DNA from: an uncultured Prevotella sp.
Lineage (GTDB): Bacteria > Bacteroidota > Bacteroidia > Bacteroidales > Bacteroidaceae
DNA length: 64,000 nt
Assembly: GCA_944321295.1 (NCBI GenBank)
Contig: CALUKU010000006.1
Coordinates: 1-64,000 of the forward strand
Direction of reading: 5' to 3'
The translations under genes and the position numbers were made by a program. The notes beneath the pieces are model-generated. The model saw only the letters and a list, made by a program, of their open reading frames with translations, searched no databases and was not told where the DNA came from. Positions 1-64,000 of the stretch are shown here, in pieces; within the stretch, counting starts at the first letter, position 1; each line of letters starts with the position of its first letter.

Positions 1-869
1 ACCTTTATTATGTCGATGTTCTTCCACTCGTTGAAGCCGCCGATGTTGTAAGTGTCGGCCGTCTTGCCCTTGTGGAAAATCAAGTCGATGGCACGGGCGT
101 GGTCCTCAACGTAGAGCCAGTCCCTCACGTTCTCGCCCTTGCCGTAGACGGGCAGCGGCTTCTTGTGGCGGATGTTGTTGATGAACAGCGGGATGAGCTT
201 CTCCGGGAACTGGTAAGGCCCGTAGTTGTTAGAGCAGTTGGTAACGATTGTCGGCATGCCGTAAGTGTCGTGGAAGGCGCGCACGAAGTGGTCCGAGCTA
301 GCCTTCGACGCAGAGTAAGGAGAGTGCGGGTTGTACTTCGTTTCCTCCGTGAAGAACTCCGTGCCGTAGGCGTGGTGGTGCTCTGAGCTTGCCTTCGTGG
401 TGAACGGCGACTCAATGCCTTCGGGGTTGGTCAGCTCCAGCGCTCCGTAAACCTCGTCGGTAGATATGTGGTAGAAGCGCTTGCCCTCGTAGCCTTCGGG
501 CTTAGCCTCCCAGTATTCCTTGGCGGCCTGCAGCAAAGTCAACGTACCGATTACGTTGGTATGCGCGAATGTGAACGGATCCTTTATCGAACGGTCAACG
601 TGGCTCTCGGCAGCAAGGTGTATTATGCCGTCGATGTCGTAGTCGGTCATCAGCTTCTTTATCGTTTCATAGTCGCAGATGTCCGCCTTCACGAACACGT
701 AGTTCTCCTTATCCTCAACGTCCTTCAGGTTTGCCAGGTTGCCGGCGTAAGTCAGCTTGTCGAGGTTGATAATCCTGTACTCCGGGTACTTGTTGACGAA
801 CAGGCGCACTACGTGCGAGCCGATGAAGCCGGCTCCGCCCGTTATCATTATGTTACGCTTGAATTCCAT
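1..869 (-). CDS. rfbB: dTDP-glucose 4,6-dehydratase (partial, C-terminus outside window)
   Basis: Converts dTDP-glucose to dTDP-4-dehydro-6-deoxyglucose, the branch point for dTDP-rhamnose and dTDP-amino sugars. Translating the minus strand from the ATG at 869 gives MEFKRNIMITGGAGFIGSHV, an N-terminal Rossmann GxxGxxG motif, followed by the family motif HISTDEVYG and the catalytic YxxxK in PYSASKASSDH. About 289 codons are visible before the sequence leaves the left edge; the family is usually about 340-390 residues. It is the last visible gene of rfbA-rfbC-rfbD-rfbB on the minus strand, 32 bp after rfbD. Family identity is certain; only the end is missing. Confidence 0.95.
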   Translation of the reverse strand, partial: MEFKRNIMITGGAGFIGSHVVRLFVNKYPEYRIINLDKLTYAGNLANLKDVEDKENYVFVKADICDYETIKKLMTDYDIDGIIHLAAESHVDRSIKDPFTFAHTNVIGTLTLLQAAKEYWEAKPEGYEGKRFYHISTDEVYGALELTNPEGIESPFTTKASSEHHHAYGTEFFTEETKYNPHSPYSASKASSDHFVRAFHDTYGMPTIVTNCSNNYGPYQFPEKLIPLFINNIRHKKPLPVYGKGENVRDWLYVEDHARAIDLIFHKGKTADTYNIGGFNEWKNIDIIK

Positions 870-901
870 TTCTGTTTTTCTGTTTGTGTAAGTTAATAAT
901 T

Positions 902-1813
902 CTATTTTATAGCTTTCATGTTGCTCATGCATGTTTTCAGCGAGTCGGTCCAGTAAGGCACCTTCACGCCGAACGTCTGCTTGATTTTCGTCTTGTCGAG
1001 AACCGAGTATGCAGGGCGCGTCACCGGACTCGGAAACTCGTCGCTGTGGCATGGCTGTATGTCGCATGCCGTGTTGCCGGCAAGCTCGGCAATCTTCTTC
1101 GTGAAGTCGAACCAAGAGCACACGCCCTCGTTGCTGAAGTGGTAAATGCCGGTCTTGCTGTAGCCCGCCGTCGGGTTCTCGCCTTCATAATCGGCAAGCA
1201 CCGTCCTTATAGCGTCGGCCAGGTCGTAGGCGTAAGTCGGCGTGCCGGCCTGGTCGAACACAACGTTCAGCTTCGGCTTCGTTGCCGTAAGGTTAAGCAT
1301 TGTCTTTACGAAGTTCTTGCCGAACTCAGAGTAGAGCCACGCCGTGCGTATGATTACGTAGTCGCAACCAACGGCCTCTATGGCCTGCTCGCCCTCGAGC
1401 TTAGTCTTGCCGTACACTCCGGTGGGCGTTCCCTTCTGGTCCTCGCGGCAAGGCGTGTTATACGGGTCGCCGCCGAATACGTAGTCAGTCGAAATCTGCA
1501 CGAGCAGTCCGCCGACCTCCTTCATCGCCTCGGCGAGTATCTTCGGTGCGTCGGCGTTGAGCTTGCGGCACAGCGCCTCGTCGCTCTCGGCCTTGTCGAC
1601 GTTGGTGTACGCCGCGCAGTTCACGATGCAACCAATGCCGTTTTCCTTCACGATGCGCCTTACGGCCTCGGCGTCGGTTATGTCGAGTATTGTCGTTTCA
1701 ACACCGTCCACCTCCACAACGTCCGTAAACGTGTATTTATCGTCGGTCAGTTTGCTTATTATGCGCATCTCGTTGCCAAGCTGGCCGTTTGCGCCTGTTA
1801 CAAGTATGTTCAT
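902..1813 (-). CDS. rfbD: dTDP-4-dehydrorhamnose reductase
   Basis: Catalyses the last step of dTDP-L-rhamnose synthesis, NAD(P)H reduction of dTDP-4-dehydrorhamnose. The 303 residues show the short-chain dehydrogenase start MNILVTGANGQLGNEM, the STDYVFGG motif around residue 110 and the YxxxK pair in GVYGKTKLEGE. Full length for the family. It lies between rfbC (upstream on the minus strand, separated by a 131-bp spacer holding a palindromic repeat) and rfbB (33 bp downstream), so the three are probably co-transcribed. Confidence 0.96.
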   Translation of the reverse strand: MNILVTGANGQLGNEMRIISKLTDDKYTFTDVVEVDGVETTILDITDAEAVRRIVKENGIGCIVNCAAYTNVDKAESDEALCRKLNADAPKILAEAMKEVGGLLVQISTDYVFGGDPYNTPCREDQKGTPTGVYGKTKLEGEQAIEAVGCDYVIIRTAWLYSEFGKNFVKTMLNLTATKPKLNVVFDQAGTPTYAYDLADAIRTVLADYEGENPTAGYSKTGIYHFSNEGVCSWFDFTKKIAELAGNTACDIQPCHSDEFPSPVTRPAYSVLDKTKIKQTFGVKVPYWTDSLKTCMSNMKAIK

Positions 1814-1824
1814 TGTCTAAATAA

Positions 1825-1946
1825 AGCCCCTCCATACCTCCCCGTGGGGGAGGCTTCTAAGCGGGTGTGGTTATTTTAGGTTATTGTGATAATTAATCAA
1901 ATTTGCATTTATTTTTCTCCTCCCCAAGGGGAGGTCGGGTGGGGCT
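1825..1946. repeat. palindromic repeat pair in the rfbC-rfbD spacer
   Basis: Two roughly 30-bp arms, 1825-1854 and 1917-1946, are imperfect inverted copies of one another. Each begins AGCCCC on its outer side and contains its own internal CCTCCCC/GGGGAGG hairpin. The right arm overlaps the rfbC stop codon (TAG at 1947-1945). It could act as an intra-operon terminator, attenuator or mRNA stabiliser; it looks like a mobile intergenic repeat that landed at the end of rfbC. Confidence 0.7.
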
Positions 1947-2493
1947 AAAACGGGCTTTCAAAGTCTTTCAGCAGCGGGTGCTTCGTGTCCTTCTCGCTCA
2001 GTATGGCTTGCTCCGTAGGTATGCGCCAGTCAATGCCGAGGCTGTCGTCAAGTATGCTTATGCCGCCGTCGGCCTCGGGATGGTAAAACTCGTCGCACTT
2101 ATACTGGAACACGGCCGTTTCGCTCAACACAGCGAAACCGTGTGCGAAACCTTTCGGGATGAAGAACTGGCGGTGGTTGTCCTCGGTCAGCTCAACGGCC
2201 ACGTGCTTGCCGTAAGTAGGCGAGCCTTTACGTATGTCTACGGCGACGTCGAGCACCCTACCCTTCACGCATCTCACAAGCTTTGCCTGCGTGAACGGCG
2301 GACGCTGGAAGTGCAGTCCGCGCATAACGCCGTATGACGACATGCTCTCATTGTCCTGCACGAACTCCACGCGGCCGACCTTCTCGTCAAACTCACGCTG
2401 TGAAAAACTCTCGAAAAAATATCCTCTTGCGTCCTTGAAAATGCGCGGCTCGATTATCACCACGCCGTCTATTTCAGTTTTTATTACTTCCAT
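1945..2493 (-). CDS. rfbC: dTDP-4-dehydrorhamnose 3,5-epimerase
   Basis: Epimerises dTDP-4-keto-6-deoxyglucose at C3 and C5 on the way to dTDP-L-rhamnose. The 182-residue cupin protein contains the expected segments EPRIFKDARGYFFESF, the catalytic-His region GVMRGLHFQRPPF, DVAVDIRKGSPTYGK and FIPKGFAHGF. Length is normal. The next gene on the minus strand is rfbD; upstream lies a 514-bp spacer with repeats and a possible promoter. Confidence 0.96.
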   Translation of the reverse strand: MEVIKTEIDGVVIIEPRIFKDARGYFFESFSQREFDEKVGRVEFVQDNESMSSYGVMRGLHFQRPPFTQAKLVRCVKGRVLDVAVDIRKGSPTYGKHVAVELTEDNHRQFFIPKGFAHGFAVLSETAVFQYKCDEFYHPEADGGISILDDSLGIDWRIPTEQAILSEKDTKHPLLKDFESPF

Positions 2494-2553
2494 TATTTTT
2501 TGATGATTGGATATCCGTAATTTATCAAAAAAACATTAACAATTATATGGTTG

Positions 2554-2561
2554 CAAAATTA
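2554..2561 (-). promoter_or_regulatory. possible -7 box for rfbC-rfbD-rfbB
   Basis: The minus strand reads TAATTTTG here, fitting the Bacteroidetes -7 consensus TAnnTTTG about 60 bp before the rfbC start. No TTG is found at the usual 19-21 bp spacing, so support is weak. Confidence 0.3.
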
Positions 2562-2790
2562 TGAAATAAAAACGATATTGCCATCGTCTTTAGCTTCTTT
2601 AACTCCTTCGGCCGATTAAAAATCCATTACACTGAATTTCATCATCCATCTTCGTCATTATTTCCACCTAACAACCTTATTCAGGCATACTCGGTAACGC
2701 TCAAACGTCGTAGTGACATAAATTACTATGCCCGCACGCTTCAAAGAAACGTATTTTACTGAAATAAATGCGAATTTGATATCAGAAAAA

Positions 2791-2876
2791 CACCCTCTTC
2801 CAAGTGAGGCGCTCGCATATCACGTCATCCCAAACTTGATTTGGGATCCAGAACGGAAGCACCCTCATTTGCAACA
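2791..2876. repeat. half copy of a hairpin-type intergenic repeat
   Basis: Contains CCTCTTCCAAGTGAGG, then TCATCCCAAACTTGATTTGGGATCC (an imperfect palindrome, here given as positions 2825-2849), then GAAGCACCCTC. The same order of blocks recurs at 49392-49475, where a complementary second arm is also present. Confidence 0.7.
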
Positions 2877-2935
2877 TATACAAACTCACGTGCCAAAGCA
2901 TAAAACTATTATCCCCAATTTTCAAGCCACTCAAC

Positions 2936-2992
2936 ATTTGTCCGTTAACTCCCGATAACTCCGACGCGGAGCGTCTAACTCCCGGTAACTCC
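2936..2992. repeat. GTTAACTCCCGATAACTCC-type repeat, copy 1
   Basis: About 57 bp running ATTTGTCCGTTAACTCCCG ... GACGCGGAGCGTC ... TAACTCC. It is nearly identical to 34898-34954. The central GACGC(g/a)(g/a)GCGTC is palindromic. Confidence 0.75.
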
Positions 2993-3007
2993 TGCTATTT
3001 CCAGACA

Positions 3008-3916
3008 TTAATATTCCAGATTTTTCTCCAGCGTGTCGACATTCTCGTCAAGAATCGACATAAGGTACCTGCCGTAATCATTCTTCAACATCGGCTGCGC
3101 CACCTCGCGCAGTTTCTCCGCCGTTATCCATCCCTTGCGGTAGGCAATACCCTCCAGGCAGGCAACCTTCAAACCTTGGCGCTTCTCCAACACCTCGATG
3201 AATGTCGACGCCTCCGACAGTGAGTCGTGCGTGCCCGTGTCAAGCCATGCGAAACCCCTCGCCATCGTCTGCACCTTCAGTTCCTTGCTTTTCAAGAACT
3301 CCTGATTTACGGTTGTTATCTCCAGCTCGCCCCTTGCCGACGGCTTAATATGCTTTGCGATGTCAACAACCTTGTTCGGATAAAAATACAGTCCTACCAC
3401 GGCGTAGTTGCTTTTCGGCCTCTCCGGCTTCTCCTCAATGCTCAGGCAGTTGCCGTCCTTGTCAAACTCCGCCACGCCGTAACGCTCCGGGTCGCTCACA
3501 CGATAGCCGAACACCGTCGCCTTGCCGTTCACCTCGGCGTCCTTCACTGCCTGCGCCAGCATGTCGTTCATTCCGGCACCGTAGAAGATGTTGTCGCCCA
3601 ACACGAGGCATGCGCAATCATCGCCCACAAACTCCTCGCCGATGATAAACGCCTGCGCCAGTCCGTCTGGTGACGGCTGCTCAGCATACTCGAACTTCAC
3701 CCCGAACTGACTGCCGTCACCCAGCAACCGCTTAAAGCCCGGCAAGTCATAAGGCGTCGAGATTATCAGTATCTCCCTTATCCCCGCCAACATCAGCACC
3801 GAGATGGGATAATAAATCATCGGTTTGTCGAAAATCGGTATCAGCTGCTTGCTGATTCCCTTGGTGATAGGATACAACCTTGTACCGCTGCCACCGGCTA
3901 ATACGATTCCTTTCAT
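3008..3916 (-). CDS. rfbA: glucose-1-phosphate thymidylyltransferase
   Basis: Makes dTDP-glucose from dTTP and glucose-1-phosphate, the entry to the dTDP-sugar pathway. The 302 residues begin with the nucleotidyltransferase signature [18 protein letters not shown], followed by [25 protein letters not shown] and the C-terminal [12 protein letters not shown]. Full family length. It follows the GT2 gene at 3942 by 25 bp on the minus strand, so it is likely expressed with the polysaccharide operon; a 514-bp spacer separates it from rfbC. Confidence 0.97.
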
Positions 3917-3941
3917 GATATAAAATTATTAAAGCTGTCGA

Positions 3942-4751
3942 TTATAAAATATCTTTAAACGAATTTCTGAAACTCGGCACATGCAATCCATGTTTCTGAA
4001 AAAATGTTTTCATACTATTAAGATGAAGAAAAGTCTTTTTGCCCAATTTTGAACTGCCACGCAAATGGTTATGCGTCATCACAGCTTCTGGATAATATAC
4101 TACAGGCCTGTTCAATTTCCATGAACGAAGGCAAATGTCTTCATCTTCCATATACAAAAAATAATCAAGGTCAAAGCCTCCAAGCTCTGCAAACATATCT
4201 CTTGATAAGAAAAACGCCGCACCTATAGCCCAATCCACGGCTTGTGTCTTGCTATAATCCAAGTTCCTGCACAAATACTTATCAACCTCTTTATCATCAG
4301 CATTATCCTTGCCTTTTGTCCGTATTCGCGCCAAAAGGATACTTAATGAGATGAATCCTCTTACAGAATATTGCAACGAACCATCTGGGTTTAAAAGTTT
4401 AGGCACAATTATTCCAACGTCAGAATGGTTCTCTGCAAAATCGAACAACTTGTCTATACTTCCAGGATGCATCACTATGTCCGGATTAATTATTGCGATG
4501 TATCTGCCTGTAGAAGCGAAGACACCCTTATTATTGTTTTCACCAAACCCCAATGGTTCTTTATTTACAATAACCTTCACTTGCGGATAATTTGCCTTAA
4601 TGTATTCAACACTGCCGTCTGTTGAACAATTATCAACATATATCATCTCAAATGGAGTTTTAGGCTGGTTCTCTCCATAAATGGAAGCCAACATGGGCTT
4701 AAGGTATGAAAGATGATTCATACCTACCGTAATGATAGATATTTGTATCAT
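3942..4751 (-). CDS. family 2 glycosyltransferase (rhamnosyltransferase-like)
   Basis: A 269-residue inverting GT-A enzyme expected at the cytoplasmic membrane, adding a sugar to the lipid-linked repeat unit. It starts MIQISIITVGMNHLSYLKPM and shows the nucleotide-sugar Asp in YVDNCSTDGS, NPDIV as the DxD equivalent, and the acceptor-side motif FLYMEDEDICLRSW. This layout is typical of the WbbL/rhamnosyltransferase-like GT2 group and it sits next to rfbA, so rhamnose as donor is plausible but inferred. AT-rich like its upstream neighbours. Confidence 0.85.
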   Translation of the reverse strand: MIQISIITVGMNHLSYLKPMLASIYGENQPKTPFEMIYVDNCSTDGSVEYIKANYPQVKVIVNKEPLGFGENNNKGVFASTGRYIAIINPDIVMHPGSIDKLFDFAENHSDVGIIVPKLLNPDGSLQYSVRGFISLSILLARIRTKGKDNADDKEVDKYLCRNLDYSKTQAVDWAIGAAFFLSRDMFAELGGFDLDYFLYMEDEDICLRSWKLNRPVVYYPEAVMTHNHLRGSSKLGKKTFLHLNSMKTFFQKHGLHVPSFRNSFKDIL

Positions 4752-4794
4752 AAGGAACTTGAACTAAAAGTAAATTGATTTTATACAAACTTCT

Positions 4795-4838
4795 ACATTT
4801 GTCTTTAATGAGAAATCAATGAAGAATAAGACAAATGT
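4795..4838. repeat. 11-bp perfect inverted repeat in the spacer before the GT2 gene
   Basis: ACATTTGTCTT at 4795-4805 and its exact complement AAGACAAATGT at 4828-4838, 22-nt loop, between the acyltransferase and the GT2 gene on the minus strand. No T-run follows, so it may be an operator or RNA structure rather than a terminator. Confidence 0.6.
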
Positions 4839-4884
4839 TTATTCTTACTCAAACGGTGAGTATTATTTATATTCATTGTGGCAA

Positions 4885-4892
4885 CAAATATA
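4885..4892 (-). promoter_or_regulatory. possible -7 box upstream of the GT2/rfbA pair
   Basis: TATATTTG on the minus strand, about 135 bp before the GT2 start; no clear -33 TTG. It would allow the GT2-rfbA pair to be expressed separately from the upstream operon. Confidence 0.3.
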
Positions 4893-4914
4893 GAGTCACC
4901 TCAATGCAACACTA

Positions 4915-6021
4915 TTAGTTGTCTGTTTTACGGAAAGTAAAAAATGTTTTTACTTTCCGGAATAAAGCCATAAAAGCAAGAGAAAATACTATAGCAAAAA
5001 TCCAATAATAAACCAGAAGCAGAAAAGACTTACCTGCGGGAGCTGTTAATGATGCAAGATCTGTATTAACTCCAAATAAAGATAATATACATGAACCTAT
5101 TTTAAAACCTAAAAAATGAAGTCCCATTATATAGAATGAATCTTTTCCGCATTTTGACAACAAATGTCCTATATGGCTATTCTCTATTTTCTTAGAAAAG
5201 TAACAGACAACGTATAATGCCATTACAGAACTTACAGTTAATGTTAAAACGTCATTATATTTATTAGAATTCAGCGATACCCCCCCCGAAATTGTTGCAA
5301 TATGATAGATAACAAATAAAGCCATTACACATACATACTTATTACAAAATTGTAATTTTAATCTGTTTTTAAGGATATATCCGCAATAGATGAGCCACAT
5401 TGCCGTCAACGTATTATTAAAACGTGGAATTGTAAAATCGAACAAATTTGTCAAAGTGCAGGATACGATGCAAAAACATAACAAGACTAAACATCTTACC
5501 CATTCTTTGTACTCACTTCTTTTTACCATCCTGTTTACAATCCAGCTAATTATGGATAAGCCACATAATGCCATGAACAATACGTAAACAAACCACATAG
5601 CTCCCAATATGGGTTCTCTACCTGCTAAACAGACAGCCAACAACAATTCTTTTAATGTTTTTCCAACACTATATGCTGTTACAAACTTTCCACCATACGA
5701 AAAAGATTGGCTATAAAAACCAATATTCAACAACAAGTTATGAAGCAATACAGCTGGTATATAAAAATACAGCAAAAGTCTATACAGCGACTTGATCTTC
5801 CCTTTTATAAAAGATACGGGCTGTAGTAAGCGTTCTTCCTTTAAGAAAAAGCCACCTAATAAAAAGAACACGGGAACATGCCATAGTTCACCTAATAATG
5901 TTGATAATGGCAAATACTCGCTGTCATAAAATTGATAATTAATATGAAGCAAGACAACAGAAAGAATTGCTAATCCTTTTGCTATATCAACCCAGCGATA
6001 ACGAACTATTGAAGAGTTCAT
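4915..6021 (-). CDS. acyltransferase family 3 membrane protein (OafA/WecH type)
   Basis: A 368-residue polytopic membrane protein expected to O-acetylate a surface glycan, taking acetyl groups across the inner membrane. The N-terminus RWVDIAKGLAILSVVLLHIN carries the family signature with its conserved His (R/K-x-x-DIAKG-...-LH), followed by about ten hydrophobic segments and the pattern VFFLLGGFFLKEE. The gene contains a run of eight G on the coding strand (5280-5287 on the plus strand as C8) at the Ser-Gly-Gly-Val position, conspicuous in an AT-rich gene; gain or loss of one G would truncate the protein. The gene is intact here. The sugar acceptor is unknown. Confidence 0.85.
   Translation of the reverse strand: MNSSIVRYRWVDIAKGLAILSVVLLHINYQFYDSEYLPLSTLLGELWHVPVFFLLGGFFLKEERLLQPVSFIKGKIKSLYRLLLYFYIPAVLLHNLLLNIGFYSQSFSYGGKFVTAYSVGKTLKELLLAVCLAGREPILGAMWFVYVLFMALCGLSIISWIVNRMVKRSEYKEWVRCLVLLCFCIVSCTLTNLFDFTIPRFNNTLTAMWLIYCGYILKNRLKLQFCNKYVCVMALFVIYHIATISGGVSLNSNKYNDVLTLTVSSVMALYVVCYFSKKIENSHIGHLLSKCGKDSFYIMGLHFLGFKIGSCILSLFGVNTDLASLTAPAGKSFLLLVYYWIFAIVFSLAFMALFRKVKTFFTFRKTDN
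5280..5287 (-). repeat. G8 homopolymer inside the acyltransferase gene
   Basis: Eight consecutive C on the plus strand (G8 in the coding strand), encoding Ser-Gly-Gly-Val. Poly-G tracts of this size in O-acetyltransferase genes are classical slipped-strand phase-variation sites in other bacteria; whether this one varies is an inference. Confidence 0.75.
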
Positions 6022-6076
6022 AGTAGAAAACAGATTAGGTTTAGAATACGGTGTTACATAAAATACTAAAGGAATT

Positions 6077-7291
6077 CTATGAATCTACATTCTCTATCTC
6101 ATGAATATATGTAGCTGCAACTTTTTTATCTGTTAAACCTATAGCGGTTTTAATAGCATTTCGGGATATGTTGGTTAATTCATCATTTGTCATATTGTTA
6201 ATTTTATCTATAATATTTTTTAAAGCAAATGAATCTCCGGCATTACACAAGAAACCGTTCGTACCATTAATTATTACACCATCCATTCCTTCATTTTTTG
6301 ACGCAATAGTTATTAATCCTTTTGCCATTGCTTCTAAATAAACAAGTCCGAATGTCTCCTTTGCGCTTATCATGATAAAGCACTCAGCTTGAGTTAAGAT
6401 TTCTTGAACCCTATTACGATCAATATGTCCCCAAAATGTAACATTATTAACCTTTTTATGTTTTTGAAAGATTTGTTTTGTTGCATTTACCAAATCGCCA
6501 ATACCAACATAATCAATATGCCAATCATTATATGGCAAGTTACATAAGGCTTCTGCTACTTTATGAGGATTTTTTCTCTTTATAAATGATCCAACGTACA
6601 CAAATCGTTTTATGGGAACTGAAACTTCCTTTTTTAAATCTTTAACCAGATAACTTTCAGGAATACCAGAATAACATTGAAATGACGGTGATTTAATAAT
6701 ATATTTATTTTCAAAATTTTTCTTTAACGGAAGGCTTCTATACCCCCATATATTAATACTGTCCAATAAAATTTGCAAATTGCCGCCATATACCTTATTT
6801 AAATTTATACTTTGTTCATGTACAACAATACAACTTTTTGCGCTATATTCTTTTGCAAGTCGATAAACCATTTCAAGATGTGGGTAAAAAAAGTGCGCTA
6901 TAATAATATCAGGCGTAAAGGAATCTTTTTTATTGGAAGATATAATCTTTTCTATTTGTTTATTTATCACACTCTTTTCAACACCAATCTTAGGCATAAA
7001 CTTATATAAAGGGAAACGAACAATCTTAACGCCATCCATTTCATATTCAAAATCCTTTGTGATGCGTTTTGTTGTAATATAAGCAGAACCATTACTTGCC
7101 AATTTGTTTTCTATCAAACTAGCTATTAAATGAAAAATCGGCGAATAAATGGGATAATTAAAAACGACTTTTACATTATACCCCATCCTTACCCATTCTT
7201 TCGCAAAATAATGACAAACATTAGTATTATTAAGCAGATTTAAATCAGGTGCTGGGTATATTGTCGTTAATAGCAAAATATTTTTCCCCAT
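6077..7291 (-). CDS. family 4 glycosyltransferase (GT-B)
   Basis: A 404-residue GT-B retaining glycosyltransferase. The N-terminal domain starts MGKNILLLTTIYPAPDLNLL; the C-terminal GT1 domain shows RFVYVGSFIKRKNPHKVAEAL, FWGHIDRNRVQEIL and the EX7E-like donor motif AKETFGLVYLEAMAKGLITIAS. It probably adds one sugar of the repeat unit at the cytoplasmic face of the membrane; donor and acceptor cannot be read from sequence. It starts 2 bp after the preceding gene's stop on the minus strand, in the AT-rich block. Confidence 0.85.
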   Translation of the reverse strand: MGKNILLLTTIYPAPDLNLLNNTNVCHYFAKEWVRMGYNVKVVFNYPIYSPIFHLIASLIENKLASNGSAYITTKRITKDFEYEMDGVKIVRFPLYKFMPKIGVEKSVINKQIEKIISSNKKDSFTPDIIIAHFFYPHLEMVYRLAKEYSAKSCIVVHEQSINLNKVYGGNLQILLDSINIWGYRSLPLKKNFENKYIIKSPSFQCYSGIPESYLVKDLKKEVSVPIKRFVYVGSFIKRKNPHKVAEALCNLPYNDWHIDYVGIGDLVNATKQIFQKHKKVNNVTFWGHIDRNRVQEILTQAECFIMISAKETFGLVYLEAMAKGLITIASKNEGMDGVIINGTNGFLCNAGDSFALKNIIDKINNMTNDELTNISRNAIKTAIGLTDKKVAATYIHEIENVDS

Positions 7292-7293
7292 AC

Positions 7294-8430
7294 TTAATTG
7301 TTCTTTTGTTTAAGTTCTAAATATCTTATAATTTCATAAGTCCTAGCATTCCAAGTTTCAATGTCTGGCTGAAATTTTGTAAATTGCTTAGTTCGTTCAT
7401 CCCACATTAATAACTTTAGAGTTGAAAAGATGTGCTCTATAATCAAATCATTATCTTTTCCATTTGATATAGCTACATAAGGCAATTCAAATGTCGGACA
7501 ATTATATGAATAGCTGTAAACATTAAATGGAATCCCTTTTTTAATGGTTTTGTTCACATCACATTTTTTATTAATGTTATCAATATCCATAGCAAAGCTC
7601 ACCGCTTTTTTAAATTTCTCAGATGCGAAAATCGGCAAATAATGATATCGTTCTTTCAAAATACATAAGCCATATAAATCAAATATATGATAAGCATATT
7701 CCATATATTTAGGGTCTAATTTTCTTTTATTTAGCCATCTAATTGGTGTTAACAAATACTTGATTATCGTTCTTTCTCTGATTTTCTTCGTAATAGGAGT
7801 GGTGACATTTATCGTATGTTTAAGCATACCATCTGAATATATTCTTACATCCCTTTCCGAACCATATTTTAAAAAATCAACAATAATATCATCTATCTTA
7901 TTGTCTGTACAATAATCATTCAATTTATACGAACACGCTGCAAACCAAGACTGATGGTTATAAGTTGGGTCAATGCCTATGTTAGAACCATCTAATTCTG
8001 TACGAAACCACAAATGCTTGTTCCAATCATATTTTTGTGCAAAAAAAATCTTTTTTGAAACATCAATACATCTCAAATCTTTTGATATCTCATAATAGTA
8101 TAATAAAGCTTCTATAACCCATCCTTGACCTATTAGACCGTTTAGATGATCAAAACGGTCTGTTTTCATGCATTGTATAGCACCAGATTTCGATTTACTC
8201 TGTTCTTTAAACAGATATTCTGCAAACACCTTACATATTTCCATATATTTATCCTCTTTCGTGATTTTAAAAAGATAAGAATAAATAATCAAATAATGCG
8301 AGGTGTTACGTACTGGAGTATCAATGTGTCCGTGGGGACCATTATGCCCAGCAGTTGCGTACCCCTGATGAAGAAATTGCTCATAGTTCATATCAGCAAT
8401 TCTTCTCATATATATTTCCTGTTGTATCAT
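7294..8430 (-). CDS. putative alpha/alpha-toroid protein of the polysaccharide locus
   Basis: About 378 residues from the ATG at 8430 (MIQQEIYMRRIADMNYEQF); an upstream ATG at 8493 would overlap the preceding lyase gene by 53 bp, so the internal start, 11 nt after the lyase stop, is preferred. There is no signal peptide in that form. Repeated aromatic helix patterns (HYLIIYSYLFKITKEDKYME, GLIGQGWVIEALLYYYE, WNKHLWFRTELDGSN) suggest an (alpha/alpha)6 barrel as in unsaturated-uronyl hydrolases or C5-epimerases, but no catalytic signature was identified with certainty. Its position beside an alginate-lyase-like gene suggests a role in trimming or editing a uronate polymer. Function not assigned. 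Confidence 0.55.
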   Translation of the reverse strand: MIQQEIYMRRIADMNYEQFLHQGYATAGHNGPHGHIDTPVRNTSHYLIIYSYLFKITKEDKYMEICKVFAEYLFKEQSKSKSGAIQCMKTDRFDHLNGLIGQGWVIEALLYYYEISKDLRCIDVSKKIFFAQKYDWNKHLWFRTELDGSNIGIDPTYNHQSWFAACSYKLNDYCTDNKIDDIIVDFLKYGSERDVRIYSDGMLKHTINVTTPITKKIRERTIIKYLLTPIRWLNKRKLDPKYMEYAYHIFDLYGLCILKERYHYLPIFASEKFKKAVSFAMDIDNINKKCDVNKTIKKGIPFNVYSYSYNCPTFELPYVAISNGKDNDLIIEHIFSTLKLLMWDERTKQFTKFQPDIETWNARTYEIIRYLELKQKNN

Positions 8431-8440
8431 ATTTACAGTT

Positions 8441-9622
8441 TTATTTAATCCACAAATAAATATTTTTATAAAAATCTGGGTAATAATCGTCAAAGGCCTT
8501 CACGCTGTATTCTTTAGTTGCTAACTGGTTTAATCGTTCACACTCGACTTTAATACCTTCACAAATTCGATTCCAATTCCCGATTTCTTGAAAAGGATAT
8601 GACTGACGATTGTCAATATAAGATTCAACATACTTAAAGGCCTTATCTATTATATCCCTATTATTTACATAATAATTAATACCAATAGATTGGAGTATTT
8701 TACACCAATCAACTACATGAATTAAATTATAGTAGCTATAATAATATGACCTTGTTCTATGTTGTTCACCGGGTTGACTACCATCGTCTTTTTTAAATAA
8801 TACTTGTAACCTTTTTTTTCTGAAATTAGAAACTATCGAATCCGCACGCTGATAATTCTCGGTAAAAAGAGATATATTTAATAATAAAGTATCATAAGCT
8901 ATTGCATGGTTATTTTTCTGTTTGCTTTCAATTATGCCAAGCTCGTCTGTTGTTAACCAAATTGCAAAGTCTTCAAACCATTTCTGTAGACTTTTAATAA
9001 ATTTTTCATCGCATTTCTTTATATAATCTAATAGTCGCACACTTTCTATAATATCATTCATTATATATGCGTCTATAATGCCATGAGCTTTTCCTTTATT
9101 ACCACCACTATTTTTTATAATTTGTGCATATTTGAAATGAGGATACATATAACTATCCACATTTAAAAACCATATGTTGATTTGTTGGATGCATTCATTG
9201 AAATATTTTATATCATCTGTTAAATAATAGGCTAAACTCAGTTTCATTATTCTATTAGAAACTTTATTTAAACGTGCTCTATCATCCTTTTTTGTCTCAG
9301 GATTCAACATTCCATCTTTTTCTATATAAGGTCCATTGGGATTTTGGGTATTAGGCCAATAATAAGAAGAAAGACTTTCATAATTATGAATATCATTGCT
9401 TAGTGAACGTTCCTTTTGTGTAACAGATATATATTGCTTTTGGGCTGCAATTTTTTCTGCTTCTAATATCAAATTCTGCACTCCGTGTATGTGTTTTTGA
9501 TTCTGCTTTATCAAACGAAGCCTATCAATATTCCAGAGTAATGGTTTAAGATTGCTTGCTTCAATATTTTGCACATACAAGACTATTACAAAAAACAAAG
9601 TGGAAATACCTTGAATATTCAT
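8441..9622 (-). CDS. alginate lyase family protein (PL5-like)
   Basis: A 393-residue protein with an N-terminal hydrophobic segment (STLFFVIVLYVQNIEAS) consistent with a signal peptide, followed by an alpha/alpha-toroid lyase domain. Diagnostic segments are SSYYWPNTQNPNGPYIEKDG, LNPETKKDD, and the catalytic Asn-His region KQKNNHAIAYD, with EQHRTRSYYYSYYN in the C-terminal half, matching the alginate lyase (PF05426) pattern. These enzymes beta-eliminate uronate polymers. In synthesis loci, periplasmic lyases remove stalled polymer, as AlgL does in alginate biosynthesis; here the substrate is probably a glucuronate-containing chain, since a UDP-glucose dehydrogenase gene lies in the same locus. 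An A8 run (T8 at 8812-8819 on the plus strand) lies in the gene. Confidence 0.78.
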   Translation of the reverse strand: MNIQGISTLFFVIVLYVQNIEASNLKPLLWNIDRLRLIKQNQKHIHGVQNLILEAEKIAAQKQYISVTQKERSLSNDIHNYESLSSYYWPNTQNPNGPYIEKDGMLNPETKKDDRARLNKVSNRIMKLSLAYYLTDDIKYFNECIQQINIWFLNVDSYMYPHFKYAQIIKNSGGNKGKAHGIIDAYIMNDIIESVRLLDYIKKCDEKFIKSLQKWFEDFAIWLTTDELGIIESKQKNNHAIAYDTLLLNISLFTENYQRADSIVSNFRKKRLQVLFKKDDGSQPGEQHRTRSYYYSYYNLIHVVDWCKILQSIGINYYVNNRDIIDKAFKYVESYIDNRQSYPFQEIGNWNRICEGIKVECERLNQLATKEYSVKAFDDYYPDFYKNIYLWIK

Positions 9623-10506
9623 CTTTTATTGTTTATCGTTTTAAACAAATTATACAAGATATATTCACAATTGTATTCAAATGTTCCTAATATTATAGCA
9701 GTATTAAGTAGAAACCATTGCCATATTGTTAAATGCTCAAACATCTGATAATAAATCTTTAGTGACATACGGTCTCTCCAAAACATTTTTCTATTATTGA
9801 ATCTTAATTGCTTATGGTCATGAACATACGATGATGTGTTGATTATAGCTGATTTATAGCCTAAGTTTAGTGCCTGATGTCCAAGAATTATTTCTTCCCC
9901 ATATAGGAAAATGCCTTCAAAAAGATAATTGTTCTTTATTAAGAATTCACTTCTTATGCCAAAAAACGCTCCTGGAACTGCATCAACAAAAATTATCCCA
10001 TTTGACTTATCAACCTTTTTATTTTGTTCACATAGTTTTGTTCGTTCTATTTTTCTTCTTGTTATAAAAAAACAACTCCTTATGGAATTCCCAATCTTAG
10101 GAAATTCAAAATATTGATGTATAGCAGTGTTGTTATGACCAAATCTTTTTGTTGAAACAATTGCAATATCTGGATATTCTTCAAAAGTTTCTTCGATTTT
10201 TGATATTGCACTGTCTTCAAAAATAGTATCTGGGTTTGCAATATAAACATACTTACAATGTTTCTTTTCTATCAGATAGCGAAGTCCAATGTTATTTCCT
10301 GCTGAATATCCGGAATTAACATTGTTTTTAATGTAAAATATTTTTTCATTATTAAAATCATTGTCAAAATTATCTTTTGAACAATTATCAACAACACAGA
10401 TTTCATCTACTGACCGAAATGTTGCTATTTTATTTGCAAGTGCAACTGTTAAATCATGTGAGTTATAATTAAGTATAACAACACCACATTTGCTTTCTAT
10501 TTTCAT
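9619..10506 (-). CDS. family 2 glycosyltransferase
   Basis: A 295-residue GT-A enzyme. Motifs: VVILNYNSHDLTVALANKI at the N-terminus, ICVVDNCSKDN (nucleotide-binding Asp), YIANPDTIFED as the DxD equivalent, and LYGEEIILGHQALNLGYK on the acceptor side. It overlaps the lyase downstream by 4 bp (ATGA type) and the GT4 gene upstream by 4 bp, so translation is coupled. Likely adds one sugar of the repeat unit. AT-rich coding, unlike the flanking genome. Confidence 0.85.
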   Translation of the reverse strand: MKIESKCGVVILNYNSHDLTVALANKIATFRSVDEICVVDNCSKDNFDNDFNNEKIFYIKNNVNSGYSAGNNIGLRYLIEKKHCKYVYIANPDTIFEDSAISKIEETFEEYPDIAIVSTKRFGHNNTAIHQYFEFPKIGNSIRSCFFITRRKIERTKLCEQNKKVDKSNGIIFVDAVPGAFFGIRSEFLIKNNYLFEGIFLYGEEIILGHQALNLGYKSAIINTSSYVHDHKQLRFNNRKMFWRDRMSLKIYYQMFEHLTIWQWFLLNTAIILGTFEYNCEYILYNLFKTINNKR

Positions 10507-11660
10507 AATTTATATTTATAGAATTCGACATATTTTTCCGCAATAGATGACCAGCTATTACCATCAGTTTTAGTCCAATTGGCAATATTTATTCTCATCT
10601 GTTTCAACGTTTCAGGGTGTGTATATAAATAAATGATTGCCTTCGCTAAAGATTTTGCATCGCATGAAGGAACCAAGACCCCTGTTTTACCGTTTTCAAT
10701 TTGTTCGCCTAAAGCTCCAACATTTGTTGCAATAATAGGCCTGCTTTTAGCAAAAGATGTCATAATAACTCCACTTTGAGTAGCATCTTTATAAGGACAT
10801 GCAACAACAGAACATTCATCCAATAAACGTGCTAATTCATTCATTTCAATGTATCTGTTTATGAGTTGTATGCAAGGCAAATTTTGATATACAGAAAAAT
10901 CAAAATATAAACTGCCGCTTCCTGCAATTGTTAATGTTATATTGGGGTATTCTGAATGAATCGTCCTCATAGCTTCACATAAGTATTCCAAACCTTTATA
11001 GGAAGAGATGAATCCAAAAAACAAAATATTAAAATTTATATTTGATTTTTTTGTTGATTCCATTTTAAATGTGTTGATTGTATCATATATCCCTAATTTG
11101 TTTATTAAAACTCTTTGAGGATTTATATTGTAGGTTTCTATAAATTTATCTTTTTGGACTTTGTTCAACAATACGATTTTTGGGGTAATAGAAATTGCAA
11201 TCTTTCGGAAAAACTTTTTCCGAAAGTTAGATTTACCAGAATGCAAGAAAGGGTCATGCATCGTTAGACACATTTTTTTTCTATATTTATACAGAATCAT
11301 TTCTAATACATCTAATGCTTTTGTCGTATGGACTACGTCAGGATTAAAATCATCAATCATTTTTTTCATTTTTAATAACATCCTGAAATAGCCCAAAGAG
11401 AGTTGAGAGTTCTTTATTCTATTAAGAAAATATATACCCTTCAAATCCAAATAATCACTGTATATATTCATTTCCGCATAGCAAGATGCAGGTATGATGC
11501 CGTTTTTCTTAATTTGTTGTTTAATATTAAGAAGCGAACCTTTCAGAAAGCAAGGTGGTAAAGGAATAAACACCATAACTTCATTTGCTTTTTGAAATTC
11601 ACGGATAAGAGGCAAATCACAATCTAAAAAATTAGGTTCTGTAAAATAAACTATTTTCAT
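10503..11660 (-). CDS. family 4 glycosyltransferase (GT-B)
   Basis: A 385-residue GT-B glycosyltransferase: N-terminal MKIVYFTEPNFLDCDLPLI, linker DVVHTTKALDVLEM, and C-terminal donor domain with FFGFISSYKGLEYLCEAM, LTIAGSGSLYF and a degenerate EX7E region DATQSGVIMTSFAKSRPIIA in which the first Glu is replaced. Start and stop overlap its neighbours by 4 bp on both sides, so it is embedded in a translationally coupled run. Donor sugar not predictable. Confidence 0.82.
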   Translation of the reverse strand: MKIVYFTEPNFLDCDLPLIREFQKANEVMVFIPLPPCFLKGSLLNIKQQIKKNGIIPASCYAEMNIYSDYLDLKGIYFLNRIKNSQLSLGYFRMLLKMKKMIDDFNPDVVHTTKALDVLEMILYKYRKKMCLTMHDPFLHSGKSNFRKKFFRKIAISITPKIVLLNKVQKDKFIETYNINPQRVLINKLGIYDTINTFKMESTKKSNINFNILFFGFISSYKGLEYLCEAMRTIHSEYPNITLTIAGSGSLYFDFSVYQNLPCIQLINRYIEMNELARLLDECSVVACPYKDATQSGVIMTSFAKSRPIIATNVGALGEQIENGKTGVLVPSCDAKSLAKAIIYLYTHPETLKQMRINIANWTKTDGNSWSSIAEKYVEFYKYKL

Positions 11661-12871
11661 TTGTTTTCCATATCTTTATAGTACGTACTCCATAAATCCA
11701 AGTAATCATTGCCTTCTGAATTCCATACATATAAATGCCTGTACTCTGGTTCTTCAAAAGCCCACATTCTTATTTGCCTTTGAGAATAATACAAGAAAAC
11801 AATGATTACTAACGCATATGATATATTATTCAATTGAAGTCTTTTTGAAACTAAATAATAATCTATTATATACGCTAAAATTATGAACTGATATATGAAA
11901 ATCAAATATTGATACCTTAGCGCTAATTCAATTTGGTTGGCAACAGGCAGGATTACAAAACCGATCAAAAATATATTATACAGAATAATATATTTATTAT
12001 CAAGGTGTTTGCATAATTTATATCCTAATATGATTTCCATAATGTATAATAGTGTTTTATATAATTCTGGAAAAGCGGAAAATACAAGACCTGACGCTCC
12101 TCCTGTAAGCCATTGTTCTGCGTTATCAATGTAAAATGTAGATTTATCACTCAACATTGAAAAAACATTTAGATACTCTTTAAGGGAAAGCATAATGCTA
12201 GTCTGAAAACTCAAGGCTATCAAAACAAAAAGTGATATGGAGACAACAGGTTTTAGTAATGGACGTTTAAAACGTATTAAAACTATGTAAATTATGGGTA
12301 TAATTACAATTGCAAAATGGAAGAAAAATGAGAGTAGTGAGAAAAGAGTAAAATATATGTAGTTTTTAATGGGTTTATTCTCTTGTACAATAAACGAGAA
12401 CCCAATTAGGACAAATGAAAATCCTAAGAACCATCTCATAAGATTTTCAGTTGCAGTATAAAATAAAAGTAAGAACAATGGTAAAGCAAACGGAGCACAT
12501 TCTTTAAAGTTTCTTATAAATATCAGAACTGATAATATCAGGATAAAACTCATAAGCAAAACAAATGCTTGGAATGGCATACCTAAACTTTGTAAAAGCA
12601 TACCAATGTAACGAAATCCTAAGTCTCCATTTTCAAAATATTGATTACCTGTATTATATACAAAATCTTTGGCATATATATTATAGTCAATACCGCGTCC
12701 AAAGCGTAAGCCTTCATTCAATGTATAAATAATGATGCTAGGCATAGCTGTCTTTAGGTATTTTTTTAGTCGAATACCTTCAGGTAATGCTTTAATCTTT
12801 TTACCATTTATGTATAACACATACATGGTAATGAGAAACAATAGTATAAAGATAAAGTTTATGGTTGACAT
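11657..12871 (-). CDS. EpsG family polysaccharide polymerase (Wzy-like)
   Basis: A 404-residue integral membrane protein with about ten to twelve hydrophobic helices. The segment LNEGLRFGRGIDYNIYAKDF followed by GDLGFRYIGMLLQSLGM matches the EpsG family, which polymerises lipid-linked repeat units in the periplasm (the Wzy role). Position amid glycosyltransferases and with a Wzx flippase in the same locus supports a Wzx/Wzy-dependent pathway. Overlaps the downstream GT gene by 4 bp and abuts the pyruvyl transferase gene. Confidence 0.8.
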   Translation of the reverse strand: MSTINFIFILLFLITMYVLYINGKKIKALPEGIRLKKYLKTAMPSIIIYTLNEGLRFGRGIDYNIYAKDFVYNTGNQYFENGDLGFRYIGMLLQSLGMPFQAFVLLMSFILILSVLIFIRNFKECAPFALPLFLLLFYTATENLMRWFLGFSFVLIGFSFIVQENKPIKNYIYFTLFSLLSFFFHFAIVIIPIIYIVLIRFKRPLLKPVVSISLFVLIALSFQTSIMLSLKEYLNVFSMLSDKSTFYIDNAEQWLTGGASGLVFSAFPELYKTLLYIMEIILGYKLCKHLDNKYIILYNIFLIGFVILPVANQIELALRYQYLIFIYQFIILAYIIDYYLVSKRLQLNNISYALVIIVFLYYSQRQIRMWAFEEPEYRHLYVWNSEGNDYLDLWSTYYKDMENK

Positions 12872-14104
12872 TTATTGCAAATTAATTAATTCTGTTATAG
12901 TAGAAATAAATTCTTCGCTAGTTTTTTTTGCAATCATATTGCATTTGTTTTTGTCAAAACAGAAAAGACTTTCGACTATTTCTTTTGTAGTAGGTTGTTG
13001 CCCTGATTTTATTGAATATAGATTATCAAGAAAACCAAACTTTTTTACAATATGATAAGTTTTACTTGATTGTATATTTACCTTTTTAACCAATCCGCCT
13101 AAATGTCTTTTTATAACACCATATTCATCAAAACTGTAAAATGGAACAGAATTATGTAAACAAACGACAATCGGATGCATACGTTCTCCGATATAACCAC
13201 AAGAATATTTTATTAATGCATACCAATCAATAGGTGACAATGGAAGTTTTATTGTATTGTCTAAACCAAAATCCCGAAGGGATTCAGGCATAGGTAATGC
13301 TACTGGATATAACTTCTGCTTTTTACATTCTGTGATTACACTACTTATATAGCTATTGCTCACATATTTATTGCTAAAGCTTAATAAGACATATTTATCA
13401 GGTAAAGAGAATTTTTCTAAGATTTCATTTTTTGAAGGCACATATTTATTGCAATTATTATTGAAAGCAAAAACAGGATCTGGGCTTACTTTGATATCCG
13501 ATATGTCAGTTAAAAATTCAACCATCTCTTTTGTCCATTCATCCCTCACCGTTATTTTCTTAAATCTCTTTAAAGATTCCCCTATTAAATATCTTTCTTT
13601 TTCATTCATTAAATTATAAGGACAATTTTGAGATGATACCGACAAAGCTACGACAGGTATTTTATTTTCAAGACTTTCATAATAGTCACAGAAGAAAGGA
13701 TTATTTGGAAAATCTTCGCACGAAATAACATTTTGAGTTATATACCTAAATTTTCTCAAAGAGAAATATTTTCTCTTTGCTTTAGGTACATATTTAAATA
13801 ATGCATCACTTCCTGTTAATATGAAATCAATTTTGTTGTCACTAATTGCTTTTAACAAATCTTTTTCGGTTTGACACAAAGAAGTTACAGGTAAATACTT
13901 TCCCGTGTAAAAATTGTGACATAATATTTGTTCTTTGCATATACGGCGAGAATACATCTCTTCTAAATCTTTAGGATACCAATTTAATACAAATGGTGTA
14001 TGACCTAAACTCTTTACACATTCTACCGTTGATAATACCTGTAATTGCGCTCCAAAATTAGGGACACAATGATATGTTAAAATTCCGATATTCATTATAC
14101 TCAA
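12872..14104 (-). CDS. polysaccharide pyruvyl transferase family protein
   Basis: A 410-residue protein of the PF04230 family, which transfers pyruvate from phosphoenolpyruvate as a ketal onto glycans. The start MNIGILTYHCVPNFGAQLQ is the family hallmark (TYH...NxGAxLQ), followed by DFILTGSDALF, KITVRDEWTKEMV, VSPDPVFAF and the late CGYIGERMHPIVVCLHNSVPF containing the conserved ERxH. It would make the surface glycan acidic. The gene overlaps the LbH acetyltransferase gene by 4 bp and abuts the polymerase gene. Confidence 0.85.
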   Translation of the reverse strand: MSIMNIGILTYHCVPNFGAQLQVLSTVECVKSLGHTPFVLNWYPKDLEEMYSRRICKEQILCHNFYTGKYLPVTSLCQTEKDLLKAISDNKIDFILTGSDALFKYVPKAKRKYFSLRKFRYITQNVISCEDFPNNPFFCDYYESLENKIPVVALSVSSQNCPYNLMNEKERYLIGESLKRFKKITVRDEWTKEMVEFLTDISDIKVSPDPVFAFNNNCNKYVPSKNEILEKFSLPDKYVLLSFSNKYVSNSYISSVITECKKQKLYPVALPMPESLRDFGLDNTIKLPLSPIDWYALIKYSCGYIGERMHPIVVCLHNSVPFYSFDEYGVIKRHLGGLVKKVNIQSSKTYHIVKKFGFLDNLYSIKSGQQPTTKEIVESLFCFDKNKCNMIAKKTSEEFISTITELINLQ

Positions 14105-14685
14105 TTAATATGTGAATAATCTTTTATAGATGTATATCCATAATTGTAGTCTTTCTTTTCACGATTTCCTATTATTTTTGCAGGTATCCCTCCAACAATC
14201 GTATAAGGTGCAACATCTTTTGTTACAACAGCACCGCTTGCAACAATAGCCCCTTCTCCAACCGTAATACCTGGTAATATAATTGCCCGACTGCAAACCC
14301 ATGCATATTTTTCTATTTTTACTGGAGCTCCTTTCCCGCAAAAATGAATATCATTATAATCATGATTTAGAGTCCATATTATACAATCATACGCCAGAAC
14401 TACATTTTCTCCAATATGCAATCCACATCTTCCATCTAAAAGTACTTTAGGGCCTATGGATACACCTTTTGATATTGAGATGTTGCGTGGATTTCGTATA
14501 TGAAAACCTTGATAGAAACGAATGTTCTTTTGTAAATTGACACCTAACATTTTCAACCCGAAATAACGAATATGCTTGCTTGGAAAGAAAGACAAAATAT
14601 AATTTGAAAAGTAAAAAACCAATCCTGATTTTAGTCCGTTGAAATGCTTTTTATACTTTAATAAAATATCCTTTAATACATTCAT
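14101..14685 (-). CDS. LbH (hexapeptide repeat) O-acetyltransferase, WcaF-like
   Basis: A 194-residue trimeric left-handed beta-helix acyltransferase expected to acetylate a sugar of the repeat unit with acetyl-CoA. The hexapeptide ladder is clear: ISKGVSIGPKVLLDG, LHIGENVVLAYDCIIW, then the active-site His in TLNHDYND, and ITVGEGAIVASGAVVTKDVAPYT ending with IVGGIPAKIIG. It overlaps its neighbours by 4 bp on each side. Confidence 0.87.
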   Translation of the reverse strand: MNVLKDILLKYKKHFNGLKSGLVFYFSNYILSFFPSKHIRYFGLKMLGVNLQKNIRFYQGFHIRNPRNISISKGVSIGPKVLLDGRCGLHIGENVVLAYDCIIWTLNHDYNDIHFCGKGAPVKIEKYAWVCSRAIILPGITVGEGAIVASGAVVTKDVAPYTIVGGIPAKIIGNREKKDYNYGYTSIKDYSHIN

Positions 14686-15662
14686 TTTGTTATTTTTTTT
14701 ATCAAATATAAAGGTATATTGAATAAAGAAATGAAGAAGAGCTGAGGATTATATTTAACTACTGATTTTAGTGAATGTAACCCATCTTTCCTGTTTCCTT
14801 TCCCTATGCAAATTAAAACAATACTCTTTATTATCTTGGGAATATATTTTTCTTTTAAATATCTATATCCTTTTTCTCCTAAATCACAATACTTCGTGTA
14901 GAAAAAGTCATCAATAAAATTAATACTGTAATCAACATCTTCATTTTGTGTTACACCTCCTTTGTGAATTCTATAAACACACATAGGAGTTGAAAAGCTA
15001 TGGATTCTTCCCAAATATGAACATGCATTCCTTATTTTAACACTTCCACCAAATGTTGTCGGGATTGATTGAAACTTTTTATAAATGTCACTAAATAGTA
15101 TTTCTTTACGAAACACCCAGGATGCTGTTGGATGAAACCATTTATTCCAAGTTTCCTCAAAAGTATAATCACAATCTTGCATATCTTCTTTTACGAGCCT
15201 GTCTTGTGGCTTTCCTTCCTTATTAAAACTTGTTGCCATGCGTGGAGATGCCCCATCTTCAAAATGAATGTATGCATTTGAGAATACCAAATTGCAATCT
15301 GGATGCTTTTCCAACCAATCCACCTGTTTCTGCAGTTTCAGCGGGTCTATCCAATAATCATCACCCTCGCACATGGCGATGTACTTGCCACGGCATGCAG
15401 CATTCATTATTCGTGTCAATGCCCCGTCGTGCTTTGAGTATTGGTTTTCTGTTTCGTAGATTGGTTTTATAATGTCTGGGTATTTTTCGGCATATTCACG
15501 GATTATCGCTGCGCTGCCGTCGGTCGAGGCATCATCATGGACAATTGCCTCAAAACGAAAGTTCGTCCTTTGCATCACAAAGCCTTCGAGGCATTGACGG
15601 AGGTACGGCTCATGGTTGTAAACCAAGCATCTGATGGATACTAATATTTTATTGTCGTTCAT
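14682..15662 (-). CDS. family 2 glycosyltransferase
   Basis: A 326-residue GT-A enzyme with VSIRCLVYNHEPYLRQCLEG, VHDDASTDGSAAIIREYA, the metal-binding region MCEGDDYWIDPLKLQKQVDWL (DD motif) and the His-Pro segment KWFHPTASWVFRK. This is the arrangement of WcaA-like GT2 enzymes. The 5' half is noticeably less AT-rich than the downstream block, suggesting a recombination edge near here. It is the first gene after a 389-bp spacer and runs into the LbH gene with a 4-bp overlap. Confidence 0.86.
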   Translation of the reverse strand: MNDNKILVSIRCLVYNHEPYLRQCLEGFVMQRTNFRFEAIVHDDASTDGSAAIIREYAEKYPDIIKPIYETENQYSKHDGALTRIMNAACRGKYIAMCEGDDYWIDPLKLQKQVDWLEKHPDCNLVFSNAYIHFEDGASPRMATSFNKEGKPQDRLVKEDMQDCDYTFEETWNKWFHPTASWVFRKEILFSDIYKKFQSIPTTFGGSVKIRNACSYLGRIHSFSTPMCVYRIHKGGVTQNEDVDYSINFIDDFFYTKYCDLGEKGYRYLKEKYIPKIIKSIVLICIGKGNRKDGLHSLKSVVKYNPQLFFISLFNIPLYLIKKITK

Positions 15663-16051
15663 TTTATTTCTTCAATATATATATATTTTAAAGTTGTTTC
15701 ACCGTCACAATGTCACATAACGTTACAAATTATAGGGAATCAACTTTTTACCTTGTGATATTAAGTTGTTTTCACATTCACCATTGTCATCGTGTGTATT
15801 CATGTGACAATAGTGTATTGACAGCATGTTAATATCACAGCGTATTCTTTTGAAAACCAACAACATAGAACACAATATGACATTATGACATAAAAATGAA
15901 GGTGAAAAATATTTATGTAATTATTTTAATCAAATCGTTACATTTCCCATAAGATACCTTTAGGTGGCTCAAAGACAACCTTTTGCACCATAAGATACGG
16001 TCTTTTGCAACGCAAAAAATTATGAATATTTTCTTTCAAGAACATTTATAA
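15663..16051. other. AT-rich spacer between the amino-sugar genes and the glycosyltransferase block
   Basis: No coding capacity. It contains a degenerate 22-bp-periodic repeat array at its right-hand end (15967-16020). No convincing -7/-33 promoter pair for the GT2 gene was found. Confidence 0.6.
15967..16020. repeat. 22-bp periodic palindromic array (degenerate, about 2.5 units)
   Basis: CCTTTAGG, CCTTTTGC and TCTTTTGC occur exactly 22 bp apart, and the last is followed by the complementary GCAAAA (CTTTTGCaacGCAAAA hairpin). This matches the spacing and core of the arrays at 46612, 49620, 59212 and 63212. Confidence 0.6.
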
Positions 16052-16495
16052 TTATAGATTTCTAAGACTAGCCGGTTTTCTTGTCATGTGGCATTTTATA
16101 TCAGAATCACATGTTGTATCAAAACTAAACTTTCTATAAAGCCTTATTGCTCCAATGTTAGAAGTACGAACCTCTAATGAAATAGGCTTATTTTTCATGT
16201 CAGCATAATGGCATATATTGTTTAACAATATATCGGCCACCCCCATACCTCTTTTTGAAATACTTACGCAGACATATGGGATATATAATTCTGATTCATT
16301 TTCATAAAACGCAACAATGCCGATTATACTACTATCAAATTCTGCAATTTCAAAGTTTGCGTGTTCTGACAATTTACGGCTGTAATCTTCTATATTAACA
16401 GTTTCTTCCAAACGTTTTGCAAACATAGGGTCTAACGTACACAGCAAATTGTGCACAACCTCTTGCCCAAGCCTTTTGCGTAATACTTCTATCAT
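16052..16495 (-). CDS. GNAT family N-acetyltransferase
   Basis: A 147-residue acetyl-CoA-dependent acyltransferase. The central part IGIVAFYENESELYIPYVCVSISKRGMGVADILLNNI has the GNAT beta4-alpha3 layout (a degenerate RGxGxA as KRGMGVA), and SNIGAIRLYRKFSF is the usual C-terminal GNAT segment. It starts 6 bp after the stop of the ATP-grasp gene, so the two are co-transcribed. By context it could acetylate an amino sugar, or an amino acid attached to one; inference only. Confidence 0.8.
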   Translation of the reverse strand: MIEVLRKRLGQEVVHNLLCTLDPMFAKRLEETVNIEDYSRKLSEHANFEIAEFDSSIIGIVAFYENESELYIPYVCVSISKRGMGVADILLNNICHYADMKNKPISLEVRTSNIGAIRLYRKFSFDTTCDSDIKCHMTRKPASLRNL

Positions 16496-16501
16496 GTTAT
16501 A

Positions 16502-17710
16502 TTAGGTCAAATCGATTCTTATCAAATCCCCCAATTTATTACAATATAGGTTCATTTCATCAACAGAGTCAAAATGAAGGAAAACTATTCCTACTGCCTT
16601 TCCCGCACCATCGAAAGCCTCCACCTCATCGCCTTGTTTCTTGTAAAAAAACTTGCGGTAGACATGCGGAGCTATCTCGTCTGAAAATTCAACGTCTTGG
16701 AATATTCCGTTGATGTAGCTATGAAGCACGTAGGTAACAAAGCAACCCGATTGCGGCTTGACATCAAGCTGCAGGGATTCGCCCATCGCCACGGCAATGT
16801 TTGCCTTCACCAAGTCTATACCGAAAGCGTCAGACAATTGCAATGGTATCATGTTGCCTCCTGCGCGCGGTCCTATTTCAAGGAAATGCACGTTGTCGTC
16901 CTTGTCAAGCAGAATCTCTATGTTAAGCTCTCCGAAACGGATACCGAGCATGGTTACGAGACGTTGCAGCTCATGGTGTATGCGGTCGGTTTCTTTCTTG
17001 CTTAAGCCGCCCGGCCAACGTTCGCCTATAGGCACAAGTCCCTTGCCGTGGTCGCCGCGAAGACAAGTCATCTCACCGAATAGCACCACCTTTCCTTCAT
17101 TGACGAAAATATCACCTCCTACAACGTCTGGAAAACTGCGATGGATGAACTCCTCCGCTATTAATATCTTGTTGCGCGAATAGATGTCAGCCCACGCTAT
17201 GGCCTCAGCCAAGCTGTCCATGCAGTTAAGCGTAGTCACGCCTTTCGAACCTGACGAGTCGGTCGGCTTAACAACTATCGGAAAGCTGAAGTCTTTGACA
17301 ACTTCCTTTATGTCATCAATTCCATCTGTCGGATGGAACGTATGAAATTGAGGACAAGCAAAGCCGTTTTCACTCAGGAAACGCCTGAACTTATGCTTTA
17401 CGCCCAATATCTCAACCGCCTGGGGTGGATTCGTCGGGAGGCCGAGTCTGTCGGCAACTATTGCGGATGGCAGTGCCGCAGGGTCGGAGGCGTAGGCGAG
17501 TATGCCGCTCACTTGTTCAGTCTTGGCTATTTCATAAACGGCCTCGATGTCGGTCGTGCTCGTATTATAATACTTATCAGCCACGTATTGCCCTGGATTG
17601 TCGGGCAGATAGTCGCAAAGCACTGTATAATAGCCCATCTCCTTTGCGGCGTTGATGGCTACCACCTGTTGGGCTGAACCACCTAACAAAAGTATTTTCT
17701 TTCTATCCAT
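16502..17710 (-). CDS. ATP-grasp family ligase
   Basis: A 402-residue carboxylate-amine ligase type protein. It opens with a PreATP-grasp Rossmann start MDRKKILLLGGSAQQVVAIN, then the ATP-binding segment FPIVVKPTDSSGSKGVTTL, the hinge ILIAEEFIHR, and metal-binding residues in GELNIEILLDKDDNVHFLEIGPRAGG. Such enzymes join a carboxylate to an amine through an acyl phosphate. Next to a second ATP-grasp gene, a GNAT and a VioA-like aminotransferase, it probably attaches an amino acid or other acid to an amino sugar of the surface glycan; the substrates are inferred. Confidence 0.82.
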   Translation of the reverse strand: MDRKKILLLGGSAQQVVAINAAKEMGYYTVLCDYLPDNPGQYVADKYYNTSTTDIEAVYEIAKTEQVSGILAYASDPAALPSAIVADRLGLPTNPPQAVEILGVKHKFRRFLSENGFACPQFHTFHPTDGIDDIKEVVKDFSFPIVVKPTDSSGSKGVTTLNCMDSLAEAIAWADIYSRNKILIAEEFIHRSFPDVVGGDIFVNEGKVVLFGEMTCLRGDHGKGLVPIGERWPGGLSKKETDRIHHELQRLVTMLGIRFGELNIEILLDKDDNVHFLEIGPRAGGNMIPLQLSDAFGIDLVKANIAVAMGESLQLDVKPQSGCFVTYVLHSYINGIFQDVEFSDEIAPHVYRKFFYKKQGDEVEAFDGAGKAVGIVFLHFDSVDEMNLYCNKLGDLIRIDLT

Positions 17711-17712
17711 GT

Positions 17713-18816
17713 TTATCGTCTGTTCAGTCTTTCCTTAAAGAAAACTCCGCCCGGTGTGTCGAAAATTGAACGGTCTGTTTGCATACAATCAAGAGAAGAA
17801 AGTGAATTTATCTCGATTATCTTCACACGGTTGTCATCAGTTATGCAGAAATCTATTCCCATATAAATAAGTTGTGGCATTGTGTCGGCTATCGTTTTGG
17901 CAGCCTTGACAACCTCGTCCCAATGCGGTATACGGCCTTTTATTTCAATATTATTGTCTGGATGACGGCTTATTACAACGTTCTTGTTTGTTTTAAAGTC
18001 CAATACGTTGCCGTCTTTATATTCGCCGTTCCTGATGATTGTCAGCACGCCTCCGCTATTATAATTTTCAACGAATCTGGACTTCTTCGTGCCGAAACGC
18101 ATGAACGAATAGATTTCCTGAAGTTCACCATTAAGTCTGCGCCCTATGACGTATCGCAAGCAACCTACGGACTTGTCGCAGTATTTTGCAAACTCGGAAT
18201 GAGGCAACAGGTATTCTGTCACAAGATAACCTTTCAAAGACTTCATACGCTCAATAAAGTTTTGCCTTGTGAGTTTCTCGCCGTTCAGGAAATATGCGTT
18301 ACCGTCAAATTCGGCTTTATAAAAACCGACCCCCAAACTGCTCTTCACAAGTTTCAACGCAAGCCGTTTCTTGTTTTCAAGCAACCTGGTCACGCCATTT
18401 AGGCCGTCATTCTTATATTCTTCGCCTGCATCCATAAGCGGCAACACCACACCGCCGTCAAGCATGAAATAATAATCGGGCATATATTGCCCAGCTTCTG
18501 TGCCGTTAAGGATGTATTTAAGAGTCAGTTTATCGTCTATCCAAAAACTATATGAGCCGTTAAGTGGGTGAAGCGAACAATAGTCACGGGTGGAAAGATA
18601 GTCTTTATAGTTATCGTCGGTTATGCCTAATATCGACCAGTCGCTATAACTCCACCCCTTAAGATGTGTCTTAGCTATCGTGCAGAATGAAGCTTTCTTT
18701 GCTTTATAATCAAGGGAATAAATATGTGTCAACATCCACCCCCCACGAAAACTTTTCATCCTGTACCGTTTGCAGACAAACCAATGGTAAAGGGTTTTCT
18801 TTAAGGAATTTCTCAT
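17713..18816 (-). CDS. sugar-transfer associated ATP-grasp protein
   Basis: A 367-residue protein with the segments LALKLVKSSLGVGFYKAEFDG, LVTEYLLPHSEF and, near the C-terminus, IYMGIDFCITDDNRVKIIEINSLSSLD, the Asp/Glu/Asn metal-binding triad of ATP-grasp enzymes. Its layout fits the sugar-transfer-associated ATP-grasp group (PF14397) common in capsule loci, whose exact reaction is not established. It overlaps the aminotransferase gene by 4 bp and is 2 bp from the next ATP-grasp gene. Confidence 0.75.
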   Translation of the reverse strand: MRNSLKKTLYHWFVCKRYRMKSFRGGWMLTHIYSLDYKAKKASFCTIAKTHLKGWSYSDWSILGITDDNYKDYLSTRDYCSLHPLNGSYSFWIDDKLTLKYILNGTEAGQYMPDYYFMLDGGVVLPLMDAGEEYKNDGLNGVTRLLENKKRLALKLVKSSLGVGFYKAEFDGNAYFLNGEKLTRQNFIERMKSLKGYLVTEYLLPHSEFAKYCDKSVGCLRYVIGRRLNGELQEIYSFMRFGTKKSRFVENYNSGGVLTIIRNGEYKDGNVLDFKTNKNVVISRHPDNNIEIKGRIPHWDEVVKAAKTIADTMPQLIYMGIDFCITDDNRVKIIEINSLSSLDCMQTDRSIFDTPGGVFFKERLNRR

Positions 18817-19925
18817 CTTTCAATTATCGTATTTATTATTCTTTCCACTTCTTCGTCCGTCAGCGCATGGTGCATCGGCAGGCAGATTACGCTGTCGGCC
18901 ATCTTGTGCGCCTCGGGCAGGTTCACGGGCTTCGCACTCTCAAGTCCACGGTAGGTGGAAAACTCGCTGATTAGCGGATAGAAGTAACGGCGGCCGAGAA
19001 CGTTCTGCTCTTTCATCTTAAAGTAAAGCTCATCGCGGGTCATGCCGTACTTCTTTGCATCGACGAATATGGGGAAGTATGAGTAGTTGTGGCGCACGCC
19101 GGGCATGTCGTCGAAAAAGGTTATGCCTTCTACGTTGCGGAGGGCGTTGCGATATTTTATTGCTACTTGGTGACGAGCTTCGATGGCTACGTCTACCTGA
19201 CGCAGGTTGAGCAGGCCGTAGGCTGAACGCACTTCGTCCATCTTGCTGTTAATGCCGGGGCCGACGACCGTTGTCTCGTTGGCGAAGCCGAAGTTTTTCA
19301 GATAATCTATGCGCTTCTTCATGCGCTCGTCGTGCATCACCATCGCTCCGCCCTCAACGGTGTTGTACACCTTTGTGGCGTGGAAACTGAGCGTACTGAG
19401 GTCGCCGGCGTTAAGTATGCTCTCGCCGTCCACCTCTACGCCGAAGGCATGAGCGGCATCGTAAATTACCTTAAGGCCGTACTGGTCGGCAATCTCTTGT
19501 ATGCGCTGCGTGTCGCAAGGCTTGCCGTAGACGTGTACGGGCATTATGGCCGTGGTTTTAGGTGTGATGGCAGCCTCGATTTTGTCTGGATTGATGTTGC
19601 CGGTGCGCGGGTCGATGTCTACGAACACGGGCTTTATGCCATTCCACCAAAGGGCGTGGGTGGTGGCTACGAAACTGTAAGGCGTGGTGATCACCTCGCC
19701 CGTTATGCGCAACGCCTGCAGGGCCGTGATGAGCGGCAGCGTACCGTTGGTAAACAGGCTGATGTAGGGCACTTTCAGATATGCGGCAAGTTCCTTTTCA
19801 AGTTGTTTGTGGAACTGTCCGTTGTTAGTTATCCACTTGCTCGCCCATATCTGTTTGAGCATTTCGTTAAGGTCGTCGAGATTTGGCAGTAACGGCGACG
19901 TTACTGTTATCAGTTTGTTGTCCAT
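18813..19925 (-). CDS. DegT/DnrJ/EryC1/StrS aminotransferase, VioA-like
   Basis: A PLP-dependent sugar aminotransferase of about 370 residues from the ATG at 19925 (MDNKLITVTSPLLPNLDDL); an upstream ATG at 19970 adds 15 residues without homology to the family start. Family signs: ASKWITNNGQFHKQLE, EVITTPYSFVATTHAL, IYDAAHAFGVE (PLP Asp) and the Schiff-base Lys in LSFHATKVYNTVEGGAM. The pattern resembles VioA, which makes dTDP-4-amino-4,6-dideoxyglucose from the RfbB product, and rfbA/rfbB are in this locus; specificity remains inferred. Confidence 0.87.
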   Translation of the reverse strand: MDNKLITVTSPLLPNLDDLNEMLKQIWASKWITNNGQFHKQLEKELAAYLKVPYISLFTNGTLPLITALQALRITGEVITTPYSFVATTHALWWNGIKPVFVDIDPRTGNINPDKIEAAITPKTTAIMPVHVYGKPCDTQRIQEIADQYGLKVIYDAAHAFGVEVDGESILNAGDLSTLSFHATKVYNTVEGGAMVMHDERMKKRIDYLKNFGFANETTVVGPGINSKMDEVRSAYGLLNLRQVDVAIEARHQVAIKYRNALRNVEGITFFDDMPGVRHNYSYFPIFVDAKKYGMTRDELYFKMKEQNVLGRRYFYPLISEFSTYRGLESAKPVNLPEAHKMADSVICLPMHHALTDEEVERIINTIIER

Positions 19926-20026
19926 GTTTTTGGAATTTAGAGAATTTAAAGGAGTTATCGCTCGCTTCACTCGCTAAGAAGTTAAAGCCATATGCTTAAC
20001 AAAATGAAGAGAGTGAGATATTTATA

Positions 20027-20060
20027 GGAGTTATGAAGTTAATAGAGTTAAGACAATTGC
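20027..20060. repeat. GGAGTTA-rich intergenic repeat, copy 1
   Basis: GGAGTTATGAAGTTAATAGAGTTAAGACAATTG (20027-20059) between the flippase and aminotransferase genes. Related copies lie at 26836-26875 (inverted) and 38983-39015. Confidence 0.6.
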
Positions 20061-20118
20061 ATTGTTGCTTGCATTCCTTGTCTGCTTGTCACTGACTACT
20101 TGTCTACTTTTTACTCTT

Positions 20119-21567
20119 TTACCTTTTTACTTTTTTACCTTTAATAAATAGGCTTGTCAGTTCTGTGAGTTCGGAGAACTTAAACAGGCGGCTTGTAAAC
20201 GTATAAAATATTACGCCGATGACAATTCCGGCACAGAGCTTTATTATGTCGCCTGTGATGAAACTGTTTACTGTCAATATCAGAGCGAACATCACGAGGC
20301 AGAGAGCTATCGTAGGCAACAGGTCACGCATTTGCCTAATAAAACCGACATTAATCAGCTTGCCCGTATAATATGTGTTTATAACTAATGCCACAAGCGA
20401 ATTGAAAATAGATCCGTAACACATCACTATCAAACCGAACGGGGCTGTGATGCAAAGGACGCTTACGCCGAGGATTTTCTTTATTATCTCAAGACGCAGG
20501 AATAGGTCTGAACGGCCTTTAACCTGTAAGAGGTTGAGGTTGATGGCGTGGATAGGGTACCACATCATCGAAAAACAAATAATCTGCAGGAGTTGTCCGC
20601 AGAATCCCCACTGCTGACCGAGCATAATGTTAACAAACGGCTTTGCAACGGAAGACAGGCCTACCATCAACGGGAAGATGATAAAGGCCGAGAGTTTAAG
20701 GAAACGGCGGTAAATGCTCGCAAGGCGTGCGTCATCGTTCTGTATCTCGCAAAGCACGGGATAGGTTACGCGCTGGATTATTCCGGTCAGATTGGATGAG
20801 GGGAACTCTGAAAACTGGTGCGCACGGGTGTAGTGTCCCAGACTCGACGCACTGAAGAGCTTACCAATTACGATGGGATAGATATTGCGGTAAATGGTGT
20901 CAAGCAAGCCAGAGGCGAGGAGCTTAGAGCCGAAGGCAAAAAGCTCGTGGAACGACCGCCACGAGTACATAAGTCGAGGCCTCCATTTAGACAGCAGCCA
21001 CAGCAGGCCTGTGTTTATGCCGAGGTTAAGCAGCTGTTGGGTGACGAGCGACCACACGCCGAAGCCGTGGTAAGCCATCGTTATGCCGACTGCGCCAGAC
21101 GTTACAGCGGCCGTCAAGGCAGCCTTTGCCTGGGTCTTGAAGTCAATCCTTATAGTAAGCAGCGCACGCTGTACGACAGCCAATGAGTTGAAGATTATGC
21201 TAAGACACACCACACGCATGACGGGACACAGCTGCGGCGTATTGTAGAAGTCGGCCACGAACGGCGCAGAGGCATACAGGATAAGGTAAAGAAGCGTGCT
21301 GACGACGATGTTGAAATAGAACACCGTGTTGTTGTCAGCCTCGGTCCTGTCCTGCTTGCGTATCAACGCCTGCGAGAAGCCGCTGTCTATCAGCGACTGC
21401 GCCACGGCAATGAAGATAGCCAGCATGCCGATGAGTCCGTAGTCATGGGGTGTCAACAGGCGCGCCATCACAATCATAATGAGGAACTGCACGCCCTGCA
21501 CCGAGAAACGCTCGACAGTGCTCCACAACACGCCCTTAGCCGCCTTTTGCTTTAATGAGTCAGGCAT
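20119..21567 (-). CDS. lipopolysaccharide/O-unit flippase, MOP superfamily (WzxC-like)
   Basis: A 482-residue polytopic protein with about 12-14 hydrophobic helices. The N-terminal KQKAAKGVLWSTVERFSVQG and ARLLTPHDYGLIGMLAIFIAVAQSLIDSGF are characteristic of the WzxC/polysaccharide transporter branch of the MOP family, which flips undecaprenyl-linked repeat units to the periplasm. With the EpsG-like polymerase in the same locus it completes a Wzx/Wzy pair. Codon use resembles the host genome rather than the AT-rich glycosyltransferase block. Confidence 0.9.
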   Translation of the reverse strand: MPDSLKQKAAKGVLWSTVERFSVQGVQFLIMIVMARLLTPHDYGLIGMLAIFIAVAQSLIDSGFSQALIRKQDRTEADNNTVFYFNIVVSTLLYLILYASAPFVADFYNTPQLCPVMRVVCLSIIFNSLAVVQRALLTIRIDFKTQAKAALTAAVTSGAVGITMAYHGFGVWSLVTQQLLNLGINTGLLWLLSKWRPRLMYSWRSFHELFAFGSKLLASGLLDTIYRNIYPIVIGKLFSASSLGHYTRAHQFSEFPSSNLTGIIQRVTYPVLCEIQNDDARLASIYRRFLKLSAFIIFPLMVGLSSVAKPFVNIMLGQQWGFCGQLLQIICFSMMWYPIHAINLNLLQVKGRSDLFLRLEIIKKILGVSVLCITAPFGLIVMCYGSIFNSLVALVINTYYTGKLINVGFIRQMRDLLPTIALCLVMFALILTVNSFITGDIIKLCAGIVIGVIFYTFTSRLFKFSELTELTSLFIKGKKVKR

Positions 21568-21743
21568 GAATCAATAAAATAAGTTATTATTAAATGAGAC
21601 ACCGTCCAAATTTTTGTGTAAATGGAAACAGAATTCAGATGTAAGATTTTGCGTATATTTGGATTCTTTTTTCAAATGATGTGCCTAATTAAAAGAAGTG
21701 AATTTAGCTTTTTAACTTGTTTGCGCTTATTGATAAATGGGAA

Positions 21744-21812
21744 CCTCTGCAAAACTCAAAAAACTGCTGTATATCAAGAGTTTATTTGGTGGGAAACGGA
21801 CTTTTGCAGAGG
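21744..21812. repeat. 11-bp inverted repeat with IS-end-like sequence
   Basis: CCTCTGCAAAA (21744-21754) and its exact complement TTTTGCAGAGG (21802-21812) flank 47 bp. CCTCTGCAAAA-type ends are reminiscent of insertion sequence termini; with only 47 bp between them this would be a remnant or a MITE. No transposase is present. Confidence 0.5.
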
Positions 21813-21833
21813 TCTTGAATAAGAAAAATTTAA

Positions 21834-22175
21834 TTACTGTTCTGTCTCTTCTGTAATTTTGTACATATAAACTACAACAGATTGGTCATTTCCACCATTT
21901 CCTCCATCAGCATCACCAATATTAAACCCCTTTTCTCCTAATATTGTTTCGACATCGGAAGCTATTTCTGCATTATCACATTGATAGGCAACAAGATAAC
22001 GGGTTATATTATGTCTTGCAAGATTATCAGACACATCTTCTTGTGTAATTCCACAATAATAATCTTTTTTTATTTCACCATTTTCAAAAGTTGACGTATA
22101 AACGTCTTCCATTAATTCTGCAATCTGTTTTGCTGTGAAACCTATTGCATTCTTTACTCCATAATTGTTACACAT
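21834..22175 (-). CDS. small protein of unknown function
   Basis: A 113-residue acidic soluble protein: an N-terminal helix FTAKQIAELMEDVY, then DYYCGITQEDVSDNLARHN, a middle AEIASDVETILGEKGFNIGD, a glycine/asparagine-rich loop GGNGGND and the end SVVVYMYKI. The YYCGIT...N...RHN stretch recalls a degenerate GIY-YIG-type core, but catalytic residues cannot be confirmed. It starts 13 bp after ugd ends, so it may be co-transcribed with the polysaccharide operon, although nothing ties it to sugar metabolism. Confidence 0.6.
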   Translation of the reverse strand: MCNNYGVKNAIGFTAKQIAELMEDVYTSTFENGEIKKDYYCGITQEDVSDNLARHNITRYLVAYQCDNAEIASDVETILGEKGFNIGDADGGNGGNDQSVVVYMYKITEETEQ

Positions 22176-22188
22176 AATATATTATTTT

Positions 22189-23445
22189 TTAGTCTCTTCT
22201 AAATATGTCCCTCGTATAAACCTTCTCCTTCACATCATCCAAGCAAGCGTCGTAGCGGTTGGCAATGATTGCCTGACTCTGAAGTTTGAAGGCGCTCAAG
22301 TCATTTACGACCTTACTTCCGAAGAATGTGCTGCCGTCTTCAAGCGTAGGCTCGTAGATTATCACCTCCGCACCCTTCGCCTTGATACGCTTCATGACGC
22401 CTTGGATTGACGACTGGCGGAAGTTGTCGCTGTTTGACTTCATCGTAAGGCGGTAAACGCCGACTATACAACGACGCTCTTCTGAAGGATTGAAGTCGCC
22501 ACGGTTGTAATAATCGTAATAACCGGCTTTACGGAGCACACGGTCGGCTATGAAGTCCTTGCGGGTGCGATTGCTTTCCACGATGGCTTGGATGAGGTTC
22601 TCGGGCACGTCGGCATAGTTTGCCAAGAGTTGCTTCGTGTCTTTCGGCAGGCAGTAGCCGCCATAACCGAACGAAGGGTTGTTGTAATGCGTGCCGATGC
22701 GAGGGTCAAGGCAGACGCCGTTGATGATGGCTTGGGTGTCAAGTCCTTTCATCTCGGCATAGGTGTCAAGCTCGTTGAAGTATGACACACGCAGGGCAAG
22801 GTAAGTGTTGGCAAAGAGCTTTACGGCCTCGGCCTCAGTAGTACCCATGAACAATGTTTCAACGTTTTCCTTGATTGCACCTTCCTGCAACAATGCGGCA
22901 AACTCGTGTGCAGCCTCGTCCAAACGTTCGTCGCCCTCGGGGCGGCCTACGATGATACGACTTGGATAAAGGTTGTCGTAAAGTGCCTTGCTCTCTCGAA
23001 GGAACTCGGGCGAGAAGATGATGTTGTCGCTCTGCATCTTCTTGCGTATCATCTCGGTATAGCCAACGGGGATGGTGCTCTTTATCACCATTATCGCGTC
23101 AGGATTGACGCTCTTTACCAATTCGATCACCTCCTCGACATGGCTCGTGTCGAAATAGTTCTTTACGGCGTCATAGTTTGTTGGTGCGGCTATCACGACA
23201 AAGTCCGCGTCCGCATACGCCTTTGCGCCGTCAAGCGTCGCCGTTAGGTTCAGTTCCTTTTCCGCCAAGTATTTTTCTATATAATCGTCTTGTATCGGCG
23301 ATTTGCGTTGGTTTATCAAGTCTACCTTTTCAGCAATGACGTCCACGGCCGTCACCTGATGATGTTGCGACAGGAGGGTCGCTATACTTAATCCTACGTA
23401 GCCTGTTCCGGCCACGGCTATTTTTACATCATTTATCTTATTCAT
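22189..23445 (-). CDS. ugd: UDP-glucose 6-dehydrogenase
   Basis: Oxidises UDP-glucose twice to UDP-glucuronate with NAD. The 418 residues have the Rossmann start [46 protein letters not shown] and the catalytic cysteine motif [20 protein letters not shown], which matches the short single-subunit UGDH group of Escherichia/Klebsiella type. It is the first sugar gene of the polysaccharide locus and the likely source of a uronate in the glycan, consistent with the alginate-lyase-like gene at 8441. Confidence 0.92.
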
Positions 23446-24114
23446 AATTATTGAGATTTTACAATAAGAATATATTAAAAGATACCTGTTCTATTGAAAA
23501 ATGAAAAATTAGAAATGAAAAAACGAAAAGTCCAATGGTTCCTAAGATTTACCATTTTTACCTTCCCACTTTCTCACCTCCTCACCTTCAAAATTTGCCG
23601 TTTTTCCACCGTAAATCACCGTATTCACCGTAAAATGGGTTCAAATGGTTCTGCACCCCTCACACACACACGCGCACGTGTATAATAAGGTGTAATTAGG
23701 CAAAAGAGTACTTCTTCCATCTGTTTTTACCGGGAACACGGTTTGATAATACGGATGGAATGTATTCGGCGTAAAGCCGTTTATAGTTGAATATAAAAAT
23801 GATTTAGATTAAACCCTAATCACGTATATGTCTGAATATTAGCGTATTTCGCTAACTCTTCGCCTGCATACGTGTTCCTGCCGCCATCTTGCTGTCAGAC
23901 ATGAACACATAAGCAGTCTGAAGTCTAATGAACGATTTGGGTTGAATATAAAATTATTTAGATTTCAAACTATCTGCTGATGCACAAAAGTATAATCACA
24001 AACTTACATCTTTAACACGATGATTAACGTCGTGAATATAGCAAAAGGAAAATACTTACGACGTCCGCCGTTCTGAAACAAAGTTCGCCGAAAACAAAGA
24101 ATGTTAATTACCAC
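23446..24114. other. spacer between ugd and the DUF4435 gene
   Basis: No coding gene. It holds one arm of the inverted repeat that recurs at 30100-30181 (23594-23680) and a loose direct repeat GTTGAATATAAAA...TTTAGATT at 23787 and 23941. A minus-strand TACTTTTG box at 23985-23992 could be a promoter for ugd and the downstream locus, but it lacks a -33 element and would leave a leader of more than 500 nt. Confidence 0.6.
23594..23680. repeat. left copy of an inverted repeat bracketing the defence/upxY region
   Basis: Reads TTTGCCGTTTTTCCACCGT ... AAATCACCGTATTCACCGT ... AAAATGGGTTCAA, ending in a CA-rich CACACACACGCGC tract. The reverse complement of the same order is found at 30100-30181, about 6.4 kb away. 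Confidence 0.8.
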
Positions 24115-24957
24115 CTACTTATGTGAAAGCCATGTGTTTATGCTTTTGTATAAGGCTGTTTTATTATAATAATCTTCGGTGAAAGAATCTTTCAGCGAAT
24201 TTGCAATGTTTTGCGCTTTGACATTCTTTCGGCAACAAGCATGGATTTTATGCACTATGGCGTCAACCATATCATGACCGCATACGAGTTTGCGGATTTC
24301 ATCTTTAGCTATCGGATTATTACGCTCAAACTCGTTGACATCCTTTTCACTAAAGTTTATTTTACCCGTATTAGCCGAACGGGCGTAAATCTTACTCAGC
24401 CATTGCGATATATCAGTACATGACATTCCGTCGTAACAACTGCCCACCTTGCATGTATCCTTGAAATTAAGCTTTGCGCCCGTCTTATCGTTCATCCATT
24501 TTATGTACGATAAGTGGTGTATGTCATTTATGGCAGTGTTTACCTTTCCCCAACCATCTTCTACTGAATAATCACGTTCCATCTGCCTTATGAAGCCATC
24601 AGTCAACATCATTGTTTCGATGTCGTGCGTGTCAGTAAGGAACATGTTAGGAATGTCTGGATAGTTTACGCCATTAAGATGATCGAAATCGGCGTCCTTA
24701 ATAGCTATAAGTTTGTCTGAATACTTTTTGTTCAACCCTCTCAGCATGCCAGCCAAACCCAAACAGCCCGAATATTTGGCGCTGAAATGCACATGGTATT
24801 TCTCCTTTGGATAAAAACGTGAATATATATCCTTATCAGAACTGCCTTCAACAACGATGAGCAGCTTGCCGTCAGCGTAATGGGCGCGTATAAGAAGGGC
24901 TATCTCTGCCGAGCGGCCACTTGGATTCAGAACTAAAGCCTTCTGTATGCTGTTCAT
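24115..24957 (-). CDS. DUF4435 TOPRIM-type protein (AriB-like), defence candidate
   Basis: A 280-residue protein with a TOPRIM-like core: catalytic Glu in LLIVVEGSSDKDIYSRF (E37, D41) and a DxD element in LIAIKDADFDHL at about residues 84-95, then THDIETMML. This is the DUF4435 pattern found in AriB of the PARIS anti-phage system, where the TOPRIM effector acts as a nuclease once released by its ATPase partner. It directly abuts the ABC-type ATPase gene (24957/24958), the same order as ariA-ariB. Length is close to AriB. DUF4435 proteins also occur in other ATPase-linked systems, so PARIS-like is a relationship, not a firm name. Confidence 0.75.
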   Translation of the reverse strand: MNSIQKALVLNPSGRSAEIALLIRAHYADGKLLIVVEGSSDKDIYSRFYPKEKYHVHFSAKYSGCLGLAGMLRGLNKKYSDKLIAIKDADFDHLNGVNYPDIPNMFLTDTHDIETMMLTDGFIRQMERDYSVEDGWGKVNTAINDIHHLSYIKWMNDKTGAKLNFKDTCKVGSCYDGMSCTDISQWLSKIYARSANTGKINFSEKDVNEFERNNPIAKDEIRKLVCGHDMVDAIVHKIHACCRKNVKAQNIANSLKDSFTEDYYNKTALYKSINTWLSHK

Positions 24958-26247
24958 TTACTTACAAAGTTCGCACAGGTCATAACATTCATCCCATCTG
25001 TCACCGATAATCTGCGGCGAATGTGTAGCGACAACCACTTGAAGTTTATTGTTTGACGCTATTCTTGACATCATGTTGAGAAATTTGTTCTGCCATGCCA
25101 CATGCAAAGATATTTCCGGTTCGTCTACAAGCAATATCGTATTGTCAGCCACATCGAAAATCATCTCATAAAGCATGACTATCTCGTTTTGCTCGCCGCT
25201 CGAAAGCTTGTTTGCGTCTAAGAAAAGTCCGTCTTTAGTTTTTATTATCAATCCTTTTTCAGGACTGTATGAAATTGTTTTGTTGACAAAATCCAGCGAA
25301 TTGACAATGTTGCTGAAAAGTTTAAGTTTTGACAGAATATTATCATAAGTCTTCAGCTTTTCGTCCATATTCTTTAAATAAACCGACAATATATGCCCAT
25401 GTTCATTGTCGTATGGCTGGATAGTTATATTGCCTACTAAGCCGAATGACTTTAAATCAGCTATTTTTTTGCTTACTTCATCCTTAAGTTTATTATAATC
25501 ATGCTCATCAAAAGACCACACATCTGCCAACAAGCTATCAATCAATTTACTGTCGATATATTGTGACTTGCTAAGAAATGCAAGATTTTCGCCTCTAAGC
25601 CGGTCCTTAATAAGCCGCGACACCTCTGACATCTTAGGCTTACGGATAGTTTCAGTGAACGGGAAATCATCATCTAACTCTTCCTCAATCGGGTCTAACC
25701 TTTGTGCCGTTATAAACGTCACTTTCAGGCTATCCAACATCATGGATATAAAATTAAAGTCCTTATCCTTTCTGAAATATCCGTAAAACGCCTTGTTCTT
25801 CAATGTCTGCTCGTAAAAGCTATCAGAATTTACGTCATATTTTGAAGAAGGATCAATTCCTTGCATGTATTTAACGACATCGTTAATTTCAGTCCTTCCT
25901 AAATTGAACGTATATACAATTTCCTGTGAAGACGTCCAAATGAATTTAACCTCACGAGGAATTGTCAGGTTGTAATCCTCATCGCCCTGCTGTTGCTGAG
26001 CTTTTTCCTCTACCGAGAGGATGTCAATTTTGGCGTCGTTGTCGAATAAGACTGAAATTTTGTCAAAGGGCAAACGATAGAAATAAAAGAAATCTTTTTC
26101 TGACAACCGCTTGATTATCGTAAGGATTGTTGTCTTTCCATAGCCGTTAAGTCCGGTCAAAATCAATGGCGACCGATTGGCGGACAGGCTTATTTCATAA
26201 TTAAAAGTCTTGAAAAGCCCTTTAATGATCAAGGTATCAATTTTCAT
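24958..26247 (-). CDS. ABC/AAA-type ATPase (AriA/PtuA-like), defence candidate
   Basis: About 429 residues from the ATG at 26247 (MKIDTLIIKGLFKTFNYEI); the upstream ATG at 26274 is less likely because it lies deeper inside the HNH gene. Visible motifs: Walker A TGLNGYGKTTIL near residue 31-42, a long SMC-like middle with a Q-rich insertion, the ABC signature LSSGEQNEIVML, Walker B NTILLVDEPEISLHVAWQ and a late H-switch ATHSPQIIG. This is the AAA_15/AAA_21 type used by AriA (PARIS), PtuA (Septu) and OLD/Gabija ATPases. It overlaps the HNH gene by 11 bp and abuts the TOPRIM gene, so three products are translated together. Confidence 0.82.
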   Translation of the reverse strand: MKIDTLIIKGLFKTFNYEISLSANRSPLILTGLNGYGKTTILTIIKRLSEKDFFYFYRLPFDKISVLFDNDAKIDILSVEEKAQQQQGDEDYNLTIPREVKFIWTSSQEIVYTFNLGRTEINDVVKYMQGIDPSSKYDVNSDSFYEQTLKNKAFYGYFRKDKDFNFISMMLDSLKVTFITAQRLDPIEEELDDDFPFTETIRKPKMSEVSRLIKDRLRGENLAFLSKSQYIDSKLIDSLLADVWSFDEHDYNKLKDEVSKKIADLKSFGLVGNITIQPYDNEHGHILSVYLKNMDEKLKTYDNILSKLKLFSNIVNSLDFVNKTISYSPEKGLIIKTKDGLFLDANKLSSGEQNEIVMLYEMIFDVADNTILLVDEPEISLHVAWQNKFLNMMSRIASNNKLQVVVATHSPQIIGDRWDECYDLCELCK

Positions 26248-26608
26248 CTTTACTGATATTATATAGCTTGTCAAGCTTTGCCATCAATGAGTCATTAACC
26301 TTAAACTGCGACTCTTCATGTATATTATCGTTCCCTTCCGCCCTAACCGCACCATTATAAACAGGAAAACTACTGCCTTTCGCTACGTTGTTTTCCCACT
26401 GCATAGGCCTTAGGTTCTGGATGTTATCATCACCGCCTTCAGACAAAGGGTAAACGTGGTCTATTTCCCAACCGAATTTGCTGTTACGGTTGCCGAATTC
26501 CGTTTTCAGAATCAACGCGCCGCAACAATCCTTACGGATAGTATCAGGATCAAAGCCATCAACCCGGATAGCTTTTTCCCATACTGTTGCTATTATTTTT
26601 TCATCCAT
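26237..26608 (-). CDS. HNH endonuclease domain protein (PtuB-like), defence candidate
   Basis: A 123-residue protein (start at 26608, MDEKIIATVWEKAI). The HNH fold is clear: DCCGALI, then WEIDHVYPLSEGG (catalytic DH), DDNIQNLRPMQWENNVAKGS (conserved Asn and NxxK). Earlier ATGs at 26638 and 26620 are possible, but the -7 box at 26643-26636 overlaps the first and leaves almost no leader for the second. HNH-plus-ATPase pairs are the hallmark of Septu (PtuB/PtuA); here the ATPase is followed by a DUF4435 TOPRIM gene instead of nothing. The 11-bp overlap with the ATPase gene implies coupled translation. Confidence 0.8.
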   Translation of the reverse strand: MDEKIIATVWEKAIRVDGFDPDTIRKDCCGALILKTEFGNRNSKFGWEIDHVYPLSEGGDDNIQNLRPMQWENNVAKGSSFPVYNGAVRAEGNDNIHEESQFKVNDSLMAKLDKLYNISKDEN

Positions 26609-26635
26609 CTTTTTGCACATGAAACAAACCACCTG

Positions 26636-26665
26636 CAAATGTAATCATTTTATTTAAAATAACAA
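26636..26665 (-). promoter_or_regulatory. promoter of the HNH-ATPase-TOPRIM operon
   Basis: Minus strand: TTG (26665-26663), 19-bp spacer, TACATTTG (26643-26636), an exact fit to the Bacteroidetes consensus TTG-N19-TAnnTTTG. The predicted transcript start near 26629 lies about 20 nt before the chosen ATG. It implies the operon is expressed independently of upxY. Confidence 0.7.
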
Positions 26666-26683
26666 CACTTTAATTTTTAAATC

Positions 26684-26747
26684 CCACATCCAATGTGGAT
26701 ATTTTTTAACCACTAAACCATTGCTTTATAAAGAAAAACCAATGGTT
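26684..26747. promoter_or_regulatory. two inverted repeats upstream of the defence operon promoter
   Basis: CCACAT-n3-ATGTGG (26684-26698) and AACCATTG...CAATGGTT (26716-26723 with 26740-26747) lie 20-80 bp upstream of the -33 element. They are possible operator sites; no regulator gene is evident beside them. Confidence 0.4.
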
Positions 26748-26835
26748 TTCATGATGAAAAGCGGCGGTTTACGTCACGAAAAGCCTAATAAAGGGTAAAA
26801 AAGTAAAAGGGTAAAAGGGTAAATAGTTGACAAAG

Positions 26836-26875
26836 CAATTGTCTTAACTCCTTTACTCCATAACTCCTTAACTCC
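26836..26875. repeat. GGAGTTA-rich intergenic repeat, copy 2 (inverted)
   Basis: Plus strand CAATTGTCTTAACTCC ... TAACTCCTTAACTCCC, the inverse of the repeat at 20027 and 38983. It lies just downstream of upxY on the minus strand. Confidence 0.6.
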
Positions 26876-26890
26876 CAATATTAAATTAAA

Positions 26891-27466
26891 TCACTTCCCC
26901 TTCGGCAGCTTTATGAAATTGCAGTCTACTATGAGCGCGGCGCAGGCGATGAAGTCCTCAATCTTCACGATGAAGCGTTTCTGGCGCTTGCCCTCTATGC
27001 GCTGGTAATAACCCTCAAGGCCTTGGAACACTCCGTCGCCTATGACGACGCGGGCGTTCTCCTTCAGTCCGTGTATTTCGTCGGGCGAAAGGTAGACAAG
27101 CTCGTCGGGCATTGACATGTAGAGGCGGATGAAGTCGGCCATCTGCTTGTCGGGTACTATCACGGGCACCTTGTTGCCCGCAGGCGAGGGACACATCAGG
27201 AATTGTATCAGCTGGTTCATCTGCGACTTCAGCAGGCGCATGCCGTCCTCCGTTGAGCGCACAAAGATGAGGTTGCGTATCACGGGTACGTATCTTACGA
27301 CACGGTTGCTCTTGGCGTCGATGGTTTCGACACGTTTTTTAGGCACGAAACATTCTACGTTGCGCTGCCTCAACGCCTCCTCGGCCATGCGCTCCCTGCC
27401 GTAAGGCGAGCTCATGGCATACCACAGCAACGGCCGTCCGTGCGTTTCACAGGTTGTCGTCATCAA
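26891..27466 (-). CDS. upxY: UpxY family transcription antiterminator (NusG paralogue)
   Basis: A 191-residue NusG-like protein. The NGN domain starts LLWYAMSSPYGRERMAEEAL, with ECFVPKKRVETIDAKSNRVVRYVPVIRNLIFV, and the C-terminal KOW-like part is NARVVIGDGVFQGLEGYYQRIEGKRQKRFIVKIE. UpxY proteins are encoded first in Bacteroidales capsule loci, where they bind the 5' leader and prevent premature termination. Here it heads the minus-strand locus but is separated from ugd by the three-gene defence candidate; no upxZ is visible. A long leader (about 215 nt) with a hairpin precedes it. Confidence 0.88.
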   Translation of the reverse strand: MMTTTCETHGRPLLWYAMSSPYGRERMAEEALRQRNVECFVPKKRVETIDAKSNRVVRYVPVIRNLIFVRSTEDGMRLLKSQMNQLIQFLMCPSPAGNKVPVIVPDKQMADFIRLYMSMPDELVYLSPDEIHGLKENARVVIGDGVFQGLEGYYQRIEGKRQKRFIVKIEDFIACAALIVDCNFIKLPKGK

Positions 27467-27513
27467 GCGTGAAATTGATTGTCATGCCGTACGCAAGCAT
27501 ATTATCTTAGCTC

Positions 27514-27545
27514 CTTGACACGTCCGCAAATGCTTGTTTGTCAAG
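27514..27545 (-). promoter_or_regulatory. hairpin in the upxY 5' leader
   Basis: CTTGACA (27514-27520) pairs with TGTCAAG (27539-27545) around an 18-nt loop. Leader elements are where UpxY proteins are recruited in Bacteroides; assigning that role here is inference. Confidence 0.4.
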
Positions 27546-27688
27546 TAGTTATGTGTGTTGGATGTATTTTGTCCCGCGTACATGACCTCTTAGCGTGTAA
27601 GAGATGTATCGTTCACTTTTATGCAAGATAATGCAAGCGAGAGGAAAGAGAACTTGTTCTTAATTTCCCGAACGCAGCTTATCTTCTG

Positions 27689-27696
27689 CAAAGATA
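27689..27696 (-). promoter_or_regulatory. -7 box for upxY
   Basis: Minus strand TATCTTTG, a perfect TAnnTTTG, about 225 bp before the upxY ATG; no TTG at the usual distance. It would give a leader of about 215 nt, typical for UpxY-controlled loci. Confidence 0.45.
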
Positions 27697-27813
27697 CAAC
27701 ATGTTTCGTAATATATGTGTTTGTTTGTGTTTTTTAACCATTTGTTTTTACCTTTCAACAGTAAGCAAAGTGTTAAACCATTTAAATCTGCCATTTTTAC
27801 AATAAATTTAAAC

Positions 27814-27821
27814 TAACTTTG
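27814..27821 (+). promoter_or_regulatory. -7 box for the AlbA_2-type gene
   Basis: TAACTTTG about 60 bp before the ATG at 27882. No clear -33 TTG. Confidence 0.4.
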
Positions 27822-27881
27822 TGATTAAAATAGCGTCTGTTAACTTGTAGACTCGTCAAAAAATATAACAAGCTGCATAAA

Positions 27882-29694
27882 ATGGAAAAGCAAAAACTTA
27901 CCATTGAAAAACTTAGGACAATGCGTGAGTCATAAGACCATGTAGAGTTCAAGAAATGTAAAGAAGGCAATATGGCATTTAACGGAGGCTCAAAACCGAA
28001 ACCGGCCGACCGCCGTAAGTGTATATTGGGCTACGTTGTAGCATTGGCTAATGAAGGAGGCGGATATTTAGTTCTTGGGCTTGAAGACGCTTATCCACAC
28101 AATGTTGTGGGGACGAAGCAAAATCTTAACAGCCTCGGCGAACTTGAAAGTAAGATTTATAATGAATTGGGCATCCGCACGTTTATATACGAAATATTTG
28201 ACAAAGATGGTAATCGTGTGGTTGTGATAGATGTGCCGTCACGTCCTGTTGGTATTGTCTACACATTTGAAGACGTGCCACTAATGCGTGTTGGCGAAGA
28301 CCTTCTGCCTATGGACCAGCGTACCCTGCTCGCAATATTGCAAGAACATGAACCTGATTTCTCACAAATGTTCTGCGATGATGTCACTATAGATGACCTT
28401 GACCATAACGCCATACGTATCCTTAAAGAAAAAATATTCCCGCAAACAGAAGAATCCAGCCTTTATCTCTTTGCCTGACCAACAGGCGTTAAACGACTTA
28501 AAACTAATAGTAAATGGAAAGGTTACTAATGCTGCGGTATTGTTAGTGGGTAAGGAAGAAATAATCGCCACCCATTTCCCACAAGCCAAAGTAATGCACG
28601 AATACCGCAACGTAGACGGTCAAGAACGCTTTGACAAGCGTATCGTCTTCGGACAACCCTTTTACATCCTTATTGATAAATTATGGGAAACCATTGATGC
28701 AAGAAATGGGAATGTGCCTGTACAGGAAGGGCCGTATCTTTTCGACATACCATTCTTCAACGAACAAGTGATACGAGAGGTTGTAAACAATGCTTTCGCA
28801 CACAGAAATTACCGCATTGGCAGCGAAATAGTAGTTAAGCAGTATCCGAACAAATTATGTGTGATAAGTCCTGGCGGCTTTCCGCTTGGAGTCACCCTTA
28901 ATAATATGCTTACTGTGTCAAGCACGCCACGTAATAGGTTATTGGCTGACGTTCTGGCTAAAACAGGTATAGTGGAACGTTCTGGACAAGGAATGGATAT
29001 TATCTTTCGTCTGACACTCTCAGAAGGGAAACAGAAGCCAGACTACGGAAAAACAGATGACTATCAAGTCACAGCCATTTTGTCTGCAGTTGTCAAGGAA
29101 CCCGCCTTTGCTCTCTTCATACAGGCCATACAACAAGAATTGCCTGAAAACCAAAAACTTTCGGTTTTCGATATAATGACATTTAGCGCTATTAGGGAAG
29201 GCAAACAACCATGGGACAAGGATATTGCAAAACGCCTATATGAACTTGGTTATTTAGAGAAACGGGGTAAAACATCCGCCGTTAGGTATATCATGCCACG
29301 CAGATATTATGAACTCACGGGTAATATGACAGAATACTCAAATCTTATTGACTGGGACGACGAACAAGTATGGGCTGTTTTATTTCCGTATCTCAATAAA
29401 TATGGCAAAGCAAAAAAAACAGACATATCCAAGTTGTTGATGAGCCACATATCCGACAGCCAGTTAAGAAGGGTTATAGAAAGGTTTACTGATAAAGGCC
29501 TTATAATTAAAAGTGGCAAAACTGTAAATACAGTATACACTTTATCGCCAGACTATTTGCAAAGAATTGAAGTTCTGAACCAAGCAACAAAAATAGGTCT
29601 GACACAAATGCTGAATGGGAATATAGGAAGTGACGGAATAAATGACGGAACAAACGTTAAAAGTCAAGCGAATAACGAGGAAAAGCGATCGTAA
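27882..29694 (+). pseudogene. AlbA_2/ATP-binding regulator gene, broken by a stop and a frameshift
   Basis: Two reading frames together encode one protein. ATG at 27882 gives MEKQKLTIEKLRTMRES, then an in-frame TAA at 27933, then DHVEFKKCKEGNMAFNGGSK, the AlbA_2 start, continuing through LANEGGGYLVLGLED and RVVVIDVPSRPVG. At the run of six A (28429-28434) the frame shifts: reading five A joins AIRILKEK to YSRKQKNPAFISLPDQQAL and on to the HATPase_c_4-like part ALNDLKLIVNGKVTNAAVLL ... REVVNNAFAHRNYRIGSEIV ... NRLLADVLAKTGIVERSGQG, with winged-helix segments at the end. The intact family is a DNA-binding/ATP-binding transcriptional regulator. Two independent lesions point to a pseudogene; a sequencing error in the A-run would leave the stop codon unexplained. 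An internal ATG at 27972 could still make a truncated N-terminal domain. Confidence 0.8.
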
Positions 29695-29957
29695 TTTCCC
29701 CATAAATACTTGATAATCAGCAATATATAAGTAGCAGAACAAGTGACGGAATATATAAGAAGAAAAGTGCATGAGGTTATAACAATATAAACATTCCATG
29801 CGGTCGGTAATCGTCATTGCCTTTCAGCTATCACCGCCTTATTTGAAAGAGGAAATATTCATTATTTTATAATAACAGAAATATGAGGATAAGCCTCTGT
29901 CACATATACCTATACTGAAGATGCCCGCAGCCCATCAGACTTCGGTAATTTTACGGA

Positions 29958-30027
29958 TTTGTAATACGTCACCTTTTGCAGTGCGAAAGGTAACGAAACG
30001 TAACACAAAAAACAACCTTTTGCCGTC
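29958..30027. repeat. 22-bp periodic palindromic array (about 3 units, degenerate)
   Basis: CACCTTTTGCAGTGCGAAAGG forms a hairpin and is followed by further units beginning GCGAAAGGTAAC and ACAAAAAACAACC, 22 bp apart. Same register and core as the other arrays in the window. Confidence 0.55.
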
Positions 30028-30099
30028 TAATATGCCACGTATTGCATGCGTGATAAAAGCTACATGCCCAATTATACCATGTTTCCATATAATAATGTT

Positions 30100-30181
30100 C
30101 GCGCGTGTGTGTGAAGAGTGCTGAACCAATTGAACCCATTTTACGGTGAATACGGTGATTTACGGTGGGAAAACGGCAAAA
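30100..30181. repeat. right copy of the bracketing inverted repeat
   Basis: GCGCGTGTGTGTGAAGAG ... TTGAACCCATTTTACGGTG ... TACGGTGATTTACGGTGGG ... AACGGCAAA is the reverse complement (a few mismatches) of 23594-23680. Confidence 0.8.
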
Positions 30182-30183
30182 AG

Positions 30184-30369
30184 CGTGAGTTCGGTATAAG
30201 GGAAACACCTCACGTAGGGACATAATTTATTATGTCCGCACGCCGAGAAAAGGCGTATTCAGTTGATTTTGTACATAAAAACGTTTTTACAGAACGTGCG
30301 GACATAATAAATTATGTCCCTACTTTGTTGTTTAAAATGTTTGCACGTAAATAAGTCTTATACCGAACT
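30184..30369. mobile_element. MITE-like element, copy 1
   Basis: Outer ends CGTGAGTTCGGTATAAG (30184-30200) and CTTATACCGAACT (30357-30369) are inverted. Inside are perfect 29-bp inverted arms at 30214-30242 and 30295-30323, starting GTAGGGACATAATTTATT. Arm and end sequences recur at 62099-62308 with a different centre. There is no coding capacity, so any movement would need a transposase elsewhere. Confidence 0.75.
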
Positions 30370-30482
30370 GACATTAACTTAAAGGTGAGAAGGTGAGAAA
30401 TAAAAAAGTGAAAAGCGAAAAGCCAATCGGAAAGCAATTGGATTTTTTCACTCTTCACTTTTAATTATTCATTTAAAACAAC

Positions 30483-31799
30483 TTATGATATAAGCAGCTC
30501 GGCAATGGTCGGATGGATGTGGGTTATTTGGTTAAGACGGTCAACGGTGCATCCTAACGACATGAGCGCCGTAACCTCCTGCACCATGTCGGCGGCGTGG
30601 AGGCCGCAGACGTGGCAACCCAATATCTTGCCCTCAGCGTCGTATATAAGCTTCAGCAAGCCGCCGTCGGCCTCGTCGGCCACGGCGCGTCCGTTGGCAC
30701 GGTAAGGCGTCTTGCGCACCGAATACTCCAAGCCGGCCTCACGGCATTTCTCCTCGGTGAGTCCAACAGAAGCGGCCTCGGGGTTTGAGAACACGGCCGA
30801 TGGAACGACGTCAAGACACAGGTCGTCGTCCTTGCCCAATATGCGGTTGACGCAACGCATGCCCTGCACGATGGCGGCATGGGCCAGCATGCAACGGCCG
30901 TTGACGTCGCCTACGGCATACACGCCGCAGACATTTGTCTGCATACTGTCGTCAACTACTATACAGCCGCGCTCGGTGGCAATGCCTACGTCCTCAAGGC
31001 CGAGACCCTCGGTGTTGGCGGCACGACCCGTAGCGATGAGCACGGCGTCGGCAACCACCTGGCCGGGCTTACGCTTGCACTCGAAGCTCACCTGCAGCTT
31101 GCCGTCGCATTCCTCGATAGAGCTTACGCCGGCCTGCATGTAGAACTTTATGCCGCGCTTCTCCATGGCCTTGCGCACACGGCGCGAGATGTCGCCGTCG
31201 TATGGCGGCAGGCACTCTTTCATGAATTCCACCACCGTTACGTCGCAGCCGAAGCTGTTGAACACGGAAGCGAACTCAAGGCCTATGACGCCAGCGCCTA
31301 CGATGCACAAGCTCTGCGGCAGGACGTCGATGTCAAGAAGTTCGGTTGACGTCATCACGCCCGGAAGGTTGATGCCCGCAACAGGCGGCATCTTAGGACG
31401 GGAGCCTGTGGCGATTATGATGTTTTCGGCCGTGTACTCTTCACCGCCTACGATAACGGTATGGCTGCTTGTGAAGCGGGCCTCGCCACGCACGAGCGTT
31501 ATGCCGGGCTGTGACATAAGCGTCTCGACATCCTGGCGCAGCTTGCTCACCACCGTGCGCTTTCGCTCGGCGATCTTGGCGAAGTCAACGGCGGGTCTTG
31601 CGCCGCACACCCTGACGGCAGCCTCAACGGCTTCGGCGTCGTGGCACAAGGCTTTAGTAGGTATGCAGCCGCAGTTAAGGCATGTGCCGCCCACGTCGCC
31701 TTTCTCTATTATGACTACGCTCAGTCCGTTATGGGCGGCATAAGCCGCCGTGTGGTAACCACCCGGGCCGGCGCCTATTATGATCAAGTCTGTTGTCAT
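30483..31799 (-). CDS. lpdA: dihydrolipoyl dehydrogenase
   Basis: The E3 flavoprotein that reoxidises dihydrolipoyl-GcvH with NAD. 438 residues: FAD-binding DLIIIGAGPGGYHTAAYAA, the redox disulfide GGTCLNCGCIPTKAL, NAD-binding SLCIVGAGVIGLEFASVF, and the active-site His-Glu region THIHPTIAELL at the C-terminus. The disulfide loop carries an extra Cys between the two catalytic cysteines. It is the last gene of the glycine cleavage cluster, about 170 bp after gcvPB, across a large inverted repeat. Confidence 0.95.
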   Translation of the reverse strand: MTTDLIIIGAGPGGYHTAAYAAHNGLSVVIIEKGDVGGTCLNCGCIPTKALCHDAEAVEAAVRVCGARPAVDFAKIAERKRTVVSKLRQDVETLMSQPGITLVRGEARFTSSHTVIVGGEEYTAENIIIATGSRPKMPPVAGINLPGVMTSTELLDIDVLPQSLCIVGAGVIGLEFASVFNSFGCDVTVVEFMKECLPPYDGDISRRVRKAMEKRGIKFYMQAGVSSIEECDGKLQVSFECKRKPGQVVADAVLIATGRAANTEGLGLEDVGIATERGCIVVDDSMQTNVCGVYAVGDVNGRCMLAHAAIVQGMRCVNRILGKDDDLCLDVVPSAVFSNPEAASVGLTEEKCREAGLEYSVRKTPYRANGRAVADEADGGLLKLIYDAEGKILGCHVCGLHAADMVQEVTALMSLGCTVDRLNQITHIHPTIAELLIS

Positions 31800-31811
31800 G
31801 TCTTTTACGGT

Positions 31812-31967
31812 TATAAGGTTATGGGGTTGTGAGGTTATGGTGTTTTACGATGTGGGGTTGTGAGGTTTTATGGTTATGAGCAAGGATTTGTGGTTTACAC
31901 ATAAACAATAAACCATACAACCTCATAACCGTAAAACCTCACAACCATATAACCTCACAACCATAAT
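31812..31967. repeat. inverted repeat between gcvPB and lpd
   Basis: The 25-bp arm at 31856-31880 (starting GGTTGTGAGGTTTTATGG) pairs with 31922-31946 with a single mismatch; further partial copies of GGTTGTGAGGTTAT flank both arms. It may attenuate or stabilise the operon transcript. Confidence 0.7.
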
Positions 31968-33404
31968 TTAATACTTCAGCACGGGGTGCTTAGCTGCCAG
32001 CACGTCGTCAACACGGCCGATGGGAGCGTTGTGGGGAGCACTCTTTACCGTTTCAGGCTCTTCAGCGGCCTCACGTGCTATCTCACGCATTACGGCGATG
32101 AAACCGTCGATGGTTTCCTTGCTCTCGTTTTCGGTAGGCTCTATCATCATCGCCTCGTGGAACAGCAAGGGGAAATAGATTGTGGGCGCGTGGTAACCGA
32201 AGTCGAGCAGGCGCTTTGCAACATCCATAGTGGTAACGCCCGTGCTCTTGTCCTTAAGGCCGTTGAACACGAACTCGTGCTTGCAGAGGCCTTCGATGGG
32301 CAGTTCGTAAACGTCCTTCAGGCACTCCTTGATGTAGTTGGCGTTAAGCGTTGCGAGCGGACCAACCATCTTGACGTTCTCACGGCCGAGCGTAAGGATG
32401 TAAGTGTAAGCCTTGACGTCAACACCGAAGTTGCCGAGATAAGCGCCTACGTGTATGCCGTTGTCCTGCGTGTCAAGCTCGTACCTGTCACCGTTCTTAA
32501 CGACCCTCGGCTTGGGCAGGAACTGCTCCAGGCCGGCCCTTACGCCTACGGGACCGCTGCCGGGACCGCCGCCGCCATGAGGCGTAGAGAACGTCTTGTG
32601 CAGGTTGATGTGCATAACGTCGAAGCCCATGTCGCCGGGACGGCTTGCCCCGAGCATAGGATTAAGGTTTGCTCCGTCGTAATACAACAATGCGCCGCAG
32701 TCATGAACGAGCTTCGCAATCTCGGGTATGCCTGTCTCAAAGAGTCCGAGCGTGTTGGGGTTAGTCATCATTATTGCCGCAACAGTGTCGTCGAGCAGGC
32801 TGCGCAGGTGCTCGATGTCAACCGTGCCGTTGTCAAGGCTCTTCACCTCAACCACCTCAAGACCGCAAACGGCGGCAGAGGCGGGGTTGGTGCCATGGGC
32901 CGAGTCAGGCACAATCACCTTGACACGCTTCATGTCGCCGCGGCTTTCGTGATAAGCGCGTATTATCATAAGGCCGGTAAGCTCGCCATGGGCGCCGGCA
33001 AAGGGATTAAGCGTAAACTCGCTAAGGCCGGTCAAGGCCGACAGCGACTTCTGCAGGTTATAATACACGGCCAAGGCGCCCTGGCACGTATCCAGCGGCT
33101 GCAACGGATGAATGGCCGAGAACTCCTTGCGGGCTGCCATCTCCTCGTTGATGGAGGGATTATATTTCATCGTACAGCTGCCAAGGGGGTAAAAGCCGTT
33201 GTTCACGCCGAAGTTGTTGCCGCTCATGTTGGTATAGTGGCGTACTACGGTCAGCTCGTCACACTCGGGCAACTCGGCGTCAGCCTTGCGCCTCATGCTT
33301 TCGGGCAGTTCGTAATCACCGTATGTGTTTCGTGGCAAGGAGTAAGCCCTGCGGCCTTCGTGCGAAAGCTCGAATATCAACTTGCCGTAAAGTTTGTTGT
33401 TCAT
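31968..33404 (-). CDS. gcvPB: glycine dehydrogenase (aminomethyl-transferring) subunit 2
   Basis: PLP-bearing half of the split P-protein that decarboxylates glycine and transfers the aminomethyl group to lipoyl-GcvH. 478 residues with the PLP-lysine region MHINLHKTFSTPHGGGGPGSG, GSCTMKYNPSINEEM and SAHGTNPASAAVCG. Length is normal for the split form. It follows gcvPA by 49 bp on the minus strand; both subunits form a heterotetramer. Confidence 0.95.
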   Translation of the reverse strand: MNNKLYGKLIFELSHEGRRAYSLPRNTYGDYELPESMRRKADAELPECDELTVVRHYTNMSGNNFGVNNGFYPLGSCTMKYNPSINEEMAARKEFSAIHPLQPLDTCQGALAVYYNLQKSLSALTGLSEFTLNPFAGAHGELTGLMIIRAYHESRGDMKRVKVIVPDSAHGTNPASAAVCGLEVVEVKSLDNGTVDIEHLRSLLDDTVAAIMMTNPNTLGLFETGIPEIAKLVHDCGALLYYDGANLNPMLGASRPGDMGFDVMHINLHKTFSTPHGGGGPGSGPVGVRAGLEQFLPKPRVVKNGDRYELDTQDNGIHVGAYLGNFGVDVKAYTYILTLGRENVKMVGPLATLNANYIKECLKDVYELPIEGLCKHEFVFNGLKDKSTGVTTMDVAKRLLDFGYHAPTIYFPLLFHEAMMIEPTENESKETIDGFIAVMREIAREAAEEPETVKSAPHNAPIGRVDDVLAAKHPVLKY

Positions 33405-33453
33405 TTTGCTCTGTCCTTAAAATTAAAGAAACATCTCTTCTCTCACACCTTGA

Positions 33454-34770
33454 TTACTTGGCAAGGCTGACAAGCTTGTCAATCTCTTCCTTAGTGCGCC
33501 TCTCGGTTACGGCGAACATTATCACGTCGTCGGCCACCTTGACGCCGCCCAAGATACCGTTGTCGGCAAGCTTGCGCTGCAGCCCGTCAACGTCGCCGTC
33601 ATACTTGACGCAGAACTCGTTGAAGAAAGGACGGTCGTAAGCAAGCTTGAAACGGCCCGTCTTCAACAGCTCGTCACACAGGTAGTGAGCTCCGGCATAC
33701 GACATTGAAGCCGCCTCCTTAATGCCCTGCTTGCCCATGATTGACATATAAATAGTGACATAGAGCGCCATGAGGCTCTCGTTAGAGCAGATGTTCGACG
33801 TGGCCTTCTGGCGACGGATGTGCTGCTCGCGGGCCTGAAGGGTGAGCACGAAGGCGCGGTTGCCGTTGCTGTCCTTCGTTTCGCCTACTATACGTCCTGG
33901 CATTTTGCGCATCAGCTTTTCGGTGCAGCACATGTAACCCACGTAAGGACCGCCGAACGACATCGGCAAACCGAGTGACTGGCCGTCGCCTACGGCTATG
34001 TCGGCCCCCCACTCGCCCGGCGTCTTCAGCAGGGCAAGGTCGGCTGCAACTGAATTCATTATCATCAGAGCCTTGTTGTCGTGGCAAGCGTCGGCCACGC
34101 CGTCGTAATCTTCAACGATACCGTAACGGTTAGGCTGCTGCACTATCACGCCCGCAACACCGCCCTCGGCAAGACGCTGCTTCATGGCGGCGATGTCGGT
34201 GGCGCCGTTGTCCTGGGCTATCATCTCGATGTTTACGCCGTGGAAGTGGGCGTAGGTCTTTACTACGTCAACCGTCTTCGGGTCAACCGTATCGGAAACG
34301 AGCACGGTATCAGCCTTCTTTGCCGACGCAACGGCCATCATCATAGCCTCGGCCGTAGCCGTAGTGCCGTCGTACATCGAAGCGTTTGAGATGTCCATGC
34401 CTGTGAGGCGGGTCATCATCGACTGATACTCGAAAATATAATGAAGCGTGCCCTGCGAGATTTCGGCCTGATAGGGCGTGTAACTCGTAAGGAACTCTGA
34501 GCGCTCAACGATATAAGGGATTACCGACGGCGTGTAATGGTCGTAAACGCCGGCACCGGCAAAGCAGGTGAGCTGCTTGTCGTTACGGCAAAGCTTGTCG
34601 AAAAACTGCCTTACCTCAACCTCGCTCATTGCCTCGGGCAGGTCATAGTCGCCCTTCCAGCGTATCGACTCGGGCACGTCCGCGTACAAGTCGTCAAGCG
34701 ACTTCACACCGACACGGGCCAACATCTCTTCAATGTCACGCCCTGTATGCGGAAAATATTTGAATGACAT
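33454..34770 (-). CDS. gcvPA: glycine dehydrogenase (aminomethyl-transferring) subunit 1
   Basis: Structural partner half of the split P-protein, 438 residues. Family signs: YFPHTGRDIEEMLARVGV at the start, CFAGAGVYDHYTPSVI, SEFLTSYTPYQAEISQGTLHY and the ASMYDGTTATAEAM segment. It is directly upstream of gcvPB. The 214-bp spacer before it (towards gcvH) carries a repeat. Confidence 0.95.
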   Translation of the reverse strand: MSFKYFPHTGRDIEEMLARVGVKSLDDLYADVPESIRWKGDYDLPEAMSEVEVRQFFDKLCRNDKQLTCFAGAGVYDHYTPSVIPYIVERSEFLTSYTPYQAEISQGTLHYIFEYQSMMTRLTGMDISNASMYDGTTATAEAMMMAVASAKKADTVLVSDTVDPKTVDVVKTYAHFHGVNIEMIAQDNGATDIAAMKQRLAEGGVAGVIVQQPNRYGIVEDYDGVADACHDNKALMIMNSVAADLALLKTPGEWGADIAVGDGQSLGLPMSFGGPYVGYMCCTEKLMRKMPGRIVGETKDSNGNRAFVLTLQAREQHIRRQKATSNICSNESLMALYVTIYMSIMGKQGIKEAASMSYAGAHYLCDELLKTGRFKLAYDRPFFNEFCVKYDGDVDGLQRKLADNGILGGVKVADDVIMFAVTERRTKEEIDKLVSLAK

Positions 34771-34897
34771 AATTTAATTTAAGGTTAAATGATTTTAGGA
34801 CGCATCAAAATCAGGAAGTTATCGTGAGTTAACAGAAGTTAGGCTCGTCGCACCCGCCGGAGTTAACTGACAATAGCTTGAAATTCAGCAACTTGGC

Positions 34898-34954
34898 ATT
34901 TGTCCGTTAACTCCCGATAACTCCGACGCGAAGCGTCTAACTCCTGTTTACTCC
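34898..34954. repeat. GTTAACTCCCGATAACTCC-type repeat, copy 2
   Basis: Nearly identical to 2936-2992; an inverted, more diverged relative (AGTTATCGTGAGTTAAC ... GGAGTTAACTG) precedes it at 34816-34872, so the gcvH-gcvPA spacer can fold on itself. Confidence 0.7.
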
Positions 34955-34984
34955 ATTTCAATACATCCTTAAGCACGAACACTC

Positions 34985-35365
34985 TTACTTGTTGCAGAAC
35001 TCCTCGTAAGCCTTGGCGTCCATCAGGTTGTCAAGCTCGCCCTTGTCTGACAGCTCAACCTTGATAATCCAGTTGGCGTAAGCGTCCTGGTTAATCAGTT
35101 CGGGAGTGTCCTCAAGCTTATCGTTAACCTCTACAACCGTACCGCTAACGGGAGAAATGAGGTCGCTGGCTGCCTTTACGCTCTCAACTGCGCCGAACTC
35201 TCCTTCAGCCTCAATCTCGTCGTCAACTTCAGGCATGTCAACATATACTACATTGCCGAGCGCGTTCTGTGCATAATCGGTTATGCCGATGTAACCATAG
35301 TCACCTTCAACTTTCACATACTCGTGTGACTCTGAATAATAGAGTCCTTCAATTACTTTTGCCAT
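34985..35365 (-). CDS. gcvH: glycine cleavage system protein H
   Basis: Lipoyl carrier protein of 126 residues shuttling the aminomethyl group between P, T and L proteins. It starts MAKVIEGLYYSESHEYVKVE; the lipoylated Lys is in EFGAVESVKAASDLISPVSG, and the C-terminus is DNLMDAKAYEEFCNK. Normal length. The lplA gene in the same cluster can provide lipoylation. Confidence 0.96.
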   Translation of the reverse strand: MAKVIEGLYYSESHEYVKVEGDYGYIGITDYAQNALGNVVYVDMPEVDDEIEAEGEFGAVESVKAASDLISPVSGTVVEVNDKLEDTPELINQDAYANWIIKVELSDKGELDNLMDAKAYEEFCNK

Positions 35366-35504
35366 ATCTTTATTTATTTAATTGATTATTAATTTTTAAT
35401 TGGGAGTAATCAGGATAAACGGAAGCGGAGCAGGCTTCACACGCCTTTTATAAGTTTTACGTTTACTTACTCCTACCCTCCTTACTCCTTCTTTCCTAAA
35501 CTAC

Positions 35505-36596
35505 TTACTTCTTATAATGCTTATCGTAAAATCTCTTCTTTACTACCGTTCCGGCGAAAGTCTTCTTACGTATCTGCACCTCAAGCTCAGTGCCGAGCTT
35601 TGAATAAGCTGCGTCTACAAGAGCCATGCATACGCTCTTGTGAGTAGAGATTGACTGATAACCGGTAGTAACCGTACCGATGACATTGCCGTCGGCAACT
35701 ACATTATAGCCATGACGCGGAACGGCGTGCTCATGCAGCTCTATGCCTACAACCTTACGGCTTACGCCATTGGCCTTCTGGGCGGCAACAGCTTCCTTGC
35801 CGATGAACTCTTCCTTATCGAGCTTGCAGAACATGCTGAGGCCTGCCATAACGGGGCTGATGTCCTTGCTCAGCTCGTTGCCGTAAAGCGGCAGGCCTAC
35901 CTCGAAGCGCAAGGTGTCGCGGCAACCCAGTCCGCAAGGCTTGCAACGGCCGCTCTCAACAAGCTTGTCCCAATAGCTGCGGATGAGTTCGTGGCTGCAG
36001 TATATCTCGAAACCGTCCTCGCCGGTATAGCCGGTGCGGCTGACAATAACCTCGTCACCGTCGACGTTGATTATCTTTGAGGTGTAGAACACCAGCTCCT
36101 TGCACTCAAGACCGAGCACTGACTCAACTACGGCCTCAGCCTCGGGACCCTGCACGGCAATCTGGCCGTAACGCTCAGAGGCGTTCTCGATGTTTACGTC
36201 GAAGCCCTCGGCGTTTTCCTTCATCCAAGCGATGTCCTTATCAACGTTTGACGCATTGATTACGAGGAAAAAGCTGCCGTCGGCCATCTTATAAACCAGC
36301 AAGTCGTCAACAGTTCCGCCGTCAGGATAGAGCATCATGCCGTAGAGCACCTGCCCTGCGGTGATGGCGTTGACGTCGTTAGTGAAAATGTGGTTTACGT
36401 AACGCTCGGCGTCAGGACCGGTAACAACGGCCTCGCCCATGTGTGACACGTCGAAAACGCCACAGGCCGTACGCACGGCGTTATGCTCGTCGATGATTGA
36501 CGAATACTGGATTGGCATGTCAAATCCTGCAAATGGCTGCATCAAAGCTCCTAAAGCCACATGCTTGTCGTGAAGACAGGTTTTCTTATTTTCCAT
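35505..36596 (-). CDS. gcvT: aminomethyltransferase (glycine cleavage T protein)
   Basis: Transfers the methylene group to tetrahydrofolate and releases ammonia. About 363 residues from the ATG at 36596 (MENKKTCLHDKHVALGALM); an upstream ATG at 36632 would overlap lplA and adds residues not typical of the family. Motifs: GFDMPIQYSSIIDEHNAVR, GVFDVSHMGE (GcvT N-terminal signature), FLVINASNVDKD and GYTGEDGFEIYC. The 139-bp spacer to gcvH carries an inverted repeat of GGAGTAA type. Confidence 0.95.
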   Translation of the reverse strand: MENKKTCLHDKHVALGALMQPFAGFDMPIQYSSIIDEHNAVRTACGVFDVSHMGEAVVTGPDAERYVNHIFTNDVNAITAGQVLYGMMLYPDGGTVDDLLVYKMADGSFFLVINASNVDKDIAWMKENAEGFDVNIENASERYGQIAVQGPEAEAVVESVLGLECKELVFYTSKIINVDGDEVIVSRTGYTGEDGFEIYCSHELIRSYWDKLVESGRCKPCGLGCRDTLRFEVGLPLYGNELSKDISPVMAGLSMFCKLDKEEFIGKEAVAAQKANGVSRKVVGIELHEHAVPRHGYNVVADGNVIGTVTTGYQSISTHKSVCMALVDAAYSKLGTELEVQIRKKTFAGTVVKKRFYDKHYKK

Positions 36597-36618
36597 ATTT
36601 TTAAGGTATACAATTAAA

Positions 36619-37614
36619 TTATTCATTATCATCGGTCAGAAGGCTAACGAAGTCCTCCTTACGCAAATTCATTATCACGTCGTCAAGCCTGGCGGGCAGG
36701 ACGGCCGCCACGGCCTCGGGCGTAAGCTCAACGTTCTTAAGACGCCGGAGCAAACTGCCGTCGACGTCGCCCGTAGCGAAGAAGTCGCCGCTCAACGTGA
36801 CGTTCCTTATAATCCGCCCCTTAACGTCGATGTGGGCCTCAACGCCGCCTACGCCGTCAATCCGCCGCCTGCGCACCACCGTGTGGCGCGGCTCGCTGCC
36901 GTAGATGAAATCCTCTGACAGGTAAACGCTGCGCTCGATGTCCTCTATGCGGCGCACGTCGTCGGCGGTAAGCACCACCTCGCCGTCGCACAGCGTCTGC
37001 CTCACGCTCTGCTTGAAGCCGTCAATGCTTATGTCGACATAATCTTTCAACAAGGCCACGCGCCGGCGCACGCTGTCGACGCCGTTGCTCTGCAGCTTGT
37101 CGCCCGGGGGCGTTATGCTGCGCACCATGTGCTCCATGTCGGTGTCAAAGAGCATCGTGCCGTGCACTATGCTCCGGCCGGGAAGATGGTAAAAGGCGTT
37201 GCCCGACACCTTGCGGCCGTCAACCATTATGTCGTTGCGCCCGGTGGCGACGGCGTCGACGCCCATCTTGCGCAACATCAGCACCATCATGTTCATGTAG
37301 CGGTTGAACGTAAGGTTGACGTTGTCGCCGTCGGTGACGAACGAGAACATTACGTTGTCCTTGTCGGCGTAAACACATCCGCCGCCGCTCTTGCGCCTGA
37401 ACATGGCTATGCCGTGGCTGCGGCAATAGTCTACGTTCACCTCGTTGGCAATAAGCTGGTTGCGACCGAACACTACCGACGGCTCCACCTGCCAATAGAA
37501 CAGGTAGTCGCCTCCGCCGAGAGCGCGGGCGACATATTCCTCCATTGCCAAGTAAAACGACACTTTTCGTGTCTTTTCTTCAGGCAAAACAACGTAGGAC
37601 ATTCCGTTTTTCAT
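36619..37614 (-). CDS. lplA: lipoate-protein ligase
   Basis: Attaches lipoate to carrier lysines using ATP. 331 residues: EPSVVFGRNQLIANEVNVDYC, RRKSGGGCVYADKDNVMFSF (the RRxSGGG lipoate/ATP motif), GRNDIMVDGRKVSGNAFYH and GTMLFDTDM, with a full C-terminal accessory domain. First gene of the glycine cleavage cluster on the minus strand, 22 bp before gcvT, so lipoylation capacity is produced with its substrate GcvH. Confidence 0.92.
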   Translation of the reverse strand: MKNGMSYVVLPEEKTRKVSFYLAMEEYVARALGGGDYLFYWQVEPSVVFGRNQLIANEVNVDYCRSHGIAMFRRKSGGGCVYADKDNVMFSFVTDGDNVNLTFNRYMNMMVLMLRKMGVDAVATGRNDIMVDGRKVSGNAFYHLPGRSIVHGTMLFDTDMEHMVRSITPPGDKLQSNGVDSVRRRVALLKDYVDISIDGFKQSVRQTLCDGEVVLTADDVRRIEDIERSVYLSEDFIYGSEPRHTVVRRRRIDGVGGVEAHIDVKGRIIRNVTLSGDFFATGDVDGSLLRRLKNVELTPEAVAAVLPARLDDVIMNLRKEDFVSLLTDDNE

Positions 37615-37680
37615 CTTATACGTCGGTTCAACGTGTCAAAAGGTTAGCACCGGGCCTGAACGTAATTATATTGACCCGCA

Positions 37681-37688
37681 CAAAAGTA
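37681..37688 (-). promoter_or_regulatory. -7 box for lplA-gcv
   Basis: Minus strand TACTTTTG, 66 bp before the lplA ATG; no -33 TTG at the standard distance. About 130 bp away is a plus-strand box for the divergent HIT gene. Confidence 0.35.
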
Positions 37689-37815
37689 ACAAAAAATAAC
37701 GTAACATCCGAACAAAAAAGCGATAAAAATTTGATGCGCCGAACATGTTTTTACACAAATAAGCCGAAAAAGCCATTTCTTTAAGCAAAACGAACGTCTT
37801 ATCAAAAAATTTAAG

Positions 37816-37823
37816 TACTTTTG
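37816..37823 (+). promoter_or_regulatory. -7 box for the HIT-trmD unit
   Basis: TACTTTTG on the plus strand, 45 bp before the ATG of the HIT gene; -33 element unclear. Confidence 0.4.
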
Positions 37824-37868
37824 CAGATACGGAAAGCATATCCGCAACCATAAAAACAAACGAAAAAA

Positions 37869-38294
37869 ATGAAAAGCGACCCGAAAGACTGTCTTTACTG
37901 TCAAAACAACGCAACGCAGCACAACCTTATGATTGAGGTTGCGAAGCTGAGCGTATCACGCGTGTTCATATTCAAAGAGCAGACATACCACGGACGTTGC
38001 CTCGTGGCATACGACCACCACATTGACGACCTCAACCAGCTGAGCGACGAGGAGCGCAACGCCTTCATGGCCGACGTGGCCAGGGTGACGAGAGCCATGC
38101 AGAAGGTATTCAACCCGGCTAAGATAAACTACGGAGCCTACGCCGACACGCTGTCGCACCTACACTTCCACTTAGTGCCCAAATACGTCGACGGACCCGA
38201 CTTCGGCGGCGTGTTCCAGATGAACCCGCAGAAGGTGTATCTCACTGATAATGAATATGCCGAAATGGCCGAAGCCCTGAAAAAGGAACTGTGA
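37869..38294 (+). CDS. HIT family hydrolase
   Basis: A 141-residue histidine-triad nucleotide hydrolase (diadenosine polyphosphate or AMP-amide type). It begins CLYCQNN, with [15 protein letters not shown] and the triad [13 protein letters not shown] at about residues 97-109. It overlaps trmD by 4 bp (stop/start TGATG type), implying coupled expression. Substrate not predictable. Confidence 0.88.
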
Positions 38295-38968
38295 TGAGGA
38301 TTGACATTATCACCGTGTTGCCCGAGATGATTGAGGGCTTCGTGCATGAATCCATACTCGCCCGGGCGCAGAAGAAGGGACTGGCGGAAATCCACCTGCA
38401 CAACCTGCGCGACTACTCGACGGACAAATGGCGGCGAGTGGACGACTATCCTTACGGGGGATTCGCGGGGATGGTGATGCAATGCGAGCCTATCGACCGC
38501 GCAATATCCGCGCTGAAGGCCGAAAGGGACTACGACGAGGTTATATACACGTCGCCCGACGGCGAGCAGTTTAACCAGCACGTAGCCAACGACCTGTCGC
38601 TGAAAGGCAACATCATCATACTCTGCGGCCACTACAAGGGCATTGACCAGCGCGTGCGCGACCACCTGATAACGCGCGAGATAAGCATTGGCGACTATGT
38701 GCTGACGGGCGGCGAACTGGCTGCCGCCGTGATGGCCGACGCCATCGTGAGGCTTGTGCCCGGAGTGATAAGCGACGACCAGAGCGCCCTGTCAGACTGC
38801 TTCCAGGACGACATGCTGTCGGCTCCTATTTACACCCGCCCCGCCGACTACAAGGGCTGGAAGGTGCCTGACATCCTGCTGAGCGGCAACGAGGCAAAGA
38901 TTAAGGACTGGGAGATTGAACAAAGCTACGAGCGCACGAAACGGCTGCGCCCCGACCTGCTGAAATGA
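38291..38968 (+). CDS. trmD: tRNA (guanine37-N1)-methyltransferase
   Basis: SPOUT-class enzyme methylating G37 of tRNAs with S-adenosylmethionine. 225 residues: [47 protein letters not shown] and the trefoil-knot loop [19 protein letters not shown]. Normal length. Not followed by rplS here; the next gene is a DUF805 protein. Confidence 0.97.
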
Positions 38969-38982
38969 TTAATACTTATTTA

Positions 38983-39015
38983 GGAGTTAAGAAGTTAAGG
39001 AGTTAAGACAATAGC
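38983..39015. repeat. GGAGTTA-rich intergenic repeat, copy 3
   Basis: GGAGTTAAGAAGTTAAGG followed by AGTTAAGACAATAGC, between trmD and the DUF805 gene; related to 20027 and (inverted) 26836. Confidence 0.6.
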
Positions 39016-39061
39016 TTTCTCTTTTTCACCTTCAAATTCAGAAACATCAAACAATAACGAC

Positions 39062-39574
39062 ATGGAAAACATTAAAAGACTGCCGTCAATGACTATCGGC
39101 GAATCTGTAAAAAAGGTGTTAAGCAACCTTTTTAACTTCAAGGGACGGGCACGCCGCTCTGAGCTTTGGATGTATTGGCTGTTTTACTTCCTCGTTTCAA
39201 TGGTGCTCATGTTCATAGTGAAGCCGTGGCCTGTAGTGAGCTTCATCGTCTACACCCTGTTGCATCTGTCGTTGTGGTCTGTCACGGTGCGCCGCCTGCA
39301 CGACCGCGGACACAGCGGCTGGTGGGTAACAATAGCCATCTTGTTAAGCACGTTTTTACAGGCTTATTACTTGGACATGGGATATTACGAAATAATTGAA
39401 ACAATAAATCCCGACCCCGAAGCAGCTATGGCCATCATGATGGACCCGATATTCAACATCGGCCTGTTAGTGTCATTCTTTGTAAACATTTCAATCCTTA
39501 TCTTCTGCGTGCTTGACAGCAAGCCTGAACCTAACAAATACGGTCTGTCGCCCAAGTATGTAGTAGAGGAATAA
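39062..39574 (+). CDS. DUF805 family membrane protein
   Basis: A 170-residue inner-membrane protein with about four hydrophobic helices. The family signature is RARRSELWMYWLFYFLVS followed by TVRRLHDRGHSGWWV. Function of DUF805 is unknown. It is preceded by its own spacer and ends at a long inverted repeat shared with recQ. Confidence 0.85.
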   Translation: MENIKRLPSMTIGESVKKVLSNLFNFKGRARRSELWMYWLFYFLVSMVLMFIVKPWPVVSFIVYTLLHLSLWSVTVRRLHDRGHSGWWVTIAILLSTFLQAYYLDMGYYEIIETINPDPEAAMAIMMDPIFNIGLLVSFFVNISILIFCVLDSKPEPNKYGLSPKYVVEE

Positions 39575-39576
39575 TT

Positions 39577-39686
39577 AATGAAAAAATGAATAATGAAAAA
39601 ATGAACAATGAATAATCAACGGCCCAAAAAGTCAAAGAATTTGGATTGTTCATTGTTCATTTTTTCATTATTCATTTTTCATTTTA
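39577..39686. terminator. long inverted repeat between convergent DUF805 and recQ genes
   Basis: Arms of about 36 bp built from AATGAA/TTCATT words (39577-39612 and 39646-39684, e.g. AATGAATAATGAA against TTCATTATTCATT). Placed between two converging genes, it can act as a bidirectional terminator; it also looks like a dispersed repeat. Confidence 0.6.
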
Positions 39687-41577
39687 ACCTTATTGTTCCG
39701 TCGCTGACGGCGACGGCTTCTTCGCTTATCAGAAACTCCAGCGTTTCCTTAATGATGTCACGGTCGTAAGCCAGTCTGCCGAGGTCGGTTACAGGATGTG
39801 GCCTTTCGTCGGCCAAAAGACCGCGAATTGCAGCCTCAACGGCGGCCTTTTGCGAGGCGGAAGACGGCCTTTTGGAATGTGCAAGGCAAACGTCGCACTG
39901 GCCGCAGTCCGCGGAGCGCTCCTCGCCGAAATACTTAAGCAACTGACGGCTGCGGCAAACGTCGTCGTTCTCGGCATACTGCGTGATGGCGTTTATGCGC
40001 TCAACGTACTCGCTCTTGCGGTCGTCGTAAACGTCCTTGCCGAACACCAACCGCTCCGACGCCTCACGGCGCTGCACGTAGCGGACGTGGGGAATGGCCT
40101 TGCGGGGAATGAAGCGCAGGATGTGGCGGCGGTTAAGCTCCTTAAGAATGTCGTACACCTGATTGCGGTCAATGCCCGTTTGGCATGAGATAAGACTCTC
40201 GTCGATATAGCAGAAATCAGAAAAAAGACCACCGTAATTACGCAACAGCGACGTTATGACGGCGTTCTCGTCACCATCGAGGCCGTCGAGGCGGTAAAGG
40301 TCGTCACGACCGAGCAGCATTGTCAGTTGCGACATGTTGTCGCGCTCGTCCTCATAGTCGATGTAGCCGGCGCGCGCCAATATCTTCAGTGCGGAGTTGA
40401 CCTGTATCGGGAAGTGGTGGAAATACTGGCAGAACCTGTCGATGTTGAACTCAAAGCGGCAACCGCCGCCGCTGCCCAGACCGATTTGGTAAAAATAAGC
40501 CAAGTGCTCGTAAACCGTGCGGATGTCGTCCTTGTCGGGGAAGGTTTCGCTTATGCGCCGCTGCAGCTTGGCGTGGTCGTTGCCGTCATATAGCAGCACG
40601 GCGCGCGAGGGCTTGCCGTCACGCCCGGCGCGGCCCGCCTCCTGGAAGTAGGCCTCGATGGAGTCAGGGCAGTCAATGTGGACAACCAGGCGGACGTCGG
40701 CCTTGTCAATGCCCATGCCGAAGGCGTTGGTGGCCACCATTACGCGCGCCCTGCCCTCCTGCCAGTCGCGCTGGCGCTGGTCGCGCACGGCCGTTTCAAG
40801 TCCGGCGTTGTAAAACGTCGCGCTTATGCCGCCGTCGGTCAAGGCCTTGGCTATCTCCTTGGTGCGCTTGCGGCTCCTTACGTAAACGATGGCCGCGCCG
40901 TCGGTGCTGCCCAGCAGGCGCAACGTTTCGTGCCACTTGTCGCTCGTCCTGACTACGAGGTAGGCAAGGTTCTTGCGCTCGAAACTCATGCGGAAGACGT
41001 TCTTGCGCCTGAAGCCGAGCTTGTCCTGGATGTCGTCTACGACGCGCGGCGTGGCCGTGGCCGTGAGCGCAAGCACGGGGGCGTCAGGATGAACGCTCCT
41101 TATGTCGCTTATGCGGAGGTATGACGGACGGAAATCGTAGCCCCACTGGCTGATGCAGTGGGCCTCGTCGACGGTGATCAGGCTTACCTTCATGTGGCCG
41201 AGCTTCTTGCGGAACAGCTCGGAAGAGAGCCTCTCGGGCGACACGTACAGTATCTTCACGCCGCCGAAAATGGCGTTCTCGAGCGTGGCTATGACGTCGG
41301 CGTGCATCATGCCCGAATACACGGCGGCCGCCTTAATGCCTCTGCTCCGAAGGTTGTCAACCTGGTCTTTCATCAAGGCTATGAGCGGGGTTATCACCAA
41401 ACACACGCCTGGCATTGACAGGGCGGGCACCTGGAACGTGACCGACTTGCCTCCGCCCGTAGGCATAAGCCCAAGAGTGTCGTTGCCGGCGCAGACGCTC
41501 TCGATTATCTCGCGCTGTATGCCGCGGAAGTCATCGTAGCCCCAATAATCATGAAGGATTTGCCTGTATTTGTCCAT
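39679..41577 (-). CDS. recQ: ATP-dependent DNA helicase RecQ
   Basis: A 3'-5' DNA helicase for repair and recombination. About 632 residues from the ATG at 41577 (MDKYRQILHDYWGYDDFRG); the longer start at 41628 reads a repeat. Motifs: GLMPTGGGKSVTFQVPAL, LITVDEAHCISQWGYDFRP (DEAH), ALTATATPRV, QEAGRAGRDGKPS, and the zinc cysteines in CRSRQLLKYFGEERSADCGQCDVC. No HRDC domain is evident. It follows recJ, with an inverted repeat between them. Confidence 0.95.
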   Translation of the reverse strand: MDKYRQILHDYWGYDDFRGIQREIIESVCAGNDTLGLMPTGGGKSVTFQVPALSMPGVCLVITPLIALMKDQVDNLRSRGIKAAAVYSGMMHADVIATLENAIFGGVKILYVSPERLSSELFRKKLGHMKVSLITVDEAHCISQWGYDFRPSYLRISDIRSVHPDAPVLALTATATPRVVDDIQDKLGFRRKNVFRMSFERKNLAYLVVRTSDKWHETLRLLGSTDGAAIVYVRSRKRTKEIAKALTDGGISATFYNAGLETAVRDQRQRDWQEGRARVMVATNAFGMGIDKADVRLVVHIDCPDSIEAYFQEAGRAGRDGKPSRAVLLYDGNDHAKLQRRISETFPDKDDIRTVYEHLAYFYQIGLGSGGGCRFEFNIDRFCQYFHHFPIQVNSALKILARAGYIDYEDERDNMSQLTMLLGRDDLYRLDGLDGDENAVITSLLRNYGGLFSDFCYIDESLISCQTGIDRNQVYDILKELNRRHILRFIPRKAIPHVRYVQRREASERLVFGKDVYDDRKSEYVERINAITQYAENDDVCRSRQLLKYFGEERSADCGQCDVCLAHSKRPSSASQKAAVEAAIRGLLADERPHPVTDLGRLAYDRDIIKETLEFLISEEAVAVSDGTIRLK

Positions 41578-41599
41578 AGGAAAGAAGATATTAAACGAA

Positions 41600-41678
41600 G
41601 AGTGAAAAATGAAGAGTGAAGAATTCAATACTTTACTTTATGACGGCACTTGAATTCTTCACTCTTAACTTTTCACTC
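41600..41678. repeat. inverted repeat at the recJ-recQ junction
   Basis: GAGTGAAAAATGAAGAGTG... (41600-41628) pairs with ...CACTCTTAACTTTTCACTC (41650-41678), arms of 29 bp with few mismatches. The right arm overlaps the last codons and stop of recJ. Confidence 0.7.
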
Positions 41679-43400
41679 ATCACTAACCGAAGGCCTTATG
41701 TCTTCAATCTGCAGCTGCACGCCGTTGTGCTTGAAGATGTTGTCTTCGATGGTGTAAGCTATGTCGAAACTGCGCTTCGACTTAATGTAACGCGCCGAAC
41801 CGCTCTGGCCGAAGGCTATGCCGTTCATCACGTTGTTTGATTTTGAGTCGACAAGCTCAAGCTTGATGTGCTCCTGCTCGCGGCCGACCACCTTGCTCGT
41901 GCCGAAGTCGTAAACGTCGTTGGTGCAGAAGAGCGGCTTCTGGTTCATCGGGCCGAAGGGTCCGAACTTGCGAAGGTCTGAGTGGAACCTGCGGGTAACG
42001 TCCTTAAAGTCGATTACGGCGTCGATGTTGAGCGTAGCCTCGGTCTGCTCGGGCAGGATGTGCTCGTCGACATATTGCTGGAAACGCCGGCGGAACTCCG
42101 GCACGTCCTTCCATCTAAGCGTGAGTCCGGCGGCGTAAGTATGTCCGCCGAAGTTGACTAACAGGTCGCGGCAGCTCTTTATCGCCGCGTAGACGTCGAA
42201 GCCTGTGACGCTGCGGGCCGAGCCTGTGGCGAAGTCGTCCTCACGGGTCAGCACGATGGTAGGACGGAAGTATATTTCAGTCAGGCGCGAGGCGACTATG
42301 CCGATGATACCCTTCTTCCAGTTCTCATCATAGAGCACAATGCTCGAATGGCGCTTCTGGCTCTCAATGCGAGATATAATCTGGTTGGCCTCCTCGGTCA
42401 TCTGCTTGTCGATGTCCTTGCGTTGCTCGTTGTACTCGTTGATGTGCTTGGCACGCATAAGCGCGCTGCCGTAATCTTTCTCAACAAGCAGGTCTACGCT
42501 CTCGCGGCCGTTCTCCATGCGTCCCGACGCATTGATGCGCGGCCCTATCTTAAACACGATGTCGCTCATGGCAAGCGTGCGCCCGGCCAGACCACAAATG
42601 TCGATGATTGCCTTGAGGCCGATGTTGGGGTTCTGGTTGAGCTGCTTCAGACCGTAATAAGCCAAGATGCGGTTCTCTTCTATTACGGGCACGATGTCGG
42701 CGGCTATGCTCACGGCACAGAAGTCAAGCAGGGGAATGAGCCGCGAGAATGGTATGCTGTTGTTCTTTGCAAAGGCTTGCATGAACTTGAAACCTACGCC
42801 GCAGCCGCTAAGATGCTTGAACGGGTAAGCGTCGTCGGCCCGCTTGGGGTTGAGCACGGCCACGGCGGGCGGCATGACCTCGTCGGGCACATGATGGTCG
42901 CAGATGATGAAGTCGATACCGAGGCTCTTGGCATAGGCAATCTCGTCAACGGCCTTTATGCCGCAGTCGAGTATTATCACGAGCTTTACACCCGTTTCGC
43001 GCGCGTACTCTATGCCCTTGCGGCTCACGCCGTAACCTTCGTCGTAGCGGTCAGGAATGTAATAATCGATGTTTGAATAAAACTGCTGCAAGAACTTGTA
43101 GACGAGCGCCACGGCCGTGCATCCGTCTACATCGTAGTCACCGTACACCATGATGCGCTCCTTGCGGCCCATCGCGTCGTTAAGCCTGTCGACAGCCACG
43201 TCCATATCCTTCATAAGGAACGGATTGATGAGGTCGTTAAGCTGCGGACGGAAGAACCGCTTGGCTGCCGACTCCGTGGTTATGCCGCGGCGGAGCAGTA
43301 TTCCGGCGAGAATGGGGCTTATGCCCACCTTGGCGCCAAGCTCCTCAGCCGCCTTCGTTTGTTCTGATGTCGGTTTTTCGTAATTCCATTTGAAGTGCAT
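41673..43400 (-). CDS. recJ: single-stranded-DNA-specific exonuclease RecJ
   Basis: A 5'-3' single-strand exonuclease of the DHH family. 575 residues with IMVYGDYDVDGCTAVALVY, LVIILDCGIKAVDEI, FIICDHHVPDE (DHH), then FGGHTYAAGLTL of the DHHA1 domain and a C-terminal OB-type segment. All expected metal-binding Asp/His are present. Adjacent to recQ on the same strand, a natural functional pair in RecF-type repair. Confidence 0.95.
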   Translation of the reverse strand: MHFKWNYEKPTSEQTKAAEELGAKVGISPILAGILLRRGITTESAAKRFFRPQLNDLINPFLMKDMDVAVDRLNDAMGRKERIMVYGDYDVDGCTAVALVYKFLQQFYSNIDYYIPDRYDEGYGVSRKGIEYARETGVKLVIILDCGIKAVDEIAYAKSLGIDFIICDHHVPDEVMPPAVAVLNPKRADDAYPFKHLSGCGVGFKFMQAFAKNNSIPFSRLIPLLDFCAVSIAADIVPVIEENRILAYYGLKQLNQNPNIGLKAIIDICGLAGRTLAMSDIVFKIGPRINASGRMENGRESVDLLVEKDYGSALMRAKHINEYNEQRKDIDKQMTEEANQIISRIESQKRHSSIVLYDENWKKGIIGIVASRLTEIYFRPTIVLTREDDFATGSARSVTGFDVYAAIKSCRDLLVNFGGHTYAAGLTLRWKDVPEFRRRFQQYVDEHILPEQTEATLNIDAVIDFKDVTRRFHSDLRKFGPFGPMNQKPLFCTNDVYDFGTSKVVGREQEHIKLELVDSKSNNVMNGIAFGQSGSARYIKSKRSFDIAYTIEDNIFKHNGVQLQIEDIRPSVSDE

Positions 43401-43548
43401 TATGTCGTTTTTTATTTTTTCAGTACCAAGGCTGCTTTATCGGCGATAAAGAGCGTGTAAAGTTACAAAGAATTTTCAATAAAACGACTAAATGCGGCGG
43501 AAAAGTAACATTTATAAACCTTTGCGCCGGCCTCCGGGCAAAAGGCAA

Positions 43549-43594
43549 CCGTGCCAGCAAAAGCCTCTTTCACGTAAGGCTCTTGCCGGCACGG
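43549..43594 (-). terminator. hairpin after the C1 peptidase gene
   Basis: CCGTGCC (43549-43555) pairs with GGCACGG (43588-43594), with further inner pairing AGCAAAAGCCT/AAGGCTCTTGC. It lies about 32 bp beyond the stop at 43626 on the minus strand; only a weak T-run follows. Confidence 0.5.
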
Positions 43595-43625
43595 CCGTGT
43601 AAGATGTGCTGTCAGCAAGCGGGAA

Positions 43626-44828
43626 TTAGATACCCAGCTTCTTGCGGATGTCCTTGGGAATGGCGTTCTTGTTAACCATGAAGTTCATGGTCTTGTAAGC
43701 AATGTAGTTCTTGCTCATGTACCAAATTCCCTTGTAATTGCCGAACTCGCCCCAAGAGTTCTTAACCATGTAGAACTCGTTGCCGTTCTTGTCCTTTGCA
43801 ATGCCGTAGAGGTGCATGCCGTGGTCGTCGGTAGTTTCCCAGTTGTCGAAAGCCTCCTGACGCATTTCCTGCGTGGGAACGATCTCGGGAGCGTCAACTC
43901 CGAGAGAGTCGAGCATGCTCTTCTTCTCAGTAGCTGAAAGCTTGAACCAGCGGTCAGCGTCAGTGCCGCCCATGCTGCGTGCCTTCTTCACGTCGTAAGC
44001 CATAGCGATACCCTTGCGTGTGAAGCCGTCCTCGGTAACGTCGCCGCCCCAAGCGATGGTGTAGCCTTCGTTGATGGCGTTGTCGATGATACGCATCATC
44101 TCGTCCATGGGCACGTTGTAAGAGGGCTTCCAGCGCCAGTTGTCCTGCACCTCGATGGCGAACTGGGTGTAGAAGGGATGGTGGGTGTAGCTCGTGATTG
44201 AAACGTAGTCGTCAAGGTTGATGCCGAGGCTCTCAACGAAAGACTTCGGAGTGTACTCCTTGCCCTCGTAAACGAACTTCTCGGGGCACTCGCCGAGGTA
44301 AGCGTCGAGTATACCCTGGAGGCCCTTCTGCCACTGCTTAGATATTTTCTTAGCCTTGCTGTGAGAGATGGCAGCCACGTAGGGGTCCATCACGCTGAAC
44401 AGCTCGTCGAAGTTGGCGAGAGAGTCGCCGGTGAGCGTGCCGGGTGCCGGCATTGCCTCTTCGGGGCAGATACCGTAGTTCTTCATTATAGTTACAACGT
44501 CAGCGAAGCTTCCGCCCTGGGCGAACTGGCTGTCGCCGTGCATCCTTACGGTAAGGATGGCGCGGTCCATATAGTCCTTATTGGCGATGAACATCTCGCA
44601 GAGGTTGTATGTCTTGCCTGTGTTCTTGAGGATTTCGCTCTCAAGGAAGCTCAGCGTAGAGTAAGCCCAGCAGGTGCCGCTGCGGTTCTGGTCCTTAACG
44701 CTGGTAATCTTGTTCTCCTTCACGACGGTGAAGACAGGTTTCGTCTGGTCGGCAGCGACTTTCTTGTCCTGCGCGTTCACTCCGCCCGCCAGGCATGCCA
44801 GCAGGCACAGGGTAAATAGCTTTTTCAT
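43626..44828 (-). CDS. secreted C1 family cysteine peptidase (aminopeptidase C/bleomycin hydrolase type)
   Basis: A 400-residue protein with a signal peptide (MKKLFTLCLLACLAGGVNAQ) and papain-fold catalytic regions: Cys in VKDQNRSGTCWAYSTLSFLE, His in DDHGMHLYGIAKD and Asn in YMVKNSWGEFGNYKG. This is the PepC/bleomycin hydrolase arrangement common in Bacteroidetes, here exported to the periplasm or beyond. It starts 24 bp after the M24 peptidase gene, so the pair probably forms a peptide-degrading operon. Confidence 0.9.
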   Translation of the reverse strand: MKKLFTLCLLACLAGGVNAQDKKVAADQTKPVFTVVKENKITSVKDQNRSGTCWAYSTLSFLESEILKNTGKTYNLCEMFIANKDYMDRAILTVRMHGDSQFAQGGSFADVVTIMKNYGICPEEAMPAPGTLTGDSLANFDELFSVMDPYVAAISHSKAKKISKQWQKGLQGILDAYLGECPEKFVYEGKEYTPKSFVESLGINLDDYVSITSYTHHPFYTQFAIEVQDNWRWKPSYNVPMDEMMRIIDNAINEGYTIAWGGDVTEDGFTRKGIAMAYDVKKARSMGGTDADRWFKLSATEKKSMLDSLGVDAPEIVPTQEMRQEAFDNWETTDDHGMHLYGIAKDKNGNEFYMVKNSWGEFGNYKGIWYMSKNYIAYKTMNFMVNKNAIPKDIRKKLGI

Positions 44829-44852
44829 TTCTTGTTGTTGTTATTTGTTTGG

Positions 44853-46250
44853 TTAATTGTTTGCCATGAATTCCTCAACGTCCTTCGGGTGGTAAGGTAT
44901 GCGTTCCTTGCCGAGGAAGCGGCAGCCGTCGGCCGTGATGAGCACGTCGTCCTCTATGCGTATGCCGCCGAAGTCCTTGTATGTCTCGAGCTTGTCGTAG
45001 TTGATGAAGTCGGTGTGCAGGCCCTTGGCGCGCCAGTCATCGATGAGGTCGGGAATGAAGTATATTCCGGGCTCGTCGGTAACCACGAAGCCTTCCTGCA
45101 GCCTGCGGCCCATGCGCAGGGCGTTAGTGCCGAACTGCGTCGAGGGGCGTGTCTCGTCGTCGTAGCCTACGTTTATCTGTCCGAGGCCTTCCATGTCGTG
45201 CACGTCGAGGCCCATCATGTGTCCCAGTCCGTGGGGCAGGAACATGGCGTGCGCTCCGGCGGCTACGGCGGCGTCGGTGTCGCCCTTCATGAGGCCGAGC
45301 TCCTTAAGGCGTGCGGCCATGAGTCGGCAGACGCCCAGGTGGACGTCCATGTATTTCACGCCGGGCTTCGCCACGTCGAGCACGTAGTCGTGGCAGGCCT
45401 CTACAATGCTGTATATCTCAAGCTGGCGCTGCGTGAACTTGCCGTCGACGGGGTACGTGCGGGTGTTGTCGGAACAGTAGTTCATGCGGTTCTCGGCACC
45501 TGCGTCGCAGAGCACGAGGCGTCCGCTCTCGAGCTTGTCCCAGCGGGGCACGCCGTGCATGATTTCGCCGTGCTGCGTGTAGATGGTGGCGAAGCTCACC
45601 ATTGAGCCGTAGGAGTTGGCCACGCCGTTAACCTGTCCGCCGATGTACTTCTCCGTCAGTCCGGGCCGGGTAAGGCGCATGGCCGTCGTATGCATTTCGT
45701 AGCCTATGCGGCAGGCGTCCTCAATCTGGTCAATCTCTTGCTGCTCCTTCTTCGAGCGCATTTCAACGACGGCGCGTATGAGGTCCATCGAGGCGGCGTC
45801 CTTCTGCTTGTCGGGATGCAGGCCGAGAAGGTCGTGCAGCTGAATCTTGGTGTCGTGGCGGTAAGGGGGCAGGAAGTGCACCTTGCGGCCCTGCTTCAAG
45901 GCTGCGGCGCAGATGTCCTTAAGGGCCGCCATGGGCGCCGTGCGGGCCACGCCGACCGAAGCTGCCATCGAGGCAACGCTGTCAACCGAGCCGAACCACA
46001 CTATGTCCTCTATGTCGATGTCGTCGCCGACGAGCGTTTCCGTGCCCTCGTCAATGTCGATGACGCCTACGAGGCCGTCGCGGTTGAGGCCGAAGTAGTA
46101 GAGGAACGACGAGTCCTGGCGGAACGGGTAATACACGTTCGCAGGATAGTTGACGGGTGAGTCGTTGTTGCCGAACAACACTATTACGCCGCTCTTGACA
46201 AGCTTGACGAGCTGTGCGCGGCGGCTGACGTAAGTTTCTTTACTGAACAT
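44853..46250 (-). CDS. pepP: M24 family aminopeptidase P (Xaa-Pro aminopeptidase)
   Basis: Removes N-terminal residues preceding proline. About 465 residues from the ATG at 46250 (MFSKETYVSRRAQLVKL); the longer start at 46325 is rejected because the -7 box at 46312-46305 lies inside it. The N-terminal AMP_N domain (NDSPVNYPANVYYPFRQDSSFLYYFG) is followed by the pita-bread metal residues: VLCDAGAENRMNYCSDNTRT, HGLGHMMGLDVHDMEG, VTDEPGIYFIP and GGIRIEDDVLIT. Cytosolic. Co-oriented with the C1 peptidase. Confidence 0.92.
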   Translation of the reverse strand: MFSKETYVSRRAQLVKLVKSGVIVLFGNNDSPVNYPANVYYPFRQDSSFLYYFGLNRDGLVGVIDIDEGTETLVGDDIDIEDIVWFGSVDSVASMAASVGVARTAPMAALKDICAAALKQGRKVHFLPPYRHDTKIQLHDLLGLHPDKQKDAASMDLIRAVVEMRSKKEQQEIDQIEDACRIGYEMHTTAMRLTRPGLTEKYIGGQVNGVANSYGSMVSFATIYTQHGEIMHGVPRWDKLESGRLVLCDAGAENRMNYCSDNTRTYPVDGKFTQRQLEIYSIVEACHDYVLDVAKPGVKYMDVHLGVCRLMAARLKELGLMKGDTDAAVAAGAHAMFLPHGLGHMMGLDVHDMEGLGQINVGYDDETRPSTQFGTNALRMGRRLQEGFVVTDEPGIYFIPDLIDDWRAKGLHTDFINYDKLETYKDFGGIRIEDDVLITADGCRFLGKERIPYHPKDVEEFMANN

Positions 46251-46304
46251 ATTTTTCAAAGTATTATATCTCGCGGGTATCGACAGAACCCCACTTTTGT
46301 TCGC

Positions 46305-46312
46305 AAAGATAA
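46305..46312 (-). promoter_or_regulatory. -7 box for the M24-C1 peptidase operon
   Basis: Minus strand TATCTTTG, 55 bp before the ATG at 46250; the -33 element is not obvious. It overlaps the longer reading frame and so decides the start. Confidence 0.5.
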
Positions 46313-46333
46313 GTAATTTAAGCATAATGTCAC

Positions 46334-46341
46334 TATATTTG
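46334..46341 (+). promoter_or_regulatory. possible -7 box of the patatin remnant
   Basis: Plus strand TATATTTG, 24 bp before the ATG at 46365. No -33 TTG at standard spacing. Its survival beside a degraded gene suggests recent decay. Confidence 0.35.
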
Positions 46342-46364
46342 CACCGCTTTTTTATAGTTTTTTA

Positions 46365-46555
46365 ATGTGTAACGGTAGAAACACGTTACTTGTGCCCGAA
46401 GGGGACGGCATGCGCGGGGCGTTCGCCGGCGGCGTGCACGGCGCCTTCACGTAGCGCAGACGCTGCTTCGGCTGCACCGTGGCGCACGTCCGCCGCCACG
46501 AGGAAGGCCTCTACTTGGGTCACAAATTATGCCCCGAACACCTGCACGACAACAC
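46365..46555 (+). pseudogene. patatin-like phospholipase remnant
   Basis: ATG at 46365 opens MCNGRNTLLVPEGDGMRGAF, then AGGVHGAFT and a TAG at 46452. This matches the start of bacterial patatin-like esterases (consensus LVLEGGGMRGAFTAGVLDAF, the oxyanion-hole loop), with G to D in the glycine loop. The serine hydrolase GxSxG motif and all of the rest are missing; about 100 further bases (to CLHDNTLI-like codons near 46555) may be eroded coding DNA. Too short to be functional. Confidence 0.6.
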
Positions 46556-46569
46556 CTTAATATAAACAA

Positions 46570-46602
46570 GAAGCGGCCGCACGACGAACGTGCGGCCGCT
46601 TC
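46570..46602. terminator. 14-bp perfect GC-rich hairpin
   Basis: GAAGCGGCCGCACG (46570-46583), 5-nt loop, CGTGCGGCCGCTTC (46589-46602). Directly precedes a 22-bp periodic array. It could have terminated the former patatin gene. Confidence 0.6.
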
Positions 46603-46611
46603 CCTGGCTTC

Positions 46612-46721
46612 AAGGAACCGTTCATTGGAGTGTAAGAAGCCGTTCCTTGGAACGTAAGGAACGGTTCCTTAGAACGCAAGAAGCCGCCCCTTGCACTTCA
46701 AGGGGCGGCTTCTCTCATACA
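46612..46721. repeat. 22-bp periodic palindromic array (5 units)
   Basis: Five units start with AAG at 46612, 46634, 46656, 46678 and 46700, exactly 22 bp apart. Cores alternate AAGGAACCGTTC, AAGAAGCCGTTCCTT, AAGGAACGGTTCCTT, AAGAAGCCGCCCCTT and AAGGGGCGGCTT. The last two units form a perfect 13-bp stem (46681-46693 with 46699-46711). Confidence 0.85.
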
Positions 46722-46798
46722 ATAAGCATAGCCATCGGCAATCAGAAACCCTGCGGGCGCCGGCCGTGACGTGCCGCAATACGGCCTGACGGCAGACC

Positions 46799-47566
46799 TC
46801 AGCGGGGCACGGCCGTGACGGCGCAGCGGCAAACCTCGGCCTCGGCACCGTCGGCCGACTGCTTCATTATCCTAACGAGGATGGTTCCGTCAGCAGCGTC
46901 CTCACGGTAGAAGTTGAGCCTGTCGCCGTAGTAGCTCTCGGCAACGTAGGCCACGTCGATACGCGCCACACGGTTGGCCGAGTGCCAGTCGAGGCTGAAC
47001 AGGTTGAGCACGTGCTCTATATACTTCACGCTGTTTATGTGGCCGTTCACGTCGACGTCGCTGTAACGCGTGTCTACGCCCGCCACGAGCTTCGCCCCGG
47101 CCGACATCTTGACGCGCGACGGGGCGGCAATCGGGCACTCGGCGCCCTGCTCCACGTAGCGAGCCACCTCGCCGTCCTTCACGGCCAATATGTCCTCGGG
47201 CTGGCGCGAGCCCGTGTCAATCATCGCCCAGACGCTCCGCCCGTAGCCGTACACACGCCCGGGGTCGGCTGCGTCGGCTACGCGGAAGTTACGGTGGGTG
47301 AAGTATTTCATCACGCCCTCTATCCACGTTTCAACACTGAAGCGGGCATACTCGCGCGGCATGTCGGTCATCTCGATGGCAAGGCGCGACAGCACCCACG
47401 TCTTGTGCACGGGGTTCAAGTATGTCATGCCGAACCCGCGCGCCGTGGCATGGAAGTCGGCGGCGTTGAGCATGTGGTTGCCCAAGTGGCCCATGAACAG
47501 CGTCTTGGTGAAGTCGCAGTGGAACGGCTCCGCCGTAAACTCGTATTTTCCTATCTTTTCAAGCAT
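46799..47566 (-). CDS. acyl-ACP thioesterase
   Basis: Hydrolyses acyl-ACP to free fatty acid. About 255 residues from the ATG at 47566 (MLEKIGKYEFTAEPFHCDF), preceded by a strong AAAGGAG ribosome site; the longer start at 47734 includes the promoter and is rejected. Two hot-dog domains: FTKTLFMGHLGNHMLNAADFHA ... ETWIEGVMKYFTHRNFRV, then TRYSDVDVNGHINSVKYIEHVLN, with the catalytic Asn-His pair in NGHINS. Matches the bacterial FatA/FatB-like family (PF01643). Confidence 0.87.
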   Translation of the reverse strand: MLEKIGKYEFTAEPFHCDFTKTLFMGHLGNHMLNAADFHATARGFGMTYLNPVHKTWVLSRLAIEMTDMPREYARFSVETWIEGVMKYFTHRNFRVADAADPGRVYGYGRSVWAMIDTGSRQPEDILAVKDGEVARYVEQGAECPIAAPSRVKMSAGAKLVAGVDTRYSDVDVNGHINSVKYIEHVLNLFSLDWHSANRVARIDVAYVAESYYGDRLNFYREDAADGTILVRIMKQSADGAEAEVCRCAVTAVPR

Positions 47567-47640
47567 TTCGCATCTCCTTTTAAATGGTTTCACGCAATAA
47601 GCCCGCAGGCACACCGGCCCGCAGGCGACATTGGCTTGCG

Positions 47641-47671
47641 CAAAGATACACCTTATTCGCCAATCCTGCAA
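47641..47671 (-). promoter_or_regulatory. promoter of the acyl-ACP thioesterase gene
   Basis: Minus strand TTG (47671-47669), 20-bp spacer, TATCTTTG (47648-47641); expected start of transcription near 47634, 68 nt before the ATG at 47566. Confidence 0.6.
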
Positions 47672-47778
47672 CAAATCGCCCGTTCTTTTCGCGCACGCCC
47701 CACCCCAGGCGGCATGAGGCCGCCCGCCGGCCACACGGCAAGCGCCACGCCATGCGCCGGCTGTCAGCCGCCTGCCAC

Positions 47779-47815
47779 AAAAAAGCGGGGCGCGCCGTAA
47801 AAGGCCCGCCCCGCT
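47779..47815 (-). terminator. Rho-independent terminator of the OmpA-like gene
   Basis: On the minus strand, AGCGGGGCG (47815-47807) pairs with CGCCCCGCT (47792-47784), followed by TTTTTT; 25 bp beyond the stop at 47840. Classic GC stem plus T-run. Confidence 0.8.
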
Positions 47816-47839
47816 CGGTTATTAATATAAGGAATTATC

Positions 47840-48997
47840 TTACTTTGTGTTGTCGTTGAACGTAGCAACGCGGTTGAACTCAACCTGCTCGAACAGCTCG
47901 TCAGTAGCGCCGCAGCCCTTAGTAGTGAGGCGGTCGGCAGCAATCTTGTACTTGTTAACGAGAATCTTCTTAACGGCAGCCGCACGCTCCTCTGAAAGCT
48001 GCTGGTTGCGGGCTGCTGAACCCTCGGGTGAAGCATATCCCTTGATTTCAACCTTAGCCTCGGGATGGTTCTTCATGTACTGTGCGATAAGCTCGATGGG
48101 AGCATACTGAGCCTTGTCTACAACTGACTTGCCCTGACGGAAGAGCACCGTAGGCTGCAGGTTAGTAACCGTAGCGGGCTTCTTGTACTCGGGAGCGGGC
48201 TTGTTGTTGCACTCGTCGAGAGCCTTCTGCAGGTCGGCAATCTGACGGTCCTTAGCTGACAGCTGGGCGTCCTTGTCGTTCAGGTTGCCGCGCAGGTCGT
48301 TGATCTTAGCGTTGAGGGCGTCGATCTCTGACTGGTCGCGCAGTTCGGCAATCTTGAAGTTGTGAGTGCCGTTAGAGTTCTTGAACTTGTAGATGAAACC
48401 AACGTTTACCTGGAAACCGGCCTCGTCGATGTCATACTGTACGTTGTTGTCGGGACGCAGGTCGTTGCTTGCCAAAGTCCAGATCATGGCAGGCTCGATG
48501 TAAATCTGCCATGCCTTGCTCTTGCCGAGGTTGAAGGCGAAGTCAACGGCAGCCTTAGACGTAAGCGTATTGTCGCTGGTTACGTCAGACGGAGTGCCGA
48601 ACACGTGGCCCCAACCGAAACCGTAGAGCGCAGAAACCTCGAACAGCCTGGGTTCGCCCTTATATCCGCCGAACCAGTTGCTCAAGTTAACGGTACCAAG
48701 CAAAGAGGTGTTCATCGTGCGTACGAACGTGCCGATAGAGGGATAAGGCTTGTTGCTGAAGTAAACATTGCTCTCCAACGCAAGACCGAATACCGGAGTG
48801 AAGTAACGGCCAACGCGCAGACCCAGGTTCGAGTTCATGTTCTCAAACCAAGCGCGGCCGGTAGCCTTAGTAGCCACACCGCCGTTCACGCCAATGTAAA
48901 AGTTATCAAAAGTCTTGCTTTCCACAACTGTCTGTGCAGACACTGACGCTGTAGTTGCCACAGCAAAAAGCATTAAAAACAACTTCTTCATTTTCAT
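47840..48997 (-). CDS. OmpA family outer membrane protein
   Basis: A 385-residue outer membrane porin-like protein. Signal peptide MKMKKLFLMLFAVATTASVSAQ (positions 1-22; the second Met is an alternative start), N-terminal beta-barrel of about 200 residues, a coiled-coil linker (DALNAKINDLRGNLNDKDAQ and heptads to about 250), then an OmpA peptidoglycan-binding domain with AKVEIKGYASPEGSAARNQQ and LSEERAAAVKKIL. Typical of abundant Bacteroidetes OmpA/PG33-like proteins. It has its own strong promoter and terminator, so it is a single-gene unit. Confidence 0.93.
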   Translation of the reverse strand: MKMKKLFLMLFAVATTASVSAQTVVESKTFDNFYIGVNGGVATKATGRAWFENMNSNLGLRVGRYFTPVFGLALESNVYFSNKPYPSIGTFVRTMNTSLLGTVNLSNWFGGYKGEPRLFEVSALYGFGWGHVFGTPSDVTSDNTLTSKAAVDFAFNLGKSKAWQIYIEPAMIWTLASNDLRPDNNVQYDIDEAGFQVNVGFIYKFKNSNGTHNFKIAELRDQSEIDALNAKINDLRGNLNDKDAQLSAKDRQIADLQKALDECNNKPAPEYKKPATVTNLQPTVLFRQGKSVVDKAQYAPIELIAQYMKNHPEAKVEIKGYASPEGSAARNQQLSEERAAAVKKILVNKYKIAADRLTTKGCGATDELFEQVEFNRVATFNDNTK

Positions 48998-49052
48998 AAA
49001 AAATTTAATTAATAAAACAATCTATTTGCTCGTCGTCATTTCAACGACGGTG

Positions 49053-49082
49053 CAAAGATATGAATATTTATTTACAAAACAA
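49053..49082 (-). promoter_or_regulatory. promoter of the OmpA-like gene
   Basis: Minus strand TTG (49082-49080), 19-bp AT-rich spacer, TATCTTTG (49060-49053), the best consensus match in the window, 56 bp before the start codon. Confidence 0.75.
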
Positions 49083-49273
49083 GCTTTTTCATCCAAAAAG
49101 GCCCCATAACCGCCAAATATCGCAAATAATATGAGTTTTAGGACAAAATGGCGGCGTGCAAACGTTTGTTTATTAACATCACAACGCTAAATTCATGTTT
49201 CCGCCTGCCACCTTAATTATATATGGCTCATCAGCAATTCTGATGTAAAAGTGGATGACAATATTAACAGAAA

Positions 49274-49360
49274 CGTGAATTCGGTATAAGAGAAAGAGGT
49301 TCATCCGCAGTTCGGATGAAAGTATATGGTTCTATTCTCTTACGTTCATTCTGAATTTTG
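49274..49360. repeat. partial MITE-family copy
   Basis: Starts CGTGAATTCGGTATAAG (49274-49290), identical to the end at 62099 and close to 30184, but its interior is a different palindrome, TTCATCCG-n5-CGGATGAA (49300-49320), and the right end is degenerate. Confidence 0.6.
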
Positions 49361-49391
49361 TTTTATGCCATTCTGATGACAACAGCAGCAA

Positions 49392-49549
49392 ACATCCTCT
49401 TCCAAGTGAGGTTCTCGGTATTTGTCATCCCGTGCTTGACACGGGAACCAGAATGAAAGCACCCTCGTTCGGCAACGTTGCGGCATACGTCTGGATCCCG
49501 TGTCAAGCACGGGATGACAATTTGTAAGTGCCTCACTTGAACGAGGATG
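49392..49549. mobile_element. hairpin element with about 58-bp arms
   Basis: Left arm 49392-49450 (CATCCTCTTCCAAGTGAGG ... TCATCCCGTGCTTGACACGG) and right arm 49490-49549 are near-perfect reverse complements. A half copy is at 2791-2876. The TCATCCCGnnCTTGAnnCGGGAT core resembles repeats seen in unrelated bacterial phyla. Confidence 0.75.
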
Positions 49550-49597
49550 CAGTCGTAATCAAGAGAACACTATTTAAAGAAGATGAAACCCGAACAT

Positions 49598-49707
49598 CCA
49601 AAAAAGCTGCGGATACTCTCCAAGAGGCAGCCTTTTACAACATGAAAGGTTATCTTTTACATTATAAAAGGCGGCCTTTTATGCGGCAAAAGACGACCTT
49701 TTATAAC
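49598..49707. repeat. 22-bp periodic palindromic array (4-5 units)
   Basis: Units start at 49598 (degenerate), 49620, 49642, 49664 and 49686, each with a core of AAAAGGC(g)GCCTTTTA type, e.g. ATAAAAGGCGGCCTTTTA. Lies 100 bp upstream of the cobU promoter. Confidence 0.85.
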
Positions 49708-49804
49708 TCGTTAATTATCAATGCGTTACGCAACAACATTGTTAGCTGTTTCATATTACCGCCGTCATGGCGTATGAATAAAAGCCCGTTTCTACGCCTT
49801 TTAT

Positions 49805-49835
49805 TTTGATTTACGCACGTTTTAGATTACCTTTG
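49805..49835 (+). promoter_or_regulatory. promoter of the cobUTSC operon
   Basis: TTTG (49805-49808), 19-bp spacer, TACCTTTG (49828-49835), 29 bp before the cobU ATG. Short leader with no room for a riboswitch. Confidence 0.7.
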
Positions 49836-49864
49836 CATATGAACACAACCCTTTCATCCGGAAA

Positions 49865-50425
49865 ATGAGGAAAATAATAATGATAACGGGCGGGCAACGC
49901 TCGGGCAAAAGCGTTTACGCCGAGCGGCTGGCGCTGGAATTATCAGACAATCCCGTCTACATTGCAACGGCCCACGTATGGGACGAGGAGTTCGCGGAGC
50001 GCGTAAGGCGCCACAAGGAACGCCGCGGCCCGCAGTGGATTAACATCGAGGAGGAAAAGCAGCTGAGCCGCCACGACATTAGCAACAAGGTGGCCGTGAT
50101 TGACTGCATAACGCTGTGGTGCACCAACTTCTTCTTCAACCGCGACACTTACGGGCAGCAGCCAACCGTAGACGGGGCGCTAAGCGAGATTGAAAGAGAG
50201 TTCGACCGCTTCACCGACCAGGACGCGACGTTCATCTTCGTGACTAACGAGATAGGCTGCGGGGGCGTCAGCGACAACGCCGTGCAGCGCCGCTTCACCG
50301 ACATGCTGGGCTGGATGAACCAATACGTGGCGGCCCGGGCCGACGAGGTGGTGCTGATGACGAGCGGCATACCGATGAAGATTAAAGGCGGAGAAACGGC
50401 CGACCGTACATCCGGCAAACAATAA
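49865..50425 (+). CDS. cobU: bifunctional adenosylcobinamide kinase / adenosylcobinamide-phosphate guanylyltransferase
   Basis: Phosphorylates adenosylcobinamide and activates it with GTP in nucleotide-loop assembly. 186 residues: P-loop MITGGQRSGKSVYAERLA, the middle IDCITLWCTNFFF, NEIGCGGVSDNAVQRRFTD, and the family-typical EVVLMTSGIPMKIK. First gene of a four-gene plus-strand operon, 13 bp before cobT. Confidence 0.95.
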   Translation: MRKIIMITGGQRSGKSVYAERLALELSDNPVYIATAHVWDEEFAERVRRHKERRGPQWINIEEEKQLSRHDISNKVAVIDCITLWCTNFFFNRDTYGQQPTVDGALSEIEREFDRFTDQDATFIFVTNEIGCGGVSDNAVQRRFTDMLGWMNQYVAARADEVVLMTSGIPMKIKGGETADRTSGKQ

Positions 50426-50438
50426 ACAAGGATAAGGC

Positions 50439-51488
50439 ATGAGAAGATATGACATACGCAGGCCCGACGACGGCCTCAGAACGGCCATACAGGCCAAGAT
50501 TGACAACCTTAACAAGCCCAAAGGCTCGCTGGGAAGGCTTGAGAGCCTTGCCGCGCAAATATGCCTAATACAGCAGACGCTCGAGCCGCGGCTCGAACAT
50601 CCGTGCCACCTGCTGTTCGGTGCCGACCACGGCATTGAGCGTCAGGGGGTGAGCGTGTCGCCGCGCGAGATTACGTGGCAGCAAATGCTCAACTTCGCCG
50701 CCGGCGGCGGAGGGGTCAACATGTTCTGCCGCCAGCACGGCTTCAAGCTTTTCCTTGTCGACGTTGGCGTTGACTATGACCTGTCGTCGTGTAACGCAAT
50801 AATCAACAGGAAAATAGCCCCGGGCACGCAAGACTTCCTCTACGGGCCGGCCATGAGCCACGACGAATACGAGCGGGCGTTGGCCGTCGGGGCCGAGATG
50901 GTTGACGCGTGCCGCGCCGAGGGGTGCAACGTGGTGTGCATAGGCGAGATGGGCATAGGCAACACGTCGCCGTCGAGCGTATGGATGAGCCTCTTGGGCG
51001 GCGTGCCGCTCAGCGAGTGCGTAGGCGCAGGCGCCGGACTTAACGACGCTGGCATACGCCACAAGCTTGACGTGCTGACCCGAGCCGTCGACAAATTCAA
51101 GGCGACGGCGCAAGGCGACGGCGGCGCGGAGGAGGTGGTAAGATATTTCGGAGGCTTCGAGATGACGGCCGCCATCGGCGCAATGCTCAGGGCCGCCGAG
51201 CTTCACATCATCATCTTGGTTGACGGCTTCATCATGACGGCATGCGCCCTGGCCGCCACGCGCCTCTGCCCCGAAGCCCTAAGCTACATGATCTTCGGCC
51301 ATGCCGGCGACGAGAGCGGCCACAGGCGGCTGCTCGATCTGCTCGGGGCCGAGCCGCTGCTGAGCCTCGGCCTGCGCCTGGGCGAGGGCACGGGAGCGCT
51401 CTGCGCCTACCCCATCGTGGAGAGTTCGGTAAGGATGATTAACGAAATGAACAACTTTGACAATGCGCATATCACTCGATACTTCTAA
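50439..51488 (+). CDS. cobT: nicotinate-nucleotide--dimethylbenzimidazole phosphoribosyltransferase
   Basis: Makes alpha-ribazole phosphate for the lower ligand of cobalamin. 349 residues: KIDNLNKPKGSLGRLESLA at the start, LLFGADHGIERQGVSVSPRE, GEMGIGNTSPSSVW and a C-terminal GHAGDESGHRRLLDLLGAEP (catalytic Glu region is in DGFIMTACAL...). Normal length. It overlaps cobS by 26 bp. Confidence 0.95.
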   Translation: MRRYDIRRPDDGLRTAIQAKIDNLNKPKGSLGRLESLAAQICLIQQTLEPRLEHPCHLLFGADHGIERQGVSVSPREITWQQMLNFAAGGGGVNMFCRQHGFKLFLVDVGVDYDLSSCNAIINRKIAPGTQDFLYGPAMSHDEYERALAVGAEMVDACRAEGCNVVCIGEMGIGNTSPSSVWMSLLGGVPLSECVGAGAGLNDAGIRHKLDVLTRAVDKFKATAQGDGGAEEVVRYFGGFEMTAAIGAMLRAAELHIIILVDGFIMTACALAATRLCPEALSYMIFGHAGDESGHRRLLDLLGAEPLLSLGLRLGEGTGALCAYPIVESSVRMINEMNNFDNAHITRYF

Positions 51489-52281
51489 ATGGTTCGACCG
51501 CCCCTGGGCGGCGTTCATCTTCTTCACGCGCCTGCCCCTGTGGCGGCTGCACGAGCCGCCGCGCGAGAGTTACCGCGCCGTGGTTGAATATTGGCCGCTG
51601 ACGGGCTGGCTTACGGGCGCGGCGATGGCCGCCGTGATTTACTTCGGCAGCCTTGTCTTACCCTACTCCATAGCCGTGCTGCTGGCCATAGCCGCAAGAC
51701 TGCTCATAACCGGAGCGCTGCACGAGGACGGTCTGGCCGACTTCTTCGACGGCTTCGGCGGCGGTGGCGCCGACCGCCAACGCATACTCGACATCATGAA
51801 AGACTCGCGCATCGGCACCTACGGCGTAATCGGCCTCGGGCTTTACCTGCTGCTGCTGTTCTCCTTGCTGGCGTCAATGCCAGCCAAGCTGGCGGCGCTG
51901 ACGGTGATGGCGGCCGACCCGTTCAGCAAGATGGTGTCGGCGCAAATCATCCTGATGCTGCCCTACGCACGCAGGGAAGACGAGGCGAAGGCCCGCGTGG
52001 TTTACCGTAAAATCAGCCTTAAGGCCGGCGTAGGCCTCTTCATACAGGGCATGCTGCCCTTCGTCATGCTGATCTACGTCACGGGCGGAGCCATGCGCTG
52101 GGACCTGCTCCTGTTCGCCCCGTGCCTCGTGATGTACTTCATGTACCTGCTGATTTGGCACAGGCTGAAGGGCTACACGGGCGACTGCTGCGGCGCGATG
52201 TTCCTGCTCACGGAGCTGTCGTTCTACCTATGCGCTACATACCAAACCTTCAACAATAAAGCATTATGGACGTGGTTTTGA
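51463..52281 (+). CDS. cobS: adenosylcobinamide-GDP ribazoletransferase (cobalamin synthase)
   Basis: Membrane enzyme that joins adenosylcobinamide-GDP to alpha-ribazole. About 272 residues from the ATG at 51463 (MRISLDTSKWFDRPWAAF); a TTG six bases earlier could also serve. Features: FIFFTRLPLWR, GALHEDGLADFFDGFGGGG (metal-binding), SRIGTYGVIGLGLYLLL and five or six hydrophobic helices. Overlaps cobT and cobC by short stretches, so translation is coupled. Confidence 0.93.
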   Translation: MRISLDTSKWFDRPWAAFIFFTRLPLWRLHEPPRESYRAVVEYWPLTGWLTGAAMAAVIYFGSLVLPYSIAVLLAIAARLLITGALHEDGLADFFDGFGGGGADRQRILDIMKDSRIGTYGVIGLGLYLLLLFSLLASMPAKLAALTVMAADPFSKMVSAQIILMLPYARREDEAKARVVYRKISLKAGVGLFIQGMLPFVMLIYVTGGAMRWDLLLFAPCLVMYFMYLLIWHRLKGYTGDCCGAMFLLTELSFYLCATYQTFNNKALWTWF

Positions 52282-52793
52282 TAAGACACACAAGCGTAGG
52301 AGTGCCCAAGGGCACCTGCTACGGATGGAGCGACGTGCCCGTGGCCGACACTTTCGAGGCCGAGGCCGCCGAAACGAAACGTAACCTGGGCGACACGGGG
52401 TTTGACGCCGTGTTCTCGTCGCCGCTGACAAGGGCGCGCAAGCTGGCCGCCTACTGCGGATGGGCCGACCCGATAGTGGACGAACGCCTGAAAGAGATGA
52501 ACATGGGCGACTGGGAGATGAAGCTGTTCGACGAAATCGAGGACGAGAACCTGCACAAATGGTATGACGACTACATGCATCTGGCCGCCACGAACGGCGA
52601 GAGTTTTCCCGTGCTTTACGACCGCGTGGCTGCGTTTCTTGACGAACTGAAGACCAAACCTTACCGCCGCGTGGCCATATTCGCACACGGCGGCGTGCTG
52701 ATTTGCGCCGGTATTTACGGCGGATTGTTTCCTAAGGAAGACTGCTTTAAGCACCTCGTGGCTTACGGAGGCATTGAGCGGATTGTCATTTAA
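52266..52793 (+). CDS. cobC: alpha-ribazole phosphatase / histidine phosphatase
   Basis: Removes phosphate from alpha-ribazole 5'-phosphate (or adenosylcobalamin 5'-phosphate). 175 residues; phosphoglycerate-mutase-like start MDVVLIRHTSVGVPKG (RHT replaces the classical RHG), SSPLTRARKLAAYCG, EMNMGDWEMK and the second catalytic His in VAIFAHGGVLICAG. It overlaps cobS by 16 bp, completing a cobU-cobT-cobS-cobC set. Confidence 0.9.
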   Translation: MDVVLIRHTSVGVPKGTCYGWSDVPVADTFEAEAAETKRNLGDTGFDAVFSSPLTRARKLAAYCGWADPIVDERLKEMNMGDWEMKLFDEIEDENLHKWYDDYMHLAATNGESFPVLYDRVAAFLDELKTKPYRRVAIFAHGGVLICAGIYGGLFPKEDCFKHLVAYGGIERIVI

Positions 52794-52814
52794 CCAAGAA
52801 CAGGCTATACACTT

Positions 52815-53408
52815 ATGACCGACAACGACCTCTTAGCCTTGTCCGAGCGGACACGTAACCGTGCGGTGGACGTTATCAGACGCACCGATGTCATCGGGAT
52901 ATGGCGCCGGGCCGGAGCCGAAGTCAACATAGTAGGCTCGCTGGCGATGGACCTGATGATGACGCATCGTGACATCGACCTGCACGTTTACTCGTCGCCG
53001 CTGACCGTAAACGAAAGCTTTGCCGCCATGGCACGCCTCGCCGAAAACACCAGCATAGGCAAGATTGAATGTCGCAACCTGCTGCACACCGACGAGGCTT
53101 GCGTTGAATGGCATGCTGAATATTACGACCCAAGCGGCGAAACGTGGCAAATCGACATGATACATATCCTGAAAGGCTCGCGCTACGACGGCTATTTCGA
53201 ACGCATGGCGGAGCGAATAAAGGCCGCGCTGACCGATGAAACACGCCTCGCCATACTGAGGCTGAAGCATGACACGCCCGAAAGCGAGCATATTCCGGGC
53301 GTTGAATATTACATGGCAGTGCTGCGCGACGGCGTTAGAACCATGCCCGAATTCAAGCAATGGCGCAAGGAACACAGCTGCGAAGGCATAATAGAATGGC
53401 AGCCTTGA
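52815..53408 (+). CDS. nucleotidyltransferase-fold protein of unknown role
   Basis: A 197-residue protein with a minimal NTase pattern: VNIVGSLAMDLMMTHRDIDLHVY (helix-turn-helix G-S motif and DxD) around residues 38-60 and a third carboxylate in GETWQIDMIHI near 112, then a helical C-terminus. It might transfer a nucleotide to a small molecule or be a degenerate relative. It starts 21 bp after cobC, so it is likely co-transcribed with the cobalamin genes, though no role in that pathway is known to me. Confidence 0.65.
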   Translation: MTDNDLLALSERTRNRAVDVIRRTDVIGIWRRAGAEVNIVGSLAMDLMMTHRDIDLHVYSSPLTVNESFAAMARLAENTSIGKIECRNLLHTDEACVEWHAEYYDPSGETWQIDMIHILKGSRYDGYFERMAERIKAALTDETRLAILRLKHDTPESEHIPGVEYYMAVLRDGVRTMPEFKQWRKEHSCEGIIEWQP

Positions 53409-53423
53409 CGGCTGGCATACATG

Positions 53424-53483
53424 CAGAAAGCCACCTCCACACGGCGCAACGCTTTTGTATTACGCCCGTGAAGGTGGCTTTCT
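53424..53483. terminator. bidirectional terminator
   Basis: CAGAAAGCCACCTCCACACGG (from 53424) pairs with the region CGCCCGTGAAGGTGGCTTTCT (53463-53483), followed by TTTTACC on the plus strand. It lies between the converging NTase gene and korC. Arms are about 18 bp with one or two mismatches. Confidence 0.7.
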
Positions 53484-53514
53484 TTTACCTATAAATATTC
53501 CTGAACGTCAGGAT

Positions 53515-54057
53515 TTACTGCTTGGTGATTATCTCACGACCGGCCTTTATTGCCTCCATGTTCAGCGGAATAAGTCCGTGATGGCGCTCAGGCAGAGTCT
53601 TGTAGAGAGCCTTCTCAACGCCGGCGTCGCTAACAACGGGGCAAACCTTGAGCAGTCCGCCGAGCACGATCATGTTGAACACCTTTGAGTTCTTCAGCTC
53701 TGCAGCCTTGTCCATGGCGTCGATGCGGTAAACGGTAATGTCCTTACGCGTAGGAGGATTAATCACTCCATAGCTGTCGTAAATAAGTATTCCGCCCTCT
53801 TTGATTTTCGGCTCGAACTTGTCAAGTGACGGCTGGTTGAGCACGATGGCAATGTCGTACTTGCTGAGGATGGGCGACGAAATGCGCTCGTCGCTTACAA
53901 TTACGGTCACGTTGGCAGTACCGCCACGCTGTTCCGGGCCGTAAGCCGGCATCCACGTAACTTCCTTGTCTTCCATAAGTCCCGAATAAGCCAAAATCTT
54001 ACCCATCGAAAGGACGCCTTGGCCACCGAAACCGGATATTATTATCTCTGTTTTCAT
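53515..54057 (-). CDS. korC: 2-oxoacid:ferredoxin oxidoreductase, gamma subunit
   Basis: One of four subunits that oxidatively decarboxylate a 2-oxoacid to acyl-CoA with ferredoxin. About 180 residues from the ATG at 54057 (MKTEIIISGFGGQGVLSMG), the CoA-binding-type GGQG start, then WMPAYGPEQRGGTANVTVI, SDERISSPILSKYDIAIVLNQ. The start at 54123 adds residues outside the family. Last gene of korD-korA-korB-korC. Confidence 0.92.
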   Translation of the reverse strand: MKTEIIISGFGGQGVLSMGKILAYSGLMEDKEVTWMPAYGPEQRGGTANVTVIVSDERISSPILSKYDIAIVLNQPSLDKFEPKIKEGGILIYDSYGVINPPTRKDITVYRIDAMDKAAELKNSKVFNMIVLGGLLKVCPVVSDAGVEKALYKTLPERHHGLIPLNMEAIKAGREIITKQ

Positions 54058-54156
54058 AATATTATTATTTATAATTGGGAGGACCGAAAACCGCTGACCA
54101 GCAGCTTGGCTGCAATGTTCCATAAATCATCAGCTTCAGTCCTTCATTCTTAAATG

Positions 54157-54924
54157 TTATTCACCAGTTGTGTCTTTAAGGTCGCCTTTGGGATAGAACT
54201 TGAACATGTTCTCCTCCATCCACTTGTTAGCCTTGACAGGTGAAAGCTTCCAGCCGCTGTTGCAGGTGCTGACAATCTCGACAAGGCTTGAGCCCTTGCC
54301 TGCCATTGAAGCCTCGAAAGCCTTACGCAGGGCCTTCTTTGCCGAACGGATGGCAGCCACCGTTTCAACGCTCTGGCGCGTAACGTAGCATGTTCCCTCA
54401 AGAGTTGCGGCAATCTCGGTCATCTTCAAAGGATATCCGTGCAGCTTCGGGTCACGTCCGTAAGGACATGTAGACGTCTTCTGGCCGATCAGCGTAGTAG
54501 GCGCCATCTGACCGCCGGTCATACCGTAAATAGCATTGTTGATGAAGATAATGACGATATTCTCGCCACGGTTCAACGCATGGATGGTTTCGCAGGTACC
54601 GATACAAGCCAAGTCGCCGTCGCCCTGGTATGTGAACACCATGCGGTCAGGCCAGCAACGCTTGATAGCCGTAGCAACGGCGGGAGCACGTCCGTGGGCA
54701 GCTTCCTGCCAGTCGATATCGAGGTAACGGTATGCAAACACCGCACATCCTACAGGTGACACACCCACGGTCTTGTCTTCCATGCCCATTTCCGCGATGA
54801 CTTCAGCCACCAACTTATGTACAACGCCGTGTGAACAACCCGGGCAATAATGCATCTGGGTGTCGTTCATCAGTTCCGGTTTCTTGTAGACCAAGTTCTC
54901 CGGAGATATTATTTGTTCGTTCAT
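54157..54924 (-). CDS. korB: 2-oxoacid:ferredoxin oxidoreductase, beta subunit
   Basis: The thiamine-diphosphate-binding subunit, about 255 residues from the ATG at 54924. CPGCSHGVVHKLVAEVIAEM provides cysteines and SPVGCAVFAYRYLDID the next, with the ThDP motif GDGDLACIGTCETIHALNRGEN and NNAIYGMTGGQMAPTTLIGQ. Whether the substrate is 2-oxoglutarate or 2-oxoisovalerate cannot be decided from motifs. Confidence 0.92.
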   Translation of the reverse strand: MNEQIISPENLVYKKPELMNDTQMHYCPGCSHGVVHKLVAEVIAEMGMEDKTVGVSPVGCAVFAYRYLDIDWQEAAHGRAPAVATAIKRCWPDRMVFTYQGDGDLACIGTCETIHALNRGENIVIIFINNAIYGMTGGQMAPTTLIGQKTSTCPYGRDPKLHGYPLKMTEIAATLEGTCYVTRQSVETVAAIRSAKKALRKAFEASMAGKGSSLVEIVSTCNSGWKLSPVKANKWMEENMFKFYPKGDLKDTTGE

Positions 54925-55013
54925 TTTGTGACTATTTTGATTTTTCCAGTCGGCATGCATGCTGGCACGAAAGTGCTTTCACGCCAATTCATGCCCGGCT
55001 GTTGCCTTCTATA

Positions 55014-56093
55014 TTAAAACTTCTCCTTCAATGCCTTAACGATTTCATCCGGCTCGGGCACGATACCGCCCAAACGTCCGAAGTGTTCAACAGGCACCTT
55101 GCCGTTAACAGCCAAACGGATGTCCTCAACCATCTGGCCGGCATTAATCTCTACAGAGAGTACTCCCTTCTTGCCTTCAGCCATAGCGGCAACCTCCTTC
55201 GACGGGAACGGCCACAAGGTGATAGGACGGAGCAGGCCTACCTTCAAGCCTTCGTTGCGTGCCAGCTCGATAGCCTTTTCAGAAATACGTGCTGCACTAC
55301 CGAAAGCTACAATCAAATAGTCGGCGTCTTCGCAATGTTTAGTTTCATACCTAACTTCATTCTCCCTAATCGTCTGGTATTTCTCCTGCAAGTGGATGTT
55401 ACGCAATTCCATCTGTTCGGGCTGAAGCTCAAGAGAAGTTATGATGTTGGGCTGACGGTCCTTAGTGCGGCCGAAGGTTGCCCAAGGGCACTCTTTCTTG
55501 ATTTCCTCCTCGGTGCGGCGGGGCTTGTAAGGAGGCAGAACCACGCGCTCCATCATCTGTCCGATGACACCGTCGCTGAGAATCATTGCCGGAATACGGT
55601 ACTTGAAAGCAAGGTCGAAAGCCAATTCCATGAAGTCAGCCATCTCCTGTACCGAAGACGGAGCAAGCACGATTACATAGTAGTCACCGTTACCGCCGCC
55701 GCGTGTAGCCTGGAAATAGTCGCTCTGTGAGGGCTGGATTGTGCCCAGGCCGGGACCTCCGCGCTGAACGTTCACGATAACGCCGGGAAGCTCGGCACCC
55801 GCCATGTAAGAGATACCCTCCTGCATGAGCGCAACGCCGGGGCTTGAAGAAGACGTGAACACCCTCTTGCCTGCGGCGGCACCGCCGTAAACCATGTTGA
55901 TTGAAGAAACCTCGCTCTCAGCCTGCACTACGACCATACCGGTCTTTTCCCACGGCTTCAGCTCAGAGAGGGTTTCGATGATTTCACTTTGAGGCGTGAT
56001 AGGATAGCCGAAGAAGGCATCAGCGCCACAACGTATAGCGGCATGAGCTATCGCCTCGTTGCCTTTCAATAAAGTAACTTCTTGTTCTGCCAT
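55014..56093 (-). CDS. korA: 2-oxoacid:ferredoxin oxidoreductase, alpha subunit
   Basis: Pyrimidine-binding subunit, about 359 residues from the ATG at 56093 (MAEQEVTLLKGNEAIAHAA), which sits 5 nt after the korD stop. Typical segments: AFFGYPITPQSEIIETLSEL, VQAESEVSSINMVYGGAAAG, FTSSSSPGVALMQEGISYMAG, RGGPGLGTIQPSQSDYFQAT. The start at 56135 would overlap korD and is rejected. Confidence 0.93.
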   Translation of the reverse strand: MAEQEVTLLKGNEAIAHAAIRCGADAFFGYPITPQSEIIETLSELKPWEKTGMVVVQAESEVSSINMVYGGAAAGKRVFTSSSSPGVALMQEGISYMAGAELPGVIVNVQRGGPGLGTIQPSQSDYFQATRGGGNGDYYVIVLAPSSVQEMADFMELAFDLAFKYRIPAMILSDGVIGQMMERVVLPPYKPRRTEEEIKKECPWATFGRTKDRQPNIITSLELQPEQMELRNIHLQEKYQTIRENEVRYETKHCEDADYLIVAFGSAARISEKAIELARNEGLKVGLLRPITLWPFPSKEVAAMAEGKKGVLSVEINAGQMVEDIRLAVNGKVPVEHFGRLGGIVPEPDEIVKALKEKF

Positions 56094-56098
56094 AACTC

Positions 56099-56329
56099 TT
56101 AGTCCTCCATCTTTTTTTTGTAAACTGTTATACATCCGTCAGGACATACAATTGCGCACGAGGCACACCCGATGCAGTCGTCAGGATTGACCGCCTCCAC
56201 ATACGGATAGCCATGAACGTTGACTTTCTTTGCCAATGCGATGACGGTCTTGGGGCATGCCTCCACACAGAGAGAGCAGCCCTTACAACGATCGGTGTTC
56301 ACCACAATGGCTCCTTTGATTTTACCCAT
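56099..56329 (-). CDS. korD: 2-oxoacid:ferredoxin oxidoreductase, delta (ferredoxin) subunit
   Basis: A 76-residue protein with two [4Fe-4S] motifs, DRCKGCSLCVEACPKTVI and DDCIGCASCAIVCPDGCI (each CxxCxxCxxxCP). It carries electrons from the korAB active site to external ferredoxin. First gene of the kor operon on the minus strand. Confidence 0.94.
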   Translation of the reverse strand: MGKIKGAIVVNTDRCKGCSLCVEACPKTVIALAKKVNVHGYPYVEAVNPDDCIGCASCAIVCPDGCITVYKKKMED

Positions 56330-56409
56330 ATCTATTAGATTTAATTAACCCGGAAGATTTTCTTCGGCCGGGCTTCCGCCCGACCGGTAAAGCCGCCCCC
56401 GAACCGGCT

Positions 56410-56592
56410 TTACGGATTATACATGTCTTTACAATAGTAGTTAAGGATGTCGTCGAGCATTTTCTTGGCTTCGACGGCCGGACTGTCCGGGTCGAGTTCG
56501 ATGGCCTCAATGTAGTTGTTGAGGGCCTCCTGCCAATTGCCTTCCTTGCGGAACTTGTTGCCCAACCGGTAATATTCTTCTGCAGTCATCAC
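56410..56592 (-). CDS. single-TPR mini-protein
   Basis: A 60-residue protein holding one complete tetratricopeptide repeat: [20 protein letters not shown] then [20 protein letters not shown] (consensus W/G/Y/A/P positions kept). It overlaps the end of folD by 4 bp and lies 80 bp before korD, so it belongs to the folD-kor transcription unit. Probable small protein-interaction module; partner unknown. Confidence 0.75.
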
Positions 56593-57473
56593 TTATAATA
56601 TTCTTTTTTGCCTGCCGCCAGGGTGTTCTTCATCAGCGAACAGATAGTCATCGGTCCGACGCCGCCCGGCACAGGAGTTATGAACGAGCACTTCGGAGCA
56701 ACCTCGTCGAACTTAACGTCGCCGTTAAGGCGGAATCCGCTCTTCCTTGACGGGTCGGGAACGCGCGTCGTGCCTACGTCGATGACAACGGCGCCTTCCT
56801 TCACCATGTCGGCCGTAACGAAGTCGGGCTGCCCTATGGCCGCTATTATTATGTCGGCCTCGCGGCACTCCTGCTTAAGCGTTGACGAATGGCTGTGGCA
56901 CACGGTGACGGTAGAGTCGCCGTATTGTTTCTGCATCATCAGCTGCGCCATCGGCTTGCCTACGATGTTGCTGCGGCCAAGTATGACGCACTTCTTGCCC
57001 GACGTTTCCACGCCGTAACGGCGCAGCAGGGTCAGTATGCCAAGCGGTGTCGCCGAGATGAAGCACGGAAGTCCTATCGACATCCGTCCGACGTTAATCG
57101 GATGGAAGCCGTCAACGTCCTTGCGGTAGTCTACCGCCATTATGATTTTCTGCTCGTCGATATGCTTAGGCAAAGGCAGCTGCACGATGTAGCCGTCAAC
57201 GTCGTCGTCCTCGTTGAGTTCCTTTACCTTAGCGAGAAGTTCTTCCTCGGTAACGTCGGCCTCGAAACGTATCAGCGAGCTTTTGAATCCGCACGCCTCG
57301 CAGGCTATTACCTTATTCTTAACGTAGGTTTCACTGCCGCCGTCGTGCCCTACGAGCACTGCCGCCAAGTGAGGACGCTTGCCGCCTGCGGCGACTATGC
57401 GTTCCACCTCTTCGGCTATCTCCTCCTTAATCTTGGCCGCGGTGGCCTTGCCGTCTATCAGTTGATAATTCAT
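56589..57473 (-). CDS. folD: methylenetetrahydrofolate dehydrogenase / cyclohydrolase
   Basis: Interconverts methylene-, methenyl- and formyl-tetrahydrofolate. 294 residues: [19 protein letters not shown] (catalytic Lys in YVxxK), [32 protein letters not shown] of the Rossmann domain and [19 protein letters not shown] at the C-terminus. It lies 48 bp after ffh on the same strand, so it is likely co-transcribed. Confidence 0.96.
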
Positions 57474-57521
57474 AATGTTGTTCCTTCTTAATGGCCGTAG
57501 GCCGTCAAGCCGTTGCCGGCA

Positions 57522-58865
57522 TTACATTTTCGGCATGTTCTTCATGCCCTTCATGGCTCCCATCATCTGGCTCATCTTCGAGCCGGTCACCATCTTCATC
57601 ATCTTGCGGGTCTGGTCGAACTGCTTTATCAGGCGGTTGACGTCATCGACCTTCGTGCCCGAGCCTTTGGCTATCCTAAGCCTGCGGCTCGTGTTAAGTA
57701 TCTCGGGATTGGTGCGCTCCTTGGGCGTCATGCTGAGGATTATGGCCTCAATGCCCTTAAAGGCGTTGTCGTCAATGTCGATATCCTTGATGGCCTTGCC
57801 CACGCCGGGTATCATCGACGCCAGCTCCTTGATGTTTCCCATCTTCTTGATTTGCTGTATCTGCCCGAGGAAGTCGTTGAAGTCGAACTTGTTCTTCTGT
57901 ATCTTCTTCTGCAGGCGCTTGGCCTCTTCCTCGTCAAACTGCTCCTGGGCGCGCTCCACAAGGCTGACGATGTCGCCCATGCCGAGTATTCGGTCGGCCA
58001 TGCGCGACGGATGGAACACGTCTATTGCCTCCATCTTCTCGCCCGTACCGATGAACTTTATCGGCTTCGTCACCACCGTGCGTATGCTTATCGCAGCACC
58101 GCCGCGCGTGTCGCCGTCGAGCTTCGTGAGCACCACTCCGTCAAAGTCGAGCCTGTCGTTGAACTCCTTCGCCGTGTTGACGGCGTCCTGTCCGGTCATC
58201 GAGTCTACGACGAACAGCGTTTCGTCAGGATGCACCGAGTTCTTCAGCGTTTCGATTTCGTTCATCATCTCCTCGTCCACGGCCAGGCGTCCGGCGGTGT
58301 CTATTATCACCACGTCGTTGCCCTTGGCCTTGGCCTCGCGGATGGCGTTCTGCGCAATCTCCACTACGTTCTTGTTCTCCGGCTCCGAATATACGGGTAT
58401 GTTGATTTGCCCCGCCACGACCTTAAGCTGCTCTATTGCGGCCGGACGGTAAACGTCGCAAGCCACGAGCAGCGGGTTCTTGCGCTGCTTTGCCTTCAGC
58501 ATGTTGGCCAGCTTGCCGCAGAACGTGGTCTTACCCGAGCCTTGCAGTCCCGACATAAGTATTATCGCGGGCTTGCCGTCAAGCTTAAGGCCTACGCTTT
58601 CGCCGCCCATCAGCTCCGCCAGTTCGTCGTGCACGAGCTTAACCATCATCTGTCCCGGCTTCACAGCTGTGAGGACGTTCATGCCGAGAGCTTTCTTCTT
58701 GACAGTGTCGGTAAACGTCTTGGCCACCTTATAGTTGACGTCGGCGTCGAGCAAAGCGCGCCTTACGTCCTTCAGCGTTTCGGCCACGTTAATCTCGGTT
58801 ATCTTACCTTCACCTTTAAGTATCTTGAAAGAGCGTTCAAGCCTTTCACTTAAATTGTCAAACAT
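57522..58865 (-). CDS. ffh: signal recognition particle protein
   Basis: SRP54 GTPase that targets nascent membrane proteins. About 447 residues from the ATG at 58865 ([19 protein letters not shown]); the upstream ATG at 58919 falls in the leader. GTPase motifs: [17 protein letters not shown] (G1), [25 protein letters not shown] (G3), [12 protein letters not shown] (G4), [14 protein letters not shown], and a methionine-rich M domain ending [14 protein letters not shown]. Preceded by a leader of about 150 nt with a palindrome. Confidence 0.97.
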
Positions 58866-58953
58866 ATAATCAATGTATCCTTTTAAAATCCAAAATGTAA
58901 GCCGAGCGTCACTAAACAAGATGTTTCATATCCTTGTCCGCTTTATTATTTTA

Positions 58954-58971
58954 GCATAACCTGCGTTATGC
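58954..58971 (-). promoter_or_regulatory. perfect 7-bp palindrome in the ffh leader
   Basis: GCATAAC (58954-58960), 4-nt spacer, GTTATGC (58965-58971), inside the predicted 5' untranslated region of ffh; a hairpin or protein-binding site. Confidence 0.45.
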
Positions 58972-59022
58972 CCGACAAAATGGAAATAATCACCTATTCC
59001 ACGCTCGCCTTTTTTATCCCTG

Positions 59023-59054
59023 CAAATATAATCAATTAATGACAAATCCACCAA
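59023..59054 (-). promoter_or_regulatory. promoter of ffh
   Basis: Minus strand TTG (59054-59052), 21-bp spacer, TATATTTG (59030-59023); leader of about 150 nt to the ATG at 58865. Confidence 0.55.
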
Positions 59055-59211
59055 CAAAACACTTTGTATTTAAAATATTTTAAAACACTTTTCGGCAAAA
59101 GTGCTCAAGCTTTGTGAAAGTGTGCAGATTTAAGTCCGCGACGCCGCCCCGGGGCGGGCCATTACGGGGCAGCAAACAAGCGCAGGCGCGCCCTCGGCAG
59201 CATGCCGTTCT

Positions 59212-59299
59212 GCAAAAGGCCGCCTCTCACGCCGTAAAAGGTAAGCTTTCGCCGCCCGAAAGGCCACCTTTCACAACGCAAAAGGCCGCCTTTTAGAGA
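59212..59299. repeat. 22-bp periodic palindromic array (4 units)
   Basis: Units at 59212, 59234, 59256 and 59278: GCAAAAGGCCGCCTCTCACG, GTAAAAGGTAAGCTTTCGCC, CCGAAAGGCCACCTTTCACA and GCAAAAGGCCGCCTTTTAGA (first 20 nt of each). Confidence 0.85.
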
Positions 59300-59389
59300 A
59301 CAGAAGGTAAATATCTGATTTTCAAAGGATTACAAGCCACGGCGAAAATCGGTTGAAGGCACGCCTGTACCGCTCGTCATAATATGTTT

Positions 59390-59420
59390 TTGTGGTATTA
59401 AAATAAAATACGTATATTTG
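59390..59420 (+). promoter_or_regulatory. promoter of the HMA-AraC regulator
   Basis: TTG (59390-59392), 20-bp spacer, TATATTTG (59413-59420), 32 bp before the ATG at 59452. Confidence 0.7.
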
Positions 59421-59451
59421 CATAAGATAAGTCTTTAAGCAACAAACGACG

Positions 59452-60015
59452 ATGACAACCCTGTACATCAAGAACATGGTGTGCGACCGATGCAAGGCCG
59501 CCGTGGCAAAAGTCCTGGCCGACTTGGGCCTGACGCCGCACGCCATAGAGCTGGGAACGGCCGAAGTTGAAGGGACTCTTGACGACGCAAAACTCGGCCT
59601 GCTGCGAGCAGCCTTGGTCCGGCAGGGCTTCGAACTGCTTGAAGACAGGCAACGGCAGACCGTTGAACGGATTAAAAGCGAGATAATAAAGCTCGTACAT
59701 TACAACGACGGCGCGCCTGCGGTGAACCTCTCCACCTTCCTTTCACGCAAGCTTAACGTCGACTACAGCTCGCTGAGCAAGCTGTTCTCCGAGAACACTG
59801 GCATTACGATAGAGCGCTACTTCATCCTGCAACGCGTCGAAAGGGTGAAGGAACTGCTGTTCTACGGCGAGATGTCGCTCGGCGAAATAGCCTCAAGGAT
59901 GAACTATTCGAGCACGGCATACCTCAGCTCGCAGTTCAAGAGCGTCACGGGAATGACGCCTACGCAATTCAAGGCCATGCGCAAAAAGGAGCTGAAACAG
60001 CTCGACAAGATTTGA
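59452..60015 (+). CDS. HMA-like/AraC fusion transcriptional regulator
   Basis: 187 residues combining an N-terminal heavy-metal-associated-like domain (MTTLYIKNMVCDRCKAAVAK, metal-binding CxxC at C11 and C14) of about 70 residues with a C-terminal AraC helix-turn-helix domain (LSKLFSENTGITIERYFILQ, LGEIASRMNYSSTAYLSSQF, GMTPTQFKAMRKKE). Immediately upstream of a copper-type P-ATPase on the same strand, it probably senses Cu or another soft metal through the CDRC motif and controls export. Metal and regulatory sign are inferred. Confidence 0.85.
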   Translation: MTTLYIKNMVCDRCKAAVAKVLADLGLTPHAIELGTAEVEGTLDDAKLGLLRAALVRQGFELLEDRQRQTVERIKSEIIKLVHYNDGAPAVNLSTFLSRKLNVDYSSLSKLFSENTGITIERYFILQRVERVKELLFYGEMSLGEIASRMNYSSTAYLSSQFKSVTGMTPTQFKAMRKKELKQLDKI

Positions 60016-60087
60016 CGGAGCCGCTACGAACCACGAATTTATAAATCTTTTCCATAATTCCGTAACACTCGTAACGGCGTTTTTATG

Positions 60088-60095
60088 TACTTTTG
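60088..60095 (+). promoter_or_regulatory. -7 box for the P-type ATPase gene
   Basis: TACTTTTG 25 bp before the ATG at 60121; no -33 TTG at the expected place, which would fit an activator-dependent promoter. The sequence CGTAAC-n4-GTAACG (60061-60076) just upstream is a candidate operator. Confidence 0.45.
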
Positions 60096-60120
60096 CAAAA
60101 GAGCAACCAACTTTAAGGAT

Positions 60121-62028
60121 ATGGAAAAGAAAACGATAGCTGTATTAGGAATGGCGTGCGCCGGGTGCGCCGCCAACGTAGAGCGCAGGCTCAACCAGCT
60201 CGACGGCATACGCTCGGCCAGCGTCAACTTCGCCGCCCGCACGGCCTTGGTTGAGTATGACCCGAAGGTGATAACGCCCAAGACGATGAAGGACGAAATC
60301 ATCAAGGCGGGCTACGACCTCGTCATCGACGAGGACGAATCGGTGGAGGCCATCGAACGTACGGCCTACCGGCGGCTGGTGAAAAAGGTGGTGGTGTCGT
60401 GGGTTCTGGCGCTGCTCACCATGGGAATATCAATGGAATGGGTCAACATCGGCAGCGCCGACACGGCCAACCAGACTATGCTCATCCTGGCCCTGCTCAA
60501 CCTTGTTTACTGCGGAAGCCAGTTTTACGCCAGCACATGGAAGCAGCTGCGGCACGGCACGGCCAACATGGACACGCTGGTGGCCATGAGCACGGCCATA
60601 TCGTTCGTCTTCAGCGTGTTCAACACGTTCTGGGGCGACAGTTTCTGGGGTTCGCGCGGCATTGAGAACAACACTTATTTCGACGCATCGGTAATGATTA
60701 TAACGTTCGTACTGACGGGACGCATGCTCGAAGAGCGCGCCAAGAAGGGCACGGCCTCGGCCATACGCGCCCTCATGGGGCTGGCTCCGAAGACGGCGCA
60801 CCTGGTCAGCGGCGCTGAAATCAGCGACGTGCCGATAGCTGCTCTTGAGAAGGGCGACACCATAGAGATACGCCAAGGCGAGAAAGTACCCGTAGACGGC
60901 ATTGTGACGGCCGACGAGGCTTACATCGACGAGAGCATGATTACGGGCGAGCCGACGCCCGTGCTGAAGAAGACCGGCGACAGCGTGTTTGCCGGCACTA
61001 TAGTAAAGCAGGGGCGGCTGCGCTTCTGCGCCCGTCAGGTGGGAGCAGAAACAATGCTCTCGCAGATAATAAAGATGGTGCAGGAGGCCCAGGGCAGCAA
61101 GGCGCCCGTGCAGCGCACGGTAGACAAGATTGCGCTGGTGTTCGTTCCGGCCGTGCTCTGCCTCTCGGTGCTCACATTTATATTATGGTATGCCATAGGC
61201 GGAAGCGCACAGCTGCCCCATGCCATACTGTCGGCCATGTCGGTGCTCGTGATCGCCTGCCCGTGCGCCCTCGGCCTGGCTACGCCCACCGCACTTATGG
61301 TGGGCATAGGCAAGGCGGCGCGCAAGAACATTCTTATCAAAGACGCAGCGGCGCTCGAGGACATACGCAAGGTTGACGCCTTGGTGATTGACAAGACGGG
61401 AACGCTGACCATACCCAACAAGAATGTCGACTTCACCAAGGCCGACAGACTGTCGCTCGAAGAGCGCGAAACGCTGAAACCCAACGCCCGCGAGGCCATG
61501 GAGGCCCTGCAGCGCGAGGGCGTGGAAGTGTACATGATGAGCGGCGACAAGGACGAGGCGGCGCGCTACTGGGCCGAAAAGGCCGGCATTAAGCACTACC
61601 GCAGCAAGGTGTTGCCGCAAGACAAGGAGGACATGGTAAGGAAACTGCAGGCCGAGGGCCGCCACGTGGCTATGGTTGGCGACGGAATTAACGACACGCA
61701 GGCGCTGGCCGCGGCCGACGTGAGCATTGCCATGGGCAAGGGTACTGACATTGCGATGGACGTGGCGCAAGTGACGCTGATGGGAACCGACCTGCGCCGC
61801 ATACCCGACGCCATAAGACTGTCGCGCCAGACGGTGGGCATGATAAGGCAAAACCTCTTCTGGGCGTTCATCTACAACGTGATATGCATACCCCTTGCGG
61901 CAGGAGTGCCCTACCTGTTCGGAGCCGAATGGCAGATAACTCCCATGTGGGCGAGCGCCATGATGGCGTTCTCGAGCATAAGCGTGGTGATGAACAGCCT
62001 GAGGCTTAATTTAATTCATAATGCATAA
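60121..62028 (+). CDS. copA: heavy-metal (copper-type) P1B-ATPase with a strongly reduced N-domain
   Basis: Exports a heavy metal cation across the inner membrane. 635 residues from ATG 60121 (the start at 60085 lies in the promoter). In order: one HMA domain with GMACAGCAANV (CxxC), membrane helices, the actuator motif ITGEPTPV (TGE), the transmembrane metal site VIACPCALGLATPT (CPC, Cu+/Ag+ type), the phosphorylation loop VIDKTGTLT, and the hinge VGDGINDTQAL. Between DKTGTLT and MMSGDKDEAA there are only about 42 residues instead of roughly 130-150, and no SEHPL (HP) motif, so the nucleotide-binding domain is nearly absent while the frame is intact. It follows the HMA-AraC regulator. Confidence 0.9.
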   Translation: MEKKTIAVLGMACAGCAANVERRLNQLDGIRSASVNFAARTALVEYDPKVITPKTMKDEIIKAGYDLVIDEDESVEAIERTAYRRLVKKVVVSWVLALLTMGISMEWVNIGSADTANQTMLILALLNLVYCGSQFYASTWKQLRHGTANMDTLVAMSTAISFVFSVFNTFWGDSFWGSRGIENNTYFDASVMIITFVLTGRMLEERAKKGTASAIRALMGLAPKTAHLVSGAEISDVPIAALEKGDTIEIRQGEKVPVDGIVTADEAYIDESMITGEPTPVLKKTGDSVFAGTIVKQGRLRFCARQVGAETMLSQIIKMVQEAQGSKAPVQRTVDKIALVFVPAVLCLSVLTFILWYAIGGSAQLPHAILSAMSVLVIACPCALGLATPTALMVGIGKAARKNILIKDAAALEDIRKVDALVIDKTGTLTIPNKNVDFTKADRLSLEERETLKPNAREAMEALQREGVEVYMMSGDKDEAARYWAEKAGIKHYRSKVLPQDKEDMVRKLQAEGRHVAMVGDGINDTQALAAADVSIAMGKGTDIAMDVAQVTLMGTDLRRIPDAIRLSRQTVGMIRQNLFWAFIYNVICIPLAAGVPYLFGAEWQITPMWASAMMAFSSISVVMNSLRLNLIHNA

Positions 62029-62389
62029 TGCACAATTCATAATCGTGCGAAGCCGTTCTTTAAGATAATTAATAGCCATAGCGCGCAGCTTAATTATACG
62101 TGAATTCGGTATAAACTTTTATGCCTAAAATACAAGCGAGCACCCTCGCGTAGGGACATAATTTATTATGTCCGCACGCTCTGAAACGAAGTTCGCTGAA
62201 AGCAAAGAGCGTATGAGTGGTCAATGTTAATAAAATACGTTTCTGCGAAACGTGCGGACATAATAAATTATGTCCCTACCGTGGGTGTATTCTTATACCG
62301 AACTCGCGTTAATTATGCATTATGCATTGTGAATTATGAATTAAAAAGCGCAGCCGATTATGAATTATGCATTGTGAATTATGAATTAA
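62029..62389. other. spacer after the P-ATPase gene
   Basis: Contains the second MITE-like element (62099-62308), flanked by repeats of the words CATAATGCA, AATTCATAAT and ATTATGCATTGTGAATTATG (62015-62050 and 62310-62388). No gene. Confidence 0.7.
62099..62308. mobile_element. MITE-like element, copy 2
   Basis: Outer ends CGTGAATTCGGTATAA (62099-62114) and CTTATACCGAACTCGCG (62292-62308), inner perfect 29-bp arms 62150-62178 and 62251-62279 starting GTAGGGACATAATTTATT, identical to the arms at 30214/30295. The 72-bp centre differs from copy 1. Confidence 0.78.
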
Positions 62390-63076
62390 TCAAGGTCTTT
62401 TCTCGGCTTCGACGGTCACCTGTATGCTGAAGCTGGGATTGAAGTTATATTTTATCGCGGCGCCGATGCGGTCGCCGATGCGGCCCATGTCGTAAAGCGG
62501 CATGGGCATGCTTTTATTCAGCAGCGACTTCTGTCCGAAGACGTAGCCCTCCCAATGCTCGTCGAACTTATATCCGAGCACGGCGTTAAGACCGGCGTCG
62601 TGGTAGGCGTCGTGCGCCCAATAAAGGTTGTTGAGGTAACCGCCTACGGCCAGCGACAGCCTGTCGGTCAAGGGCACGGCGTACATGGCGGCAACGCTTT
62701 GGGTGAAACCGGCGCCACGCCACGGCCCGTCGCCGAACGAGGCGAACACCGACGCGCCGAGGCTGACGTTGAGTCCGCGGTGCAGCTGCCAGTCGTACAG
62801 CCCCCACCACGAATATGGATACATATTTATATATGCCTGGCCGAAGCGGTTAAGCGCCGGCAGGCGCAACGAGTCGGCCTCGGCGAGCGGCTCGCCGTGG
62901 TATCCGTCGTAGACAAACATGTCCGTAGGGGCGTCGCCCGCAACTATCGTAACAGGCCCTTCCTGCGGCACGGCCGGGGCCAAAGTGTCGGCTGCCATCG
63001 TGCCCGTCTTTATCTCTTGCGCCCCGGCGGCCACGCATAAGGCGCACGCCAAGGCCATGAAAAACAATCTTCCCAT
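62390..63076 (-). CDS. probable outer-membrane beta-barrel protein of unknown function
   Basis: About 228 residues from the ATG at 63076, with a signal peptide MGRLFFMALACALCVAAGAQ. The C-terminal two thirds show alternating polar/hydrophobic strands rich in Gly, Tyr and Trp (YINMYPYSWWGLYDW, LNVSLGASVFASFGDG, LSLAVGGYLNNLYWA, IGAAIKYNFNPSFSIQVTVE), consistent with a small beta-barrel. No named family recognised. Its -7 box lies so close to the ATG that the mRNA may be leaderless. Confidence 0.7.
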   Translation of the reverse strand: MGRLFFMALACALCVAAGAQEIKTGTMAADTLAPAVPQEGPVTIVAGDAPTDMFVYDGYHGEPLAEADSLRLPALNRFGQAYINMYPYSWWGLYDWQLHRGLNVSLGASVFASFGDGPWRGAGFTQSVAAMYAVPLTDRLSLAVGGYLNNLYWAHDAYHDAGLNAVLGYKFDEHWEGYVFGQKSLLNKSMPMPLYDMGRIGDRIGAAIKYNFNPSFSIQVTVEAEKRP

Positions 63077-63082
63077 CACCAG

Positions 63083-63113
63083 CAAATTTAGTCCTGCACA
63101 CCGTAACGGCCAA
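63083..63113 (-). promoter_or_regulatory. promoter of the beta-barrel protein gene
   Basis: Minus strand TTG (63113-63111), 20-bp spacer, TAAATTTG (63090-63083). The predicted transcript start is at or within a few bases of the ATG (63076), which argues against the longer ATG at 63085. Confidence 0.6.
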
Positions 63114-63211
63114 ACATGAGGCCTCGTTTTTTGCCTTTATTATCCTTTCGTGCCGTCGTTTTTTGATTAATTCACAACCTGCTGTGTTTCAGCATGTTAC
63201 CTTATCAGTTG

Positions 63212-63299
63212 CAAAAGGCCGCCTTTTAGCCTGCAAAAAGCGGCCTTTTAGCGTGTGAAAAGCGGCCTTTTACAACCCGGAAAGCGGCCTTTTATAAAA
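63212..63299. repeat. 22-bp periodic palindromic array (4 units)
   Basis: Units at 63212, 63234, 63256 and 63278 with cores CAAAAGGCCGCCTTTTAG, CAAAAAGCGGCCTTTTAG, TGAAAAGCGGCCTTTTAC and CGGAAAGCGGCCTTTTAT, exactly 22 bp apart; the most regular array in the window. Confidence 0.9.
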
Positions 63300-63366
63300 C
63301 GGCAGTCAATGGCGCTGATTGCGTCATGCCTAAACTTAAGCCACAATTATAAAAAACATGCAACGC

Positions 63367-63397
63367 TTGCACGTTTGGAACGAAAACATTATCTTTG
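63367..63397 (+). promoter_or_regulatory. promoter of the TPR protein gene
   Basis: TTG (63367-63369), 20-bp spacer, TATCTTTG (63390-63397); about 130-nt leader before the ATG at 63533. Confidence 0.65.
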
Positions 63398-63532
63398 CAT
63401 AAGACAATGTTCATCCGAGCATTAAACAAGCTTATCAACGGGCAAGCATTTAACCGGTCGTCACGGCCCAACCGCGCGTGACGGGCATATCAATATGGCA
63501 GGCTTGCACGACTAACCATAAAAACATGACAC

Positions 63533-64000
63533 ATGAATTTCTTTAAGGCATTGTTCGGCGGAAAGGAAGAGAAGCCGGAAGAGAAGAAAAAGGAAGACGA
63601 AGCTAAAAACTTCGACGTGCTTAAGTATGACGGCGTGCGCGCCCTGCGCTCAGGCCAGGCCGACTACGCCATAAGGTGCTTCACCCACGCCCTCGGAATA
63701 AAGGAGGATCTCGAGATACGCGACTACCTATCGCAGGCCTGCATACGTGCCGACCTGCTGCCGGAGGCCTACGACAACCTGCTGAAAATTGCCGAGGCGC
63801 AGCCTGACAACCAGCAGGTGTTCGTGCGAATGGCCAACGTGGCCTACATGATGGAGGACTACACGGCCATGGCAGACGCCTGCGAGAAGGCAATACTAAT
63901 CGACGCCGGCAACGCCGAGGCCACCTACCTCTACGCCAAGGCTTGCATTGGGCACGGCGACACGACCAACGCCGTGGCACTGCTGACGAAGGCCATATCG
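63533..64000 (+). CDS. tetratricopeptide repeat protein (partial, C-terminus outside window)
   Basis: 156 codons visible from the ATG at 63533: MNFFKALFGGKEEKPEEKKK, a charged linker, then TPR units (VLKYDGVRALRSGQADYAIR, AYDNLLKIAEAQPDNQQVFV, ACEKAILIDAGNAEATYLYA). No signal peptide, so probably cytosolic or membrane-associated scaffold. The reading frame continues past the right edge. Confidence 0.85.
   Translation, partial: MNFFKALFGGKEEKPEEKKKEDEAKNFDVLKYDGVRALRSGQADYAIRCFTHALGIKEDLEIRDYLSQACIRADLLPEAYDNLLKIAEAQPDNQQVFVRMANVAYMMEDYTAMADACEKAILIDAGNAEATYLYAKACIGHGDTTNAVALLTKAIS

Follow-up and report, generated by a model that had tools for sequence, protein, structure and literature searches.

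A candidate PARIS variant with a third, HNH nuclease gene in Bacteroidales

The window (the whole stretch of 64,000 nucleotides analysed here) contains a three-gene operon that suggests a new, two-nuclease variant of the PARIS immune system, in which a gene for an HNH protein precedes the AriA- and AriB-like genes. By profile and model comparisons, the ATPase and DUF4435 proteins are a PARIS-like (AriA/AriB) pair with intact catalytic motifs, and gene trees and spacing show that the three genes have been inherited as an arrangement. We lean towards reading the whole as a three-gene Bacteroidales form of PARIS, which acts by abortive infection, with the HNH protein as a likely first line backed by AriAB. 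A literature search, with the two main PARIS structure papers outside its reach, returned no description of an HNH-AriA-AriB system, and searches on Bacteroidales and on Menshen yielded nothing relevant.

Organization of the locus

Three ORFs on the minus strand of the window, overlapping or abutting, code for an HNH protein, an ABC ATPase and a DUF4435/Toprim protein. The first-pass annotation had described them as an operon from their sequence motifs; the ORFs and motifs were found as described, and Pfam matches agree with them. The HNH endonuclease gene (26237..26620, minus strand; 127 aa from ATG 26620) bears the motif WEIDHVYPLSEGG, and its product scores 25.6 bits with HNH_4 (cut-off 22). 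The gene of the AriA-like ABC/AAA_15 ATPase (24958..26247, minus strand; 429 aa) encodes Walker A GLNGYGKT, signature LSSGEQ and Walker B LLVDEPE motifs and scores 83.3 bits with AAA_15 (cut-off 32.1). That of the AriB-like DUF4435/Toprim nuclease (24115..24957, minus strand; 280 aa) encodes VVEGSSD and KDADFD and scores 35.5 bits with DUF4435 (cut-off 27). For the ATPase, ATG 26247 is a more probable start than TTG 26274 and gives an 11-nt overlap with the HNH gene; the ATG of the DUF4435 gene directly follows the ATPase stop codon (gap 0).

Upstream of the HNH gene, a candidate promoter (26636..26665, minus strand) exactly matches the pattern TTG-N19-TACATTTG, which we take to be the Bacteroidales -33/-7 promoter type. 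TTG 26638, the HNH start in the ORF list, lies within its -7 element, and the HNH protein therefore more likely starts at ATG 26620 or ATG 26608. The pattern occurs five times in the window for 0.87 expected, a number reached in 0 of 100 shuffles. As another of the five matches falls within the ATPase gene, any single match is suggestive at most, and the one promoter-like site proposed in front of the operon is retained in that sense.

The ATPase and DUF4435 proteins resemble AriA and AriB

A published survey sought PARIS, known as a gene pair or a single fused gene, with a two-gene rule, AAA_15 of at least 32 bits or AAA_21 of at least 27 bits plus an adjoining DUF4435 of at least 27 bits (PMC9122126). 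The window pair scores 83.3, 69.2 and 35.5 bits, respectively, and thus falls under this rule, whereas two of the three clade members scanned are below its DUF4435 cut-off (L047, 26.1; L137, 23.3). The rule as published does not forbid a third gene.

The two proteins match the PADLOC profiles of AriA (1e-27) and AriB (2e-12), the PtuA profile being narrowly separated from AriA for the ATPase (4e-26). Solved sequences separate the two better: AriA is the best match of the clade ATPase profile (E 1.1e-32 over 409 columns), far ahead of PtuA (3e-16), and the two ATPase searches, this one included, matched solved AriA 8ux9/8v45 with E 1.8e-26 and 1.1e-32. For the modelled DUF4435 protein, the sole match with E <0.001 in a PDB fold search is AriB 8ux9_A (E 1.8e-4, probability 1.00; TM 0.55/0.51; 13% identity in the fold alignment). 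The AriB profile matches 17 of 19 clade members, and the Toprim acidic residues E37, D41, D88 and D90 are kept in all 17 HNH-linked loci. Kinship with AriB is nevertheless remote, as the DUF4435 profile A1 run against solved sequences gave three chance-level matches, AriB not among them. A DUF4435 search of phage records gave no match. In NCBIfam, none of the 25 ATPase families shown (of 54) reached its cut-off, the sole HNH family stayed below its own, and for DUF4435 there was none.

The HNH gene is inherited with the pair

We placed the operon in a tree of 84 loci with both ATPase and DUF4435 matches. Seventy-one rows came from a genome contig scan (the best 80 of 132 relatives, by a short-pattern and not exhaustive scan); an initial contig scan with the ATPase had given 55 pattern matches, none of them a relative. 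Nineteen duplicate or short loci and L070, L073 and L121 (ATPase frame <330 aa) were left out, as was G163, whose weak DUF4435 match was unconfirmed by our profile; L026, L076, L078 and L125, with DUF4435 pieces of <200 aa, were kept. The 17 HNH-bearing loci form one side of a branch with moderate support (SH-aLRT 89; two of them, L024 and L137, pair up on long branches, and the tree is unrooted). HNH presence amounts to one change of state on this tree, a value as low being found in 0 of 500 shuffles. A reduced tree of 55 rows, from which 29 of the 84 had been removed (long, near-copies, thinning), again recovered the HNH grouping as a single change (SH-aLRT 98); both trees are quick ones.

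The gap between the HNH and ATPase genes is -14 to +17 nt in all 17 loci, with a 4-nt overlap in seven, so that the gene order and close spacing of the window recur in 16 other tree loci. Three further HNH/ATPase/DUF4435 triads were found beyond the tree, including one whose contig is catalogued as viral. Tree clustering and the uniformly tight gaps rule out a chance neighbourhood. L047, the closest homologue found (54% in DUF4435), carries the HNH gene, as do the 15 further loci grouped with it; the gene is missing beside more distant pairs such as G094 (33% in DUF4435). The first-pass suggestion that an accessory HNH gene has joined a PARIS variant thus gains support from the close homologues, and no described three-gene system matching it was found in the literature searched.

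HNH distances track ATPase distances (r 0.75 over 15 loci, 0 of 5000 permutations; L084, a near-copy, and L055, which lacks its HNH start, are omitted). The HNH gene is under purifying selection in all four pairs tested, although other genes of the operon can be equally or more constrained. Between the window and L047 its pN/pS is the lowest (0.19, against 0.34 and 0.37 for the other two genes); values for HNH, ATPase and DUF4435 are 0.11, 0.19 and 0.10 between L074 and L081, and 0.06, 0.06 and 0.16 between L084 and L088.

The remaining 67 of the 84 loci, from several phyla, show no HNH gene; the absence is visible in 58, the other nine having <600 nt upstream of the ATPase. AriAB-like pairs thus do without it. 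Clade-specific columns were few and weak (eight in the ATPase, three in DUF4435), with no clear docking motif. In the HNH tree, from which L016, L043 and L044 (weak matches) and L084 are omitted, the AriAB-linked HNHs do not group as a separate clade (three changes).

The HNH protein and its occurrence elsewhere

Residues D54, H55, N69 and N77, which we take by analogy to be the catalytic HNH residues, are present in all 17 AriAB-linked loci, whereas H55 is present in 10 of 15 unlinked HNHs (including the weak matches L016, L043 and L044). The model (pLDDT 91) has a C-terminal tail, residues 86-127 (26240..26365, minus strand), predicted to form a beta hairpin and a helix that fold as an appendage. 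The closest solved relatives are weak matches, Cas8f-HNH by sequence (E 9e-4) and, at a non-significant level, the Cas9 HNH by fold (E 0.14). From these comparisons we infer a DNA-directed nuclease; it need not be one, since PtuB-type HNH effectors cut tRNA (PMC12409363). A PtuB profile matched none of 15 HNH proteins, three of them from viral contigs.

The tail is common to the 17 AriAB-linked HNHs. Solo HNHs of plasmids (33-49% identical) and those on viral contigs (28-56% over the matched part) share the core and mostly differ in lacking the full tail; they are usually ~80-110 aa long, a few being longer in other ways, and the L168 and L177 copies have all or part of the tail. No ATPase or DUF4435 match was seen among the neighbours listed for 16 viral HNH loci, in a short-pattern, non-exhaustive scan that missed the L206 HNH, found by the DUF4435 scan.

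Tailed HNHs also precede other defence genes, namely Nsn and TIR-SLATT, and thus look like a portable module. At L127 the HNH is followed by TIR and SLATT genes without an intervening ATPase, and at L194 and L197 it is intact beside remnants of deleted ATPase and DUF4435 genes. The HNH may therefore work by itself or serve some other purpose.

Relation to known systems

The operon resembles PARIS in its AriA-then-AriB order and in both core proteins, by profile for both, by solved-structure sequence for the ATPase and by fold for DUF4435. It differs in the remoteness of the clade DUF4435 from E. coli AriB and in the tailed HNH as first gene throughout the clade, which makes it a variant of PARIS, not a plain member.

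Like Septu and the PtuAB of Ec78/Eco7-type retrons, it has a small HNH nuclease adjoining an ABC ATPase; unlike them, the HNH lies upstream of the ATPase and is weakly Cas9-like, the ATPase is nearer AriA, and a Toprim gene is present. Membership of Septu was rejected on the missing PtuB matches and on the ATPase being nearer solved AriA than PtuA; the idea of a Septu/PARIS hybrid, raised in the first-pass annotation, is unsupported, although PADLOC separates the two ATPases narrowly. It is likewise very improbable that this is a Septu of three genes, PtuA, PtuB and an extra Toprim gene: the near-equal PADLOC scores would allow it, but DUF4435 follows the ATPase in relatives with and without HNH.

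OLD, Gabija and AbiL also couple an ABC ATPase to a Toprim nuclease. Here, these are separate polypeptides with a DUF4435-type Toprim, not the single polypeptide expected of Gabija or OLD. Inspection of the ORF list by eye revealed no helicase gene beside the operon and no reverse transcriptase (as in retron I-A, Ec78).

Proposed function and alternatives

By analogy with PARIS, the ATPase assembly would keep the Toprim nuclease inactive and would sense a phage protein; the E. coli trigger is a DNA-mimicking anti-restriction protein. The released nuclease would cleave tRNA, and translation would stop. The role of the HNH protein, read from sequence, is probably that of a DNA-directed nuclease forming the first line with AriAB as its backup; the operon would then hold both a nuclease that a phage must block and an alarm for such blocking. 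Less likely, the ATPase keeps it in check as a second effector. More tentatively, the tailed HNH could be a portable front-line gene set on unrelated suicide modules (AriAB, Nsn, TIR-SLATT and an unnamed partner family), the AriAB operon being a self-contained attack-plus-guard unit of a DNA-cutting nuclease and an alarm that kills the cell when a phage inhibits nucleases of this kind.

The second-effector reading, in which an AriA-like ATPase binds both the Toprim protein and the HNH (via its tail) and a single trigger frees both nucleases, has its PARIS part in common with our preferred explanation, so that their probabilities overlap; by itself we consider it unlikely. The tight, co-inherited operon and the conserved tail, an appendage in the model, are consistent with it, and ABC ATPases of the same superfamily pair with HNH PtuB in Septu and retrons (PMC12409363). 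However, tailed HNHs stand before TIR/SLATT genes without an ATPase (L127) and remain at loci that have lost most of the ATPase (L194, L197), the HNH is not PtuB-like by profile, and the ATPase lacks a clear clade-specific docking motif.

Occurrence alone on phage contigs and plasmids, ahead of several different gene sets, and in cassettes that at several loci sit among polysaccharide genes would also suit a mobility (homing-type) nuclease that is not a defence protein and carries defence cassettes from site to site, polysaccharide loci among them. We think this improbable, given that in all 17 loci the HNH gene lies immediately upstream of the ATPase, overlapping it or nearly so, and that the two proteins diverge in parallel; the listed flanks, compared by eye, show no common insertion site. 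As little credit goes to a plain two-gene PARIS with a passenger HNH co-transcribed by accident: the many pairs without HNH favour it, whereas the gene is present in every one of the 17 loci of its clade, where mean partner identities are 0.31 and 0.25, and is under purifying selection.

A clade that kept a third nuclease gene over such long divergence allows a direct test of whether one alarm ATPase can run two nucleases or PARIS-type alarms are instead packaged with the nuclease they guard. The small HNH family stands at the head of several defence operons and could serve as a search query for others; some of these HNH-headed operons lie in Bacteroidales capsule or exopolysaccharide loci.

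An HNH gene in the operon of a PARIS-like pair

Three overlapping or abutting genes lie on the minus strand of the window, as the first-pass annotation had described: an HNH gene (ATG 26620 to 26237), an ATPase gene (ATG 26247 to 24958) that overlaps it by 11 nt, and a DUF4435 (Toprim) gene (24957 to 24115) that abuts the ATPase gene. A pattern match placed a promoter-like site of the Bacteroidales type, TTG-N19-TACATTTG, at 26636-26665 on the same strand. As the TTG start of the ORF list falls within this site, translation of the HNH gene more likely begins at ATG 26620 or 26608.

The ATPase/DUF4435 pair is PARIS-like, as had been proposed from the sequence. Its Pfam scores (AAA_15, 83.3; AAA_21, 69.2; DUF4435, 35.5 bits) pass the published PARIS rule, which asks for 32 bits or more with AAA_15, or 27 or more with AAA_21, together with 27 or more with DUF4435 (PMC9122126). 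PADLOC matched the window proteins to AriA (1e-27) and AriB (2e-12), with the PtuA profile of Septu a close second for the ATPase (4e-26); a profile built from 19 clade ATPases matched solved AriA at 1e-32 versus 3e-16 for PtuA. The AriB profile of PADLOC matches 17 of the 19 clade members. Only one PDB entry matches the predicted model of the DUF4435 protein (pLDDT 91.5) with an E-value below 0.001: 8ux9_A, which is AriB in the PARIS complex (probability 1.00, E 1.8e-4, TM 0.55/0.51, 13% identity); a DUF4435 profile searched against solved sequences did not find AriB. Toprim residues E37, D41, D88 and D90 are conserved in all 17 HNH-bearing loci among the 84 compared, and so are the Walker A lysine, LSSGE and Walker B DE of the ATPase.

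The HNH gene belongs to the operon of this pair, which supports the initial reading of a PARIS variant with an accessory HNH gene. In a quick tree of concatenated ATPase and DUF4435 sequences from the 84 loci, the 17 with an HNH gene form one side of a single branch (SH-aLRT 89); the HNH state changes once, and none of 500 label shuffles gave as low a number. Support was 98 in a reduced, equally quick tree (55 loci, 12 with HNH), which was thinned and left out long and near-copy rows. The HNH-ATPase gap is -14 to +17 nt in 17/17 loci, with a 4-nt overlap in seven; 16 of these loci have a further ORF upstream that passed the filter, never closer than 92 nt. No match to the HNH profile was found in the 67 loci without HNH, 58 of which have at least 600 nt upstream; an HNH endonuclease annotated ~2.9 kb upstream of a Vibrio plasmid pair (L014) is non-adjacent and unmatched by this profile. 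The HNH and ATPase have diverged together: across 15 loci their distances correlate (r 0.75, 0/5000 permutations), with mean identities of 0.31 (ATPase), 0.25 (DUF4435) and 0.46 (HNH). Between the window and L047, pN/pS is 0.19 for the HNH, 0.34 for the ATPase and 0.37 for the DUF4435 gene; in three more pairs the HNH values (0.11, 0.06 and 0.20) are low throughout, though not in every pair the lowest of the three genes.

Cassette parts seem to be exchanged separately: two other triads, L074 and L081, share 98% identity in DUF4435 but only 77% in the ATPase and 87% in the HNH.

The literature searched on PARIS, DUF4435 and HNH, in the parts available and leaving aside two Nature structure papers, yielded no description of a three-gene PARIS with an HNH; within those sources, the HNH-bearing triad is an apparently undescribed variant of PARIS.

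Tailed HNH proteins precede other gene sets

The suggestion of a Septu-type HNH (PtuB) was dropped, as the PtuB profile matches 0/15 HNH members. The HNH core weakly resembles those of Cas8f-HNH (E 9e-4) and Cas9 (Foldseek best E 0.14). In the predicted model (pLDDT 91; two of five models confident), a beta hairpin and a helix follow the core. All 17 AriAB-linked HNH proteins carry a C-terminal tail (residues 86-127), and in most unlinked, plasmid and phage HNHs examined the protein ends with the core or the tail is incomplete. D54, H55, N69 and N77 are conserved in 17/17 linked proteins, and H55 in 10/15 unlinked ones.

Tailed HNH genes also head other gene sets. One lies 24 nt before a ThsB-type TIR gene followed by SLATT_3/SLATT_1, on the same strand (L127:6771-8446). 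Another precedes, on the same strand, NsnA (1e-128), NsnB (4e-95) and NsnC (1e-11), presumably Menshen genes (L136:6176-9862); these begin 210 nt past the HNH, so that the coupling is looser. At L199:2524-4058 and L198:3015-4327, in two genomes, the HNH gene stands before and overlaps a same-strand gene for a protein of 306-365 aa with no Pfam family above cut-off, possibly forming a further two-gene defence unit. At four of four other loci (L128, L202, L203, L204), it adjoins genes that by eye resemble UDP-glucose dehydrogenase and epimerase; these HNHs have a loop insert, and in two copies D-H is replaced by D-Y. The HNH tree groups the AriAB-linked HNHs with those of L127, L128, L136 and viral L168 in a set of 20 rows (93/91), and the linked proteins are not one clade in it (three changes). 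In genome G304, Nsn and each of two AriAB pairs are preceded by a tailed HNH, all three on a single contig. The tailed HNH thus looks like a portable front gene of several gene sets, including defence genes.

Deletion remnants of the ATPase and DUF4435 genes accompany an intact HNH gene at L194:2901-3959 and L197:6075-6719; the latter retains just an ATPase piece.

Possible roles of the HNH protein

In published PARIS, AriB is kept in a hexameric AriA ring until anti-restriction proteins of phages, Ocr among them, free it; freed AriB cuts tRNA (PMC12409363, PMC9122126, PMC11455837). By analogy, the window ATPase would hold the DUF4435 protein, which a phage anti-restriction protein would free to cut tRNA. 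The HNH may cut DNA as a first line, with the AriAB-like pair as its back-up, a role that we tentatively favour over three others. DNA as its target is a guess, because PtuB-type HNHs cut tRNA (PMC12409363).

Alternatively, the ATPase might hold the HNH as a second effector, which would fit the HNH tail and the tight gene coupling. However, tailed HNH genes head operons without this ATPase and survive intact beside ATPase remnants, which favours an autonomous nuclease. The second effector ranks next after the first-line role but is rather unlikely. A mobility nuclease appears improbable, and a mere passenger equally so. A PARIS part and a working HNH, taken jointly, a reading that overlaps with the second effector, are on balance probable.

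Distribution and genomic setting

The system is scarce among near relatives: DUF4435 relatives occur in 3/100 related genomes, own genome counted, and within the genus in that genome alone. Among 393 genomes of the order, nine have DUF4435 and 17 the HNH. Four have both (own, G304, G361 and G399) and each holds a triad, G304 two; the remaining five DUF4435 genomes fall outside the 17. A pattern scan with the DUF4435 alignment over genomes of 84,980 species gave 132 relatives, and 13 among the best 80, which were taken on, have an HNH immediately 5' of the ATPase. Two more intact triads, L195 and L196, came from a family scan (15 matches in 14/399 genomes), as did the remnant loci L194 and L197. 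Named carriers are Bacteroidota, mostly Bacteroidales; HNH presence is not simply taxonomy, because a separate Bacteroidota group of pairs (L054, L056, L059, L082 and others) has none. One of 13 viral-contig DUF4435 loci is a triad (L206:2075-8365); it adjoins two genes resembling tyrosine recombinases by eye, on a contig listed as viral. Elsewhere, DUF4435 is split across two frames (L125:5992-6865) and an HNH reading frame lacks a start (L055:860-1150).

The operon has a G+C of 38-41% (three 1-kb steps), with 45-57% in 10 of the 13 remaining steps from 18 to 34 kb of the window. A NusG-like gene (26891-27466) lies on one flank; the other has what by eye seems to be part of an exopolysaccharide locus, with genes for a UDP-sugar dehydrogenase and a flippase. 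Cassettes among polysaccharide genes include that of the window (24115-26665) and those of L047, L052, L053, L084, L088, L125 and L137. Pfam searches of the flanks found a polysaccharide-gene neighbour in six of seven cassette loci, chosen because their flanks looked so, and a MatE-type flippase in the seventh, L047. Two overlapping plus-strand frames at 27972-29694 of the window look by eye like frameshifted pieces of one putative AlbA-type ATP-binding regulator, and one open frame at L137:3454-5031 holds a DegT aminotransferase and DUF559.
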